Source: Pseudomonadota bacterium (GTDB taxonomy: Bacteria > Pseudomonadota > Alphaproteobacteria > Rhizobiales > Hyphomicrobiaceae). From it: 64,000 nucleotides of DNA. A model generated the notes under the pieces. That model had not been told where the DNA came from, did no database searches, and saw nothing but the letters and a program-made list of their open reading frames with translations. The DNA lies in assembly GCA_018242255.1 (NCBI GenBank), contig JAFECH010000350.1, forward strand, positions 56,215 through 120,214. Direction: 5' to 3'. The translations under genes were made by a program, and so were the position numbers. This document shows, piece after piece, positions 1 to 64,000 of the stretch (position 1 is the stretch's first letter; every line of letters begins with the position of its first letter).

Positions 1-2434
1 TGCCGATGGTCGCCATCGGCTTGAACTCATGCTTATGCAGGCCGGAAACACGTTCCGACCAGGGGTCGACCTGTGCGAATTTCTGCGAATGGATGAAGCG
101 CTCGTAAAAGCCACGACGCTTCTCTATATCGTCGAGGATCTGGCGTCGTATCTCGTCGGTCGTGACACGTTTTGCCCATTTGTAGATGCGTTCGAGATAG
201 CGCGCCTGCTCGCGGTACATCTGGACGAGCGCGACGATGACTTCGAGGGCTTCATCCTCGGTTTTGACGAGACCCAGGACTTCGGTACCCTTGATGTCGA
301 GACCGGCTGCACCGGCAAAATGAATTTCGTAGCCGGAGTCCACACAGATTACACCGACGTCCTTACAAGTCGCCTCGGCGCAATTCCGCGGGCAGCCCGA
401 TACGGCCATTTTGACCTTCGCCGGCGTCCACGAGCCCCACATGAATTTTTCGATGCGGATACCGAATCCGGTCGAATCCTGCGTCCCGAAACGGCACCAG
501 TCGGTACCGACGCAAGTCTTCACCGTGCGCAGACCCTTGGCATAGGCGTGGCCAGAGACGAAGCCCGCTTTGCCGAGGTCGGCCCAGACAGCAGGCAGGT
601 CTTCCTTCTTTACGCCCAGCATGTCGATGCGCTGACCGCCTGTCACCTTGACGGTTGGGATATTGAACTTGTCGACGACGTCCGCGATGGCCCGTAATTC
701 ATTTGCGCTCGTCACACCGCCCCACATGCGCGGCACGACGGAATAGGTGCCGTTCTTCTGAATGTTTGCGTGCACCCGCTCGTTGATGAAACGCGATTGA
801 TAGTCGTCGGCGTATTCGCCGGGCCAGTCACAGACGAGATAGTAGTTCAAGGCCGGTCGGCACTTGGCGCAACCGCATGACGTCGACCACTCAAGCTCCT
901 GCATAACGGCATAAATGTTCTTGAGGCTTTTCGCCTTGATCAATCGGCGCACATCATCGTGACCGAGAGACGTACATCCGCACATCGGCTGTACTGCGGT
1001 TGGATTGAAGGCCTCGCCGAGCGTCAGCGACATGAGCTGCTCAACGAGACCGGTACACGAGCCGCACGAGGCGGACGCTTTCGTGTGGGCGCGGACGTCA
1101 TCTAGCGACGTCAATCCCTTCTCCTGAATTGCGCCGACGATCTTGCCCTTGCACACGCCGTTGCAGCCGCAGATCTCTGCGTCATCGGGCAAGACTGCAA
1201 CGGCCGCCATAGGGTCGAGGGGGGTCCCTCCCTGATAGGCCTGACCGAAGATCAACGTGTCGCGCATGTCGGAGATATCGACCTGCTTTTTCTTCAGGTC
1301 ATTGAACCATGCACCGTCTGCGGTTTCGCCGTAGAGCACAGTGCCGATGATGCGGTTATCTTTGAGAACAAGGCGCTTGTAGACACCCGCCGAGGCATCT
1401 CTCAGGACGATCTCATGCCGATCCTCCCCGTCTGCGAAGTCGCCGAGCGAAAAGAGTTCGATACCGGTCACCTTAAGCTTCGTCGGCGTGTCGTTGTGGA
1501 CAAAGGCGGCCGTGCTTTTTCCGTCTGCGAGGTGTGCAGCCGCGACACGCGCCATTTCGTAGAGCGGTGCGACGAGGCCATAGACGTGGCCGCCGACCTC
1601 GGCGCATTCGCCTACCGAATAAATATCGGGGTCCGACGTCTGCATCCCGGCATCGACAAGGATGCCGCGGTTGGTGGCAATTCCCGCCGCTTTCGCAAGG
1701 CCGGCATTCGGCTTGATACCCGCCGCCATAACAACGAGTGTCGCCGGAATGATGCGGCCGTCTGCAAGCTCGACACCTTCGACTTTTCTGTCGCCGAGGA
1801 TGGATTTCGTATTGGCTTTGCAGATGACCTTGATGCCGCGGTCTTCTATCGCGCGCTGCAAGAGATAGCCTGCGGCAGGATCGAGCTGACGCTCCATCAG
1901 CGTCGGCATCAGATGCAGGACGGTGACGTCCATGCCCTGTGCCTCAAGACCTGCCGCCGCTTCCAATCCCAAGAGTCCGCCACCGATGACGACGGCTTTG
2001 GCACGCGATTGTGCCGCAAGCAGCATAGCGTTGACGTCATCGAGATCCCGATAGCTCAAGACGCCCGGAAGATTGTGGCCCGGCACCGGCAAAATGAACG
2101 GCACCGATCCGGTCGCGATGACGAGCTTGTCATAAGACTCGACGACGCCGTGATCGGATGTCACCGTTTTGGCGTCACGGTCGATCGCAACGATCTTGTG
2201 ACCCTTGTAGAGCGTGATGCCGTTCTTGATGTACCAGCCGTCACCATGAATGATGATCTGCTCATAGCTTTTCTCGCCGGAAAGAACGGGGGAGAGCATG
2301 ATGCGATCGTAATTGACGCGCGGCTCGGCGTTGAAGATCGTGACGGCATAACGGCCGCGCGATGTCTCCAACAGATGCTCAAGCATCCGCCCAGGAGCCA
2401 TGCCATTGCCGATAACGACGAGATTTTCCATCAT
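1..2434 (-). CDS. nirB: Assimilatory nitrite reductase, large subunit (partial, C-terminus off the left edge)
   Basis: Reduces nitrite to ammonium with NAD(P)H in the cytoplasm. The minus-strand frame is open from ATG 2434 to the window edge, about 811 codons, so only a short C-terminal piece is missing from a family of roughly 815-850 aa. The N-terminus (MENLVVIGNGMAPG) is a FAD-binding Rossmann fold and is followed by a second GGGLLGLEAA dinucleotide site. The middle has cysteine-rich BFD-like [2Fe-2S] motifs (CGCNGVCKG, CGSCTG, CGCAKCRP). The C-terminal part has the siroheme/4Fe-4S ligands TCVGTDWC (C-X5-C) and SGCPRNC (C-X3-C). It starts 17 bases after the narK stop, so the two form one transcript under the leader at 3803-3897. 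No NirD or nitrate reductase is visible; they could lie to the left. Confidence 0.95.
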   Translation of the reverse strand, partial: MMENLVVIGNGMAPGRMLEHLLETSRGRYAVTIFNAEPRVNYDRIMLSPVLSGEKSYEQIIIHGDGWYIKNGITLYKGHKIVAIDRDAKTVTSDHGVVESYDKLVIATGSVPFILPVPGHNLPGVLSYRDLDDVNAMLLAAQSRAKAVVIGGGLLGLEAAAGLEAQGMDVTVLHLMPTLMERQLDPAAGYLLQRAIEDRGIKVICKANTKSILGDRKVEGVELADGRIIPATLVVMAAGIKPNAGLAKAAGIATNRGILVDAGMQTSDPDIYSVGECAEVGGHVYGLVAPLYEMARVAAAHLADGKSTAAFVHNDTPTKLKVTGIELFSLGDFADGEDRHEIVLRDASAGVYKRLVLKDNRIIGTVLYGETADGAWFNDLKKKQVDISDMRDTLIFGQAYQGGTPLDPMAAVAVLPDDAEICGCNGVCKGKIVGAIQEKGLTSLDDVRAHTKASASCGSCTGLVEQLMSLTLGEAFNPTAVQPMCGCTSLGHDDVRRLIKAKSLKNIYAVMQELEWSTSCGCAKCRPALNYYLVCDWPGEYADDYQSRFINERVHANIQKNGTYSVVPRMWGGVTSANELRAIADVVDKFNIPTVKVTGGQRIDMLGVKKEDLPAVWADLGKAGFVSGHAYAKGLRTVKTCVGTDWCRFGTQDSTGFGIRIEKFMWGSWTPAKVKMAVSGCPRNCAEATCKDVGVICVDSGYEIHFAGAAGLDIKGTEVLGLVKTEDEALEVIVALVQMYREQARYLERIYKWAKRVTTDEIRRQILDDIEKRRGFYERFIHSQKFAQVDPWSERVSGLHKHEFKPMATIG

Positions 2435-2451
2435 AGGACTTGTTCCTGCTC

Positions 2452-3774
2452 TTAAGCCCGGCCTGCGACTTGGGCTATGGAGCTGCCGGCATCGGAAGCA
2501 GCGTTCAAGGATACGCCGCTGCGCTCCATGCGCCGGATCGAGACGTGCATCCAGACGAGAAGCACGACGACGATAGCGAACAGCAGCATGAAGCAGCTCG
2601 TCCAAAGTCCAGTCACCTGATTGAGAAAACCGAAGGCAATCGGCAGGACGAAACCGCCCAGGCCGCCGATCATGCCGACAAGTCCGCCGACGGATCCGAC
2701 GTTATCGGGATAGTACGTCGCGACGTGCTTGTAGACGGCGGCCTTGCCGATGCTCATGAAAAAGCCGAGGACCATCGCGATACCGACGAATATCAGCGGG
2801 CTGATCTCGAAGTGGGCAGAGATCGGGCTGTGCGTACCGTGCATCACGTAGTCGGTCGGCGGCAGCGACAGTGCCAGCGTCGCGATGGCTGAGACGCCGA
2901 AACACCAATACATGACGGCGCGGGCTCCGATGCGATCGGACAGGACACCACCGTAAGCGCGGAAGATACTCGCCGGGATCGAATAGGCGGCAGCAATCAT
3001 GCCGGCTGTTTCGATATCGAATCCATAGACGCCGATCAGATATCGCGGCAGCCAAAGTGCCAGCGCGACGAAGGCACCGAACGCGAAGAAGTAGTAGAAC
3101 GAAAACCGCCAGACGCGAATGTCCTTCAGCGGCGCGAGTTCCATCGCGTATGCCTTGGGTGCATCGCCTGTGCGGCGGCGCTCGGCGGTGACCGGATCGT
3201 CGGTCGTCGTGAGCCAGAAAACGATGGCCATAACCGCCAGCACGCCGGCCCAAATCAGTGCGACGGCGTGCCAACCCCAGGCGACAAGTGCAAACGGCGC
3301 GAGAAATTTGGTGACCGCCGCGCCAACGTTGCCGGCTCCGAAGATGCCGAGCGCGGTACCCTGCTGCCCGGATTGATAGAAGCGCGAGACGTAGGCGATG
3401 CCGACTGCGAACGAGCCGCCCGCTAGTCCGACGCCGAGGGCCGCAACAAGCATTTGCGGATAGGTGTGCGCAAAAACGAGAAGCGCCGTCGCGATACTCG
3501 CGGCGATCATATTGAGCGTGAATACGAGCCGTCCGCCGTAGCGGTCGGTCCAGATGCCGAGGAAGATGCGCGCGAGCGAGCCCGTCAGAATGGGCGTTCC
3601 TGCTAGCAGGCCAAACTCGGTTTCATTCAATCCGAGTTGCGCCTTGATGCGAATGCCGATGATCGCGAAGATCGTCCAGACTGCGAAGCAGGCCGTGAAC
3701 GCGATGGTTGAAATCCAAAGGGCGCGCCCTTCGGCAGTGGACAGCGATAATCCCGAACTTTCCTGTGTGCGCAT
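2452..3774 (-). CDS. narK: NarK/NasA-type nitrate/nitrite transporter (MFS)
   Basis: A 440-residue major facilitator protein with about 12 hydrophobic segments, placed directly before nirB, so import of nitrate or nitrite for assimilation is the likely role. Visible family features are LGLNETEFGLLAGTPILTGS near the N-terminus and the glycine-rich, nitrate-signature-like stretch VGGLVGMIGGLGGFVLP in the C-terminal half. I chose ATG 3774 because a GGGAG ribosome-binding site lies 7 bases upstream. The longer reading from a TTG at 3804 would begin inside the poly-U tract of the leader terminator. Expression should depend on NasT antitermination. The choice between nitrate and nitrite cannot be made from sequence. 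Confidence 0.9.
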   Translation of the reverse strand: MRTQESSGLSLSTAEGRALWISTIAFTACFAVWTIFAIIGIRIKAQLGLNETEFGLLAGTPILTGSLARIFLGIWTDRYGGRLVFTLNMIAASIATALLVFAHTYPQMLVAALGVGLAGGSFAVGIAYVSRFYQSGQQGTALGIFGAGNVGAAVTKFLAPFALVAWGWHAVALIWAGVLAVMAIVFWLTTTDDPVTAERRRTGDAPKAYAMELAPLKDIRVWRFSFYYFFAFGAFVALALWLPRYLIGVYGFDIETAGMIAAAYSIPASIFRAYGGVLSDRIGARAVMYWCFGVSAIATLALSLPPTDYVMHGTHSPISAHFEISPLIFVGIAMVLGFFMSIGKAAVYKHVATYYPDNVGSVGGLVGMIGGLGGFVLPIAFGFLNQVTGLWTSCFMLLFAIVVVLLVWMHVSIRRMERSGVSLNAASDAGSSIAQVAGRA

Positions 3775-3802
3775 CGATTGCTCCCGGTCGTGGCGCCAAA
3801 AC

Positions 3803-3870
3803 AAAAAAAGCTGCCGGCCAAGCGCTCACACCCCCAGCAAAGAGGGTAGGAAGGCTTGAACGGCAGCTTT
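3803..3870 (-). terminator. Intrinsic terminator inside the narK-nirB leader
   Basis: Minus-strand RNA AAAGCUGCCG (3870-3861) pairs with CGGCAGCUUU near 3806-3815. An inner CAAGC/GCUUG pairing and a CCC/GGG pairing lie within, and seven U (3809-3803) follow. It ends about 20 bases before the narK ribosome-binding site, so it acts as an attenuator in the 5' leader rather than as an end-of-operon terminator. Confidence 0.85.
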
Positions 3871-3897
3871 GCCTATTGAGCGCCCTTCATTGGACGC
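3803..3897 (-). promoter_or_regulatory. NasT (ANTAR) antitermination leader of the narK-nirB transcript
   Basis: Read on the minus strand, two hairpins precede a terminator. P1 (3897-3880) is GCGUCC-AAUGAA-GGGCGC, a 6-bp stem. P2 (3873-3862) is GGC-AAAGCU-GCC. Both have six-base loops with A at position 1 and G at position 4, the known signature of ANTAR-protein target RNA. The loop and 3' arm of P2 are the same bases as the 5' arm of the terminator at 3870-3803, so holding P1/P2 folded would prevent termination. This matches the established NasS/NasT mechanism, and both regulators are encoded just upstream. The P2 stem is only 3 bp and is the weakest point. Confidence 0.8.
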
Positions 3898-4036
3898 GGA
3901 CGAAATCCTAAGCGCGGAAATAAAGCTGCTTAGGCGAGCTGAAATTACAAACCTTCAACTCGAGTCGCATTGAGAATTGCGGCAGCAGCGAACGCTTCGC
4001 AAGTCCAAACATTCAGCAATTTGATGCTCCATCGGC

Positions 4037-4051
4037 GCAAATTTTGTGCAG
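4037..4051 (-). promoter_or_regulatory. Possible sigma-54-like promoter for narK-nirB
   Basis: On the minus strand the bases CTGCAC-N5-TTGC resemble the -24/-12 pattern TGGCAC-N5-TTGC, with GCAC and TTGC matching and TG in place of GG at the -24 element. It would give a leader of about 150 bases ahead of the two hairpins. Nitrogen-controlled sigma-54 promoters are common for such operons, but one of the most conserved bases is off, so this is a weak call. Confidence 0.25.
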
Positions 4052-4078
4052 CGCACGTTTTGACGCGGATCGGCGTCG

Positions 4079-5302
4079 TCACTGCTTCTGGCTAGCGATG
4101 TAAGCATCGAGCCGGTCGGGATCGAACAGGCCACCGTCGAAGAATCCGTCCGGTCCGAGCACCAGGCTGGCGCCGGACGATCCGACCGGCGTCGGAGCCG
4201 TCAACGCGCCCTCAACCTTGGCGTTCGCCACCGGAAGTGCGATGCCCGACGGCTTCAGCGCGGCGCGATAAATATCCGGCCGATACGTCTCGCGTGCAAT
4301 TCTTGCGTTCTCGGCGTTGTGCTGCACCTGCCCCCAACGGACCATCTGCGAATAGAACCAGAGAGCGTGGCTCTTCCACGGGAACGTTGCCGCTTTCGCA
4401 AACGGTACAAAGAAATCCGAAACGGCGACTGCGTTTTCCTCACCGACGGGCAACAGGCCCTGCAGCGCCGGAATCATCCATTCGATAGGTTGAGCGACAT
4501 ACGTCTTCTCGGCCAGAATGCGCGCCAGATCGTGGTGATTGCGCACGTCTGCACACCATTTGGCGGCGTTACTCAGTGCGCGCAACAAGGCGGACAGTGC
4601 TTCAGGATTTTCTTGCGCCCAGGTAGCCCCGGCTGCGAGAACTTTCTCCGGGCTCGAGCGCCAGATGGCGGCTTTCACCGTCACTATATGGCCTTTCCCA
4701 AGAAGAGCCGCTGCGGAGTTCCACGGCTCGCCGACGCAATAGCCGTCGATCGTACCGCTCGCGAGGGCATCGACCATCAACGGCGGGGGCACGATGACGA
4801 TTTCGATATCGCTCGACGGGTCGATGCCGCAGGCGGCCGACCAATAGCGAAGCTCGTAGTTATGCCCCGAGTACGGATGGACGACCGCGAACCGCAACGG
4901 CGTCCTGTATTGAGCAGCGCGTTTGCGGACGACATCCTTCAAGGCATTGCCGTTCGTCGCTGGATCGAAGTCGGGCTTCGCGCCGTAAGCCGCCATCGCG
5001 TCCCAAAGAGCATTCGACACCGTGACCGCGTTGCCGCCCAGTCCGAGCGCCATTGGAACGATGGTCGGAACTGCCAGCGGCGTCAGGCCAAGATTGCAGG
5101 CGATCGGCATCGGCGCCAGCATGTGGGCGAGTTGGAAATGTCCTACCGCCAGACGATCGCGAATATTGGCCCACGACATCTCGCGCACGAGAGTCAGGTC
5201 AATCCCCTCGGCCTCGGCAAAACCCAATTCCTTTGCGGTCACGAGAACCGCGCTGTCGAGGAGCGGCATGAAGCCGGCCGTGACTTGGTAAAGGCTCGCC
5301 AT
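4079..5302 (-). CDS. nasS: Nitrate/nitrite sensor NasS (partner of NasT)
   Basis: A 407-residue protein of the NrtA/NasF periplasmic binding-protein fold (start MASLYQVTAGFMPLLDSAVL) that carries no signal peptide. That is the known hallmark of the cytoplasmic sensor NasS as opposed to transporter components. In characterised systems NasS holds NasT inactive until nitrate or nitrite binds. It overlaps nasT: the nasT stop lies inside GAGGAGTGACGATGG. ATG 5302 has an AGGAGG-type site; an in-frame GTG lies six bases earlier. No nitrate ABC permease or ATPase accompanies it, which supports the sensor role. Confidence 0.88.
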   Translation of the reverse strand: MASLYQVTAGFMPLLDSAVLVTAKELGFAEAEGIDLTLVREMSWANIRDRLAVGHFQLAHMLAPMPIACNLGLTPLAVPTIVPMALGLGGNAVTVSNALWDAMAAYGAKPDFDPATNGNALKDVVRKRAAQYRTPLRFAVVHPYSGHNYELRYWSAACGIDPSSDIEIVIVPPPLMVDALASGTIDGYCVGEPWNSAAALLGKGHIVTVKAAIWRSSPEKVLAAGATWAQENPEALSALLRALSNAAKWCADVRNHHDLARILAEKTYVAQPIEWMIPALQGLLPVGEENAVAVSDFFVPFAKAATFPWKSHALWFYSQMVRWGQVQHNAENARIARETYRPDIYRAALKPSGIALPVANAKVEGALTAPTPVGSSGASLVLGPDGFFDGGLFDPDRLDAYIASQKQ

Positions 5303-5304
5303 CG

Positions 5305-5928
5305 TCACTCCTCCTCGTCGGGCGGGGCGAGAAGCCCTGCTGCCGTTATCAAGCTTTCGGCGATTTCGGAGAGCTTTCTGTTCTGATTCATCGCGGTCTT
5401 GCGCAGCAAAGCATAAGCCTGCGGCTCGGAGAGACCGCGCGTCGTCATGAGAATGCCTTTGGCGCGATCGATGAGCTTGCGGTTTTCAAGCTCCGAACGG
5501 GCTTCTTCGAGTTCGCGGGTCATTCGCGAGAAGGCGTTGAAACGGCTGATCGCCATTTCGAGAATCGGTTTGACGCGCTCCTGCTTTAGTCCGTCAATGA
5601 CGTAAGCCGACACCCCCGCTTCGACGGCCGCTTCAATGGAGGCGCTATCCGAACGGTCGACGAACATCGCGATGGGGCGCTTCACGGCACGAGAAAGCTG
5701 GAACATGTTCTCGAGCATATCGCGATTGGGATTTTCGAGATCGATGACGATTACGTCCGGCTCGATCTCCGAAATGCGGCGCGCAATTCCCGCAACGTCA
5801 TGAACAACGGTGAGATGATCATAGCCCGCTTCCCGCAGGCCCGCTTCGATGACTGAGGCGCGCAGACGGTTTTCATCTATGACCAAGATGGAAAGTCGTT
5901 TCGGCCCGGCGTGCATGCTCGTGTCCAT
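5305..5928 (-). CDS. nasT: NasT response-regulator-type transcription antiterminator (ANTAR domain)
   Basis: A 207-residue protein with an N-terminal receiver-like domain (LSILVIDENRLRASVIEAGL, then VIVIDLENPNRD) and a C-terminal ANTAR RNA-binding domain with the motif RAKGILMTTRGLSEPQAYALLRK split across residues 140-175. Known family members bind paired hexaloop hairpins in nitrate-assimilation leaders; such a pair is present at 3862-3897. The reading frame is open 59 codons further upstream, but ATG 5928 gives the usual NasT length and the receiver fold starts about 10 residues later. It is co-transcribed with nasS. Confidence 0.9.
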   Translation of the reverse strand: MDTSMHAGPKRLSILVIDENRLRASVIEAGLREAGYDHLTVVHDVAGIARRISEIEPDVIVIDLENPNRDMLENMFQLSRAVKRPIAMFVDRSDSASIEAAVEAGVSAYVIDGLKQERVKPILEMAISRFNAFSRMTRELEEARSELENRKLIDRAKGILMTTRGLSEPQAYALLRKTAMNQNRKLSEIAESLITAAGLLAPPDEEE

Positions 5929-6061
5929 CAAGAAGACCGTCTCGGGTACACGAATTCTGCCTGCCGTCAACTCCTCGGTATCGGGTAACGGCATTTGGGC
6001 GCGAAAGGCCGGTCTCGTGAGGCAGGGCGCCGTCGATGTCCGTAGGGCGAGGAGCCACCGT

Positions 6062-6700
6062 TTAAAAGCCAGTGAACTTTTGCACGATGCGTGCGAGCAA
6101 ACCATGGAATCTCATCGGTCCTTCCGATGCGATCAGGCAGATGCATCCCGTTTCTTCGGCGGCCACGGGGGCGTGCGCGACGTCTTCACCCATCTCGACG
6201 ACATCACCAACTTCGTAAGATCCGAATTCGTCGCTGAACGCGCCTTGAAGCACGAGCGTCAACTCCAATCCAGAATGTCCGTGATCCGGCAGTTTAAGGC
6301 CGGCGCCGACTTTAATGAGTTTGAGTGACGAATTAGAATGTTTTGCCAGAGGAATAGGAAATTGCCAGATCCCTGGAGTGACCCGTTTCCAATTGATGTC
6401 TGCAAGGCGATTTCCGACGAATTTCCGCAGTGGCGCGGGGACATCGCTCTTAATCGAATTTTCCGCAATCGATTTGGGCTGCCTGGCCGGGACGTTCGGA
6501 GATGGCATTTTCATAACGAGCGGCGTGGGAGATATGTCTTCGAGAAGCGCCGCACCGACAGAGTCCAGGAACGCAAGCTCCTTTCGACAGCGGGGGCAAA
6601 TAGTCATGTGGCAGGCCATCACTGCAGCCAAAGCTTCAGGCATGCTGCCAGCAGCGCAGCTCATTAAATTTTCTGGGTTGGGGTGGCGTTTGATCGTCAT
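6062..6700 (-). CDS. chrR: Zinc anti-sigma factor ChrR (with cupin-like domain)
   Basis: A 212-residue partner of RpoE that holds the sigma factor inactive until singlet oxygen or related stress. The N-terminal zinc-binding anti-sigma domain has His6, His31, Cys35 and Cys38 (H-X24-H-X3-C-X2-C), the same ligand positions described for Rhodobacter ChrR. The C-terminal half is a cupin (LPDHGHSGLELTLVLQGAF, then VVEMGEDVAHAP), the part known to be needed for the singlet-oxygen response. Its start overlaps the end of rpoE by four bases, consistent with coupled translation. Confidence 0.93.
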   Translation of the reverse strand: MTIKRHPNPENLMSCAAGSMPEALAAVMACHMTICPRCRKELAFLDSVGAALLEDISPTPLVMKMPSPNVPARQPKSIAENSIKSDVPAPLRKFVGNRLADINWKRVTPGIWQFPIPLAKHSNSSLKLIKVGAGLKLPDHGHSGLELTLVLQGAFSDEFGSYEVGDVVEMGEDVAHAPVAAEETGCICLIASEGPMRFHGLLARIVQKFTGF

Positions 6701-7239
6701 TGGTCCGGTTCCCCGACCGCGCTACGAAGTTTCAAATACGCCAGGCGAATACGCGATTTTACTGTGCCAACTGGTAGGTTAAGACGGTTGGCAATCTCAC
6801 GATGTGGCAAGCCTTCGATGAAAGATAGAATTACCACTTGTCTTTGCTCCTCAGGCAGCTCATCGAGAGCTCTCCTTATAATCGAGCGTTGCTGCTCGCC
6901 TGAGACAGCCTCATCGGGCGACGTATCGGAACTCGCCTCCTGAGCGTAGTTATCCGGCAATTCGACCCACGTCTTTTCCCTACGTAAGTAATCAATCCTC
7001 AGATTACGTGCGATTGCAAAAATCCAGGTGGCTACGCTGCCCTTGTCCTCGGAATAGAGTGCGGCTTTGCGCCAGACGCTCAGCATCGTCTCTTGCGCTA
7101 GCTCTTCCGCCGTGGCGGCGTCGACACCTTGCCGCATCATGAACGCTTTTACGATGGGGCCAAATTTCTCGAAAAGCGCGCGATACGCTTGGGCATCTTT
7201 CTGAGCAGCGATCCGTTCGAGCTTCTCGATGTCCGGCAT
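6697..7239 (-). CDS. rpoE: ECF sigma factor RpoE (ECF11 type, ChrR-controlled)
   Basis: A 180-residue ECF sigma factor. Region 2 (AYRALFEKFGPIVKAFMM, then AEELAQETMLSVWRKA and SVATWIFAIARNLRIDYLR) and region 4 (ELPEEQRQVVILSFIEGL, HREIANRLNLPVGTVKSRIR) are intact. The pairing with chrR identifies it as the singlet-oxygen sigma factor. I chose ATG 7239 because it gives the typical length; ATG 7293 in the same frame is possible and neither has a strong ribosome-binding site. I do not find the TGATC-N16-CGTA motif in front of rpoE itself, although it stands before four nearby transcripts, so autoregulation is not supported here. Confidence 0.92.
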   Translation of the reverse strand: MPDIEKLERIAAQKDAQAYRALFEKFGPIVKAFMMRQGVDAATAEELAQETMLSVWRKAALYSEDKGSVATWIFAIARNLRIDYLRREKTWVELPDNYAQEASSDTSPDEAVSGEQQRSIIRRALDELPEEQRQVVILSFIEGLPHREIANRLNLPVGTVKSRIRLAYLKLRSAVGEPDQ

Positions 7240-7456
7240 TTTTTGTTTCAAATCTTGAGGAAATAGGCCGGCGCGGCGGCTGAGAGCGTCCATCCAACAG
7301 TGATAGCGGCACCGCTTACCAGCTTTTGTATACCTTGTAACATAAATCAAGACGAGGAGCGCCGAGCCAAGCGCGGACGGCAAGAAACTTCAAAAGCTAT
7401 CGAGATCCATTGCCGCCGGCGCATTAACATTTGCCTGGCGCACGCTTTGCCCACTG

Positions 7457-7484
7457 TGATCCGAGCACTTGGGTAGCGCGTAAT
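7457..7484 (+). promoter_or_regulatory. Predicted RpoE promoter for the small RNA
   Basis: TGATCC (7457-7462), 16 bases, CGTAAT (7479-7484), pointing right, away from rpoE. The identical layout recurs at 7620, 9568 and, on the minus strand, 9559. The transcript would begin near 7490. Confidence 0.65.
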
Positions 7485-7490
7485 ACTCGC

Positions 7491-7567
7491 AAGTTCGCCC
7501 GTCAATTTGGGCGAATTTGCCATTGTCAACTTGCGGGGCCTATCTTGCCACGGCCCCGCATTTTTTT
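7491..7567 (+). ncRNA. Candidate RpoE-dependent small RNA
   Basis: A region of about 77 bases with no good open frame, lying between a predicted RpoE promoter and a very strong intrinsic terminator. The first hairpin (7491-7518) has a 10-bp arm, AAGTTCGCCC with GGGCGAATTT. The second is the terminator at 7532-7567. The 5' CGCAAGTT is also complementary to AACTTGCG at 7527-7534, so a second fold that competes with the terminator stem is possible. The single-stranded stretch between the hairpins (about 7519-7531) is the likely targeting part. Sigma-E-type factors often drive small RNAs. I recognise no named family. Confidence 0.55.
7532..7567 (+). terminator. Strong intrinsic terminator of the small RNA
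   Basis: TGCGGGGCC (7532-7540) pairs perfectly with GGCCCCGCA (7552-7560) around an 11-base loop and is followed by seven T (7561-7567). Confidence 0.9.
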
Positions 7568-7619
7568 AGCGCGATGAGTTTCTGGCTCGTATCTCTCCAA
7601 TACACATCGTCGTGAGATG

Positions 7620-7647
7620 TGATCTTTCGGAGGCTCGCTCACGTAGT
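7620..7647 (+). promoter_or_regulatory. Predicted RpoE promoter for the 66-aa protein gene
   Basis: TGATCT (7620-7625), 16 bases, CGTAGT (7642-7647). The expected start of transcription near 7654 lies about 20 bases before ATG 7674, leaving room for its ribosome-binding site. Confidence 0.6.
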
Positions 7648-7673
7648 TCTGCGAAATAAAAGGGAGCGCCGCC

Positions 7674-7874
7674 ATGCTTGCCATTTTTGTTTCCGCCTGC
7701 CTTGTTCGAGACCCCAGTGTCTGCCGCGAATTCAAAATCCAAGTTGATTCAGGCATCGATTCGATGGCCTGTGTGGTTCAGGCGCCGTTGCAGTTCGGCT
7801 TCTGGGCTAAGGAGCATCCCGGCTGGCAAATTGCCCGTTGGCGGTGCGGCGCCGCTAGCGAAAACAAAATATGA
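7674..7874 (+). CDS. Small cysteine-containing protein of unknown function (66 aa)
   Basis: Starts at ATG 7674 behind AAGGGAG and a predicted RpoE promoter at 7620. The protein begins with a short hydrophobic stretch (MLAIFVSACL) and has four cysteines in a spaced pattern (ACLV, SVCREF, MACVV, RWRCG), ending with HPGWQIARWRCG. From memory this resembles a family of 60-90 residue alphaproteobacterial hypotheticals with the pattern P-C-x-x-F ... W-x-x-x-HP-x-W-x-[IV]-x-R-W-x-C. It has no named function. The leading hydrophobic part may be a signal or lipoprotein-like anchor. Confidence 0.7.
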   Translation: MLAIFVSACLVRDPSVCREFKIQVDSGIDSMACVVQAPLQFGFWAKEHPGWQIARWRCGAASENKI

Positions 7875-8023
7875 GAGTCGCGGCGGATTTGAGCTGTGTG
7901 ACTTTCTTCGCCTGAAACGATCCGGACAGGTTTTGAGACTACAGACCGGAACGTCGCGTTGGCGAGAGATCCAAATGCGCTTTTGGCGCGTATAGATTGC
8001 TTAGGCTATTCGTGGATGTCGGT

Positions 8024-8155
8024 ATGCCTATCGTCTCGCCTATGCTTTTCTCGGGTGCAATCGCCATCTTTGCGGCGGTTGAGCGGTTCCGCTCTTCGCA
8101 GACGCAGCTAGCCATTAAGAATAAGCGTGAAGACTATATTGAGAAAGATTGTTGA
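8024..8155 (+). CDS. Possible 43-aa membrane microprotein
   Basis: The only notable thing in the 7875-8195 gap. From ATG 8024 a frame of 43 codons starts MPIVSPMLFSGAIAIFAAVE, a possible short membrane helix, followed by a charged tail ending KREDYIEKDC. The ribosome-binding site is weak (GGATGTCGGT). It may be chance. The rest of the gap shows no RNA fold or promoter that I can support. Confidence 0.2.
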   Translation: MPIVSPMLFSGAIAIFAAVERFRSSQTQLAIKNKREDYIEKDC

Positions 8156-8195
8156 GCGGCATTTTGACTGAAACAACGGTTCAAGACAGGTCGCC

Positions 8196-8594
8196 ATGGC
8201 TTTTCTGACTGGCTACGTTGTGTTCCTCATCGTTTTCGGACTGATGGATTTCGCTTGGTTGAGCGTCACCGTTCCGAAGCTTTATCTGCCGGTTCTCGGA
8301 GATTCGGCTGCTACGAATATGAGGCTGGTTCCAGCGATCGCTTTTTATCTCTTCTACGCGGTTGGCGCAGTCTTCTTCGGGGCGTTACCGGGACTGTCGT
8401 CGGGTCCACGAACAGCGTTTTTGTGCGGATTGTTTTTTGGCGCCGTTGCGTACGGTACCTATGACCTCACGAACTATGCAACCCTGCGGAATTGGTCGTT
8501 AGCGCTAACCGTCGTCGACATGTCGTGGGGAGCGTTAGCGACCGGTGTCGCGTGTCTGGCTGCATATTTCGCAATGAACCAGTTCTCATCTTAA
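8196..8594 (+). CDS. DUF2177 family membrane protein
   Basis: A 132-residue integral membrane protein with about four hydrophobic segments. Features include an acidic/aromatic first helix (FGLMDFAWLSVTVPKLY) and GTYDLTNYATLRNWSLALTVVDMSWGA, which fits the DUF2177 family (conserved DL[TS]N-x-AT and [VT]D-x-xWG). The function is unknown. Homologues are usually found beside cfa-like and DUF1295 genes in RpoE-ChrR islands, as here. The start follows GACAGGTCGCC. It converges on the DUF1295 gene. Confidence 0.8.
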   Translation: MAFLTGYVVFLIVFGLMDFAWLSVTVPKLYLPVLGDSAATNMRLVPAIAFYLFYAVGAVFFGALPGLSSGPRTAFLCGLFFGAVAYGTYDLTNYATLRNWSLALTVVDMSWGALATGVACLAAYFAMNQFSS

Positions 8595-8644
8595 ACAATT
8601 TAATGCGTGTTCGACGCCTAGCAATCGATCGAGCGAATACGTCG

Positions 8645-9451
8645 TCAAAAACGGCGTCGCGGTGGGCCGGGGAAAAACGCGTTGGTGCGTTCTTGATACC
8701 TGCGGAACTCGTCGCCAGAGCGGGTAAGCATGTGTTGTTCGAGAAGCGGTATCCCAGAAACGTGAACAAGCAGCCAGTACATCACAACGGGAGCCAAGAT
8801 TGCGAGCCACCCCCATGGATACCCGCCACTCAGATCAATGGCGATGATGGGGTAGGCGAGCCAGGTTACCCACTCGAAGAAATAATTTGGATGGCGTGAG
8901 AACTTCCAGAGACCTTGATCGCAAACCCGTCCCTTATTCGCTAGGTTGATACGGAAACGCTTGAGTTGCCAATCAGCCAGTGCTTCGCCGGCGCAGGCAA
9001 ACGTCAGCACGATGGCACCCAGAAGATCCTGAGGATGGAGCCCTTTCGCCGGATTCCAGGCCGCAATCAGAATCGAAAGCGCCAACGGGACGCTTACCCA
9101 CGCTTGTGTTTGAGCGAACCAGAACATTTGGCGCGGCGCGTCCGGTCCCCATTCCCTAATGAGCCGAGCGTATCGCGGGTCGTCTGCTGCGGCTTTCGTT
9201 CTGACAGCGATATGGAGGGCGAGGCGACCGGCCCATAGGCAAACCAATGCCGCGACGAGCACGGAGCGTTCAGTAAACCCGCCACCGACCAAAGCTCCTG
9301 CAAACCCCGTCAGCCCCAGCCCGAGTGTCCAGGTTGTGTCAATCCAGCCGGAGTTGCGCGTATTCCTCCAAATCAGCCATCCGACGGTCATGGCCGTTGA
9401 GAGCGACCCGAGCGCATAAATCAGCGCGAACAGAAACGATAATATGGTCAT
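8645..9451 (-). CDS. DUF1295 / steroid 5-alpha-reductase-like membrane protein
   Basis: A 268-residue membrane protein of about seven helices. The conserved C-terminal signature of the steroid-reductase/isoprenylcysteine-methyltransferase superfamily is present: GLWKFSRHPNYFFEWVTWLA and PLLEQHMLTRSGDEFRRYQ. Family members reduce or methylate lipid-like substrates, and a role in modifying membrane lipids with the neighbouring Cfa is an inference. It is transcribed leftward from a predicted RpoE promoter at 9532-9559, divergent from the FAD oxidoreductase operon. Confidence 0.85.
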   Translation of the reverse strand: MTILSFLFALIYALGSLSTAMTVGWLIWRNTRNSGWIDTTWTLGLGLTGFAGALVGGGFTERSVLVAALVCLWAGRLALHIAVRTKAAADDPRYARLIREWGPDAPRQMFWFAQTQAWVSVPLALSILIAAWNPAKGLHPQDLLGAIVLTFACAGEALADWQLKRFRINLANKGRVCDQGLWKFSRHPNYFFEWVTWLAYPIIAIDLSGGYPWGWLAILAPVVMYWLLVHVSGIPLLEQHMLTRSGDEFRRYQERTNAFFPGPPRRRF

Positions 9452-9531
9452 CGGCTTCCTGCGGGTTCAGCTCAGAACTGGTATCGGGCAAAGTCAATGT
9501 CCGCTGAAAGGATAGGCGCTCGAATGTAATG

Positions 9532-9559
9532 CTTACGCCGTCTGCTCCGGTATGGATCA
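9532..9559 (-). promoter_or_regulatory. Predicted RpoE promoter for the DUF1295 gene
   Basis: On the minus strand TGATCC (9559-9554), 16 bases, CGTAAG (9537-9532). It forms a back-to-back pair with the plus-strand motif at 9568, so both transcripts would be induced together. Confidence 0.65.
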
Positions 9560-9567
9560 TGCCCAGG

Positions 9568-9595
9568 TGATCCAAGATCTGGGAACTCTCGTATT
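9568..9595 (+). promoter_or_regulatory. Predicted RpoE promoter for the FAD oxidoreductase-DUF1365-cfa operon
   Basis: TGATCC (9568-9573), 16 bases, CGTATT (9590-9595). The start of transcription would be near 9602, about 40 bases before the first gene. Confidence 0.65.
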
Positions 9596-9642
9596 TCCGA
9601 TGGGCATAGGGCTGACTGTTGCCAGCTACAGTCGAGAAATAG

Positions 9643-10989
9643 TTGATGTATCACTCTACAGGCGAGCCAGTGCTGAGGATTGCCGTTGTGGGCAGTGGCA
9701 TTTCCGGGTTGTCGGCGGCTTGGCTGCTGAGCCAGAGGCACAATGTAACGCTATACGAACAGGACGAGAGAATTGGTGGGCACTCAAATTCCGTGTCTGT
9801 ACCAAGATCCAGCGAATTCGTTGACACCGGCTTTATCGTCTACAACGAACTGAACTACCCAAATTTGACGGCGCTATTCAAGCATCTCAACGTTCCAACG
9901 CAGCCCGCGGAGATGTCTTTAGCGATTTCTCGTCGAAGCGGCGGCCTTGAGTATTCAGGGACCAACCTCAGTGGCCTGTTTGCGCAGCCGCGCAATATCG
10001 TCAGCCGGCGATTTTGGTCGATGTTGAGCGATCTGCGCAGGTTCTACAAAAATGCTCCGCTCGATCTTCCGATGCTTGCCGCGCGACCCATTACGTTAGG
10101 CCAGTATCTCGTGGAAAACGAGTATGGCGAGCCCTTTCGGGACGACCATCTCTTGCCCATGGCGGGTGCGATCTGGTCGTCACCGCCGCACGCGATCCTA
10201 GATTATCCCGCGGCCACCTTCATTCAATTTTATCACAATCACGGACTGCTGAAATTGACCGATAGGCCCGCCTGGCGCACCGTGACGGGTGGAAGCAGAA
10301 CTTATGTAGGAATGCTGACGTCGTCCTTCCGAAACAGCATCCGTATCGGCACGCCGATCACACAGATCAAATCGAGCGAGCAAGCCGTATTTGTCCGGGA
10401 TGCGACGGGCGGCATCGACAGGTTCGATCACGTGGTCATCGCGACACATGCCGATCAGGCGCTGGGGCTGATCGTGGACGCAACCATCGCGGAGCGCGCC
10501 ACACTAGAAATGTTCCGATACAGCCGAAACCGGGCGGTCTTACATTCTGATGACTCCTTTATGCCGAGGCGGCGCGCTGTGTGGTCAAGCTGGAATTACA
10601 TCGAGGCGGGCGAAGGCGTTTGTGAATTGCCGACGATCAGTTATTGGATGAACCGCCTGCAGAATCTTCGGGCAAAGCAGCAGCTTTTTCTCACGCTTAA
10701 TCCCCGGTCCGAGCCGCGTGATGCTCATTGCGAGATCCATTACGAACATCCGCTATTAAGTGGTGCTGCGATCGCGGCGCAGAAAATGCTGTGGTCTCTG
10801 CAGGGGCAGCGTCGGCTTTGGTTCTGCGGTTCCTACTTTGGCTATGGCTTTCACGAAGATGGCTTGCAGGCTGGACTGGCAGTCGCCGAACAAATCGATC
10901 CCTGTTGCCGTCGGCCCTGGTCTGTTAAAAACGAATCCGGTCGCATCTTCGCTCGTGCTGTATCGAAATCACCCGAGGCAGTGGCATGA
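9643..10989 (+). CDS. FAD-dependent amine-oxidase-type oxidoreductase
   Basis: A 448-residue flavoprotein. The FAD-binding beta-alpha-beta motif is near the N-terminus (VLRIAVVGSGISGLSAAWLL), followed by the phosphate-binding EQDERIGGHSNS. The C-terminal FAD contact is GSYFGYGFHEDGLQAGLAVAE. It belongs to the family that stands next to DUF1365 and cfa-like genes in many proteobacteria. The substrate is not established, but a membrane fatty acid or its cyclopropane or methylated product is a reasonable guess. It overlaps the next gene by four bases and is preceded by a predicted RpoE promoter. Confidence 0.88.
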   Translation: MMYHSTGEPVLRIAVVGSGISGLSAAWLLSQRHNVTLYEQDERIGGHSNSVSVPRSSEFVDTGFIVYNELNYPNLTALFKHLNVPTQPAEMSLAISRRSGGLEYSGTNLSGLFAQPRNIVSRRFWSMLSDLRRFYKNAPLDLPMLAARPITLGQYLVENEYGEPFRDDHLLPMAGAIWSSPPHAILDYPAATFIQFYHNHGLLKLTDRPAWRTVTGGSRTYVGMLTSSFRNSIRIGTPITQIKSSEQAVFVRDATGGIDRFDHVVIATHADQALGLIVDATIAERATLEMFRYSRNRAVLHSDDSFMPRRRAVWSSWNYIEAGEGVCELPTISYWMNRLQNLRAKQQLFLTLNPRSEPRDAHCEIHYEHPLLSGAAIAAQKMLWSLQGQRRLWFCGSYFGYGFHEDGLQAGLAVAEQIDPCCRRPWSVKNESGRIFARAVSKSPEAVA

Positions 10990-11762
10990 CGGTGGGCTCG
11001 GCTATCTATTCAGGCTCTGTCATGCATCGCCGCGTTCGCCCGGTACCGCATCTCTTGCGTTATCGCGTATTCTGGCTTCTCCTCGACCTGCGTGAAATTG
11101 ACCGGATTTCAAAGGCGTTGTGGTTGTTCTCGCGAAACCGCTTCAACGCACTCGGTTTTTACGACCGAGATTACGGCGATGGCGGGCAGACTCCACTTTG
11201 CGCGCAAATCCAACAGCAGCTGCAAAAATCCGACGTTCGAGCCGATGGCAAGATCATGTTGCTGTCGATGCCTCGCATGCTCGGATACGTCTTTAATCCG
11301 CTAAGCCTGTTTTTTTGCTACGACGTCGGCGATCGCCTAAAGGCCATCGTCTATGAAGTTCACAACACGTTCGGCGAACGCCACAGATACGTTATCCCCG
11401 TTGAAGGTGATGGAAAGACGATCGATCAGCGATGTGAAAAGGCCTTTTACGTATCGCCATTTCTCGGGATGGATTTGCGGTATGAGTTCAAAGTCGCGCC
11501 TCCCGGCAAACGAATTAGCGTTGCGATACGCGGCTATGACAGCTCGGGACTCGTAATCGTTACCGCTCTTTCGGGTGCCGCCCGCGCACTCACCGACGGT
11601 GCGTTGCTTTCTTCCCTTATTATGTTTCCGCTTCTAACTTTGAAAGTGATCGCGGCCATACACTGGCACGCGCTTCGGCTCTATCTGAAGGGCCTTAAAG
11701 TCTATGATCATGGCCTTGCGACCGTTGTACCGAATGATATTCCATCCAGGAAATATAAATGA
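10986..11762 (+). CDS. DUF1365 family protein
   Basis: A 258-residue protein with the DUF1365 hallmarks: an N-terminal MHRRVRPVPHLLRYRVFWLL segment, then MPRMLGYVFNPLSLFFCYD, EVHNTFGERHRYVIP and KAFYVSPFLGMD. The function is not known. The strict linkage with the FAD oxidoreductase and Cfa protein, with overlapping codons at both ends, points to one pathway of lipid modification. A hydrophobic stretch near the C-terminus (LLSSLIMFPLLTLKVIAAIH) may touch the membrane. Confidence 0.88.
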   Translation: MTVGSAIYSGSVMHRRVRPVPHLLRYRVFWLLLDLREIDRISKALWLFSRNRFNALGFYDRDYGDGGQTPLCAQIQQQLQKSDVRADGKIMLLSMPRMLGYVFNPLSLFFCYDVGDRLKAIVYEVHNTFGERHRYVIPVEGDGKTIDQRCEKAFYVSPFLGMDLRYEFKVAPPGKRISVAIRGYDSSGLVIVTALSGAARALTDGALLSSLIMFPLLTLKVIAAIHWHALRLYLKGLKVYDHGLATVVPNDIPSRKYK

Positions 11763-12967
11763 ACGATACCGCTGCACGGTTGAGTCTGAGCGATAGTTTG
11801 TCGACGCGCTCGCACATGGCGAGGTTCATTGCCCGGCGCATTCCGGCCATTGACGCGGGCGCTTTGCGGCTTTCTCTTCCAAATGGCGGGGAGATTATCC
11901 GGCGCGGCGAGGCTCCGGGCCCGGAGGCAGTCATCAAGGTCTGCTCCTGGCGTGGACTCCTGAGAGTGCTGTTCGATGGCGAGCATGGGTTTGCCGATGC
12001 CTATCTCGCAGATGAGTGGTCGACCCCAGACTTGAGAGCGGTACTGACTTGGGCAATGCTTAATGAAGACGCGCTTGGGCGCGCTGGCGCGAGTTCATGG
12101 TTCACGCGCCTGCAAAATAGGGTCAGTCATCTTCGGCGCAACAACACGAGAAGGGGTAGTCGCCGCAATATTGCTGCTCACTATGACCTGGGAAATCCGT
12201 TCTATCAGTCTTGGCTCGACGCCGGCATGAATTACTCGTCAGCCATGTACGGGCGTGAAGACACATTAGAGACCGCCCAGACGCGCAAGATCGAAAGCAT
12301 CATCGAACTGCTGGGTCTGCAAGGCGGTGAGCAGGTTCTTGAAATTGGCTGCGGTTGGGGAGCGCTTGCCGAGCGTATCGTTGACAAAGGCTGCGATATC
12401 ACCGGGCTAACCCTATCTCTCGAACAGCTTGCGTACGCCCGGGATCGATTAAGGGATGTCGGAAACGGGGCTACAAACATAAGGCTTCAGGACTATCGCG
12501 ATGTCGTCGGATGCTATGATCGCGTCGTCTCGATTGAGATGATCGAAGCGGTAGGCGAGCGGTTCTGGCCGGCTTATTTTGCAAAAATCCGGGGTGTTCT
12601 CAAGGAAGGCGGCATAGCCGTTTTGCAAGCTATTACCATCGATGAAGGACGTTTCAGCAATTACCGCAGAAATCCGGACTTCATTCAGCGCTATATCTTT
12701 CCGGGAGGCATGCTGCCGACGCGATCGCTTCTTGTCGAATTAGCTGCGTCAGCCGGACTGAGACTCGTGCACGAAGAGGCCTTTGGAATGAGTTATGCGC
12801 GGACGCTGGCTGAGTGGCGGGCGCGATTTTTGTCTAAGTGGCCGCGGATTGAAGGCATGGGTTTTGATCAACGGTTCAAGCGCATGTGGGAATATTATCT
12901 TGCTTACTGCGAGGTCGGGTTTCACGTTGGTTCCGTTGATGTAAGGCTCTTTAAATTTGTTCGATGA
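11759..12967 (+). CDS. cfa: Cyclopropane-fatty-acid-synthase-like methyltransferase
   Basis: A 402-residue SAM-dependent methyltransferase of the CFAS family. The SAM site is VLEIGCGWGALAERI. Other family marks are AAHYDLGNPFYQSWLD, MNYSSAMYG and SIEMIEAVGERFWPAYF. It would add a methylene or methyl group to unsaturated acyl chains of membrane phospholipids. In Rhodobacter, RpoE-controlled relatives belong to a route making methylated and furan-containing fatty acids; whether this copy does so is inference. It is the last gene of the operon and is probably ended by the weak hairpin at 13031-13057. Confidence 0.88.
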   Translation: MNDTAARLSLSDSLSTRSHMARFIARRIPAIDAGALRLSLPNGGEIIRRGEAPGPEAVIKVCSWRGLLRVLFDGEHGFADAYLADEWSTPDLRAVLTWAMLNEDALGRAGASSWFTRLQNRVSHLRRNNTRRGSRRNIAAHYDLGNPFYQSWLDAGMNYSSAMYGREDTLETAQTRKIESIIELLGLQGGEQVLEIGCGWGALAERIVDKGCDITGLTLSLEQLAYARDRLRDVGNGATNIRLQDYRDVVGCYDRVVSIEMIEAVGERFWPAYFAKIRGVLKEGGIAVLQAITIDEGRFSNYRRNPDFIQRYIFPGGMLPTRSLLVELAASAGLRLVHEEAFGMSYARTLAEWRARFLSKWPRIEGMGFDQRFKRMWEYYLAYCEVGFHVGSVDVRLFKFVR

Positions 12968-13030
12968 CAAAAAGGGGTGTGCCGGCGGCGTTCGTTAGGC
13001 CGGTGATCGCTTGAGGCTTTCTCGGCATTT

Positions 13031-13057
13031 CGACGCGGTTTCGTCGGCTTTTATTTT
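13031..13057 (+). terminator. Possible terminator after cfa
   Basis: A CGACG/CGTCG stem with a six-base loop is followed by GCTTTTATTTT. The stem is short, so the call is modest. Confidence 0.35.
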
Positions 13058-13135
13058 GGAGCGTGTGCAGTCTATCCGCGCATAAGAAGTGCGGCTGGGT
13101 CTCGAAAATCAGGTGGCCGAGTAAAGGAATTTTAT

Positions 13136-13597
13136 TTGAGCAACTGGATAAGCCTGCTTCCATTTCTGGCGGTTGTCGGAGCGACTGCGGTTAGCGGCGC
13201 TATTTTCATGCCGGGTAGCTGGTACGCTTCGCTTCGCAAACCTAGCTGGACTCCGCCAGACTGGTTGTTCGGTCCGGCGTGGACGGTGCTTTATATCATG
13301 ATCGCGGTAGCCGGTTGGCTCGTTTGGAGGGCCGACGGCTTTGGAATCGCCCTCGCGGTGTGGGGCGCCAATGTCATCTTTAACGCTGGCTGGTCGTGGT
13401 TGATGTTCGGTCGTCATCGCATTGGGCTGGCGTTCCTGGATGCCATCGCGATGCTGATAACGATCGTCGTATTCGTCGCTGTCGCAAAAGAGTCCAGTCC
13501 GGGGGCGGCGCTGTTGTTCATTCCGTATCTAGGGTGGGTCGTGTTCGCGGCGGCTCTAAATTTTGCGATTTTGCAACTGAATGGCTCCGATGCTTAG
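13136..13597 (+). CDS. tspO: TspO/MBR family tryptophan-rich sensory protein
   Basis: A 153-residue, five-helix membrane protein. The family's tryptophan-rich marks are RKPSWTPPDWLFGPAWTVLY and NVIFNAGWSWLMFG. TspO binds porphyrins. In Rhodobacter it influences export of tetrapyrrole intermediates and PGC expression with oxygen, which suits this location. I chose the TTG start at 13136, with AAGGA 8 bases upstream, because the first in-frame ATG would remove helix 1. A nearby TGATCG is not a good RpoE promoter. Confidence 0.9.
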   Translation: MSNWISLLPFLAVVGATAVSGAIFMPGSWYASLRKPSWTPPDWLFGPAWTVLYIMIAVAGWLVWRADGFGIALAVWGANVIFNAGWSWLMFGRHRIGLAFLDAIAMLITIVVFVAVAKESSPGAALLFIPYLGWVVFAAALNFAILQLNGSDA

Positions 13598-13678
13598 ACT
13601 TGTCGCGACGGATTGGTCAGCCGGTCGCCGTGACGCCGAAGGTTTTTGAGTGCAGTTTTCCGCGATGTGGTGCTCCCA

Positions 13679-14611
13679 ATGCGGAGGAAATCACTGGTGC
13701 TTGGTATTTTGTCCGCAGGCATTCTCACTGGCCTCGCCATAGGTGCGTGCTTGTGGACACCTGATAGATCTCGAATAACCCTGGAGCCGAAGTATCTTAA
13801 TTCGCCGAATGACTATTTGGATGTCGAAGGAATCAGGCTTCATCTCCGCGACAGCGGCCCGCGGAATGCACCGTCCGTTATCCTCCTGCACGGGTTTGGC
13901 TCGAGCCTTCATACTTGGGAAGACTGGGCACGCTCGTTATCGGATGAGTATCGGGTGGTTCGATATGATCTTCCCGGCTTTGGCCTAACGGGGCCAGACC
14001 CAAAAGGCGATTATACCGACGAACGCGGCATGGAGATTCTAGCCGCGCTGATGGACAGACTTTCAATTCGAAGGGCAAGCCTCGTCGGAAATTCGATTGG
14101 AGGACGGCTAGCTTGGCACTTTGCTGCTCGATATCCGGGCCGGGTTGACAAATTGGTGCTTATTTCTCCGGACGGCTTCGCCAGCCCAGGATACGAATAC
14201 GGGAAAGCACCCGCGGTGCCTTTGTTCGTCAGAATGATGAAGTATGTGCTGCCTCGCTCTTTCGTTAAGGCGAATCTGGCTCCGGCATATGCCGATCCGC
14301 GTCGATTGTCTGACACGACGGTGGATCGCTATTATGATTTGATGTTGGCGCCCGGCGTACGTGGCGCCATGATAGCCAGGTTGGAACAAACCAAGTTGGA
14401 GCCGCCGGAACCCATTCTTAAATCTATAGAAGCTTCGACCCTCGTGGTGTGGGGACAGCAGGATAAACTGATCCCCATCACGAACGCAGGCGATTACATG
14501 CATGCGCTGCCACATGCGAAGTTCGTCAGCCTGCCCAATCTTGGCCACGTGCCGCAAGAGGAAGATCCGGCTTCGTCACTGATACCCGTCCGCGCATTTC
14601 TCGATAAATAG
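13679..14611 (+). CDS. Membrane-anchored alpha/beta hydrolase
   Basis: A 310-residue alpha/beta-fold hydrolase with an N-terminal hydrophobic anchor or signal (MRRKSLVLGILSAG...). The oxyanion segment is LLHGFGSSLHTWEDW and the nucleophile elbow is LVGNSIGGRLAW (Ser in G-N-S-I-G). The late acid is probably the Asp in VVWGQQDKLIP, and the histidine lies in LGHVPQEEDP. The substrate is unknown; a lipid ester would fit the neighbourhood. An upstream TTG (13646) is an alternative start, but its Shine-Dalgarno is too close. Confidence 0.8.
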   Translation: MRRKSLVLGILSAGILTGLAIGACLWTPDRSRITLEPKYLNSPNDYLDVEGIRLHLRDSGPRNAPSVILLHGFGSSLHTWEDWARSLSDEYRVVRYDLPGFGLTGPDPKGDYTDERGMEILAALMDRLSIRRASLVGNSIGGRLAWHFAARYPGRVDKLVLISPDGFASPGYEYGKAPAVPLFVRMMKYVLPRSFVKANLAPAYADPRRLSDTTVDRYYDLMLAPGVRGAMIARLEQTKLEPPEPILKSIEASTLVVWGQQDKLIPITNAGDYMHALPHAKFVSLPNLGHVPQEEDPASSLIPVRAFLDK

Positions 14612-14726
14612 CCCGACGCGCGTCTGTGGCCGGCAGGTATGGGGAATTCAGGTCGCATGGATGAACCGGGCAACGCAATTTCGCGTATCCGTTGAAGCAC
14701 CACTGGATCGACGAACGCGATGCCCC

Positions 14727-14891
14727 ATGGACGAAAAAGAGAAACTATTCCTAGCCGTGCGGCGGCGCGTCCGTGAGCGGATCAAACAACGTGATGATGC
14801 TGCTCGTCTGTTGGCAAAAGCGGCTGCTGCACTCGGAACCGGTAAAAGGAGGCGGCGCCGTCCGAAATCGAAGCCGGACAATGATGAGTGA
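14727..14891 (+). CDS. Possible 54-aa basic protein of unknown function
   Basis: A short frame starting MDEKEKLFLAVRRRVRERIK, helical and highly basic, ending with a KRRRRRPKSKP tail. The ribosome-binding site is poor and I recognise no family. The frame can be extended to ATG 14661. It could be a chance frame in GC-rich DNA. Confidence 0.3.
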   Translation: MDEKEKLFLAVRRRVRERIKQRDDAARLLAKAAAALGTGKRRRRRPKSKPDNDE

Positions 14892-14960
14892 TGAACATGT
14901 TGTCGGCCGACCGGAATGCAAAATCCGTTGTCATATCGGCCGAGGTACGAGAGTTGCGAT

Positions 14961-15395
14961 TTAGCGACTTGAAAGTGCGATATCCCTTAGGACGCGCGTT
15001 TCGAGCATGACCTCGTCGAGCCGGCGCTTTAAAATATCGCCAATACTTACGATGCCGACGATTTTCTCGCCTTCCTTCACGGGAACATGCCGGATTCGTC
15101 GCTCCGTCATAACTCTCGCGACCTCTGAAATTCTATCTTCGGTTCCGCAGGTGACGACTTCACGGGTCATGATGTCCGACGCGAGTAGCTCTCCAATTCT
15201 AGGGCCATGCATGGCAACTCCGTGGGAGATATCCCGCTCCGAGATAATGCCATCGAGCGTGGCGCCATTTGCGCTCACTACGAGCGCGCCGACCTTTTCT
15301 TGCAACAAGCGCCGAGCGACGTCGTAAACAGTATCGCTGGGCCGCACCGTCATCACCTCGGCGCCTTTCACCTCCAAAATATTCGACACTTTCAT
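14961..15395 (-). CDS. Two-CBS-domain protein
   Basis: A 144-residue cytoplasmic protein made only of a CBS pair: first repeat VMTVRPSDTVYDVARRLLQE...GIISERDISHG, second SDIMTREVVTCGTEDRISEVARVM...IVGIVSIGDILKRR. Such stand-alone proteins bind adenine nucleotides and regulate partners; the partner is unknown. ATG 15395 has GGAGAAACGACT in front; a longer frame from 15479 has no support. Confidence 0.9.
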   Translation of the reverse strand: MKVSNILEVKGAEVMTVRPSDTVYDVARRLLQEKVGALVVSANGATLDGIISERDISHGVAMHGPRIGELLASDIMTREVVTCGTEDRISEVARVMTERRIRHVPVKEGEKIVGIVSIGDILKRRLDEVMLETRVLRDIALSSR

Positions 15396-15594
15396 AGTCG
15401 TTTCTCCGGATTTGCCTCGGATCAGTTTGCCGCGGCAGTGGGAAAGGACATTGGGAACCTCATTGTTCAGCAACGTCAAGTGGTCGCGACATTGTTTTTG
15501 GACAATTATATTTACAGTCGAAGGCTCACGGTGGCCGTCGCTGTTGCCGCATTCGGCATGTTTCTGCGCACCGCATCAAAAATGCGAGGGACAA

Positions 15595-16629
15595 TCAGAA
15601 CACCGAATGATCGCCGCGTTCGACGCATGCCTCGCCGTTGATCACGCGTTCGTAGAAATCGAACAACGTTTCGGTGCCGAACGACGGAGTGGCGGCAGCG
15701 TCGTAGCGTCCCGTTTCGGGATCAAGCACGAGCATCGATTCCTTGGCGTAGTAGCACCCGATGCGAGCCAGTTCTGCCTTATCGGCTAACGGCGGGACGA
15801 ATGAGCCGATCGCGGTTAGCGCCCGAGCTACGCTGTCCATAAAGAAAAAGGGTACGTGGCGGAACCTCGGCTCGCGCCCCAACAGAGCAAACAGTCGTTC
15901 GCCCTGCTGTTTCGGCGTGATGGCTTCTCCGGGCCCGCCGATCGGCAATATGCGATTGTGCTTGCTGGTGTCATCGACGCAGTCGACAAGAAATTGGCCA
16001 AGATCGTCGTCGCTGATGGGTTTGCATGCGGTCGACGTCCCATCGCCGAACAAGAGGAAGGGCTTTCCTTTCATCACGCGATCGATCTGGCCGGAGAGCG
16101 ACTTAAAGAACGCCGTGGGTCTGACGATTGAATACGTCATTCCAGATTCGATAAGCACTTTTTCAAACGCGAGCTTGGCCTGCTGGAACGCCAAAAGCGG
16201 TTTTTGAACGCATATTGCCGACAGCAGAATCATCTGCCGAACTCCGGCCCGCTTCGCGATCGCCAATGCATTCATGTGTGCGTTATGATCGATGGCCCAG
16301 GCATCTCTCGGAACTCCGGTCCTAGAGGCAAGGCAGGAGATCAATATATCAAAACGCTCGTCGCAAAATCCGTCGCGTTCCAGCGATGCCGGATTGGTCA
16401 CATCGCCCAATCGCAAAGTTGCGCCTTCGAGGATTTTCTCGCTGTCGCCTGCCGTCGAAGCGCTGATGATGCATGCGCGCCGGCGAACAAAGCATACGAC
16501 TTCAACATTGCGGCGCAGCAACGCGCGCACAGTCGCACGGCCGATCGTGCCCGTTGCGCCGAGAACCAAGACGCGCCGTGACGGAGAGCGATTTGCTGTT
16601 GGCGACGTGTGCGAACTATCAATCATCAT
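15595..16629 (-). CDS. bciA: Divinyl (proto)chlorophyllide 8-vinyl-reductase, BciA type
   Basis: A 344-residue NADPH-dependent SDR-type reductase that converts the 8-vinyl group of (bacterio)chlorophyll precursors to ethyl. The Rossmann motif RVLVLGATGTIGRATVRALL is near residue 20, followed by LISCLASRTGVPRDAWAIDH, SIVRPTAFFKSLSGQID and GKPFLLFGDGTSTACKPISD. All are typical of plant and bacterial BciA. The length matches the family, which runs around 330-400 aa. It stands alone, outside the bch operons, and I see no perfect PpsR box before it. The flavin/Fe-S alternative BciB is not in the window. Confidence 0.9.
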   Translation of the reverse strand: MMIDSSHTSPTANRSPSRRVLVLGATGTIGRATVRALLRRNVEVVCFVRRRACIISASTAGDSEKILEGATLRLGDVTNPASLERDGFCDERFDILISCLASRTGVPRDAWAIDHNAHMNALAIAKRAGVRQMILLSAICVQKPLLAFQQAKLAFEKVLIESGMTYSIVRPTAFFKSLSGQIDRVMKGKPFLLFGDGTSTACKPISDDDLGQFLVDCVDDTSKHNRILPIGGPGEAITPKQQGERLFALLGREPRFRHVPFFFMDSVARALTAIGSFVPPLADKAELARIGCYYAKESMLVLDPETGRYDAAATPSFGTETLFDFYERVINGEACVERGDHSVF

Positions 16630-16799
16630 GCCAAAGCATGGCTCACACCGGCTCGACTGGCAACGACGGCCGATCTGACGTCACTTGAATTTCCTCGAAA
16701 TTTAAAAAGGCAGCAGGAAATCGTAGCCGGGTTTGCCAAGTATACGGAACAATTCGCCAGCAGACGATGTTGCGGCTTCATTAGTCATGGAGAGTCGTC

Positions 16800-17519
16800 A
16801 TGTCTCGGATCATTTTTCTTGTTCCTGCCCTGATGCTGTTGTCGGCACCTGCAAATGCTGCCTCCGAGCAGGAGTGCCAAAGCCTTTGGAAGACGGCCGA
16901 TGTCGACGCGAACGGTTCGCTTTCGCGGGCAGAAGATAAAAATGGATATATTGCTTCCGTCGAAAAAAACGGCGGGCACCTTCTTCAACCCGATACACTT
17001 TCTCGCGATGAATTTCTTTCCTATTGCAAGACAGACTTTACAAACGTCGCTACTCAGAGCCCTACGAACAGTAAGGATTTCGGCAAAGGTGATTTAACGC
17101 CCGGTTCTACTCCGCTCTCACAAGCGGATGCGATGAAGAAGCTTGAGGCCAGTGGTTTCAGTAACGTGCGAGGACTCTCGCTCGATGACAAAGGTATTTG
17201 GCGAGGGACAGCCTTTGCCGACGGAAAAGAGAAGCCGGTCGCCATAGATCAGCAAGGCGATATCGTTTCGCAACCGGGGGATGGTCCGATGCAAAACGAC
17301 AAAAAAGAACAAGTGGCTGAAACCTCGGCGCCTTCGACCACCCAGACACCAGTCGTGGAGGAACATCGTATCGGTTCGGGGGGCGACGAGCGCAATGGTC
17401 TTGCGCTTTGGCTCTGGATTATCGTGGCAAACGCAGCTGGGGTGTTTTTTCTCAATGGCGTCGGAGGATCAACGAGCTCGATGGGCCGTGCAGACTATGG
17501 GGCAGGCCGCAGGATTTAA
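16800..17519 (+). CDS. Exported protein with EF-hand loop and PepSY-like region
   Basis: A 239-residue protein with a clear signal peptide (cleavage after ANA, about residue 20). Residues 34-45 (DVDANGSLSRAE) form a complete 12-residue EF-hand calcium loop. The middle (SQADAMKKLEASGFSNVRGL...WRGTAFADGKEKPVAIDQQGDI) resembles the PepSY-like repeats of small periplasmic proteins. A hydrophobic helix (LALWLWIIVANAAGVFFLNG) near residue 210 would anchor it in the inner membrane. The function is unknown. Confidence 0.75.
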   Translation: MSRIIFLVPALMLLSAPANAASEQECQSLWKTADVDANGSLSRAEDKNGYIASVEKNGGHLLQPDTLSRDEFLSYCKTDFTNVATQSPTNSKDFGKGDLTPGSTPLSQADAMKKLEASGFSNVRGLSLDDKGIWRGTAFADGKEKPVAIDQQGDIVSQPGDGPMQNDKKEQVAETSAPSTTQTPVVEEHRIGSGGDERNGLALWLWIIVANAAGVFFLNGVGGSTSSMGRADYGAGRRI

Positions 17520-17543
17520 ATGAGATTTTGCGCAAGTTGCGAC

Positions 17544-17578
17544 GCCGCGGATGAGTGAAGTAAAACTTATTCCGCGGC
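17544..17578. terminator. Hairpin between convergent genes
   Basis: GCCGCGGA (17544-17551) pairs with TCCGCGGC (17571-17578), with AAGT/ACTT pairing inside the loop. There is no T run, so it could slow both converging polymerases or only protect 3' ends. Confidence 0.4.
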
Positions 17579-18049
17579 ATCGCTTTGCTTGGCTTCCACG
17601 ACGTTTTCATCTGGTATTGTTGCCGAAACTTGGGGCGCTATTTTCGGCTCTGCGGGTGACGCATCCTCAATCGTCTTATGTGCCGAGACAACGTCGGCAG
17701 ACACCATATCTTCCGTCATAAGATCTCGGGCCATTGCGTAGTAGCCAGAAAACATTGCCAGCGCGAGCAAAACGAATACGGCTGGCGTATTCAATGTTGA
17801 CGTTCCAACCGCCCCTGTTGCCTGAAGAAAAAAGCCTATCGCCACTAATACCGCTCCAACGCGCGTATCGAGCCATTGCTGGCTCTGCCGCCTAAGTGTC
17901 GTGCGGTCGACCTCCGGCGCCCCGGGCGATGCCAGACGCTGGGACGGCGGCGCAATGAGAAAAACCGCGTTGCAAATCAGGGAGGCGCCGGCAAACGCGT
18001 AGACCAGGCCAGCTACACTCCAGAAATTGTAGGTCGACGCCAGGGTCAT
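17567..18049 (-). CDS. Membrane protein of unknown function (160 aa)
   Basis: Three hydrophobic segments are visible: FWSVAGLVYAFAGASLICNAVFLIA near the start, VGAVLVAIGFFLQATGAVG near residue 65, and VFVLLALAMFSGYYAMA near residue 90. An acidic soluble tail of about 55 residues follows. I do not recognise the family. It lies downstream of the dxs group in the same direction, separated by 64 bases. Confidence 0.65.
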   Translation of the reverse strand: MTLASTYNFWSVAGLVYAFAGASLICNAVFLIAPPSQRLASPGAPEVDRTTLRRQSQQWLDTRVGAVLVAIGFFLQATGAVGTSTLNTPAVFVLLALAMFSGYYAMARDLMTEDMVSADVVSAHKTIEDASPAEPKIAPQVSATIPDENVVEAKQSDAAE

Positions 18050-18113
18050 GTGCGTACTCCTTGGGGCAGTCGAATTGCTAGGTCTCTAGGTTCCTCCCAA
18101 TCTGGGTCGGCCG

Positions 18114-18281
18114 TCAATACTGGGAGCGCTTAATTTCTGGCTTCTCGTCTTCGTGTTTTGCCAACGGCGTAGGCTGGCTCTCGTGGTCCTGTGAAGGTTT
18201 ATCGAAACGCTTGGCAACCAACTCCAGAATTACCCAGGCAGCAATGAATGCGAAGGCAACGTAAAGCTCGAAAAATTTCAA
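18114..18281 (-). CDS. Small membrane protein 2 of the dxs operon (55 aa)
   Basis: Read from TTG 18281 with GAGGG upstream: (M)KFFELYVAFAFIAAWVILEL, one membrane helix, then a charged hydrophilic tail. The TTG lies 10 bases after the stop of the 53-aa gene, which suggests coupled translation. The frame is also open upstream, but the region before TTG overlaps the 53-aa gene. Unknown family. Confidence 0.55.
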   Translation of the reverse strand: MKFFELYVAFAFIAAWVILELVAKRFDKPSQDHESQPTPLAKHEDEKPEIKRSQY

Positions 18282-18291
18282 AGTGCCCTCA

Positions 18292-18453
18292 CTAGTCGCC
18301 AGCAGTTTCGGCCGGCGTTGGAATCGTCGGCTTGCTGATCTCTGTCGGTCTCCGGTCACGGCGGAGTTCGCGCCGAATGTTCAATAATTCCCAGATGCCG
18401 ATAGCTATTGCGATCCCGAAAACCAGAGCAAGCTCCATCAAGCCGAAACTCAT
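18292..18453 (-). CDS. Small membrane protein 1 of the dxs operon (53 aa)
   Basis: ATG 18453 is preceded by GGGAGAGCG and lies 10 bases past the dxs stop. The protein MSFGLMELALVFGIAIAIGI... has one helix followed by a basic stretch (RRELRRDRRP) and a Thr/Pro tail. Together with the 55-aa gene it forms a pair of single-helix proteins that would be made with Dxs. Unknown family. Confidence 0.6.
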   Translation of the reverse strand: MSFGLMELALVFGIAIAIGIWELLNIRRELRRDRRPTEISKPTIPTPAETAGD

Positions 18454-18463
18454 CGCTCTCCCA

Positions 18464-20401
18464 TCATGCCTGGAGGCCGGACAATAACTCTTCGCGGCCC
18501 AATGCGCCGAATACCGCAGACACAATGCCCCGCGCGTCGAGGCCCGAGCGTGAATACATCGAACCGGGACTGTCCTGCTCGATGAAGGCGTCCGGCATGA
18601 CCAACGACCGCATGCGAAGCCGGCCGTCGAGCCAGCCATTTGTGCTCAAGAACTGCATGACATGCGAACCAAATCCTCCGATAGCGCCTTCCTCGACCGT
18701 GATCAGGACCTGATGGTGGCGAGCCAATTGCGTGATAAGATCTTGGTCGATGGGCTTGGCGAAACGCGCATCTGCCACGGTCGTGGGTAATCCGGCAGCC
18801 GCAAGCAGGTCGGCGGCCAACAGGCATTCCGACAGACGTCCTCCGAGAGACAGCAGTGCTATTTTCGACCCCGCGCGGATGATGCGTCCTTTGCCGATGG
18901 CAAAGGGAACGCCTTCGACAGGGAGCGCCACGCCAGTGCCCTCGCCACGCGGATAGCGGAACGCGGATGGTCCGTCATCGATGGATGCGGCTGTCGCGAC
19001 CATGTGGCGGAGTTCGGCTTCATCGGCCGCTGCCATAACGGTGAAGCCCGGGAGACAATTTAGAAACGAGATATCGAATGTCCCGGCATGGGTAGGGCCA
19101 TCGGCGCCGACGTATCCAGCGCGATCGATTGCGAACCGGACCGGCAGTTTCTGAATGGCGACATCATGAACGACCTGATCGTAAGCACGCTGTAGAAAAG
19201 TCGAATAGATCGCCGCGAACGGCTTCATGCCTTCGGCGGCCAAGCCTGCCGCGAAAGTCACTGCGTGCTGCTCGGCGATGCCGACGTCGAATGCGCGATC
19301 GGGAAATTCTCGGGCGAAAATATCAATGCCGGTTCCTTCAGGCATGGCAGCGGTAATGGCGACGATGCGAGGGTCTTTCCGTCCCTCTGCGACGAGACTA
19401 TCGGCAAAAACGCGTGTGTAAGACGTAGCCTTTGCTTTCGGTTTGGACTGCGCACCAGACATGACATCGAATTTGACGACGCCGTGATATTTGTCGGCTG
19501 CCGCCTCCGCGGGCTCGTAGCCTTTGCCCTTTTGCGTTACGACATGGACAAGTATCGGGCCTTGTTTGGTATCTCTGACGTTTCTAAGTACGGGCAGCAG
19601 TTGTTCAAGGTCATGGCCATCCACGGGGCCGACGTAGAAAAAGCCCAGCTCTTCGAACAAGGCGCCGCCGGACCAATAGGTGCGAGACATCTCCTCCAGC
19701 CTTGCGGCGCGACGCTCCCATTGTTTTGGTAGTTTTTTTGCCAGTTGTTTGGCGATGTCTCGTAAATGGATATAGGTTCCGCTCGACGTCGTGCGTGCCA
19801 GATACTTCGATAACGCACCGCTTGGTTGCGCGATCGACATATCGTTATCATTCAGGATCACGATCAGACGGGCGTCCCGCGTTCCGGCATTATTCATTGC
19901 CTCGTAGGCCATGCCGGCACTCATCGCACCATCGCCGATAACGCAGATAACGTTATGGCTGTCACCCTTGAGATCGCGTGCCACGCTCATGCCGAGACCG
20001 GCGGAGATCGACGTGGAGGAATGCGCCGCACCGAACGGATCGAATGGGCTTTCGCTGCGCTTTGTAAATCCCGAAAGACCGCCGGGCTGGCGGAGCGTTC
20101 GAATTCTGTCGCGACGGCCCGTCAGAATTTTGTGCGGATAGGCTTGGTGGCCAACGTCCCAAATCAAGCGATCTTCAGGGGTATTGAAGACGTAGTGCAA
20201 AGCGACGGTCAACTCGACGACGCCGAGCCCCGCGCCAAGGTGGCCGCCCGTCACCGAGACGGTTTCTATGGTCTCCTGCCGCAACTCGCTTGCAAGCAGT
20301 TTCAGCGATTCTTGCGGTAGCTGACGGAGATCGTCGGGGGTCCTGACTTTATCAAGAAGGGGTGTTTTCGAGGACTCGTTTGCTTCTTCATGATTTTTCA
20401 T
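18464..20401 (-). CDS. dxs: 1-deoxy-D-xylulose-5-phosphate synthase
   Basis: A 645-residue TPP enzyme making DXP from pyruvate and glyceraldehyde-3-phosphate, the entry of the MEP isoprenoid pathway. It supplies carotenoid and phytol precursors. Marks are [20 protein letters not shown], the TPP/Mg motif [30 protein letters not shown] and the transketolase pyrimidine-binding region [18 protein letters not shown]. It lies 26 bases downstream of crtB, so it is a pigment-linked copy. A second housekeeping copy elsewhere is likely but not visible. Confidence 0.96.
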
Positions 20402-20427
20402 CTTGACCTACCTGCTGTGAATTCGAG

Positions 20428-21483
20428 CTAGGCTATGAGTTCTCTGTCATTCAATGCTTGGCGTTCCGTGCGCTCTCTGCGCTCGAGTTGTTCGAGGATG
20501 TCGATCAAACGCAGGGCGCGCCCGCGAATGTTCCACCAACTCGGCGACCTATTTCGACTGTTGCAAGCGTGAGCTGTTGTAACGGCGTCGACAATAAATT
20601 GTGCTTCGCGAACTTGCCCGCTCGAGACCGTAGTCGGGCTTGCCAAAAGCGCGCCTAGAGCTTCGCTGCACAGCTCAAGCTTGCGCCGCGTCGACACCGA
20701 GGCTCTCGCGGAGACGGAATCGCATCCCTTCCGGCGAAGTTCGTTTCCTATTTCCGCATAAAGAAGCCGAGCTGCAAGGATGCCTGGGCGACATGATATC
20801 GGTAGTGCGGTAATGGCAGGATCGGCTCTGTCGTAGAACTTGTCCGCCGTGTCCAGAAGGCGGGAGATGACCGAACGCAGTTGTTGCGAAAATGTGGGGT
20901 TTGCGAGCCATCTCCCTGCGTCGATGCCAGCTTCGTTCATCCACTCGGTGGGCAGATATATGCGTCCCATGCGTGCATCCTCGCCGACGTCGCGGGCGAT
21001 GTTCGTCAATTGCATGGCGACGCCGAGATCGCAGGCGCGGGCAACAAGTTGGGGTGATGAGGCGCGCATCAACAACGCCATCATTGCACCCACGGTGCCG
21101 GCGACGCGTACGGCGTAGGCCTGCAGATCTTCGAGGGTTTCATAGCGACGCGATACTGCGTCCCATTCAAGGCCGGTGATCAAGCCTTCGGGCAGTTCTC
21201 TCGGTATATCATATTCGCGTATCGTTGCTGCAAACGCCCTATCAATTGGCGACGAGAGAGGCCGGCCTTCGTAAGCCAGATCGAGGCGCTGTCGCAGCTC
21301 CGCAATTGCCGCAAAACTTCCGCCTTCGATGTCGACCGCGTCGTCCGCCAACCGACAGAAAGCGTAGAGCGCGGAAGCAGAATTTCTCACGCGGCTCGGC
21401 AGCAAAAACGAAGCCATGTAAAACGTTCGCGATCCGCTGCGCAGGAGTGTGCGGCAGGCTGCCATGTCGGATCGATTCATCAA
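20428..21483 (-). CDS. crtB: Phytoene synthase
   Basis: A 351-residue squalene/phytoene-synthase-fold enzyme condensing two GGPP to phytoene. The two aspartate-rich motifs are present: YAFCRLADDAVD and QLTNIARDVGEDARMGRIYLP. It overlaps crtI by four bases (ATGA). The protein has the usual length, with a short extra C-terminal tail rich in Arg/Glu. Confidence 0.96.
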   Translation of the reverse strand: MMNRSDMAACRTLLRSGSRTFYMASFLLPSRVRNSASALYAFCRLADDAVDIEGGSFAAIAELRQRLDLAYEGRPLSSPIDRAFAATIREYDIPRELPEGLITGLEWDAVSRRYETLEDLQAYAVRVAGTVGAMMALLMRASSPQLVARACDLGVAMQLTNIARDVGEDARMGRIYLPTEWMNEAGIDAGRWLANPTFSQQLRSVISRLLDTADKFYDRADPAITALPISCRPGILAARLLYAEIGNELRRKGCDSVSARASVSTRRKLELCSEALGALLASPTTVSSGQVREAQFIVDAVTTAHACNSRNRSPSWWNIRGRALRLIDILEQLERRERTERQALNDRELIA

Positions 21484-22994
21484 ATTTCCCCTCGTTTCAA
21501 TGTGGCTGCATCCGGCACCAGCGTTTCAAGGATGCGCGCCGATGAAAGAACTCCCGGCACTCCGGCGCCCGGATGCGTTCCGGCTCCGACGAGAAAGAGA
21601 TTGTCGATGTCTTCGCTGCGATTGTGCGGCCGGAACCAGGCGCTTTGCGTGAGTACGGGCTCCAATCCGAACCCTGCTCCTTTGAAAGCGTGAAGCTGCG
21701 TTTGAAAATCCAGCGGTGTCATAATGCGCGAGGTGACGATGTGGTCCTCAAAGCCGGGGAGGGCGACCTCATCCAGTCGCTTCGCGATAGCTTGGCGGTA
21801 GGCCTCTGCTTTTGTTGTCCAGTTGATTGGAGCGTCGAGGTGCGGGACCGGCGAAAGGACGTAAAAGGCGTCGCAACCGTCAGGCGCCAGGGCAGGATCC
21901 GTCGCGGTCGGCCTATGCAAGTAAAGGCTCATATCGTCGGCGAGATGTTTTTTGTCGAAGATATCTCGCAAGAGTTCGCGATACCGGGGGCCGAGCAAGA
22001 TCGTATGATGCGGAACGCCGGGATAGCGTTTTGAAGTGCCGAAGTACCAGACGAACAAGCCCATCGAGTAACGGGCACGATCGAGTTTGCTGTCCGTCCA
22101 TCGGCGACGCGATTTGCCGGGCACGAGATTGCGGTAGGTCCAAGCGGAATCGGCGTTTGAAACCACAATGTCCGATTTTATCGTCTCGCCACTTACAAGC
22201 CGCACGCCGTGGGCTGCTCTGCCGTCGATAAGTATTCGCTCAACTTCCGCGTCGTAGCGAATTTCGGTTCCCTGCTGCTCGATGAGACGTACCAGACCTT
22301 CGACGAGTTTTGTCATGCCGCCGATAGGAAAGTGCACGCCCCAACGCCGTTCCAGAAATGAGATCAATCCGTAGATTGAGGTGACGCTGAAAGGATTGCC
22401 ACCGACAAATAGAGAATGGAAACTGAGGACGAACCGAATGCGGGGATCGCGTACGTATTTGGAGACGAGACCATAGACGCTTCGATAGCTCTGCAGGCGT
22501 ATCAGGTCCGGAAGCACGCGGGCCATGTCAGACCACGACGTAAAGGGGACGTGGCCGAGCCGTTCGAAGCCGATCGTGTAAATCTCCTCAGCAAGGTGCA
22601 TGAAATTGTCGTAGCCATCGGCATCCTGCGGCGAAAGACGAGCGACCTCATCGTGCATCACCTGAGGATCCGCGGAGCAATCGAACGTCTCGCCGTTATC
22701 GAACCTGATGCGGTAGAATGGAGAGAGCGGCCGCAGTTCGACGTCGTCGGCGAGTTCGCGTCCGCACAGCCGCCAAAGATCTTCGAATAGAAATGGGGCT
22801 GTGACGATGGTTGGCCCGGCATCGAACGTGAAGCCGTCCTGGCGGAATACCGCTGCCCGGCCCCCAGGCCCGTTGAGCTTTTCAAGGATGGTGACGCGAT
22901 AGCCGCGTGCGCCGAGCCTTATGGCTGCTGCAAGCCCTCCAAAGCCGCTACCAATGATTACGGCGTAAGGTCGGTCGCTGTGGGGAGCCAACAT
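21480..22994 (-). CDS. crtI: Phytoene desaturase
   Basis: A 504-residue FAD enzyme that desaturates phytoene to neurosporene or lycopene at the membrane. The FAD-binding motif is VIIGSGFGGLAAAIRLGARGY with EKLNGPGGRAAVF, and the carotenoid-desaturase C-terminal signature is LFLVGAGTHPGAGVPGVLSS. The start ATG 22994 has no clear Shine-Dalgarno. A promoter with -35 TTGACG (23048-23043) and -10 AATATT (23026-23021) fits, and a perfect PpsR box covers the -10. Confidence 0.96.
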   Translation of the reverse strand: MLAPHSDRPYAVIIGSGFGGLAAAIRLGARGYRVTILEKLNGPGGRAAVFRQDGFTFDAGPTIVTAPFLFEDLWRLCGRELADDVELRPLSPFYRIRFDNGETFDCSADPQVMHDEVARLSPQDADGYDNFMHLAEEIYTIGFERLGHVPFTSWSDMARVLPDLIRLQSYRSVYGLVSKYVRDPRIRFVLSFHSLFVGGNPFSVTSIYGLISFLERRWGVHFPIGGMTKLVEGLVRLIEQQGTEIRYDAEVERILIDGRAAHGVRLVSGETIKSDIVVSNADSAWTYRNLVPGKSRRRWTDSKLDRARYSMGLFVWYFGTSKRYPGVPHHTILLGPRYRELLRDIFDKKHLADDMSLYLHRPTATDPALAPDGCDAFYVLSPVPHLDAPINWTTKAEAYRQAIAKRLDEVALPGFEDHIVTSRIMTPLDFQTQLHAFKGAGFGLEPVLTQSAWFRPHNRSEDIDNLFLVGAGTHPGAGVPGVLSSARILETLVPDAATLKRGEI

Positions 22995-23016
22995 GAACGA
23001 CTATCCGCTCGCGCTG

Positions 23017-23034
23017 TGTCAATATTAGTTTACA
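23017..23034 (-). promoter_or_regulatory. PpsR/CrtJ operator before crtI
   Basis: TGTCAATATTAGTTTACA, a perfect TGT-N12-ACA palindrome. It overlaps the predicted crtI -10 element at 23021-23026, so bound PpsR would block RNA polymerase. Confidence 0.8.
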
Positions 23035-23068
23035 TTAGATACCGTCAAAATTAGTAGCGCAAGTGTTT

Positions 23069-23974
23069 TCAGATCTTCGAGCGGACTTCGGAGCTGGAGG
23101 CGAAAATATCGCTTGCGGCTTCGATGATGATTTTCGCGATCGGCCCCGGCTGCTCCTCATGTGCGAGGTGCCCAGCTCCGCTCAATCTGATCAGACGGGC
23201 TTGCTGAAGCAGCTGAGCAACTTTTACGGCGTCCGCTGGTGAAATGGCCCTGTCGTTCTCGGCGGCGATAAGGACGGTATGCGTCGTTAGTTTGGTGAGA
23301 TCGGCCGCGAACGTCGAAAGATCCCAGTTGGCCATCATGCCCAACGCGCCCGCGACGTGGCCAGGATTTCCGAAGAGCCGGGAATAGTAGTCCAAGTCTT
23401 GCGGCTCGATCCTCGAGCCGGTGCCAAATATCACTCGTTGAACGGTAACTCGGTTCTGGCCGCGCCAGGCCATAATCTGAGCCACAATCGGTGTGGAAAC
23501 GAGCAGCTTTGCAAGCGGCGAGAAGAATTGCCCGATCGGCGTCCCGAATGGCAGCAGTGCGCCGTTTATGCTGACGATCGTGCTTGGCGTTAGAAGTCGA
23601 TCGATTGTTGCGCGCATGGCAATTGCGGCGCCCGCGGAGTGCCCGATGACGAGATCGGGCTCTAGTCCCAGTACGTGCATCAGCTCGCTCACTTCGTGAG
23701 CTATCCCCGAGAGCGATAATCCATTCGCTTGCGGCATGGACGTGAATCCGTGACCGGGAAGATCAGGGGCAACGACCGTGAAGTGATGGTTCAGAAAAGA
23801 CGTGAGACGGCGCCAGGAATGGCTGGACGCTCCCGTGCCGTGAAGCAGCAGGGCGACGGGGCCGCAGCCCGTCGTCTGCACGTGCCATTTGAGGCCAGCC
23901 GCCTTGATGAATTGGCTCGCCTCCCGGTTTGGCCAATCCGCTCCGTCGCGGTCCCAAACCAACCTCGCGTTCAC
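23069..23974 (-). CDS. bchO: BchO, alpha/beta hydrolase associated with Mg chelation
   Basis: A 301-residue alpha/beta hydrolase conserved in PGCs after bchI and bchD. The order bchI-bchD-bchO here is the usual one. Marks are an N-terminal WPNREASQFIKAAGLKWHVQ, VALLLHGTGASSHSWRRL and the nucleophile elbow VIGHSAGAAIAMR. The late active-site acid may be the Asp in AAENDRAISP and the histidine lies in LSGAGHLAHEEQP. Its exact reaction is not established. It overlaps bchD by four bases. Confidence 0.93.
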   Translation of the reverse strand: MNARLVWDRDGADWPNREASQFIKAAGLKWHVQTTGCGPVALLLHGTGASSHSWRRLTSFLNHHFTVVAPDLPGHGFTSMPQANGLSLSGIAHEVSELMHVLGLEPDLVIGHSAGAAIAMRATIDRLLTPSTIVSINGALLPFGTPIGQFFSPLAKLLVSTPIVAQIMAWRGQNRVTVQRVIFGTGSRIEPQDLDYYSRLFGNPGHVAGALGMMANWDLSTFAADLTKLTTHTVLIAAENDRAISPADAVKVAQLLQQARLIRLSGAGHLAHEEQPGPIAKIIIEAASDIFASSSEVRSKI

Positions 23975-25755
23975 GGCGCAGCACTCCGGCTGACCTCGGC
24001 TTTGACCGCCTTTGACAGCGTGTCGGCATTGGCGTGTGGCAACGGCAAATACCGTGCACCCATGGCATCCGCGAGCCGTTCGGCAGGAGCGTTCGGTTTT
24101 GCGGAGGTGTCGATAACCAGCGAAGGAACGCCCATGTCGCGCAGCATCTCTGCCGCCAGGACGGCGTCGTCATGGGCACGGCCGCGTCCGGGCTTGCCAT
24201 GGCGATTCAAATTCGCGCGGCCATCGGTCAGGAGCACAACGCTGGGCATCTGACCCTTGCGTTTTACCGCGTCGCAAAGTGCAACTGCTGCGTCGATTCC
24301 GGATGCAAGTGGTGTTCCGCCTCCGCCGGGGAGGTCGGCGAGGTTGCGCTTGGCGCGGGTCAATGAGCGGGTCGGCGGTAAAAGTAGCTCGCTACCTCGA
24401 CCGCTAAATGCAATTAGTGCCGCATGATCTCGACGGATGTAGCATTCGGATAAGAGGAGTTCGACGGCGCCTTTGGCCTCGCCAAGCCGCTGTACTGCCG
24501 TCGAGCCCGACGCATCGACGACGAACACTGTGACCGTTTCTCCGTGAGCCTTTAGCCGCCACAATCGGAAGTCGCCCGCTTTTATGGTGATACGGTTGAG
24601 GGACGCAGCCCCATTTTGGTCGGCCATTTCCCGGCGACGCAGGGACTGCCAGGGAGCGGCGGCGCGCAATGTTTCGACAATATTCAGCCGCGCGCCTTCC
24701 CCGAGTAAACCCGATTTGACTCCGACTGGGCGGCCACGACGGGGCGATTTGGTTTTTGCTCCCGATTTTCCCGATCTCGATTTGCTCGCCTTGCGGTGAT
24801 CGCCCGACAGCAGCAGTTCGAGCAAATGTGCGGGCAAGGCGGCCCTCGATGCTGCGATTACTGTATCATGGATATTGCCGGCGTCGTCTTTCGTTTCGGA
24901 CGTCTCCTCCGGCTGCTGCTCCGATGTTGCGCTTTCCGGTGGAGGGGTATCGGCGGGAGCATCTGGGTAGCGCGTGGCACGAGGTGCAACGACCAAGCGA
25001 GCCGTCGTGGCTACATCCTCTTCAGAAACACGATCGCGACCATCAAGAGCTGAGAGAACGCGCGAGATATGGGCGCCCTGAATCAGCGCGTTAATCGACC
25101 AGACGCCAAGAAGCGACGCCATTTCGCAAAGAAGTTTTAGGGCTCCGTCGTCGAGAATGACGGCAGCGGTCTCTTTTGCCGCCTCTGCGACGCGCTCGCG
25201 GGTAAACCGGTCGATGGCTATTTTTTCAATTTTTACGTGCGGCAACGTAATGTGCAGGGCGGCGCGGTCGAGAAGTACAGAAGGCGGTCGTTCTTCAGCA
25301 GATTGGCCTTCGTCGAATGCGATGACGCCAAATCGCGTGGGCGAACTTTCGTCAAACCCATCGCGTTGAAGCGCGACGGCTCCCAAATCCATTGCGGTTG
25401 CGATGCGGCTCGCCAGCGAAGACGTTAGTCGTTCTGCGCTGGGGATTACGATAACTCCGCCGTCGGTCTCTTGCAGCAGCCCGCGTCCGGCGACCGGTCT
25501 GCCGGCGGCCAGTGTGGCAGCGAGATCGAGACCGCCCAGAAGGCGCTCGTCGTTTATGTGTACGGGAATACGGCGTACCGGGGATCCGATCGGCAGGAGG
25601 GATAATACGTATTGCAACCACGCCTCGCGATGTGGGCCGGCAACCGCGTGAACAACCATGCCGCCGGCGCGCGCTGGGTCCGCGGCGAATGCCGCACCGG
25701 CGATCAATGCGTCGTGGAACGCCAGTTCGTCCGGCTCGCAGCCTGCTTCATACAC
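23971..25755 (-). CDS. bchD: Magnesium chelatase subunit D
   Basis: The AAA+ partner of BchI in the ATP-driven complex that inserts Mg into protoporphyrin with BchH. It has 594 residues: a degenerate AAA+ half, a Pro/acidic linker near residues 280-330, and a C-terminal von Willebrand A domain with the MIDAS motif VDASGS and later LTDGRANLN. I place the start at GTG 25755, with AAGGA 8 bases upstream and overlapping the bchI stop (GTGTATGA). Upstream in-frame ATGs at 25806 and 25893 would overlap bchI heavily and add unrelated sequence. Confidence 0.93.
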   Translation of the reverse strand: MYEAGCEPDELAFHDALIAGAAFAADPARAGGMVVHAVAGPHREAWLQYVLSLLPIGSPVRRIPVHINDERLLGGLDLAATLAAGRPVAGRGLLQETDGGVIVIPSAERLTSSLASRIATAMDLGAVALQRDGFDESSPTRFGVIAFDEGQSAEERPPSVLLDRAALHITLPHVKIEKIAIDRFTRERVAEAAKETAAVILDDGALKLLCEMASLLGVWSINALIQGAHISRVLSALDGRDRVSEEDVATTARLVVAPRATRYPDAPADTPPPESATSEQQPEETSETKDDAGNIHDTVIAASRAALPAHLLELLLSGDHRKASKSRSGKSGAKTKSPRRGRPVGVKSGLLGEGARLNIVETLRAAAPWQSLRRREMADQNGAASLNRITIKAGDFRLWRLKAHGETVTVFVVDASGSTAVQRLGEAKGAVELLLSECYIRRDHAALIAFSGRGSELLLPPTRSLTRAKRNLADLPGGGGTPLASGIDAAVALCDAVKRKGQMPSVVLLTDGRANLNRHGKPGRGRAHDDAVLAAEMLRDMGVPSLVIDTSAKPNAPAERLADAMGARYLPLPHANADTLSKAVKAEVSRSAAP

Positions 25756-26773
25756 AGAATACGTCCTTGAGCGTGCGTTGAATTCGCGATGTTGATCCAC
25801 TTTCATCGAGCGGATTGCGTCGGAGGCGGTGACGAAGCGCCGAAGGGGCGACGAGTTGAAGATGACGATCCGAAACGACGCCGCTTCCTTCAAGCGCCGC
25901 CACGGCGCGGGCTGCGCGCATGACTGTCAATTCTCCGCGCAGGCCGTCGGTCCCGAGCTTGATGCAGAGACCAGCTGCCTGTTCCAAAACGTCTTGCGGC
26001 ACGACGATTGTGGAAAGTTTGGCGCGTGCCGACGTGATCTGCTCTCGGACGCTGTCGGTTTCGGGCCGCCATTTCGCCGCGAAGGAATAGGGGTCTTTTT
26101 CAAAGGCGTCGCGGCGTCTGATGATTTCAACGCGGGTAGGGATATCTTCGGGTGCACTCACCTCGACGGATAACCCGAAGCGGTCCAATAGCTGTGGACG
26201 CAACTCGCCTTCTTCGGGGTTGCCACTTCCAATCAGGACAAAGCGGGCGGGATGGCGAACGCTCAATCCTTCCCGCTCGACAACATTCTCTCCGGATGCC
26301 GCGACGTCCAGCAGGAGATCGACAAGGTGATCTTCCAGTAGGTTGACCTCATCGATATAAAGAAAGCCGCGATGGGCGCGGGCCAGCAGTCCGGATTCGA
26401 AAAATTTTTCGCCTCTCGATAGTGCCCGCTCCAGGTCGAGCGCGCCGATTATGCGATCTTCTGTAGCGCCGAGAGGTAGATCGACGACGGGGATGGGCAC
26501 GGTTTCGCTTGGTAGCGGGCCATCGCGGCCTCGCTTTTGACAGTCTTCGCAGCCCGATCCGTTGGCGCCAGGATCGCAATGGTACCGGCATCCGGAAACC
26601 ACGCGCATTTGGGGCAGTAAATCTGCCAAACCACGCACCGCAGTCGATTTACCCGTTCCGCGATCACCGAACACAAGCACGCCGCCAAGTGACGGATCAA
26701 CTGCCGAGGCGAGAAGCGCAAGTTTCATCTCATCCTGGCCAAGGATTGCCGTGAATGGAAAAGTGGCGCGCAT
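25748..26773 (-). CDS. bchI: Magnesium chelatase subunit I
   Basis: A 341-residue AAA+ ATPase driving Mg insertion. Walker A is VFGDRGTGKSTAV, Walker B is GFLYIDEVNLL, sensor I is VLIGSGNPEEGELRPQLLDRFG, and the start FPFTAILGQDEMKLAL is typical. It is first in bchI-bchD-bchO. A near-perfect PpsR box at 26860-26877 and a TTGACA-N17-TTATGT promoter stand upstream. Confidence 0.97.
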   Translation of the reverse strand: MRATFPFTAILGQDEMKLALLASAVDPSLGGVLVFGDRGTGKSTAVRGLADLLPQMRVVSGCRYHCDPGANGSGCEDCQKRGRDGPLPSETVPIPVVDLPLGATEDRIIGALDLERALSRGEKFFESGLLARAHRGFLYIDEVNLLEDHLVDLLLDVAASGENVVEREGLSVRHPARFVLIGSGNPEEGELRPQLLDRFGLSVEVSAPEDIPTRVEIIRRRDAFEKDPYSFAAKWRPETDSVREQITSARAKLSTIVVPQDVLEQAAGLCIKLGTDGLRGELTVMRAARAVAALEGSGVVSDRHLQLVAPSALRHRLRRNPLDESGSTSRIQRTLKDVFCV

Positions 26774-26859
26774 CCGACATGCCCTCGAAGCGGTTATCGG
26801 CCGCCTCGTTCAGCGCGAGACCTGGCCAATGGCCGAACATAAAATTGGACATTTAAAAG

Positions 26860-26877
26860 TGTCAACCTAGTTGATCA
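26860..26877 (-). promoter_or_regulatory. PpsR-like operator before bchI
   Basis: TGATCAACTAGGTTGACA on the minus strand, one mismatch to TGT-N12-ACA. Its end supplies the -35 TTGACA of a promoter whose -10 would be TTATGT, 17 bases on. Confidence 0.6.
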
Positions 26878-26959
26878 CTTTTTGGCGTCGCTCGCAAGCA
26901 TCGGTTTTCCGAACCGCGGCAACTCGGGCGTGCGCGGCAATGCACGCAGCAACGCGATC

Positions 26960-27862
26960 TCAGTGGAGAGTGCCCTTGTCTACCCTGGGATTAAGTTCCC
27001 CTAGCATCAATTGCAGCCGAGATAGGCCCTCGGAGAACTCGTTAAAGCTGCAGATATCGGCTTTCCAAAGATCTCCGATGAGGCGAGCGGCGGGCACAAT
27101 CAGGACTTGGAAGAGGGATTCAAGAGACGCTCCCTGTAGGCGTTTGGTTTCGATGTAAGATGTTGCTACGCGCACGTCGCGCGCGAGGACCAAATGAACG
27201 AGCTCGGCGACGTCGTCGTCTGCTTCGACGATGCCCGCGGAGAGCGAGAGGTTGAGCGCCGATGTTGAATCTGCGCAGCGATGGGCGATCAGCAGCCGCG
27301 GTATAATTTCGCCTTCGATGGTTCGGGTGAGTTGAGATCTGCGAATGTCGCGATCGAATTTCTCGCGCATGGATGCTGTCGCTTTGAGATTTTTCGCGCT
27401 GGCGGGCGGCGTTTTCCCGCCTTTATGCTTCGCTTGATCTCGACCGTGATCTGCGAGCCATTTTTCCGCGATACTGCAAACATCCGCTTCCCAAGCTTCG
27501 AGCTCGAGTGGCTTGACCAAATAGCCATCGGCTCCTGCGAGATAGCACGCATCGATGTCTCGCGGATGGGATGAAGTCGATAGGATAAGTACCGGTATTT
27601 TCCGCTCAGGATCGCGGGCTCGCAACGCCTTCAGCAGCTGGATGCCGTCGACGCCTGGCAGGTTGAGATCGAGAAGAATCAATGAAGCGTTCAGCTCAGC
27701 GGTTTCAGAATCGCTGTCGATCAGAGCCTGCATGGCCGCGCGACCGTCGTCCCATCTTTCGACGGGGTTGTTTACACCTGCCGAACGCAGAGCGAACTCC
27801 AGTGTCATGAAGTCGGTGTCGTTGTCTTCAATCGACACTATCGTGCCAGGGTGGCGCGTCAT
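26960..27862 (-). CDS. Response regulator with AerR/PpaA-like helical output domain
   Basis: A 300-residue protein. Residues 5-135 are a receiver domain with acidic pocket Glu12-Asp13, phosphoacceptor Asp65 (LILLDLNLPG) and Lys117 (YLVKPLE). A linker of about 40 residues follows. Residues 178-292 (TRTIEGEIIPRLLIAH ... PAARLIGDLWKADICSF ... LSRLQLMLGEL) align along their length with residues 48-158 of the AerR encoded at 60326 (HQTIESEIVPRLLLAH ... PSARYLGELWKQDVCDF ... LSKLQQLLRDL). The cobalamin-binding domain is absent. It overlaps the bacteriophytochrome gene by four bases, so it is the likely kinase partner. The output target is inferred to be PpsR or a related regulator. Confidence 0.9.
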   Translation of the reverse strand: MTRHPGTIVSIEDNDTDFMTLEFALRSAGVNNPVERWDDGRAAMQALIDSDSETAELNASLILLDLNLPGVDGIQLLKALRARDPERKIPVLILSTSSHPRDIDACYLAGADGYLVKPLELEAWEADVCSIAEKWLADHGRDQAKHKGGKTPPASAKNLKATASMREKFDRDIRRSQLTRTIEGEIIPRLLIAHRCADSTSALNLSLSAGIVEADDDVAELVHLVLARDVRVATSYIETKRLQGASLESLFQVLIVPAARLIGDLWKADICSFNEFSEGLSRLQLMLGELNPRVDKGTLH

Positions 27863-30141
27863 GTCGTGACCTCCGGTGCAAGCGTGAAATAGAACGTTGA
27901 ACCCTTGCCGAGCGCGGACTCGACCCAAATTCGTCCCGCGTGTCTTTCAACCGCTCGTCGCGTAATCGTCAGGCCAGCGCCAATGCCGCCACCGAATTCA
28001 TCTTTGCCGTGAATTCGTCTGAAAATCTCGAAAATTCGCTCCCGTGAGTCTTCGGAGATGCCGATGCCATTATCGCGTACATAATAACGGCGAGGCGTCG
28101 TGTTCACGACTCCGATTTCTACCCATCGTCGCGGCTTGTCATTATATTTTTTTGCGTTGGTGATGAGGTTCGTGAAAATTTCGCGGGTGCGAACACGGTC
28201 ACATTTTTCCATGCCCAACGATCGCGGCCGGCGAATTTCGACGTCGTGATTGCCGGCCGAATGACGACAGTCTGTAATCGCCTCGTCAACCAGCTCATCC
28301 ATGTCGACCGGCTCAATCTTCAGCTCAAGACGGCCTGTTCGCGAATATTGCAACAGCGATTCAATGAGATCGTCCATCCGACGCGTCAGTTTGAGTATTG
28401 TTTCAAGCTGCTGCCTGCCTTGCTCATTGAGCTTCCCCTCAAGCGCGCGCTTTAGAAAACTCGCCAGCAGATGCACACCTCGGAGCGGCTCTTTAAGATC
28501 GTGCGACGCAACATAAGCGAAGCTATCGAGTTCGACATTTGCGTCCTGAAGCTCGCGGTTTATGCGCTCAATCTGCTGGGCTCTATTCAAAATAACTTCT
28601 GAAATTGCTTGACGCAGATTGGCGGCAATCTCTTGCTCATCCTTTCGCCAGGGTTCTGATCGGCCGGTCACGCTCTCCTTCCAAAGTGCGAATGAGGTGC
28701 GGGGCTGCAGCCGAACTTGTCCGTCGGTTTCACTGATTTTTACAGGTTTTTTGGGGTCTCCCGCCCACTTAACGATTTCGATGTGCTCTGGTCTGAACCA
28801 CATTAAGAAATCTGCGCTCTGTGGAGATATTCTCGCCGCCAGGGCGCCGCTCGCTACAGACTTATACGCAGCCGCTGGCGAATAGATCTCTGGAAGGCGA
28901 TTGGTGGCAAAGATCATTTGGTCTTGCGTGGCAAGCCAGGCGACGAGCGACTCCAGTTCGCGCTTGGGCGGGGTTATGCCGAGGGTCGAGATCTTGCCTC
29001 TCGCGACAACCGCCGCGCCCGTCGCCGGAATTTGGGACAGCAGGTTGGGAGATTTGTCTGCAATTCCCAGAGAATCGTGCAAATCCGGTTCGCGGCTCAG
29101 CCTTTCGACGAGTTGATCGGTAACGGCGGTCATCCGCAGCCGTTCATTGAAGCCGTCAGCATCCTCCTTCGCTCCCATCAGGAGCGAAAGCATATGAGAC
29201 AGAAACTCCGCCGCCATGCGCGCTTCGTATTGAACCTGCATCGGCCCGCTGTGATGCATGGCGGAAATCAAGCCCCACAGCTGTCCCTCCTTCATGAGGG
29301 GCATGACCATGGTCGATTTGACGCCCATGTTTTTGAGATAGCCCGAATACATCACTGAGACGCTGCGCAGGATGGCGAAGCTCATATCGACCGGCTTATG
29401 AGTGGCCGGATGGAACTCAGGATAAAGCCGAACAGGTACGTAGTTGACGTCGGGCAAGTGTCTTAGCCAACTCAATCCAAACATGCGCCGCGCAGGCGCG
29501 GGTATGTCGGTCGCCGGATAGTGCAGGCCCAGGTACGGCTCTAGTTTTGCGCGCTTAGACTCGGCAACAACGTGACCGCTGCCATCCTCGGCAAATTTAT
29601 ATGCCATGACGCGGTCGTAGCCGGTAAAGGTCCGAATGCGCTCGACCGCGAGATCGAGAAACGATTGTAGGCCGCGGGTTTTTTCCAACTCCGCCACAGC
29701 TTCCCGGACATCGGAATACAGGCGCGTCGTCGGCGCATCCGGCTGCGTTGCGACTAATTCAAGTTCCAGGATCAGAACGCCGCCGCAACGGTGAGCAAAG
29801 ATGTTTATTCCGCGCGCTGACCCGGCAAATGACTCTCGGACTACGTGGACCGGCCCGTTTTCAAGCGACATGCGTTGCAGTCGATCGAGCATCTGCGGTG
29901 TGCTGTGCCCGAAAACGTTCGCTATGGATTTGCCGAGCAAAAGTTCGGCGGGCTGGCCGACGAAATCCGCGCAATTCTCGCTTGCCTGACGAATGATATA
30001 CTCAGGCTCGTCGACGATGAGCATTGCACCGTGCGACTGGATCGCGCCAGGAAATTGAACCAGTTCGCGATCACAATTCGAAAGGTCCACATTCTTGGCG
30101 GTGATGAGCGAGCTAGATCTGGGATGATCGGATGCGTTCAT
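27859..30141 (-). CDS. bphP: Bacteriophytochrome histidine kinase
   Basis: A 760-residue red/far-red sensor kinase. The PAS domain has the biliverdin-binding Cys23 (LSNCDRELVQFPGAIQ). The GAF domain has YPATDIP with Asp212 and His296-His297. The PHY domain carries the tongue motif PRTSF (480-484). HisKA has SHDLKEPL with His547, and the HATPase has N-box NLITNAKKYND and DNGIGI. Unusually, the GAF segment that normally reads S-P-x-H-x-[EQ]-YL-x-NMGV is SVMYSGYLKNMGV, so the near-invariant chromophore-contacting His is Tyr265. It is followed by its response regulator and lies downstream of heme oxygenase, which makes the chromophore. Confidence 0.95.
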   Translation of the reverse strand: MNASDHPRSSSLITAKNVDLSNCDRELVQFPGAIQSHGAMLIVDEPEYIIRQASENCADFVGQPAELLLGKSIANVFGHSTPQMLDRLQRMSLENGPVHVVRESFAGSARGINIFAHRCGGVLILELELVATQPDAPTTRLYSDVREAVAELEKTRGLQSFLDLAVERIRTFTGYDRVMAYKFAEDGSGHVVAESKRAKLEPYLGLHYPATDIPAPARRMFGLSWLRHLPDVNYVPVRLYPEFHPATHKPVDMSFAILRSVSVMYSGYLKNMGVKSTMVMPLMKEGQLWGLISAMHHSGPMQVQYEARMAAEFLSHMLSLLMGAKEDADGFNERLRMTAVTDQLVERLSREPDLHDSLGIADKSPNLLSQIPATGAAVVARGKISTLGITPPKRELESLVAWLATQDQMIFATNRLPEIYSPAAAYKSVASGALAARISPQSADFLMWFRPEHIEIVKWAGDPKKPVKISETDGQVRLQPRTSFALWKESVTGRSEPWRKDEQEIAANLRQAISEVILNRAQQIERINRELQDANVELDSFAYVASHDLKEPLRGVHLLASFLKRALEGKLNEQGRQQLETILKLTRRMDDLIESLLQYSRTGRLELKIEPVDMDELVDEAITDCRHSAGNHDVEIRRPRSLGMEKCDRVRTREIFTNLITNAKKYNDKPRRWVEIGVVNTTPRRYYVRDNGIGISEDSRERIFEIFRRIHGKDEFGGGIGAGLTITRRAVERHAGRIWVESALGKGSTFYFTLAPEVTT

Positions 30142-30253
30142 ATCCGAATCCTACGGTCGCCGCCGTAGACAGCGCATGCGCGCACACAGATGTGCCGCCC
30201 TAACAGGCGCACGGCGATATCCTCCACGAGTGCCCTCTTTGTGGGGCTAAGTT

Positions 30254-30282
30254 ATCGTCACTGTACGCAGGTAATTTGTCAA
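30254..30282 (-). promoter_or_regulatory. Possible promoter for bphP-response regulator
   Basis: On the minus strand TTGACA (30282-30277), 17 bases, GACGAT (30259-30254). The -35 is perfect and the -10 is weak. The 143-base gap before bphP otherwise holds only a small CTACGG/CCGTAG hairpin. Confidence 0.3.
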
Positions 30283-30284
30283 GT

Positions 30285-30896
30285 CTAGGCGACGGCCGAC
30301 GAGGTTATCTTTTCGCGACACTCGGGAAGCCAGCGCTGAAAAAACAGGAATGTCGCCTTAGCAGATTCAACGACTTGCTCGGCCCGGACAGAGAAGGGGT
30401 CTATCGCATTGACCGATGCAAGGAATGTTCGCCAAAGCAGTTTGCCGCCTTCGCCGTAACCCCAGAAAAACTCCGCTCCATGCGTCTTCGTAAGGCCGAG
30501 CCGCGCCTCGACTGTGGGTGCCATGGCACGAGCGCCAAGTGCGGAGCCTTCGAGGACGTAAACGCAGCCCAAGCCGGATTCGATTGTTCGATTTAGCGGT
30601 GCCTCCAGGTTCATTCCGCGATCCAGCGTCAAGGGATCGATGCCGAGCGTTCTTAAGTCACTCTCGATGAGTTCTGACCGGCGGCGGTCGCTATAGTCGA
30701 AACCGAGTGGACTGAAATCAATCGGGCGCAGGGATTTCTCTGCCGCCGCGTAGAGGGCCCACAGCCGTACCAGATAGGCGGCATAGCGACCGCGAGTTGA
30801 AATTTGTTCGTCGATCTGGACGGCGCGCTCCAGATCTTCGTGCAGTATCCGAGTTTCCTGCCGAAGCCGCGAATGCAATGTCATAATGTTTGTCAT
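30285..30896 (-). CDS. bphO: Biliverdin-producing heme oxygenase
   Basis: A 203-residue HmuO/BphO-type heme oxygenase that opens heme to biliverdin IX-alpha, the chromophore for the phytochrome encoded next. The proximal heme ligand is the His in ETRILHEDLERAV, and the distal helix region is GCVYVLEGSALGARAMAP. I take ATG 30896, with GAAGGTG upstream; GTG 30905 is also in frame and overlaps the crtC stop. Co-transcription with crtC links chromophore supply to pigment genes. Confidence 0.93.
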   Translation of the reverse strand: MTNIMTLHSRLRQETRILHEDLERAVQIDEQISTRGRYAAYLVRLWALYAAAEKSLRPIDFSPLGFDYSDRRRSELIESDLRTLGIDPLTLDRGMNLEAPLNRTIESGLGCVYVLEGSALGARAMAPTVEARLGLTKTHGAEFFWGYGEGGKLLWRTFLASVNAIDPFSVRAEQVVESAKATFLFFQRWLPECREKITSSAVA

Positions 30897-30901
30897 CGCG
30901 G

Positions 30902-31894
30902 TCACACCTTCATTTTTCTTGAAATCTGGTCCGATCGATGGTCGACGGTCGAGGATGTCGGCCGCATCGAATAGCCTCTCCGGGGCATGCGAAAGGGCAA
31001 CATCGCACGTACAATGGGATTGGCAAAGCGACGAAGCGACAGGCTTTCATGCACCATCGTGATCGGCGCGCCAGCTATTGTTGTCTCAATTATAGAACGT
31101 GCATAGAACGGGGTGTCTTCGAGTGTTTTGACGAGCCGGGGTTTAGTACTGGGGTCGCAATTTGTTCGTCGGCTTATGCGCCAGTGGGTGGACGGCAAGT
31201 TTGCTTCAACATTCAATTTAAGATCCTTCGCTTGTAACCGTTGATCGTAAAGTCGGGCAAAGGAAATCCGGTTCCCGTCGCGCGTCTCGACATCGTAGAC
31301 TACGACCGTGCCACTCGTTGTTTGACCTCGGGCCCAGTTCCACCGCTCAAATGCGTCTTCGAGTGGCTGCTGACCAAAATTGCAATCTAAATATCCATTT
31401 CCTGTCCAGGTATTGTCCGGGCGTTCGAACTCGACTTCGACGCGCGCAGCCGGCGCGATTGGCAACCAGAAATGAAGGCCTGATGGATGAAGTTTAGTTG
31501 CGACATTGGCCGTCGCCGATGGAAACACGCGCACTCGGCCTTTGAGACGAGTAGGGATGGGGACGCACACCTCTTCAATTGCGAACGTCAGACTCTCGCC
31601 ATCCCATGACACCGAGCTCGGGCCGATGTTCAATTGCGTCGGCGTACGTTGGACGTCGTTGTTGGGACGCTCGGTCATAGCCCAACGCTTGCCGCGAGGG
31701 CCGTAAAGAACGACGTTCATCGCGCAGTGATTGAGCGGATCGCACGGCTTATGGCGACGTGCAAATGCATAGTAGGGAGAAAAGACATTTCCGAGCATCG
31801 CGATAATCGTAATGGCCTGTTGGCCATCGTCGCTCAATGCGTCTAGATACCACCAGGCATAACCATTCGGTGGGATCGCGGCGTCGAACGCATA
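30902..31894 (-). CDS. crtC: Hydroxyneurosporene synthase / carotenoid 1,2-hydratase (start unresolved)
   Basis: Adds water across the end double bond of neurosporene or lycopene in the spirilloxanthin route. Family marks are IPPNGYAWWYLDALSDDG, GNVFSPYYAFARR, LNHCAMNVVLYGPRGKRWAMTER and FGQQPLEDAFERWNWARG. No ATG, GTG or TTG exists in this frame near the expected N-terminus; the first is TTG 31837, which would delete GYAWWYLDA. An ATG at 31893 lies one frame off, immediately before the codons for FDAAIPPNG. A one-base deletion, a sequencing error, or frameshifting from crtD are all possible. The start given is therefore only approximate. Confidence 0.85.
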   Translation of the reverse strand, partial: YAFDAAIPPNGYAWWYLDALSDDGQQAITIIAMLGNVFSPYYAFARRHKPCDPLNHCAMNVVLYGPRGKRWAMTERPNNDVQRTPTQLNIGPSSVSWDGESLTFAIEEVCVPIPTRLKGRVRVFPSATANVATKLHPSGLHFWLPIAPAARVEVEFERPDNTWTGNGYLDCNFGQQPLEDAFERWNWARGQTTSGTVVVYDVETRDGNRISFARLYDQRLQAKDLKLNVEANLPSTHWRISRRTNCDPSTKPRLVKTLEDTPFYARSIIETTIAGAPITMVHESLSLRRFANPIVRAMLPFRMPRRGYSMRPTSSTVDHRSDQISRKMKV

Positions 31895-33372
31895 TCCGAG
31901 AGCACTTGCGCTGCCGCCAGTGAGCCCGAAATTGCCGCCATTGGGACCCCCGGTCCCGGATGCACGCTGCCTCCCGCCAGGTACAGTCCTTCGATATGGC
32001 TCTTCGCGGTCGGGCGCGCGAAGGACGCCGCCCAGCCGTGCGATGCTGGTCCGTAGAGCGAGCCTCCGGTTCCCGGAAAGAGTTTGGCGAAATCGCTTGG
32101 CGTCGTCGCTGCGGCCATGTTCGGGTCGAATTCGATTGAGAGACCGCACCGCTGCAAGAGGCCGAACGCGCGTTTGGCGCATGACTCTATCTCCAATTTG
32201 TCGAAGGCGTGGGCGTCGCCCGTGGCGGGTGCATTGACCAACATAAAAATCCGCTCTGGTTCGGTCATGCTCGCGGATTTTGCATCGCGATCTTCAGCGC
32301 AGACGTACACCGTCGGGTTGCCGGGTAAGCGCTTGCCGAAGAAGATGTCGTCGAACTCGGCTTTATAATCATGCGAGAAGAAGACATTGTGCCGAGCGAG
32401 TGAAAATCCGCTGGTCTTGCCGATGAGTGCCCAGGTCACTGCCGATAGCGAGGGTGCGCTGTTAGAGAGATTCAAGGCTTTGGTCGCTCCGACGCCCAAC
32501 AATCCAGCGGCGAGCGCTCGCGTATCAGTGTTCGAAACGACTGCGTCGCATTCGATCCTTTCGCCCGAAGAGAGGGTCACTCCGGTCGTCCGGCCGCCGT
32601 GAACGCTTATTTCCTCTACCGCCGTGCCGTAGCGGAAGGCGACGCCACGCGCGCGTGCAAGGTTTTCTAAAGCTTCTGCCAAGCGATGCATGCCGCCTTC
32701 GATCATCCAGACACCGTCGCGTTCGACGTGCGCGATGAGCATAAGCGTGGCGGGAGCCTCAAACGGCGAAGAGCCGCAATAGGTTGCGTAACGAGCGAAA
32801 AGTTGGCGAAGACGGGGATCTCGAAAATAGTCGCCAAGAGCGTTCCAGAGCGTCGCGAAGGGCGATATTCTCCAAAGGTCTGCAAAGCCTCTCAATCCGG
32901 CTCCGGCAGTGAGTGAAAGCGGCGTTGGCTTTGCAGCCAGAAGGTAGGAATTCTTTAGAGTTTCATACGTCGTTTGCGCGCGCTTGCTGAACGCGACGTA
33001 GCCTCGCGCATCGGCGGCTCCTGCGAACTTGCCGATTGCATCCGCCGACTTCGCGATATCCGCGAAAAGATCGAGCCTCGCCGTTTCACTCCAAGCGTGT
33101 CGCGCCAGCACATCGACCGGCTTCAAGGTGATGAAGCTTTCAAGAGCGGTGCCGGCCTTGGCGAAAATATCTTCGAAAACCCATCGCATCGTGAAAACCG
33201 TTGGGCCCACGTCGAGCTTTCGGCCGGCAACTTCGAGTGTGCGCATCTTGCCGCCAGGCTCACAGGCCTTGTCGAAGACGGTCACCTCGCAGCCTCCGAT
33301 AGCAAGCTGGAGGGCTGAGACAAGTCCCCCGATCCCGGCGCCGACGACAACCACGCGTTTTCTTTCAACCAT
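31843..33372 (-). CDS. crtD: Methoxyneurosporene dehydrogenase (3,4-desaturase)
   Basis: A 509-residue FAD desaturase of the CrtI family that acts on hydroxylated or methoxylated carotenoids. The FAD motif is RVVVVGAGIGGLVSALQLA with DKACEPGGKMRT, and the end signature is LYLAGGSVHPGPGVPMAAIS. ATG 33372 begins right before the FAD fold; ATG 33384 is the other option. It is transcribed divergently from crtE with a PpsR box between. Its end overlaps the presumed start of crtC. Confidence 0.95.
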   Translation of the reverse strand: MVERKRVVVVGAGIGGLVSALQLAIGGCEVTVFDKACEPGGKMRTLEVAGRKLDVGPTVFTMRWVFEDIFAKAGTALESFITLKPVDVLARHAWSETARLDLFADIAKSADAIGKFAGAADARGYVAFSKRAQTTYETLKNSYLLAAKPTPLSLTAGAGLRGFADLWRISPFATLWNALGDYFRDPRLRQLFARYATYCGSSPFEAPATLMLIAHVERDGVWMIEGGMHRLAEALENLARARGVAFRYGTAVEEISVHGGRTTGVTLSSGERIECDAVVSNTDTRALAAGLLGVGATKALNLSNSAPSLSAVTWALIGKTSGFSLARHNVFFSHDYKAEFDDIFFGKRLPGNPTVYVCAEDRDAKSASMTEPERIFMLVNAPATGDAHAFDKLEIESCAKRAFGLLQRCGLSIEFDPNMAAATTPSDFAKLFPGTGGSLYGPASHGWAASFARPTAKSHIEGLYLAGGSVHPGPGVPMAAISGSLAAAQVLSDMRSTPRSHRMVMPGGI

Positions 33373-33411
33373 GCAATTCCACATTCGCGTTGCATTCGTT
33401 GGGACCTAGTG

Positions 33412-33429
33412 TAAATATAAATGGACACT
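33412..33429. promoter_or_regulatory. PpsR/CrtJ operator between crtD and crtE
   Basis: TGTAAATATAAATGGACA, a perfect TGT-N12-ACA. It sits 40 bases from both divergent start codons and can control both crtD-crtC-bphO and crtE-crtF. Confidence 0.78.
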
Positions 33430-33467
33430 TTTAAAAGGTAAAAGAAATTTACAGCAGGATGCGGATC

Positions 33468-34334
33468 ATGAGCACGGAACCACGCATTGAGCTTTCTCTC
33501 AAGGCCACGCTCCAGTTTGCTTGTGAGGCGCCCTGTCCGCCGAAGCTTCGGTCGGCCATTCATCACGCGGTGTTTCCGGGCGGCGCGCGTGTTCGTCCGA
33601 GACTATGCTTGGCTGTCGCGGCGGCTTGCGGAGATGACGAGCCGGACCTGGCGAACGGCGCGGCGGCCGCGATCGAGCTTTTGCATTGTGCCTCGCTGGT
33701 CCATGACGATCTTCCGTGTTTCGACGATGCCGATGAGCGGCGGGGAAAGCCTTCGGTTCATAAAGCGTTCGGAGCACCCCTCGCAGTGCTTGCAGGTGAT
33801 GCGCTGATCGTGGCGGCTTTTCAAACTCTAGGGCTCTGTATGCCTATCTCCGCGCAGCGGGGAGCACGCATTCTCTCCACGGTGGCGGCGGCTGTTGGAG
33901 GCCCTTGCGGTATTGTCGCCGGACAGGCGTGGGAATGCGAGGAGGAGATCTGCATCTCGGAATACCATCGCGCCAAAACGGGATCACTATTTTCGGCGGC
34001 TACGATCACCGGGGCCGAGGCTGCCGGCTACGAATCCGAACCCTGGCGACGTCTGGGTGATTTGCTGGGTGAGGCGTATCAAATCGCCGACGACATTTGT
34101 GATGTCGTTGCCGACCCCAAAGAAAGGGGCAAGCCGGGGAAGCGTGACATCGCATTGGGCCGTCCGAACGCAGCAGAAGAATTGGGCGTAGAGGGTGCGG
34201 TTCGGCGCCTTCGCAGTTTGCTCGCCGATGCCACGGATTCTGTGCCTGTTTGCCCGGGAAGCGACGAACTCCGGGTACATATTGCGCGCTCGGCGCTGCC
34301 TTATCTGCCGAAAGAGCTGCTCGTCGCCGCTTAG
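33468..34334 (+). CDS. crtE: Geranylgeranyl diphosphate synthase
   Basis: A 288-residue trans-prenyltransferase making GGPP for carotenoids and for the bacteriochlorophyll tail. The first aspartate-rich motif is VHDDLPCFDDAD and the second is YQIADDICDVV; GGARVRPRL is the early substrate-binding motif. ATG 33468 is preferred; an ATG nine bases earlier is in frame. crtF follows 9 bases after the stop. Confidence 0.95.
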   Translation: MSTEPRIELSLKATLQFACEAPCPPKLRSAIHHAVFPGGARVRPRLCLAVAAACGDDEPDLANGAAAAIELLHCASLVHDDLPCFDDADERRGKPSVHKAFGAPLAVLAGDALIVAAFQTLGLCMPISAQRGARILSTVAAAVGGPCGIVAGQAWECEEEICISEYHRAKTGSLFSAATITGAEAAGYESEPWRRLGDLLGEAYQIADDICDVVADPKERGKPGKRDIALGRPNAAEELGVEGAVRRLRSLLADATDSVPVCPGSDELRVHIARSALPYLPKELLVAA

Positions 34335-34343
34335 TGAGGCGCT

Positions 34344-35501
34344 ATGCTGGGCCTTGGTCGTGTCGTTGCGCCCCTTAGGGAGTATTCCTGGTTTCAGGTG
34401 CTCGACGATCGCCGATTGGCGTTGCGTGATCGGATCTATGCAAGCGCGCGTTTTCAGCGAGGGGCCGCTTCGTTTTTGCCCACCCGCCTTATCGCGCGAA
34501 GGCGCGCGCACGACCTATTCGATCTCTGCGCCGGGTTTGTCTATTCGCAGATCCTCGCTGCGTGCGTCGAACTCGGTATCTTCGATCTTCTGCTCGATGA
34601 ACCTCGCGATTTGCGGGCGCTCGCGTGCCATTGCGGGCTGTCAACCGATGCAACCACGCGTCTGTTAGATGCGGCAGTATCTCTGCGACTACTGCAGAGG
34701 CGCTCGCGGGGGCGATACGGCCTCGGGCCGCTGGGGGCATCGATTGCGAAGAATCCGGGCTTGGCCGGAATGATTGCGCACCATCGTCATCTCTACGCTG
34801 ATCTGATTGACCCCGTATCTTTGATGCGGCGTTCAGGGTCGCCCACAGAGCTCGGAAAATACTGGCCCTACGCTGCGGCCCGCCAGCCTGGTGACCTGAG
34901 TTCGGAGGACGTCGCGTCGTATAGCGCGTTAATGACGTCATCGCAGCCTCTTGTTGCCGATGAGGTGCTTGACGCCTATCCGCTCGACGGTCATCGCTGC
35001 CTGCTCGATGTCGGCGGCGGCGAGGGTGCGTTTCTCGCCGAGGCGGCGGCGCGATTTCCCGATTTGCGATTGATGCTCTTCGATCTTCCGGCGGTCGCCG
35101 AGCGCGCGCGGGCGTTTCTTTCGATGCGTGGTTTGACAGGTCGAAGCCAAACATTCGGTGGCGACTTCTTTCGTGATTCTCTTCCGAAGGGGGCAGACGT
35201 TATTTCTTTGATCAGAATCGCACTCGATCACGACGATCAGAAGGTGCTGGTGCTTCTGCGGGCCGCGCGCGCGGCGCTTGATGAGGGCGGCGTGTTGCTG
35301 GTTGCCGAGCCGTTGCAGCACGTCGGTCATGAGCCCATAGCATCCGCATATTTTGAATTTTACTTGATGGCTATGGGTCGCGGCCGTGTGCGTACGCGGG
35401 AAGAATTTACGACGCTGTTGACGCGCGCTGGCTTCAAAAAAGTGCAGTTTCGCAAGGGCCGTCGTGTTCTGCAAACAGGCATCGCAATAGCAACGGCATA
35501 A
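34344..35501 (+). CDS. crtF: Hydroxyneurosporene O-methyltransferase
   Basis: A 385-residue SAM-dependent O-methyltransferase that methylates the 1-hydroxyl of acyclic carotenoids. The dimerisation/helical N-terminal half contains LFDLCAGFVYSQILAACVELGIFD. The SAM site is CLLDVGGGEGAFLAEAAARFP, and the catalytic region is ISLIRIALDHDDQKVLVLLRAARAAL, ending VAEPLQH. The order crtE-crtF-bchC is classic for PGCs. Confidence 0.95.
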   Translation: MLGLGRVVAPLREYSWFQVLDDRRLALRDRIYASARFQRGAASFLPTRLIARRRAHDLFDLCAGFVYSQILAACVELGIFDLLLDEPRDLRALACHCGLSTDATTRLLDAAVSLRLLQRRSRGRYGLGPLGASIAKNPGLAGMIAHHRHLYADLIDPVSLMRRSGSPTELGKYWPYAAARQPGDLSSEDVASYSALMTSSQPLVADEVLDAYPLDGHRCLLDVGGGEGAFLAEAAARFPDLRLMLFDLPAVAERARAFLSMRGLTGRSQTFGGDFFRDSLPKGADVISLIRIALDHDDQKVLVLLRAARAALDEGGVLLVAEPLQHVGHEPIASAYFEFYLMAMGRGRVRTREEFTTLLTRAGFKKVQFRKGRRVLQTGIAIATA

Positions 35502-35505
35502 GAAG

Positions 35506-35523
35506 TGTAATTTTAAGTTGACA
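35506..35523 (+). promoter_or_regulatory. PpsR/CrtJ operator 1 before bchC
   Basis: TGTAATTTTAAGTTGACA, a perfect TGT-N12-ACA. Its last six bases are the -35 TTGACA of the bchC promoter. It is separated by 8 bases from operator 2. Confidence 0.85.
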
Positions 35524-35531
35524 CTAAATGG

Positions 35532-35549
35532 TGTCGTATTAATCTGACA
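35532..35549 (+). promoter_or_regulatory. PpsR/CrtJ operator 2 before bchC
   Basis: TGTCGTATTAATCTGACA, a perfect TGT-N12-ACA covering the -10 TAATCT (16 bases after TTGACA). Paired palindromes 8 bases apart are the known cooperative CrtJ arrangement at the Rhodobacter bchC promoter. Confidence 0.85.
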
Positions 35550-35603
35550 TCATGGAGCAGGGGGCGGCGAATGTCGCCACCTCGCAGTCGTGGGTCATCA
35601 TAT

Positions 35604-36536
35604 ATGGACGCCCTCGCCGTCGTTTTGGAAAAGCCAGAGCATCTCGTTCTAAGCCGTCTCTCTCTTGCGGCAGCTGGCGATGACGATGTTGTTGTCGACA
35701 TCGATTGGAGCGGCGTCAGCACGGGAACGGAGCGGCTTCTTTGGTCAGGCCGCATGCCGCCCTTCCCTGGTCTCGGTTATCCACTCGTCCCGGGATATGA
35801 ATCGGTTGGTCGCGTGCATTCGGCGGGCAGCGCATCCGGGCTGCGTGTTGGCAATCGCGTATTCGTTCCGGGTGCTCAATGCTACGGCAACATTCGAGGG
35901 CTATTTGGCGGAGCGGCGTCACGCGTTGTCGTTCCCGCCCATCGGGTCGTTCCGATCGACGAAGCGCTCGGCGAACGCGGCGTACTTATCGCCCTTGCGG
36001 CGACGGCCTATCACGCGATCATCGCGGGTGCTGTTTCGCCCGATTTAATCGTCGGACACGGCGTATTGGGCCGATTGTTGGCACGCGTTGCAATCGCACT
36101 CGGGAACACGCCTCCGATCGTGTGGGAGCTTAACGATCAGCGCCGAGCAGGTGCGACAGGCTACGAGGTCGTCGCGCCGAACGACGCGCACAAGGGGTTC
36201 CGTGCCATTTACGATGTGAGCGGAGATTCGAAACTGCTCGATACTCTGATTGGGCGGTTGTCGGCGTGCGGCGAAGTGGTGCTTGCAGGCTTTTACTCTG
36301 AGCCGCTGTCGTTCGCGTTCCCGCCTGCATTCATGAAAGAAGCCCGCATTCGGGTCGCAGCAGAATGGCGGCCCGAAGATATCCAGGGCGTGACGAGACT
36401 GATCGAGACGGGGCGCCTTAGTCTCGATGGTTTGATCACACATCGCATGGCCGCCGAAGATGCCGGTGCTGCTTATCGTACCGCCTTCAACGACCCAACA
36501 TGTTTGAAAATGATCTTGGATTGGAGAGCGTCATGA
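35604..36536 (+). CDS. bchC: 3-hydroxyethyl bacteriochlorophyllide a dehydrogenase
   Basis: Oxidises the C3 hydroxyethyl group to acetyl. A 310-residue MDR-type dehydrogenase with GVSTGTERLLWSGRMPPFPG, GYPLVPGYESVGRV, the nucleotide-binding VGHGVLGRLLARVAIALG and AGFYSEPLSFAFPPAFMKE. ATG 35604 aligns with known N-termini (M-x-A-x-V-x-x-x-P). ATG 35571 with an AGGGGGCGG site is an alternative that adds 11 residues. The end overlaps bchX. Confidence 0.95.
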   Translation: MDALAVVLEKPEHLVLSRLSLAAAGDDDVVVDIDWSGVSTGTERLLWSGRMPPFPGLGYPLVPGYESVGRVHSAGSASGLRVGNRVFVPGAQCYGNIRGLFGGAASRVVVPAHRVVPIDEALGERGVLIALAATAYHAIIAGAVSPDLIVGHGVLGRLLARVAIALGNTPPIVWELNDQRRAGATGYEVVAPNDAHKGFRAIYDVSGDSKLLDTLIGRLSACGEVVLAGFYSEPLSFAFPPAFMKEARIRVAAEWRPEDIQGVTRLIETGRLSLDGLITHRMAAEDAGAAYRTAFNDPTCLKMILDWRAS

Positions 36537-37549
36537 GCGGTTGCGGAAACGCGGCTTCGCATTCGTCTGCGCCAAGCATGCAGGATTTCTTGCGTGCGGA
36601 GGCCGCGGTGGAGCCCGATCCCGTCGTTACGGCGGCTCCAACGAAGGAAACGCAGATCATCGCCATTTACGGAAAGGGTGGGATCGGCAAGAGTTTCACG
36701 CTGGCTAACCTCTCTTACATGATGGCTCAACAGGGTAAACGCACTCTGCTTATCGGGTGCGATCCCAAGAGTGACACGACCTCACTTTTGTTCGGCGGTC
36801 GAGCTTGTCCGACAATCATCGAGACTTCGTCGAAGAAAAAACTGGCGGGTGAAGACGTTAAAATTGGCGACGTCTGCTTCAAGCGTGACGGCGTTTTCGC
36901 CATGGAGCTTGGCGGCCCCGAGGTTGGAAGAGGCTGTGGCGGCCGCGGCATTATTCATGGCTTCGAATTGCTCGAGAAGCTCGGATTCCACGAGTGGGGA
37001 TTCGACTACGTACTTCTCGATTTCCTCGGCGACGTCGTTTGTGGCGGGTTCGGCCTGCCGATCGCGCGCGACATGTGCCAGAAGGTGATTGTCGTGGGCT
37101 CGAACGATTTGCAGTCACTCTACGTCGCAAACAACGTTTGCTCGGCAGTCGAATATTTCCGCAAGCTTGGCGGCAACGTCGGCGTCGCTGGCATGGTCAT
37201 CAACAAGGACGATGGTACGGGCGAAGCGAGCGCTTTCTGCAAAGAGGCCGGAATACCGATCCTGGCCGCCATTCCCGCCCACGAAGATATTCGCAAGAAA
37301 AGCGCGAACTACGAGATCGTCGGTCTGCTCGGAGGCCGGTGGGCGCCGCTCTTTGAAGAACTCTCTTTCAATGTCGCGGAGGCTCCGCCGCTGCGGCCGA
37401 AACCGCTGACGCAGGACCAGCTGCTAGGTCTTTTCTCAAGTGAACATACGGGACGGGATGTCGTCCTTCAGCCCGCAACTCTGGAAGACATGTGCGGTGG
37501 CGCAGTCGTCGAGAAGCCGTCCCTCGAAGTCATCTACGAGACCGTCTGA
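36533..37549 (+). CDS. bchX: Chlorophyllide a reductase iron protein subunit
   Basis: A 338-residue nitrogenase-like Fe protein that passes electrons, with ATP, to BchYZ for reduction of the B ring to a bacteriochlorin. The P-loop is [20 protein letters not shown]. The [4Fe-4S] cysteines lie in GGPEVGRGCGGRG and DVVCGGFGLPIARDMCQK. ATG 36533 overlaps the bchC stop (ATGA) and has GGAG upstream. Confidence 0.96.
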   Translation: MSGCGNAASHSSAPSMQDFLRAEAAVEPDPVVTAAPTKETQIIAIYGKGGIGKSFTLANLSYMMAQQGKRTLLIGCDPKSDTTSLLFGGRACPTIIETSSKKKLAGEDVKIGDVCFKRDGVFAMELGGPEVGRGCGGRGIIHGFELLEKLGFHEWGFDYVLLDFLGDVVCGGFGLPIARDMCQKVIVVGSNDLQSLYVANNVCSAVEYFRKLGGNVGVAGMVINKDDGTGEASAFCKEAGIPILAAIPAHEDIRKKSANYEIVGLLGGRWAPLFEELSFNVAEAPPLRPKPLTQDQLLGLFSSEHTGRDVVLQPATLEDMCGGAVVEKPSLEVIYETV

Positions 37550-37578
37550 CTGCGCTCCAAAAGAAGTGGCCAATAGCT

Positions 37579-39198
37579 GTGTCAGAGCAAGAACAATTTG
37601 TAGAACTAGCGACTTCGGAAGTGGTCTACGACCAGCATGCGCAAGTGCCGTCGCTGGACAGCGGCCAAGCGATGGCTGTGAGTGGCGTGTCGTCCACTTC
37701 GAGTGCCGCGTCGCCCAAAGACGATGGTTTAGGGTGCCATGCGGGTAAAGCGCAGTTGCGTAAGGCTGCCGAGGCCGCAGGCAAAACCGAAACGCTCGCG
37801 CGTTATGCGGAGGACTATCCGAAGGGTCCGCACGATCAACCGCAGAGCATGTGTCCTGCGTTCGGTTCGCTGCGTGTCGGTCTGCGGATGCGCCGCACGT
37901 CCACGATTTTGTCAGGGTCGGCCTGCTGCGTTTACGGCCTGACGTTCACATCGCATTTCTACGGCGCACGCCGCACGGTCGGATATGTGCCATTCAATTC
38001 CGAGACCCTGGTTACGGGCAAGCTGTTCGAGGATATTCGAGAGGCGGTCCATAAAGTCGCGGATCCCGAGAAATACGACGCCGTTGTTATCATCAACCTC
38101 TGCGTTCCCACGGCGTCTGGCATTCCACTGCAGCTTCTGCCGAAAGAGATCGACGGCGTTCGCATCATCGGCATCGACGTGCCGGGATTTGGTGTTCCGA
38201 CGCACGCCGAAGCGAAGGACGTTCTCGCTGGTGCGATGCTGAAGTATGCGCGCAGCGAAGTCGAGTTCGGACCTGTCAAGGCGCCCCGCGCCGGGCGCAA
38301 CGATAGACCGACAATTGCATTGCTTGGCGAGATGTTTCCAGCGGATCCGGTGGGCATTGGTATGTTGCTGGAGCCGCTTGGGCTGGCTGCTGGTCCAGTG
38401 GTTCCGACGCGCGAGTGGCGCGAACTGTATGCCGCGCTCGATTGCGCGGCTGTAGCTGCTATTCACCCATTTTACGCAGCATCAATTCGTGAATTCGAGA
38501 CGGCTGGACGTCCCGTCGTCGGTTCCGCACCAGTCGGCCGGGATGGTACAGCGGCGTGGCTCGATGCGATCGGCAAGGTCTGCAACGTCGCGACACAAAA
38601 GATCGATGCGGCTAAGGCCCGCGTCCTGCCCATTATCTCGGCAGCACTCGACAAGATGCCGATCAAAGGCCGCGTGACGCTGTCTGGCTACGAGGGCTCA
38701 GAACTTCTCGTTGCTCGCTTGCTGGTCGAGAGCGGCGCTGATGTTCGCTACGTTGGAACTGCGTGTCCGCTGACCATCTGGTCCGAGACGGACCGAGAAT
38801 GGCTAGCCGCCAAGGGAATAACGGTTACCTATCGAGCTTCACTCGAAGACGATCTCGCAGCGCTTCGCGAATTCGAACCCGACCTCGCGATCGGCACAAC
38901 GCCGGTTGTGCAGAAGGCAAAGGAAATGGCGATTCCGGCGCTGTATTTCACGAACCTCGTCTCTGCGCGGCCTCTGATGGGGCCAGCCGGAGCCGGGTCC
39001 TTAGCTCAGGTCGTCAACGCCGCTCTCGCGAACAAGTCGCGTTTCGACGTGATGAAGGATTTCTTTGAGGACGTTGGACAGAAGACGTCAGCGGGCATCT
39101 GGGAAGACGTTCCGAAGGACAACGTGCAATTCCGCGAGGAATACAAGCGTCGCCTAGATAAAGAATCCAAGAAGCGCAAAGCCGAGGAGATGATCTGA
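37579..39198 (+). CDS. bchY: Chlorophyllide a reductase subunit Y
   Basis: One half of the BchYZ catalytic component (NifDK-like). It has 539 residues. The conserved cysteines lie in [24 protein letters not shown] and [13 protein letters not shown] chose GTG 37579 because earlier in-frame codons overlap bchX. The first 65 residues are low in similarity to what I recall of the family, so the true start may be later. The start of bchZ overlaps its last base. Confidence 0.94.
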
Positions 39199-40646
39199 TG
39201 CTCGTCTCCGATCACGATCGCGCCGGTGGATATTGGGGTTCCGTCTATGCGTTTACGGCCATTAAGGGGCTGCAAGTCATCATAGACGGACCGGTGGGCT
39301 GCGAGAATTTGCCGGTTACCTCCGTGCTTCATTACACGGATGCGTTGCCTCCGCACGAGTTACCGATCGTCGTAACCGGGCTGTCGGAAGATGAACTCGG
39401 TCAGCATGGCACTGAACAGGCCATGAAACGTGCGCATAAGACGCTCGATCCGTCACTCCCTGCCGTTGTCGTGACAGGGTCGATCGCCGAAATGATCGGC
39501 GGCGGCGTGACGCCCGAAGGGACGAATATCAAGCGCTTTCTGCCTCGTACGATCGATGAAGATCAGTGGCAGAGTGCGAACCGCGCCATCAACTGGTTGT
39601 GGACGGAATACGGGCGAAAAAAAATTCCGGCGCTGAAGCCCAGAGCAGAAGGTCAAAAACCGAAAGTAAATATCATTGGGCCGATCTACGGCACGTTTAA
39701 CATGCCTAGCGATCTCGCCGAAATACGCCGGCTGATCGAAGGAATTGGAGCGGAAGTCAATTTGGTTTTCCCGCTAGGCTCGCATCTGGCGGACGTGCCG
39801 AAGCTCGCTGACGCCGAAGTCAACATCTGCATGTACCGCGAGTTCGGACGCCATCTCTGCGAAACGCTTGAACGTCCATATTTGCAAGCTCCGATCGGGC
39901 TTCATTCGACGACAAAATTCCTTCGGACGCTCGGAGATTTGCTCAAAATCGATCCGGAACCATTCATCGAGCGTGAGAAGCACACGACGATAAAGCCGCT
40001 CTGGGATCTATGGCGTTCGGTTACGCAGGATTTCTTCGGGACCGCAAATTTCGCGATCGTCGCCAACGAAACATACGCACGCGGGGTACGAAATTTTCTC
40101 GAAGTCGAGATGGGGCTTCCTTGCGCCTTTTCCTTCGCGAGGCGCCATGGGGTGAAGCCGGACAATGACGCTGTGCGGAAAGCGGTTCAGGAGAAAACGC
40201 CGCTCGTCCTGTTCGGAAGTTACAACGAACGCATGTACCTCGCCGAGATTGGCGGTCGGTCGATTTACATCCCATCGTCTTTCCCCGGTGCCGTGATCAG
40301 ACGGCATATCGGCACGCCATTCATGGGGTATTCGGGCGCGACCTATCTTGTGCAGGAAGTCTGCAATGCTTTGTTCGATGCGCTCTTCAATATTCTGCCG
40401 CTCGGCACAGAGCTCGACAAAGTCGACGCTACGCCAGTCAAGCACCATGAACTTCCTTGGGATGACGACGCACACGATGCGCTCGAAAGCATACTGGAAA
40501 CACATCCAGTTCTGATCCGGATATCGGCCGCAAAGCGGCTTCGCGACGCAGCCGAGCGCGACGCAAGACGAGCTGGAGAAGCACGTGTAACAGCAGCACG
40601 CGTTTCCCAGTCGAGCGTCCTGAATTCAGAAGGAAGAGCCGCATGA
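39198..40646 (+). CDS. bchZ: Chlorophyllide a reductase subunit Z
   Basis: A 482-residue NifK-like partner of BchY. Marks are the N-terminal [20 protein letters not shown], the cluster ligand region [19 protein letters not shown], and the substrate-site region near [18 protein letters not shown]. It is the last bch gene before puf. The puf promoter may lie within its 3' part, as in other purple bacteria; I could not place it. Confidence 0.96.
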
Positions 40647-40705
40647 CGCAAGTTGCATCAGATGGGACGTGGACGGCAATTGGCCTTAAGCGCAGGGAGG
40701 CTGCG

Positions 40706-40942
40706 ATGGCGATAGATATTACTAGCCACGATGAACGGCAGGCGAATTTCGACCGCAAGCCTTCTGTCGAATATCACCTCATCTTCGCGGCGAGCTTCAT
40801 TATTTTTCTCGTTGCGGCGGTCATCGAGCGACTGATGCCGTGGACTTGGTTGAATTCATCTCGAGATCGCGTTCGCCCATCAGTGTTCGCACGGGCGCTG
40901 GATGCGGCGAAGACCTGCACGGCTTACGCCTTCATGGGCTAG
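40706..40942 (+). CDS. pufQ: PufQ, small membrane protein for pigment-protein assembly
   Basis: A 78-residue protein with one helix (EYHLIFAASFIIFLVAAVIERLM), located between bchZ and pufB exactly where pufQ lies. The ending AFMG and the SVFARALDAAKTCTAYAF stretch match my memory of PufQ proteins outside Rhodobacter. ATG 40706 has a strong AGGGAGG five bases upstream. ATG 40643, overlapping the bchZ stop, would add 21 residues. Confidence 0.8.
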   Translation: MAIDITSHDERQANFDRKPSVEYHLIFAASFIIFLVAAVIERLMPWTWLNSSRDRVRPSVFARALDAAKTCTAYAFMG

Positions 40943-41054
40943 GCCAAATCGTTCGCTCGGCATCGCTGAGCGGGGGTCGCTGCCTCAGGCTGCGATCATC
41001 TCGGCCGCGGCACAAACGCGGTTAAGTCTGAACCATGCATGAGGAGAAACTGAC

Positions 41055-41318
41055 ATGGCAATAGACGAAAGGCGAGGCGGATCGTTATCCGGCTTGACCG
41101 AACAGGAAGCGAAGGAATTTCACAGTATATTCATGACGAGCTTCATCCTGTTCACGGTTATCGCGGTCGTAGCGCATATCCTGGTTTGGATGTGGCGACC
41201 TTGGTTGCCTGGTCCTAACGGCTACGCGTCACTCGATGGCGTCTCTGATGCCGTCAACTACGCCACCGCCGGCGGAATAACGGACGCGGTGAGCTTCGTG
41301 AAATCATTGGTGGCATAG
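41055..41318 (+). CDS. pufB: Light-harvesting 1 beta polypeptide (extended C-terminus)
   Basis: An antenna polypeptide that binds bacteriochlorophyll a and carotenoid around the reaction centre. The core [20 protein letters not shown]...[15 protein letters not shown] has the family's Glu/His pair, the BChl-ligand His and the C-terminal Trp pattern. The protein is 87 residues, about 30 longer than usual. The extra tail ([17 protein letters not shown]...) is mildly amphipathic and would face the periplasm. GAGGAG lies upstream, and pufA follows 11 bases later. Confidence 0.95.
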
Positions 41319-41329
41319 GAGAAGGTGAC

Positions 41330-41524
41330 ATGTGGCGACTTTGGCTTCTATTCGATCCGCGTCGTACGCTGATCGCACTGTTTACCTTCCTGTTTGCGCT
41401 TGCGCTGATCATTCATTTCATTTTGCTCAGCACAGACCGCTTCAATTGGCTCGAGGGTGCTCACAGGACGATGGCGCCAAAAGCGGAACTCCAGCAGTCG
41501 GTTCCGAACCGCGCACCGGCCTGA
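41330..41524 (+). CDS. pufA: Light-harvesting 1 alpha polypeptide
   Basis: A 64-residue LH1 alpha chain. [14 protein letters not shown] is the classical N-terminus, [21 protein letters not shown] holds the BChl-ligand His and the C-terminal Trp. AGGAGAAGGTGAC precedes the ATG. A GC-rich hairpin (41516-41536) covers its stop codon. Confidence 0.96.
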
Positions 41525-41536
41525 TCTTCAGGCCGG
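41516..41536 (+). other. mRNA-stabilising hairpin after pufA
   Basis: CCGGCCTGA (41516-41524) pairs fully with TCAGGCCGG (41528-41536) around a TCT loop, with no T run. Hairpins at this place are known to protect pufBA mRNA from 3' decay and give excess antenna over reaction-centre message. Confidence 0.7.
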
Positions 41537-41642
41537 CATTTGCAGACGACGTAAAGGACGTGGTTCGGAGTTAAGCGCCGAGCCCGTCCACGCCCGATAC
41601 GCCATGAGGCGCGTAAGACGCACGCATCCGGAGGATCGACCT

Positions 41643-42485
41643 ATGGCTATGTTGAGTTTCGAGAGAAAGTATCGCGTTCGTGGCGGCACTCTGATAGGCG
41701 GCGACCTGTTCGATTTCTGGGTCGGTCCGTTCTACGTGGGCTTTTTTGGTGTAACGACGATTCTGTTCGTGATAGTCGGCGTTGCAATGATCCTCTACGG
41801 CGTTTCGCAAGGACCGACGTGGAGCTTATTCCAACTAAGCATCAATCCGCCGGACGTGAAATATGGTCTGGCTTTTGCGCCGTTGAAGGAAGGCGGCATC
41901 TGGCAGATCGTAACAGTGTGCGCCTTGGGATCCTTTATTTCTTGGGCGTTACGAGAGGTTGAAATCTGCCGCAAACTCGGGATCGGTTATCACGTTCCTT
42001 TCGCCTTCGGATTTGCGATTCTTGCTTACGCCACCCTCGTGGTTATCCGCCCCGTGCTGATGGGATCATGGTCTTACGGTTTTCCGTATGGAATTATGAG
42101 CCATCTCGATTGGGTATCCAACACGGGGTACAGCTACGGCAATTTCCATTACAACCCCGCACACATGATCGCGATCACGTTTTTCTTCACAACGTGCCTC
42201 GCGTTGGCTTTGCATGGCGGCGTAATCCTGTCCGCGGTCAACCCCGGACGTCATGAACTTGAGAACGAGCCGGTCAAGACCGCGGATCACGAGAATACGT
42301 TTTTCCGTGACACGATCGGTTATTCGATCGGCACCGTCGGTATTCATCGGCTCGGGCTATTTCTGGCTCTCTCCGCCGTTTTGTTCAGCGCCATCTGCAT
42401 CGTCATTAGTGGGCCGCTCTGGGCAGAAGGCAACGCGTGGGCTGATTGGTGGGACTGGTGGCTGAAGCTTCCAATCTGGGCATGA
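41643..42485 (+). CDS. pufL: Photosynthetic reaction centre L subunit
   Basis: A 280-residue core subunit with five membrane helices holding the special pair and accessory pigments. The start [20 protein letters not shown] is canonical. His ligands lie in [21 protein letters not shown] and [14 protein letters not shown], and the Fe/quinone site is near [25 protein letters not shown] lies 8 bases before ATG 41643. A longer frame starting at 41457 overlaps pufA and is not real. Confidence 0.97.
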
Positions 42486-42501
42486 GACGATAGGTAACGC
42501 T

Positions 42502-43431
42502 ATGGCACAGTATCAAAACATATTCACGCAGGTACAAGTTCGCGGCCCGGCCGAGTTCGGTGTGCCCGTACGACGAGGATGGCCGCGGCAAGGGCAGCCT
42601 TTCTTTTCGTACTGGGCTGGCAAGTTCGGCGACGCGCAGATTGGTCCCATTTATCTCGGAACGCTTGGGGTGCTCTCTCTCGTATCCGGTTTCATTGCGA
42701 TCGAGATCATCGGCCTCAATATGCTGGCTTCGGTAGATTGGAATCCGATCCAGTTCGTCCGCCGGCTGTTTTGGCTGTCTCTTGAACCGCCGGATGCGAA
42801 GTGGGGTCTAACGATCTTTCCACCTTTGAAAGAAGGTGGTTGGTGGCTGATGGCTGGCTTTTTCCTCACGACGTCCATTCTGCTTTGGTGGGTGCGCATG
42901 TATAAACGTGCCCGCGAGTTGAAGATGGGAACGCATGTGGCTTGGGCGTTCGCGTCGGCGATCTGGCTATTCCTCGTGCTGGGGTATATTCGCCCCATTT
43001 TGATGGGCAGCTGGAGCGTCGCCCCGCCATTCGGAATTTTCCGGCATCTCGATTGGACAAATCAGTTCTCTCTCGATCACGGAAACCTATTCTACAATCC
43101 GTTCCACATGCTCTCGATTGCCTTCCTCTACGGGTCTGCTTTGCTGTTCGCCATGCACGGCGCCACCATCTTGGCCGTTGGGCGGTATGGCGGTGACCGC
43201 GAGTTGGAGCAGATCACGGATCGAGGAACAGCCGCGGAGCGTGCGGCGCTGTTCTGGCGCTGGACGATGGGCTTCAACGCAACCGTCGAATCGATCCATC
43301 GATGGGCATGGTGGTTTGCCGTTCTCTGTCCGCTTTGCGGAGGGATAGGCATTCTTTTAACCGGGACCGTCGTCGATAATTGGTACGACTGGGGCATGAG
43401 GCACGCCTTGGCTCCGACCGCTTATCCCTAG
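42502..43431 (+). CDS. pufM: Photosynthetic reaction centre M subunit
   Basis: A 309-residue partner of PufL. The start [20 protein letters not shown] is canonical. Pigment and iron ligands lie in [20 protein letters not shown] and [19 protein letters not shown]. The Fe-ligand His is in [18 protein letters not shown]. No pufC cytochrome gene follows. A terminator at 43474-43510 comes 43 bases after the stop. Confidence 0.97.
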
Positions 43432-43473
43432 GCGACATTTCGCTCCGTTTATGATGAAGCGTGTGTCCCAACT

Positions 43474-43510
43474 CGAGCGACTTTCGAATTCGGCGGCCGC
43501 TCGCTTTTTT
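43474..43510 (+). terminator. Terminator after pufM
   Basis: CGAGCG (43474-43479) pairs with CGCTCG (43498-43503), with an 18-base GC-containing loop and then CTTTTTT. It separates puf from the 82-aa gene, perhaps only partly. Confidence 0.65.
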
Positions 43511-43635
43511 AGCTAAATGGTTGGTTGGACTGCACGCTGAGTTCAAGCAGGACCGGGAATTTACGAGGTGAGGACAAACCAAATTGCACATGACCCCAGC
43601 GGTCTAGTCCGCCGATCAGCTAGAGGAGACGAATT

Positions 43636-43884
43636 ATGCAGCCAAAGTCAGATGCGCCAAGCGGCACAAGCGTGGCCGTGGCGACCCTAATCGGCTTCTT
43701 TGCAATAACTATTTTTGCGGCTGCGGTCGGTGGCTATATCGGCCGCCACAGTACACCTGAACCGGTTGACGCTGCGGCGGAACCTTCACCGGCGGCGCCA
43801 GCTGCTAATCCAGCGCCAGGTGCTGCGCCCGCCGAGCCGATACCTGAGACTGGCCAAGCTCCTGTGGCTCCAGTGAACCCGTAA
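43636..43884 (+). CDS. Unrecognised 82-aa single-helix protein in the PufX position
   Basis: GAGGAGACGAATT precedes the ATG. Residues 12-36 (SVAVATLIGFFAITIFAAAVGGYIG) form one membrane helix ending in a GGYIG (G-x-x-x-G-like) motif, followed by RH and a 45-residue Pro/Ala-rich tail. It is the first gene after pufM and lies between two terminators. PufX (about 80 aa) occupies this place in Rhodobacter, but I see no sequence similarity that would justify the name. Candidates are a reaction centre-LH1 accessory subunit or a structural membrane-anchored tail protein. Confidence 0.7.
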   Translation: MQPKSDAPSGTSVAVATLIGFFAITIFAAAVGGYIGRHSTPEPVDAAAEPSPAAPAANPAPGAAPAEPIPETGQAPVAPVNP

Positions 43885-43927
43885 CGCGATCGAGGCGCTA
43901 CGCGCTTGAGTACTCGGTAATAGAAAA

Positions 43928-43960
43928 CACCGCGAAGATCGCTCTTCGCGGTGCTTTTTT
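43928..43960. terminator. Bidirectional terminator
   Basis: CACCGCGAAGA (43928-43938) pairs with TCTTCGCGGTG (43943-43953) around TCGC. CTTTTTT follows on the plus strand and GTGTTTTC on the minus strand. It ends the 82-aa gene from the left and the cytochrome c2 gene from the right. Confidence 0.88.
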
Positions 43961-43971
43961 ATTGGTAAAAT

Positions 43972-44328
43972 CTATTTCTGCGTCTTGAGATATTCGATGA
44001 CATTGGCTCGATCGTTGGCATCCTTGAGGCCGGCGAACATCATCTTGGTGCCGGGAATCTTCTTCTTTGGTCCTTCAAGCCACTCGTTGAGATTGGCTTC
44101 GTCCCACGTGATCCCGGAATTCTTTACTGCCGCGGAGTAGTTGTAATTCGGCGCCGTTCCAGCCTTCCGGCCAACCACTCCAACGAGATTGGGGCCAACA
44201 GCGTTCTTACCGAGCTGATGGCAGATCTGACATTTGTGGAATACGACCGCGCCAGCTTCGGCGCTGGCGGCCATGCCTACCGTCGGGTTCAAGGCAATGA
44301 TAACAGCAGCCAATACCCATTCGCGCAT
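43972..44328 (-). CDS. cycA: Soluble cytochrome c2
   Basis: A 118-residue periplasmic class I cytochrome c. The signal peptide ends at MAASAEA, the heme site is CQICH, and the axial Met is in PGTKMMFAG; the C-terminal helix is ANVIEYLKTQK. With no PufC encoded, this protein probably reduces the photo-oxidised reaction centre directly. It lies 60 bases downstream of hemA at the end of the long minus-strand operon. Other roles in respiration are possible. Confidence 0.9.
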   Translation of the reverse strand: MREWVLAAVIIALNPTVGMAASAEAGAVVFHKCQICHQLGKNAVGPNLVGVVGRKAGTAPNYNYSAAVKNSGITWDEANLNEWLEGPKKKIPGTKMMFAGLKDANDRANVIEYLKTQK

Positions 44329-44388
44329 TTCATTTCTCCGTTTTTGTTATGGGTTGCTCGAATAAAAATCCGTGGTTGAGGCGCTGTG

Positions 44389-45621
44389 CTATTCAGCGGC
44401 GAGGCGAACGTATTTGCCGTTCGCGATCGGGCATGCCGTCCATAACGCTTGTAGAGCGTTTAAGAGGCGTGCCATCTGCTCGTCGGTATGCACAGGAGAA
44501 GGTGTAAGCCGCATTCGCTCCGTACCCTTAGGCACGGTCGGGTAGTTGATCGGCTGCACGTAAATGCCGTGCTCAATGAGAAGCGTATCCGTTATGGATT
44601 TGCAGTGGACTGGATCTCCGACCATCACCGGAACGATGTGGCTCGGGTTGTCCATCACCGGAAGTCTCGATTCTTTAAGAAGGCGCTTGAGCGTTGCTGC
44701 GCGCTCCTGATGAGCCGTGCGTTCAGCCGTACTCGCCTTTAGATGCCGAATACTCGCGACCGCGCCGGCTGCGATGGCTGGAGCAAGAGAGGTTGTGAAA
44801 ATAAATCCGGGCGCGAACGATCGGATTGCGTCACAGCAGGCGCGTGTCGACGCAATGTAGCCGCCCATAACGCCAAATCCCTTGGCGAGCGTCCCATTGA
44901 TGATATTGATGCGATCCATAACCCCATCGCGCTCAGCGATGCCGCCGCCCCGCGGTCCGTAAAGGCCCACTGCGTGGACTTCGTCGAGATAGGTCATGGC
45001 GTTGTAGCGTTCGGCGAGATCGCAAATTTCAGCCACTTGAGAGATATGGCCGTCCATCGAGTAGACGCTTTCGAAGGCAATCAGCTTCGGCGTGTTCTTT
45101 GGATATCTTTTCAGCTTGGATTCCAGGTCTGAGAGATCGTTGTGGAGGAAGATGTGCTTCTCGCCTTGGCCGTGGCGAATTCCTTCGATCATAGACGCGT
45201 GGTTGTTCTCATCTGAGAAGATCACGAGGCCTGGAACCAGTTTTGCCAGGGTAGAGAGAGTGGAATCGTTGGCGATGTAGGCTGACGTGAAGACGAGCGC
45301 AGCTTCCTTCCGATGTAAGTCGGCAAGCTCATGCTCAAGCTCGACATGGTAGTGGGTCGTGCCGGCGATGTTGCGGGTTCCACCTGATCCCGCACCTACC
45401 GTGTCCAGTGCGGCATGCATGGCCGCTAAAACGACCGGGTGCTGGCTCATGCCAAGATAATCGTTGGAGCACCAGACAGTAACCTCACGGTTCTCACCGC
45501 AATTCCAATGCTCGGCGAGTGGGTATGCGCCGCGCCGCCGCTTGAGATCTGCAAAGATGCGGTATCGTCCCTCACACTGGAGCACGTCGAGGTGCTTTTG
45601 AAATATGCGTTGATATTGCAT
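44389..45621 (-). CDS. hemA: 5-aminolevulinate synthase
   Basis: A 410-residue PLP enzyme condensing glycine and succinyl-CoA to ALA, the first tetrapyrrole precursor (Shemin route). Marks are [35 protein letters not shown], the [15 protein letters not shown] region and the PLP lysine in [19 protein letters not shown] 45621 has GGGAGGACAAA upstream; the frame extends to 45663 inside puhE. Its place in the puh operon ties ALA supply to photosynthesis. Confidence 0.96.
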
Positions 45622-45659
45622 TTTGTCCTCCCGAACGTGTTTCGTCGGCTTATCGAATG

Positions 45660-46505
45660 TCAAGCGCGTCTTGCTAGTTGGCTCAGGTGATCGTCGCAGG
45701 GCAGAGATGGCACTCCCGCCAATTCGGCTGAAGTAATGCGGGCGTCCTCACGCGTGTCGGTCGATTTCCAATCCCAAATGGCTGCGACGCGTAAAGGCAG
45801 CACCAAAAACCAGTGCTCGACGACAGCGAGAAAAATCAGGGTCGCGACCAGACACCAGCCCGTTGCGGTGAATGAGGAGGCGTCCGGCGCAAGCGCGTGG
45901 TCTACGCACAGCCAGGTCAGGACCGTGGACGCGGTGACCGAAAACGGGAATAGAAGATTCATCGGCCGATTCCGGAAGTAACTTTTTAGATACGCCAGAT
46001 GCGGCGGAAGAAATTCTTCGGTGAGATTGGGAACCCCGAGATAGACGTTGAGCTTCGCGCTCAGACGCGCCAGCCAGAGAACGATGAAAGTCAGAGTTCC
46101 GAATTGATTGGGTTGGCCCCACGTCAGTGCGACGATGCCTAGTGCGGTCGCGAGGATTGCGACCTCGTGATAAATTACTGTTTGGGTTGCGTTGAGGAAG
46201 CGCTGGCCTTCACTGCCGTTCTTTGGGCAAGGGGTGACGCGCGTTCCCGTCACATAGCCGGTCAGGAAGCTCATCTCGTGCCACGCCCAGACCACGAGCG
46301 CGCAACTGAAGCCGCAGAACGCTGAGGCGACATTCGTGTCGTCGCTCGTCACCCAAAGACCAAAGAGGCCGAAGCCCGCAGCTGCGGTCGCCGTCAGCAT
46401 GCTGACGCCAAACGTCTGCGGCGGCATTCTCAGCAAATACAGAACTGCGCCGGTGCTGAACCACCAGATGAAAATCGCGAACATAATTGCGATGGCGTAG
46501 TCCAA
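45660..46505 (-). CDS. puhE: Photosynthetic complex assembly protein PuhE
   Basis: A 281-residue membrane protein with about seven helices, of the family (DUF3623) found only in PGCs. Marks are [44 protein letters not shown] and [17 protein letters not shown]. It affects reaction centre-LH1 assembly in Rhodobacter; the mechanism is not known. It lies between acsF and hemA. Confidence 0.93.
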
Positions 46506-46520
46506 TTTCCTAACTCCGAA

Positions 46521-47585
46521 TTACCAGGCTGGCGCCATGCGACTCGATTCTGGAATCGCATTTTCGGCGGGCCTCAGCAGGAAGAGTTTGCCGAACGTAA
46601 GCGCTGCGCGGGCGCCGAGAGCGGTGCGCTTCAACTTGCCGACGATGCCGCCTCGCTTCTGCGCTTCGGACAACTTGTCGTTGATTAGGCGAAGTTGCTC
46701 GAGGCCCTGGCGGAACCGCGGGTTTTCGATATCGAGCACTACAGGAAAGATCTGCCGCGAAATGTCATTCGTGATGCGGAAGACCCGATAGTCGTAATCC
46801 GTCGGATCAATGCCGATCGCCTTATGGAACTCTGGGCGGGCGTGATCACGCACGTACATCGTGGCGTAAACAGCGAGCAGGAAAAAGCGAACCCAATATT
46901 TGTTTATGCCGGTCAGGAATTGTGGATTGGCGCGCATCAGCAACGCGAATGCTTCACCGTGACGGAACTCATCATTGCACCACTGCTCGAACCACTTGAA
47001 GATGGGGTGAAACCGGCGATCAGGATTGCGTTCGAGATGGCGATAGATCGTTATGTAACGGGCGTAACCGATCTTCTCCGAAAGATAGGTCGCGTAGAAA
47101 ATGAACTTAGGGCGAAAGAACGTGTACTTCTTCGCTTTCGTGAGAAACCCCAGATCGATGCCGATGCCAAAGTCACGCAGCGCGTCGTTGATGAAACCGG
47201 CGTGCCGCGCTTCATCTCTGCTCATGAAACGGAAAAGCTCGACGATGTCAGGGTTCTTTCCGCGCTTTTTCATCTCGGCATAGAGCACGCAGCCAGAGAA
47301 CTCGGCAGTTAGAGAACTGATGAGAAAATCGAGGAACTCTTTGCGCAGACCTTCAGGCAAGCTCTCCAGCTCAATTTTCGTCCACTCAGCGTTGCGGCGA
47401 AAATGTCCTTTGTTCGGATCGGCGCGCATTTCAGCAAGCAGCTGATCCCATTCGCCGCGGACGCTGTCGACGCTCATGGCGTCAAGTTCGTTGAAATCGG
47501 TCGTATAGAAACGCGGTGCCAGCAGGGTGTCGCGTTGGGCTGCGAGGGTCGAGCTGTTTGGCCGACCAATGGTTTCAATGGTCAT
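46521..47585 (-). CDS. acsF: Mg-protoporphyrin IX monomethyl ester oxidative cyclase, aerobic type
   Basis: A 354-residue diiron enzyme that closes ring E using O2. Iron ligands lie in [32 protein letters not shown] and [20 protein letters not shown] 47585 has GGGAG nine bases upstream; the longer frame to 47657 is not needed. The O2-independent BchE is not in this window, so cyclisation here is oxygen dependent unless BchE is elsewhere. Confidence 0.96.
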
Positions 47586-47887
47586 AACTTGCTCCCTGAT
47601 GAGAAGCTTACTTCGTAGAGTTCGGTGAGTTCGAGGCGAGCCAGTATCCTTGTCCATGCGCGGTCGAGGCGGTTGGCCCGCGTTACAGTTGCAAATCGGC
47701 GGAGCGTTACTTTTTGCCCGTACGGCACCCGGACCGGGTCGCCATGGACGAGAACTTGATCGCCGGCGTTCATCTCAAGATCGCCGTCCAGGTCGACGTG
47801 GGCATGCAAGCTTTCGAATGTGTTTTCGATTTCGATCGTGCAGGGAACGTTGATCGTTTCACGGCCCGTTAGGATCTCTTTGATCAT
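47582..47887 (-). CDS. Unnamed PGC protein between puhC and acsF (101 aa)
   Basis: A soluble protein ([35 protein letters not shown]...[19 protein letters not shown]) that looks all-beta, with a C-terminal helix ([18 protein letters not shown]). It overlaps puhC and acsF by four bases each, so it is made with both. Homologues hold the same place in other PGCs, as I recall, but no function is established; an assembly or cyclase-accessory role is inference. Confidence 0.85.
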
Positions 47888-48345
47888 GGCGCTTTGCTCC
47901 CGAGCGGAAGAAATTTCGCGAAAGCCTCTTCGTTGCTGGCTCCGAAGCCAACGAGTTCAATCTTCTGGCCTGTGGTGGGGTCGGCGATCGTCAGCCGGCC
48001 GTTCTCCCAGCGAGTCAGTGTGAAAGGCGTCGTTTTTGCGCCACCCGCAGCGAGGCGCTCGCGCGCGAGAGTGCGCATCACAGCTCTGACGAAGCCGTCA
48101 TTGCCGGGAACAATTTCTCCGATCTGTTGGCCGCTGGCTGCGTCTTTCACGAGGACGGCGCCGCCCGCTGCGTCTTCAAACTTGAGATCGCGGGTGGCAG
48201 CCGGATGCGTGTAGTCGAGGTGAGTGGTCCCCACGCCGGATATTCGCGCGCCTAACGCGACCACCAGTACGCTAAAGACAAGAGCAATTGCGAATATGAG
48301 TGGACTCGCCGGAAGAGGTGAAGTCTGGGTCGTAGCATTTGACAC
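47884..48345 (-). CDS. puhC: Photosynthetic complex assembly protein PuhC
   Basis: A 153-residue membrane-anchored periplasmic protein. One N-terminal helix (PLIFAIALVFSVLVVALGARI) is followed by RDLKFEDAAGGAVLVKDAASGQQI and GNDGFVRAVMRTLARERL, both family marks. It is known to assist reorganisation of the RC-LH1 core during assembly. It lies between puhB and the unnamed gene. Confidence 0.93.
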   Translation of the reverse strand: MSNATTQTSPLPASPLIFAIALVFSVLVVALGARISGVGTTHLDYTHPAATRDLKFEDAAGGAVLVKDAASGQQIGEIVPGNDGFVRAVMRTLARERLAAGGAKTTPFTLTRWENGRLTIADPTTGQKIELVGFGASNEEAFAKFLPLGSKAP

Positions 48346-48357
48346 GACACGCCTCCG

Positions 48358-49041
48358 TTACGCCGCTACCGTGTGGTCGCTCGATGCGACCGACTTTGAT
48401 TTTGTTTTCGCTATGGCCGAACGAGGGATCCGAATTCGCATTTCCGCGGGTGCCGTAGAGGCGGCGTTGAGCGAAGAAATCAATAGTTGCGCGACATCAG
48501 CGGCGTTTCGTATGCACCGTAACATCGGTTCCGGCTTGGAGGTTCGCCAAGGCCGGACGTGGGGCCACAGCACGACCATGGACTGCCGTCTTTCGCTCAC
48601 AACGGCGATCGGTATGTCGCCTGTGCCGTCCCGATAAACTTTGAGGTCTGCCGATGCGATGGCTTTGAGCGGAACGTTCATCGTCATGGGAAGTGCAACT
48701 CCAAACCGCAAAACGATCCTGCGGTTTGTCAACGTATAAAGTGTGCTGCGAGTGACCAGGTGCGCGTAGAACGCCAACGCGGCCAGCGCCGTGAAGGACA
48801 GAGCTGTCAGCTTAAGCGCGAAGATCACTATGTCGGTTGGGACTTGTTGGCCGTTGGCGATCACCGACGTCGTTCCCCACACAACAATTATAGCCAAATA
48901 GATAGCGACCGCGCGAATGTGCAGCGCTCGTTTGGCTATTCCCCACCAAGACGGCGCGCCTTGCCATAGGATTCGTTCTCCGCTTGGCAAACGTTCAGGA
49001 AGGCCTGGAATAGGTTCGTTCTCGTACTCTCTCACAGCCAT
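48358..49041 (-). CDS. puhB: Photosynthetic complex assembly protein PuhB
   Basis: A 227-residue membrane protein with a PH-like domain. Marks are ENEPIPGLPERLPSGERILWQGAPSW split over residues 5-31, two to three helices, and STLYTLTNRRIVLRFGVALP. It helps reaction centre assembly in Rhodobacter. ATG 49041 overlaps the puhA stop by 10 bases; the frame is open further up but would lie inside puhA. Confidence 0.93.
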   Translation of the reverse strand: MAVREYENEPIPGLPERLPSGERILWQGAPSWWGIAKRALHIRAVAIYLAIIVVWGTTSVIANGQQVPTDIVIFALKLTALSFTALAALAFYAHLVTRSTLYTLTNRRIVLRFGVALPMTMNVPLKAIASADLKVYRDGTGDIPIAVVSERRQSMVVLWPHVRPWRTSKPEPMLRCIRNAADVAQLLISSLNAASTAPAEMRIRIPRSAIAKTKSKSVASSDHTVAA

Positions 49042-49871
49042 GCCTCCCGACGACGGGGCGTCGCGTAGAGAAGACCGCCGCCATAATAGGCGCATATCCT
49101 GTCTTCTTCGCGGAGCGTGACTCTGTCGGGATCGCGAGTCGTTGGGGCGTTTGCGACTTGCGATGAAAGTACGGCCTTCACGGTCACGGTGCCGGTGCTG
49201 CCGTCGATCCGCGCAAAGGTTATCGGCAAGAGAACGTTCCTGCTGCTACCTTTGGGTTGGACTTCGAGGTAGCGAATGATCACCTCGGACACATCGATCC
49301 AGACATCAGAAACGATGCCGCCGACAAGGCCGTCAGCTCCGACGACTTCCATCCCGCGAGGATCGGGATCGTTGGCATCAATTGTAAAATGTTTGTATTC
49401 GCCCGATGGCGACGGCGGCGAACCTTCTGCCCCTTGCGGCACATGGGTGACGAGTTTTTCGCCGCTCGCTAAGCGAAGAGGTACGATTTTAGGAACACCA
49501 TCGAGTGTGAGATCGGGTGTATCTGCGCGCAGTGCATAAGCGCCTGGGCCGGCGCCGGAGGTCATTGCGTCTCCGATGGGCTCAAGCGGTGCGCCAGGCC
49601 AGCCAGCGATCGGTTCGGCGCGAATTTCAGGCTCGGTGCGATCCGCGCGCGGTGCGAATGCGAAACCTCCGTGGGGAAGTACGAATTTTTTCGGCTTCGG
49701 TATGGGAGGGAAATTGAGGTATGGCGCGGTTTCCTGACGCTCGAATTCGAGTGGATATCCTTCGCGCTTGTCCTCGCGGCGAAGCCAATAGACGAGATAC
49801 GCGAAGAACGCCCAGAACGCATAAAGCACGATCTGCGCCACATCGATGGTCTGAGTAATCTGGCCCTTCAT
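49032..49871 (-). CDS. puhA: Photosynthetic reaction centre H subunit
   Basis: A 279-residue subunit with one membrane helix (IVLYAFWAFFAYLVYWLRRED) and a cytoplasmic domain that caps the quinone sites. Marks are REGYPLEFE, NFPPIPKPKKFVLPHGG and VVGADGLVGGIVSDVWIDVSE. ATG 49871 has AGGAGG five bases upstream; a GTG just before it is also in frame. Confidence 0.96.
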   Translation of the reverse strand: MKGQITQTIDVAQIVLYAFWAFFAYLVYWLRREDKREGYPLEFERQETAPYLNFPPIPKPKKFVLPHGGFAFAPRADRTEPEIRAEPIAGWPGAPLEPIGDAMTSGAGPGAYALRADTPDLTLDGVPKIVPLRLASGEKLVTHVPQGAEGSPPSPSGEYKHFTIDANDPDPRGMEVVGADGLVGGIVSDVWIDVSEVIIRYLEVQPKGSSRNVLLPITFARIDGSTGTVTVKAVLSSQVANAPTTRDPDRVTLREEDRICAYYGGGLLYATPRRREAWL

Positions 49872-49893
49872 CACAACCTCCTGGAGGCAAAAT

Positions 49894-51327
49894 CTAGCCA
49901 GGGAATTCGGCTAGACCGAAACGCGATTCAGCGCGCGACCGAGATCCCAGCGACGGGCGAACGAGCGGTCCGACGACGGCCAAGGTCACGAAAAGCAGCA
50001 TGATTTCGATGTAGTAGACGATGCCGTAACCGACGCCCGGACCGGTCAAAGCCGGTCCTAAGACGCCGTGAGCAGCGAGGTTGCCAGCGGCATCGCGAAG
50101 AGCGCCGCCGAGCGCAACGCCGAGACCCGCGGAGGACGCTTGTACCGCGCCCCAAGTTCCGAGCGCCAAACCGCTTGAACCGTTTTCGGCGAGCGCCATA
50201 GCACCGGTGAGCGTACCAACCGCAAAAAGTCCGCCACCTAAGCCGATCAGTGCAGACCCTATCCGATATAGGCTGGGTGAATCGAAGGGATCTGAAAAAA
50301 TGACCACCGAAAATGCCACGACACCTACGAGCGCGCCGTAGCCTGCGAGGCGATAGGGGTCCATCCCATTTTTCAGGACGCGAGCCGCGATCGCAAAGGC
50401 GCAGAGTGTGCCGCCGGCAAGAATACCAGTGAGCGCCGTCGTTGCACTTACGGAGAGATGCAAGACTTCTCCGCCATATGGCTCAAGCAAAATATCTTGC
50501 ATGCTAAAGCCAATCGTTCCCAAGCCCACTGCGAGCAAGATGCGACTTGATCGTCCGCCCTGCCGGAACGCTCGCCAGGAGTCCTGGAAGGAAGGCTTTT
50601 CAACTTCGGGGTTGGTTCGCGACGGATCTCGAACTTCCTGTTTCCAAAGCGCGATGATGTTAAGCACCATCGTCAGCAATGCGGTTCCCTGGATGATTTG
50701 AATGAGGCGGATCTCGCTGAATTGCGCGAGCAGACGCCCGAACAGGACAGCACTCGCGACCATGCCGAGGAGCAACATGACGTAGAGGAACGCAACGACG
50801 CGCGGCCGCGATGCTTCCGGTGCCAAGTCCGTCGCCAGAGCGAGCCCTGCCGTTTGAGTGGTGTGAAGACCTGCGCCAACCAACAAAAAGGCTAGACCAG
50901 AAGCTGCATAGCCCGCCCATGCCGGGCCATTTGAATCCCCAGATAAGAGGATAAGCGCGAAAGGCATGATCGCTAAGCCGCCGAATTGAACGAGGCTTCC
51001 GAACCAGATGTAAGGAACGCGGCGCCAACCGAGGACCGAGCGATGGTTATCGGAACGAAATCCTATCAGAGCGCGGAACGGAGCGAACAAGAGGGGGAGA
51101 GATATCATAAAGGCGACGAGCCAGCTCGGCACGCCTAGCTCGATGATCATGACGCGGTTCAGAGTTCCGTTCAGAAGAACCAGCGCCATTCCAACAGAGA
51201 CTTGAAACAGCGACAGGCGCAGCAGTCGCGAGAGCGGTAGATCTGCAGAGGCGGCGTCGGCGAACGGAAGTAGCCGAGGACTCAACAGAATCCATTTCCG
51301 AGCCAGTTTGTCATTCAGGGTGCTCAT
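49894..51327 (-). CDS. lhaA: LH1 assembly protein LhaA (PucC/BCD family)
   Basis: A 477-residue, 12-helix MFS-type protein thought to deliver bacteriochlorophyll to LH1. Marks are SLFQVSVGMALVLLNGTLNRVMIIE, FAPFRALIGFRSDNHRSVLGWRRVPYIW and GAGLHTTQTAGLALATDLAP. It lies between bchM (ATGA overlap) and puhA, the fixed lhaA place. A second family member begins at 63705. Confidence 0.95.
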   Translation of the reverse strand: MSTLNDKLARKWILLSPRLLPFADAASADLPLSRLLRLSLFQVSVGMALVLLNGTLNRVMIIELGVPSWLVAFMISLPLLFAPFRALIGFRSDNHRSVLGWRRVPYIWFGSLVQFGGLAIMPFALILLSGDSNGPAWAGYAASGLAFLLVGAGLHTTQTAGLALATDLAPEASRPRVVAFLYVMLLLGMVASAVLFGRLLAQFSEIRLIQIIQGTALLTMVLNIIALWKQEVRDPSRTNPEVEKPSFQDSWRAFRQGGRSSRILLAVGLGTIGFSMQDILLEPYGGEVLHLSVSATTALTGILAGGTLCAFAIAARVLKNGMDPYRLAGYGALVGVVAFSVVIFSDPFDSPSLYRIGSALIGLGGGLFAVGTLTGAMALAENGSSGLALGTWGAVQASSAGLGVALGGALRDAAGNLAAHGVLGPALTGPGVGYGIVYYIEIMLLFVTLAVVGPLVRPSLGSRSRAESRFGLAEFPG

Positions 51328-52024
51328 TCCGGCACGAGCTCCACAGCCTGAGATTTGTAGAAACCGCTCGCAATCCGCTTGGTACGAGAGGGATACCAGG
51401 AGGATAGCTTTGGTTCCGACTCGAGAAGTTCTTCGAATCTTGGGGCGCTGATCGGCTCGATTGCTGGCGCGCGGTCCGAACGCGGAAACGCGCGACCGAT
51501 TGCGTGCATTACGGCAAGCGCGGGCGTTTTCGGCGCATAGGTGAAAAGCAGTGCGTGCCTCGTTTTCGCAGCCATTTGAGAGACTGCTGCCACCATGTCG
51601 GGCGCCGAATAATGAATGAGTGAATCCATGGCGACGACGTAGTCAAATTCGCCCAGATCCGGTTGCAACATATCGCCAATGACGAACTCGACGTGGCCGG
51701 CCCCAAACATCCGTGGCGTCCGCTGGCGTGCCATCTCGATGAGGGAATGCGAAAGATCGGTGGCCACGACGTCGGCGCCTCTCGCGGCCGCCTCATTTGC
51801 GAGAGCTCCTGTTCCGCAGCCAGCATCAAGGACACGAAGGCCGCGAAGATCGTCCGGCATCCAACCGAGCAGCGTTGCCCGCATCTCTGCGCGGCCAGCT
51901 CGCACAGTCTCGCGTATGCGGCCGAGAGGTGCATCTGAAGTCAGGCGCTTCCACGCATCAACGGCGGTATCGTTGAAATAGTTTTGAATTTGATTGCGGC
52001 GTCGAATGTATGAATGCGTTTCCA

Positions 52025-52025
<1 letters not shown>
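51324..52025 (-). CDS. bchM: Mg-protoporphyrin IX O-methyltransferase
   Basis: A 233-residue SAM-dependent enzyme making Mg-protoporphyrin monomethyl ester. YFNDTAVDAWKRLTSDAPLG is the typical N-terminus. The SAM site is VLDAGCGTGALANEAAARGA, followed by VVAMDSLIHYSAPDM. Its ATG is interleaved with the bchL stop (TGATG). Confidence 0.95.
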
Positions 52026-56662
<4,637 letters not shown>

Positions 56663-56688
<26 letters not shown>

Positions 56689-58237
56689 CGTAGAGCGTCT
56701 CTAATGTTACCGTCGACACGCCGCGCTCGGCGGCAAAGCGTTCCGTATTTCGTCGTGCTTTGCCGCGAACGAAGAAGGGTATTTTCTTAAGTTCGCTTTC
56801 CGCTTCAGACGCCCAGGAGATGAGCGTCGCTGCGTTTGGAGCGTCGTTAGCGCTGTTGGCTGCGAAGGGATCAGCAGCACTTATCGGAGCGGTCGGACCA
56901 AGGTGAGACGGCGCTGCCGAATCGTTGAATTCAAAGTCTTCGCGGAACATCGCAAGTAGGTGCTCTTCAAGACCCATCATCAATGGATGAACCCAGCTGT
57001 CGAAGATTACGTTGGCGCCTTCAAACCCCATTTGCGGCGAGTAGCGCGCGGGGAAGTCCTGAACGTGCACCGGCGCGGATATCACCGCGCTGGGAACGCC
57101 AAGGCGCTTGGCAATGTGGCGTTCCATTTGTGTGCCGAGCACAAGTTCGGGCTGGAGCTCATGGAGTTTGGCTTCGACGTCGAGATAGTCGTCAGTGATT
57201 AAAGCTTCGATGTCGTATGCTTTCGCGGCATCCCGGACATCGCGCGCGAATTCACGGCTGTATGTTCCGAGTCCGACAACGGTGAAACCCAACTCTTCCT
57301 TACAGATACGCGCGGCTGCGATTGCATGCGTTGCGTCGCCAAAGATGAAGACGCGCTTTCCGGTCAAATAATTTGAATCTACCGAACGCGAATACCACGG
57401 CAGGCGGCAGCTTTCCGACGCGAGGAGCGCACTGGCGTCGATTTTTGCGATTTCCGCAACCTGGATGATGAATTCTCGGGTCGCGGAAACGCCTATCGGA
57501 ATCGTCTTGATGCAAGGTTGTCGGAAGGTTTTTTCGAGCCATTGTGCGGCCGGCCCCGCGATCTCGGGATAGAGCGCAATATTGAAATCGGCTTCGCCGA
57601 GCCTAGAGAGATCATCACTCGTTGCACCCATTGGCGCAACGCAATGAACGTCGACGCCGAGACGATCGAGTAATCCAGTGATCTCGATGACGTCATCTCG
57701 GTGGCGGAAGCCGAGTGCCGTCGGTCCGAGAAGATTGCAGCAGGGTCGCGCGTCTTCATTGCGCTCCGGGCGTATCCAATTTGCCGGCGGCGCATGCGGA
57801 CCGGTGCACGCGCGCACGAGACGATAGAAAGTTTCTGCCGCCCCCCAGTTTTCCTTCTTCTGGTAGGCCGGCAGTTCGAGCGGAACGACGGGGACCGGCA
57901 AATCGAGCGCCAACGCCAGACCACCTGGGTCGTCCTGCAGCAGCTCGGCCGTGCAAGATGCGCCGACTAGAACGATGTCTGGCTTGAAGCGCTCGTATGC
58001 ATCGCGGACCGCGGTCTTGAAGAGATGAGCCGTGTCGCTACCAAGATCGCGGGCTTGGAAGGTCGTGTAGGTCACTGGGGGGCGTTGATTGCGCCGCTCG
58101 ATCATCGTGAACAGCAAATCGGCGTATGTGTCGCCCTGCGGGGCGTGAAGAATGTAGTGTGCGCCCCGCATGGCGGTCGCAATGCGCATGGCGCCGACGT
58201 GCGGCGGGCCTTCGTATGTCCAGAGGGTCAGCTGCAT
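56663..58237 (-). CDS. bchB: Dark-operative protochlorophyllide reductase subunit B
   Basis: A 524-residue NifK-like subunit; with BchN it reduces protochlorophyllide ring D without light. [20 protein letters not shown] is the family N-terminus; the cluster region includes [18 protein letters not shown]. The C-terminal part ([20 protein letters not shown]) is the small domain shared with light-independent reductases. It starts 3 bases after the bchN stop. Confidence 0.96.
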
Positions 58238-58240
58238 CGG

Positions 58241-60045
<1,805 letters not shown>

Positions 60046-60121
60046 CGGGCTCTTCCTCCCGTATCGATGTCGCCGATCAGATCGTCGATCTACGGAGGAG
60101 GGTATGGTTTCAAAAAAAGAG

Positions 60122-60155
60122 TGTCAACTAAATTAGACGTAAAAAATACTTTACA
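60122..60155. promoter_or_regulatory. Two abutting PpsR-like operators between bchF and aerR
   Basis: TGTCAACTAAATTAGACG (60122-60139) and, on the other strand, TGTAAAGTATTTTTTACG (60155-60138). Each has one mismatch (ACG for ACA), and they share two bases. The first covers the -35 TTGACA of bchF on the minus strand. An overlapping pair differs from the 8-base spacing at bchC. Confidence 0.6.
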
Positions 60156-60325
60156 TTTTTTCCTGACTGGTTTTGATTGTCAGACTTTCCTTGCGACAAT
60201 ATCGTCCAGTATGATTTACTGTCGCAGGGCCGCCCGACATTAGCAAGCAATCGCATCGGGTGACGGCAATAAAAAACGTAACCGGCGCATACGCTTTCGG
60301 CAGCGCGTCGGCGGGAGGGAAGCCA

Positions 60326-61207
60326 ATGTCCACCATTCGGCCCCTAGTGGAATTGAAGCGGTACTGGCACGATTGCAGTATTGGAGACTGGAGCATTCGC
60401 TTCGATCGTAGGCAGGAAGCTGCGCACGACCGCCGACTTTCATGTGTCGAGCAGAACGTCCTGCATCAAACCATCGAATCCGAGATCGTGCCGCGCCTCT
60501 TGCTCGCGCATAGTACCCATGGGACCAAACTCGCGAGCGACCTGAATTCGTCGCCTTCGATCGCGATGGAAGAGGTCGAAGCTTTCGTTCAGGTGCTGTT
60601 GTCCGAGAACGTCTTCGCCGCGAAGTCTTTCGTTTTGGCGTTACGCAATCGAGGCGTTTCATTGGACGTTGTTTTGCTTTGGCTTTTTGCGCCTTCGGCA
60701 CGCTATCTCGGAGAGCTGTGGAAGCAGGATGTCTGCGATTTTGTAGATGTCACCATAGCCCTATCGAAATTGCAGCAGCTGCTCCGCGATCTTGCTCCCG
60801 AAAACGACGAGGATCAGTTCCCCCTGGCGGCACAGCAGCGGGCGTTTTTGGCGGTGATGCCCGGTGACCAGCATACGTTCGGACTTTTCATAGTTCAGGA
60901 GTTCTTTCGTCGAGCGGGCTGGCACGTGTGCGGTGGTAGCTGCGACACGACCGAAGAGCTGTTGAATTTCGCCCATAGTGAGCCGTTTGACGTCGTCGGG
61001 CTTTCGGTGAGCAACGATGCGCCGGCGAGCACGCTTTCGGATCTGGTGGTTTCCTTGCGGAAATCAGCACTTAACCGCGACATGCGTATGATGGTCGGAG
61101 GCAGATTTTTCCTAGAAAATCCACAGCTTGTAGCGTGTATCGGCGCGGACGCGACGGCTCCTGACGGGCGCAGGGCCGTTTCCAGCTTTCCAACTTGCTT
61201 GACATAA
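60326..61207 (+). CDS. aerR: AerR/PpaA cobalamin-binding antirepressor of PpsR
   Basis: A 293-residue regulator. Residues 46-158 form a helical cap (HQTIESEIVPRLLLAH ... LGELWKQDVCDF). Residues 170-275 form the B12-binding domain with GDQHTFGLFIVQEFFRRAGW (His183 is the probable cobalt ligand) and FDVVGLSVSND. Homologues bind a light-sensitive cobalamin and PpsR/CrtJ. ATG 60326 has GGGAGGGAAGCC in front and fits better than GTG 60260. It precedes ppsR, the classical pair. Confidence 0.93.
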   Translation: MSTIRPLVELKRYWHDCSIGDWSIRFDRRQEAAHDRRLSCVEQNVLHQTIESEIVPRLLLAHSTHGTKLASDLNSSPSIAMEEVEAFVQVLLSENVFAAKSFVLALRNRGVSLDVVLLWLFAPSARYLGELWKQDVCDFVDVTIALSKLQQLLRDLAPENDEDQFPLAAQQRAFLAVMPGDQHTFGLFIVQEFFRRAGWHVCGGSCDTTEELLNFAHSEPFDVVGLSVSNDAPASTLSDLVVSLRKSALNRDMRMMVGGRFFLENPQLVACIGADATAPDGRRAVSSFPTCLT

Positions 61208-61266
61208 CGTGAGTGCGGTACTGAGAACACAGCAAGTGCGAAAGATTCTGGCCAAGGGATACAGCC

Positions 61267-62691
61267 GTGTTCGCTCGAGAAGCAGGTATCGTGTTCCGGG
61301 CTCCGAAGAGAACCCTCGGTGATCTCGATGCTGATAGTGCGGCGAAGCTCATCGCGGCCGCCGCTGACATTGCGTTGATCGTCGACGGTAAAGGCATCAT
61401 TCGCGATGTCGCCTTCGGTAGCGAGGACCTTTCTGCGGAGGGCTTCGGCAAGTGGGTCGGAGAGCCGTGGATCGAAACAGTTACGATCGAAAGCCGCGGC
61501 AAGATCGAAGAGCTGCTGCGTGGCGCCACGTCGGCGAAGGCGCCGATCGAGTGGCGTCAGGTGAACCATCCCTCCAAGCGGGGCGACATTCCCATCCGAT
61601 ACTCGGCTATTCCGATCGGCGGGAACGGCAGGTTCGTTGCCGTCGGCCGCGATCTCAGGCCGGTCGCTGCGCTGCAGCAGCGTCTCGTCGATGCGCAGCA
61701 ATCGATGGAAAAGGAATACGCTAGGCTTCGGCACGCTGAAACCCGTTATCGCGTGCTCTTTCAGATTGCGTCGGAGCCCGTGCTCATCGTCGATGCTAAT
61801 ACGTTACGGCTGGTCGACGCCAATCCTGCGGCCACCTTGCTTCTGAACCGCAATAATAAGCGGATTATCGGAAAGGCCTTTCTGGAGATTTTTAACTCCG
61901 AAAGTTCCAAGGCAATTCAAGCTCAGATGGCCTCGATAAAAGCGACGGGACGTGCGGATGAAGTGAAGGCGCAGCTCGTCGAAAATAAGCGTGAGTGTTT
62001 TGTCTCTGCCTCGCTTTTCAGGCAGGAAACGTCGTCCCATATCCTCGTTCGGCTTTCGCCTGTCGTTGCCGGCGGAGTGGTGCCCAAGCCGACGTCTAAA
62101 GTTTTCAGCGTCGTCGAAAACCTCCCCGAGGGCTTCGTCGTCACCGATCTCGATCGGCGTATCCTGACTGCCAATCCTGCTTTTCTCGAACTCGTCCAGC
62201 TCGCCAATGAGGAGCAGGTTCGCGGCGAGTTGATCGATCGGTGGATCGGTCGTCCGGGCGTCGATATTACGGCCCTCGTTGCGAACATTCGCGAGCATGG
62301 CGCGGTCCGAAATTTCGCGACTGTTCTGCGGGGCGAGTACGGTGCTTACGAAAGTATCGAGATCTCTGCGGTTTCCGTTCCGACCGGGGAGAATCCGTGC
62401 TTTGGGTTCACCATTCGGAACGTTGGGCGCAACGACATTCCAAAGGCACGATCGAAAAGCGAACTGCCGCGGTCTGTCGAGCAGCTCACGGAGCTGGTGG
62501 GCCGTGTTCCGCTAAAGGAGCTGGTGCGCGAGACGACCGACGTGATCGAAAAGTTGTGCATTGAGGCCGCGCTGAAGCTGACCGGCGATAATCGCGCGTC
62601 AGCGGCCGAGATGTTGGGATTGAGCCGGCAAAGCCTGTATTCGAAGCTCCGGCGCTTTGGCATCAGTGACATTGACGATGACCTCGATTGA
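61267..62691 (+). CDS. ppsR: PpsR/CrtJ redox- and light-responsive repressor
   Basis: A 474-residue repressor of bch, crt and puc genes, recognising TGT-N12-ACA. It has an N-terminal PAS-like domain, a helical linker (ALQQRLVDAQQSMEKEYARLR), two PAS domains (from about residue 158 and 278) and a C-terminal Fis-type helix-turn-helix (NRASAAEMLGLSRQSLYSKLRRF). Cys431 (EKLCIEAALKLTGDN) is the conserved redox cysteine near the HTH, and Cys244 may be its partner. The start is GTG 61267 with a poor Shine-Dalgarno. Confidence 0.95.
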   Translation: MFAREAGIVFRAPKRTLGDLDADSAAKLIAAAADIALIVDGKGIIRDVAFGSEDLSAEGFGKWVGEPWIETVTIESRGKIEELLRGATSAKAPIEWRQVNHPSKRGDIPIRYSAIPIGGNGRFVAVGRDLRPVAALQQRLVDAQQSMEKEYARLRHAETRYRVLFQIASEPVLIVDANTLRLVDANPAATLLLNRNNKRIIGKAFLEIFNSESSKAIQAQMASIKATGRADEVKAQLVENKRECFVSASLFRQETSSHILVRLSPVVAGGVVPKPTSKVFSVVENLPEGFVVTDLDRRILTANPAFLELVQLANEEQVRGELIDRWIGRPGVDITALVANIREHGAVRNFATVLRGEYGAYESIEISAVSVPTGENPCFGFTIRNVGRNDIPKARSKSELPRSVEQLTELVGRVPLKELVRETTDVIEKLCIEAALKLTGDNRASAAEMLGLSRQSLYSKLRRFGISDIDDDLD

Positions 62692-62776
62692 TCGTCAGGG
62701 CATGTCAACAGCCGCCAATATCTAAATTTTTCGAAGCGCCGTTCTAAGCCGGCGTTGGGACTTGCTCGTGGAGAAG

Positions 62777-62794
62777 TGTCAATGTAAATTGACG
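62777..62794 (+). promoter_or_regulatory. PpsR-like operator just before bchG
   Basis: TGTCAATGTAAATTGACG, one mismatch to TGT-N12-ACA, ending two bases before the bchG ATG. Placed this low it would overlap the start of the message, or act as a roadblock. Confidence 0.55.
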
Positions 62795-62796
62795 AC

Positions 62797-63708
62797 ATGA
62801 AGCGCTCAATTCAAATTACGGAATTTCGCCTGCCGGCTATTCCAGCGATTGTTGAGCTGATGAAGCCGATTACTTGGTTCCCGCCCATGTGGGCATTCGG
62901 CTGTGGGGTCGTATCAGCGGGCGTTGGATTGGAAGGGCGCTGGCCGTTCGTTGTGGTGGGGGCCTTGCTCACCGGCCCGCTCGTGTGCGCGACCAGTCAA
63001 ATCGTCAACGACTGGTATGATCGCGATGTCGACGCAATCAATGAGCCCAATCGCCCAATTCCTTCCGGGCGTGTCCCCGGCGAATGGGGCTTCATTCTCG
63101 CGGTGTGCTGGACGGCCGTGTCCCTTGTCGTAGCGGCGCTTCTTGGAATGGCGGTGCTTGGTGCCGCGATCATCGGGTTAATTCTGGCCTGGGCCTACAG
63201 CGCTCCACCCGCGCGCCTGAAGAAGAACGGTTGGTGGGGAAATTCGGCCGTTGCGATCTGCTACGAAGGCTTGCCTTGGATTACCGGCGCGACGGTGATG
63301 GCGGGGGCGCTCCCCGGTTGGAAGGGGCTCGTTATCCCGCTGCTCTATAGCTTTGGAGCGCATGGGATCATGACGCTTAATGATTTCAAGTCGATTGAGG
63401 GCGACAAGCGCTCAGGCGTCGCGTCCCTTCCTGTTCAGCTTGGAGCCGATCGCGCCGCGCTCGTGGCTTGCGCCATGATGGCTGCACCGCAAATCGTGGT
63501 AGCGGGTCTTCTTTTTGCTTGGGACCGCCCGCTGCACGCTGCTGCTATCGCGCTGTCATTGCTCGTTCAGCTCTATCTGATGACCCGCCTCGTGCGAAAA
63601 CCACGCGAACTTGCGCCTTGGTACAACGCAACCGGCGTCAGTCTTTACGTCACCGGTATGCTGATCGCGGGGTTGGCCCTCCGCCACTTGAATGGAGGCG
63701 CGCTATGA
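62797..63708 (+). CDS. bchG: Bacteriochlorophyll a synthase
   Basis: A 303-residue UbiA-type membrane prenyltransferase that esterifies bacteriochlorophyllide with geranylgeranyl or phytyl diphosphate. Marks are MKPITWFPPMWAFGCGVVS, the motif QIVNDWYDRDVDAINEPNRPIPSG (residues 68-91) and LNDFKSIEGDKRSG. The ATG has no clear ribosome-binding site. It overlaps the next gene by four bases. Confidence 0.95.
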   Translation: MKRSIQITEFRLPAIPAIVELMKPITWFPPMWAFGCGVVSAGVGLEGRWPFVVVGALLTGPLVCATSQIVNDWYDRDVDAINEPNRPIPSGRVPGEWGFILAVCWTAVSLVVAALLGMAVLGAAIIGLILAWAYSAPPARLKKNGWWGNSAVAICYEGLPWITGATVMAGALPGWKGLVIPLLYSFGAHGIMTLNDFKSIEGDKRSGVASLPVQLGADRAALVACAMMAAPQIVVAGLLFAWDRPLHAAAIALSLLVQLYLMTRLVRKPRELAPWYNATGVSLYVTGMLIAGLALRHLNGGAL

Positions 63709-64000
63709 GTGATGGCCAGCTTGGATGGTTTGGGATTTTCCGTCTTGGGCTGGTGCAGGCTGCGATCGGGTCGATCGTCGTGCTCACGACTTCGACGATG
63801 AATCGGATCATGGTCGTTGAACTGGCGCTGCCGGCAGTCGTGCCGGGAGCTCTCGTCGGACTGCATTATGCCGTCCAGTTTCTGCGGCCGGTCTGGGGCC
63901 ATGGTTCCGACATCGCCAAAAGACGAACCCCGTGGATTATCGGCGGGATGCTGACGCTCGCCATCGGAGCGACAGTGGCGTCTGCTTCGATCATGGTGAT
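63705..64000 (+). CDS. PucC/BCD-family transporter (partial, runs off the right edge)
   Basis: The first 98 residues (MSDGQLGWFGIFRLGLVQAA...TSTMNRIMVVELALPAVVPG...FLRPVWGHGSDIAKRRTPWI) match the PucC/LhaA family start. In PGCs the gene after bchG is the family member often called orf428 or bchG-linked pucC, and bchP usually follows; bchP is not visible here. Confidence 0.9.
   Translation, partial: MSDGQLGWFGIFRLGLVQAAIGSIVVLTTSTMNRIMVVELALPAVVPGALVGLHYAVQFLRPVWGHGSDIAKRRTPWIIGGMLTLAIGATVASASIMV

What the first reader, a model, noticed from the sequence alone, without database searches (positions are those of the whole stretch)
26960..30896. Phytochrome kinase paired with a response regulator that carries an AerR-like output domain
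Seen: heme oxygenase, a full bacteriophytochrome histidine kinase (Cys23, His547) and a response regulator (Asp65) are consecutive. The C-terminal half of the regulator (178-292) aligns with the helical half of the AerR encoded in the same PGC, and it stops where AerR's cobalamin domain begins. Known: AerR/PpaA antagonise PpsR/CrtJ, with B12 as the light sensor. Inference: here the sensing part is swapped for a phosphorylated receiver, giving far-red light a two-component route to PpsR, in parallel to B12-AerR. I do not recall this domain fusion being described.
Basis: partly seen in the sequence, partly recalled or inferred. Interest (0 to 1): 0.88.

Follow-up and report, generated by a model that had tools for sequence, protein, structure and literature searches.

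The report
Phytochrome response regulator with AerR cap
In a small group of Hyphomicrobium-related bacteria, the partner protein of a red/far-red light sensor carries a piece of a different, vitamin-B12-based light regulator, which suggests a new wiring from phytochrome to the master switch of photosynthesis genes.

Summary
bphP (27859-30141, minus) overlaps by 4 bp a 300-aa response regulator (26960-27862, minus): a complete receiver (REC), a variable linker, and a C-terminal domain matching only AerR's four-helix cap (37% over 124 aa, E 9e-23), without AerR's cobalamin domain. The fusion is conserved: eight REC-CAP genes in Hyphomicrobium and relatives, each directly behind an orthologous bphP. 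Of 99 family genomes, the same six hold fusion and bphP ortholog; all 38 other family caps have a B12 domain. Class (385) and phylum (398) samples gave no further fusion at the limits used. All six genomes also keep a normal AerR directly upstream of PpsR. In a published model the PpsR-facing surface of AerR is cap helix 4, which the fusions retain in altered form. Most likely BphP phosphorylates a REC-CAP regulator that acts on PpsR; phosphotransfer, PpsR binding and direction of effect are inferred, and a report that one PpaA needs B12 to bind PpsR speaks against cap-only docking. New variant of a known kind; I found no description in the papers I could search.

The parts
26960..27862 (-). 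Response regulator REC-linker-AerR cap, 300 aa (ATG start; GGAGG with a 7-base spacer upstream)
27497..27841 (-). Receiver (REC) domain, residues 8-122; phospho-acceptor Asp65
   Evidence: Pfam PF00072 8.1e-17; top solved relatives include phytochrome response regulators RcpB, RcpA, Rcp1, DrRR
27347..27448 (-). Variable linker, residues 139-172 (24-44% identity to four relatives, against 46-76% for the two domains)
   Evidence: pLDDT mostly under 60
26975..27346 (-). AerR-type four-helix cap, residues 173-296, no cobalamin domain behind it
26993..27046 (-). Cap helix 4 (residues 273-290), the helix that faces the PpsR Q-linker in the published AerR-CrtJ model
   Evidence: DSSP of the model; PMC9144470; residue counts
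27859..30141 (-). bphP, type 1 bacteriophytochrome histidine kinase, 760 aa; its stop overlaps the regulator's ATG by 4 bp
30285..30896 (-). Heme oxygenase (biliverdin supply), not conserved at this place in relatives
   Evidence: PF01126 1.3e-10; present in 2 of 6 clusters
60260..61207 (+). Ordinary AerR (cap plus cobalamin-binding domain), upstream of ppsR
61267..62691 (+). PpsR/CrtJ repressor, proposed target; Q-linker motif with all six named residues at 61675-61731
   Evidence: TIGR02040 510.6 bits
33410..33427 (+). TGT-N12-ACA palindrome (PpsR-type, recalled) in the crtD/crtE gap, at the head of the crtD-crtC-heme oxygenase-bphP-regulator run
   Evidence: one found at the divergent crtD/crtE start region in 6 of 6 loci

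Best explanation
A bacteriophytochrome kinase and its cognate response regulator form a two-component branch into PpsR. Light changes phosphorylation of the regulator at Asp65 (inferred from intact residues and gene coupling). The receiver controls, probably through dimerisation or release of the cap, an AerR-type four-helix bundle (homology shown; fold predicted). The cap docks on the Q-linker of PpsR as AerR and AppA are thought to do, and raises or lowers repression of the photosynthesis genes (inferred, direction unknown). The phosphorylated receiver takes the place of the B12 domain as input, alongside the ordinary B12-AerR route kept in the same genome.
For: Cap match to AerR E 9e-23; cap profile finds AerR 7TE2 only; the 50 listed Foldseek hits of the cap model are all cobalamin-binding light-responsive proteins (CarH/LitR and similar, AerR 7te2, a MerR-family protein, a photocobilin), probability 0.99-1.00 but E only 0.012-0.11. 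REC closest to phytochrome regulators. 8 of 8 REC-CAP genes directly follow a bphP ortholog. The same 6 of 99 family genomes hold fusion and bphP ortholog, and all 44 cap matches there were read. In 6 of 6, AerR lies directly upstream of PpsR and the six Q-linker residues are intact (window). Cap Q284 (AerR Q112) 8 of 8, W266 8 of 8. TGT-N12-ACA at the crtD/crtE start region in 6 of 6. Precedent: R. rubrum HP1, PpaA/AerR-like without recognisable cobalamin domain, still controls pigment synthesis (PMC10734443, passages).
Against: No binding or phosphotransfer data. In D. shibae the PpaA-PpsR two-hybrid signal needs cobalamin (PMC10890935, passages). Helix-4 residues V and T, invariant in the 31 AerR caps aligned, are F (7 of 8) and S/T/E (6/1/1) in the fusions, and the S109 equivalent varies. 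The AerR-CrtJ interface is itself a model built on AppA-PpsR. pTM 0.48, so the domain arrangement is not known. B12-contacting cap residues stay conserved, which this reading does not explain.
Confidence: 0.58

Rival explanations
1. The cap does not touch PpsR itself but works on AerR: it pairs with AerR, or covers the cobalamin held by AerR's Rossmann domain in trans, so that phytochrome tunes the B12 route.
For: The cap residues that contact or shield B12 in SAerR (R88, W94, F101; PMC9144470) are kept in the fusions although they have no B12 domain: R 7 of 8, W 8 of 8, F 7 of 8. AerR is present in 6 of 6 genomes (and window).
Against: These residues may simply pack the bundle. No case of cap sharing between AerR molecules is known to me.
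Confidence: 0.14
2. The regulator is mainly a phosphate sink or relay for BphP, as LhfD is described for RpBphP2/P3, and the cap serves oligomerisation or an unrelated partner.
For: Solved phytochrome response regulators such as RcpB, Rcp1, DrRR and RPA3017 are single REC chains. LhfD (RPA3017) was dispensable for LH4 in R. palustris and described as a phosphate sink (PMC6879726, passages).
Against: The cap is kept in 8 of 8 and is nearly as constrained as the REC (pN 0.19-0.39 against 0.13-0.32 in four comparisons), inside a photosynthesis cluster with ppsR and aerR.
Confidence: 0.2
3. Assembly or frame artefact joining a REC gene to an aerR fragment.
For: The window's assembly has 404 contigs, and most of the named relatives are metagenome assemblies.
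Against: Eight genomes show the same open frame and place; one record is the strain H. zavarzinii ATCC 27496.
Confidence: 0.01

Closest known systems
AerR/PpaA antirepressor family (SAerR structure 7TE2)
   Same: Four-helix cap, 37% identity to the AerR of the same cluster
   Different: No cobalamin-binding Rossmann domain; not beside ppsR; fused behind a receiver
RcpB/Rcp1/DrRR, single-domain phytochrome response regulators
   Same: Closest REC domains; gene directly behind the phytochrome kinase
   Different: Those are REC alone; this has a cap as output
RpBphP1-PpsR2 of Rhodopseudomonas palustris
   Same: A phytochrome acting on PpsR
   Different: There the phytochrome (PAS9-HOS output) forms a complex with PpsR2 itself (PMC6899989, passages); here a kinase with a separate regulator
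RpBphP2/P3-LhfD-LhfE-LhfA of R. palustris
   Same: Phytochrome kinases with a REC regulator controlling antenna genes
   Different: Output to pucBAd through LhfA; no AerR-like part mentioned in the passages seen (PMC6879726)
HP1 of Rhodospirillum rubrum
   Same: PpaA/AerR-like protein without recognisable cobalamin domain that still controls photosynthesis (PMC10734443, passages)
   Different: 181 aa, beside ppsR, redox-linked; no receiver mentioned
AppA (SCHIC; BLUF part recalled) and LdaP (LOV)
   Same: Other light inputs into PpsR
   Different: Flavin sensors that contact PpsR themselves; no phosphorylation step in what I read

Membership tests
PpaA/AerR antirepressors | Four-helix cap homologous to AerR | tested here: met
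PpaA/AerR antirepressors | Cobalamin-binding Rossmann domain with the His ligand | tested here: not met
   Protein ends where the domain would start; no B12 match in the fusions
PpaA/AerR antirepressors | Gene directly upstream of ppsR | tested here: not met
   Lies behind bphP; a separate AerR holds the place beside ppsR in 6 of 6 (window)
PpaA/AerR antirepressors | Binds PpsR/CrtJ | not testable with these tools
   Co-folding of two chains not available; residue conservation only
Phytochrome response regulators (Rcp1/DrRR type) | REC fold of this subgroup with intact phosphorylation residues | tested here: met
   (role of the residues recalled)
Phytochrome response regulators (Rcp1/DrRR type) | Gene coupled to a phytochrome kinase | tested here: met
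   4-bp overlap in the window; 8 of 8 adjacent
Phytochrome response regulators (Rcp1/DrRR type) | REC alone, no output domain | tested here: not met
   A cap follows in 8 of 8
Phytochrome response regulators (Rcp1/DrRR type) | Accepts phosphate from the phytochrome kinase | not testable with these tools
   needs an assay
Type 1 bacteriophytochromes | PAS-GAF-PHY-HisKA-HATPase with N-terminal Cys and phospho-acceptor His | tested here: met
Type 1 bacteriophytochromes | Photoconversion and light-dependent kinase activity | not testable with these tools
   needs spectroscopy and phosphorylation assays

The most novel reading that the evidence does not exclude
The AerR cap is a portable PpsR-facing output module that evolution moved from a B12 sensor to a phosphorylated receiver. 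Because the fused cap still carries the residues that shield cobalamin, it may also cover the B12 of AerR in trans, so that phytochrome phosphorylation and B12 photochemistry are read out in one hetero-complex on PpsR.
Probability: 0.1. Interest if true: 0.85.

Novelty: new variant of a known kind. Interest (0 to 1): 0.66.

Why it matters
What the single-domain partners of bacterial phytochrome kinases do is, to my knowledge, mostly unknown. Here the partner names its likely target by fusion: an AerR cap in a photosynthesis cluster. If confirmed, it gives PpsR a phosphorylation-controlled input, shows that the cap alone can be an output domain, and lets one test how AerR-type proteins act on PpsR without B12. 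One carrier, H. zavarzinii ATCC 27496, is a culture-collection strain (record title).

Tried and rejected
Chance similarity of the C-terminal half: rejected. Other sensor-cap fusions: a cap search of 385 class genomes gave 35 matches in 25 genomes; all 35 were read (30, 4, G000:C233): 34 have a B12 domain (one only at 7.6e-5) and 1, the window's own, does not. Plasmid collection: no match at 1e-15. TGT-N12-ACA over the whole window is not significant (10 found, 6.49 expected, 14 of 100 shuffles as high); only its repeat at the crtD/crtE start region carries weight, and each single case has a chance of 0.022-0.036 (120-base segments chosen around the observed site, mononucleotide shuffles, so favourable to the reading). 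The cap tree groups the eight fusions with modest support (80/83) and does not tell which AerR donated the cap. I first thought bchI always comes next; in three loci a lytB-like gene lies between. I also first wrote that BphP kinases with REC-only partners are common elsewhere; one search shows a kinase resembling BphP in 14 of 18 REC loci, but mostly in its kinase part, and a match over most of the phytochrome part is seen only in L053, so I withdrew the claim. One search read minus-strand loci in the wrong orientation; it was redone.
Full report
What is there. The window lies on a 120-kb contig of a 4.28-Mb, 404-contig genome and is a photosynthesis gene cluster. Its closest named relatives for this gene are Hyphomicrobium and Hyphomicrobiaceae records. 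On the minus strand run crtD, crtC, a heme oxygenase gene, bphP and a response regulator, followed by bchI, bchD and bchO (crt, bch, puf and puh names were given by me from order and recall, apart from those backed by Pfam or NCBIfam). The regulator starts at an ATG (27862) with a GGAGG upstream and overlaps the bphP stop by 4 bp. BphP is a complete type 1 phytochrome kinase with Cys23 and His547.

The regulator. Residues 8-122 are a receiver (8.1e-17). Its best solved match by sequence is RcpB (5.1e-23); by fold the first five entries are RcpB, RcpA, an R. rubrum receiver (3heb), Rcp1 and the Deinococcus phytochrome regulator (6xvu). E12, D13, D65, T96 and K117 are present and invariant in the eight REC-CAP proteins. 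Residues 173-296 match AerR 63-184 of the same cluster at 37% (E 9e-23); AerR's cobalamin match begins at 195. A profile of 14 caps finds AerR 7TE2 as the only significant solved chain (2e-9). AlphaFold2 gives the full protein pLDDT 75.4, pTM 0.48 and the cap alone pLDDT 72.3, pTM 0.57. The 50 listed Foldseek hits of the cap model are all cobalamin-binding light-responsive proteins (rank 1 E 0.012; AerR 7te2 at rank 5, rmsd 2.1 over 79 columns); none reaches E 0.001.

Distribution. In 99 family genomes the cap occurs in 27, with 44 matches. All 44 frames were read: 31 (6 REC-CAP, 25 cap-B12), 5 and 8 (all 13 cap-B12). A scan of genome contigs, with two peptide patterns that reach close relatives only, gave 15 relatives, 6 of them REC-CAP; four of these lie on contigs of the same length as ones already seen, so eight distinct genomes carry the fusion (G000, G069, G095, G068, G004, G077, L049, L050). 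In 397 order genomes 37 matched at 1e-25, with 40 matches; 30 were read and only two, already known, are fusions. In 385 class genomes at 1e-36 only the own genome and one REC-only protein matched; in 398 phylum genomes at 1e-40 only the own genome. These limits are tuned to this subgroup, so a distant independent fusion could have been missed; but the cap-only class search found no other cap without a B12 domain among all 35 matches.

Context. All eight fusions lie directly behind bphP. bchI follows next in five (window/L044, L039, L040, L049, L050); in three (L041, L042, L043) a LytB-family gene lies between (PF02401). The bphP ortholog (68-84% identical) is found in exactly the six of 99 family genomes that hold the fusion; eight other genomes have only distant phytochrome-like proteins (31-37%) at E 1e-80 or better. 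In all six, an ordinary AerR lies directly upstream of PpsR, and PpsR keeps the Q..L...Q...E..Y...R pattern. The heme oxygenase is at this place in two of six. A TGT-N12-ACA palindrome lies at the divergent crtD/crtE start region in six of six loci (outside the window the frames are bounded stop to stop, so exact start codons were not set), and two loci (L039, L042) have one shortly before the bphP frame. That this motif is the PpsR site is recalled.

Selection and history. Against G095 the REC and cap show pN 0.13 and 0.19 with pS 0.64 and 0.74, the linker pN 0.39; synonymous sites are near or past saturation in most comparisons, so ratios are rough. The eight caps form one side of a branch in a 39-row tree (80/83). 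Gain of a cap by a REC-only phytochrome partner is the simplest history (inference).

Mechanism. In PMC9144470 (text parts 2 and 3 of 5 read) the AerR-CrtJ complex is modelled on the AppA-PpsR structure: helix 4 of the cap faces the Q-linker, with T105, S109 and Q112 named. In the window regulator these are S277, S281 and Q284. Over the eight fusions the three positions are S/T/E (6/1/1), variable, and Q (8); the 31 AerR caps aligned have T in 31, variable, and Q in 28. The neighbouring V (31 of 31 AerR caps) is F in 7 of 8 fusions. So the docking helix is kept but altered. Residues reported to touch or shield B12 (R88, W94, F101) are kept in 7, 8 and 7 of 8, which PpsR docking by the cap alone does not explain and which motivates the rival in which the cap works with AerR. 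Against cap-only docking stands the B12 requirement of the D. shibae PpaA-PpsR contact (PMC10890935, passages); for it stands R. rubrum HP1 (PMC10734443, passages).

Literature. Nine searches returned listings; of these I saw titles and starts of abstracts. I read parts 2-3 of PMC9144470 and passages of PMC10734443, PMC6199135, PMC6879726, PMC10890935, PMC6899989 and PMC2890560. Nothing seen describes a REC-AerR-cap protein, but two papers on AerR domains that I would most want (10.1128/JB.00736-10 and 10.1128/JB.00374-15) are not held. The light inputs to PpsR in what I read are AppA, AerR/PpaA, LdaP and direct RpBphP1 contact; none is described there as a phosphorylated regulator.

Verdict. 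A real, conserved domain architecture that I did not find described; its proposed action on PpsR is likely but not shown.

Noticed in passing
G000:C233:17748-18083 (L004, L045 17340-18308): A second cap-B12 AerR-like gene on another contig of the window's genome; G069 has a counterpart (L109 4577-5449), there about 650 bp from a homolog of window ORF 15595-16629 (NAD-binding/NmrA-like).
   Followed up: partly
fusion caps, regulator residues 260, 266, 273: B12-shielding cap residues stay conserved although the fusions have no cobalamin domain.
   Followed up: partly
regulator residues 298-300 and the C-termini in L040, L046-L051: All eight fusions end in T-x-H or T-H, with an invariant C-terminal His beyond the cap.
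   Followed up: no
window 30285-30896: The heme oxygenase between crtC and bphP is found in 2 of 6 clusters only; where biliverdin comes from in the others was not looked at.
   Followed up: no
G000:C291:45074-46573 (L106): A second, distant phytochrome-like protein (36% over residues 16-525, 887-aa frame) in the same genome.
   Followed up: no
L039 10232 and L040 10394: TGT-N12-ACA palindromes between the regulator and bchI in two relatives; the window has no exact one there. Those at L041 11113 and L042 10934 fall inside the LytB-family frame.
   Followed up: partly
L041 10440-11399, L042 10405-11193, L043 10400-11293: A LytB-family gene (PF02401) lies between the regulator and bchI in three of the eight clusters.
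   Followed up: yes
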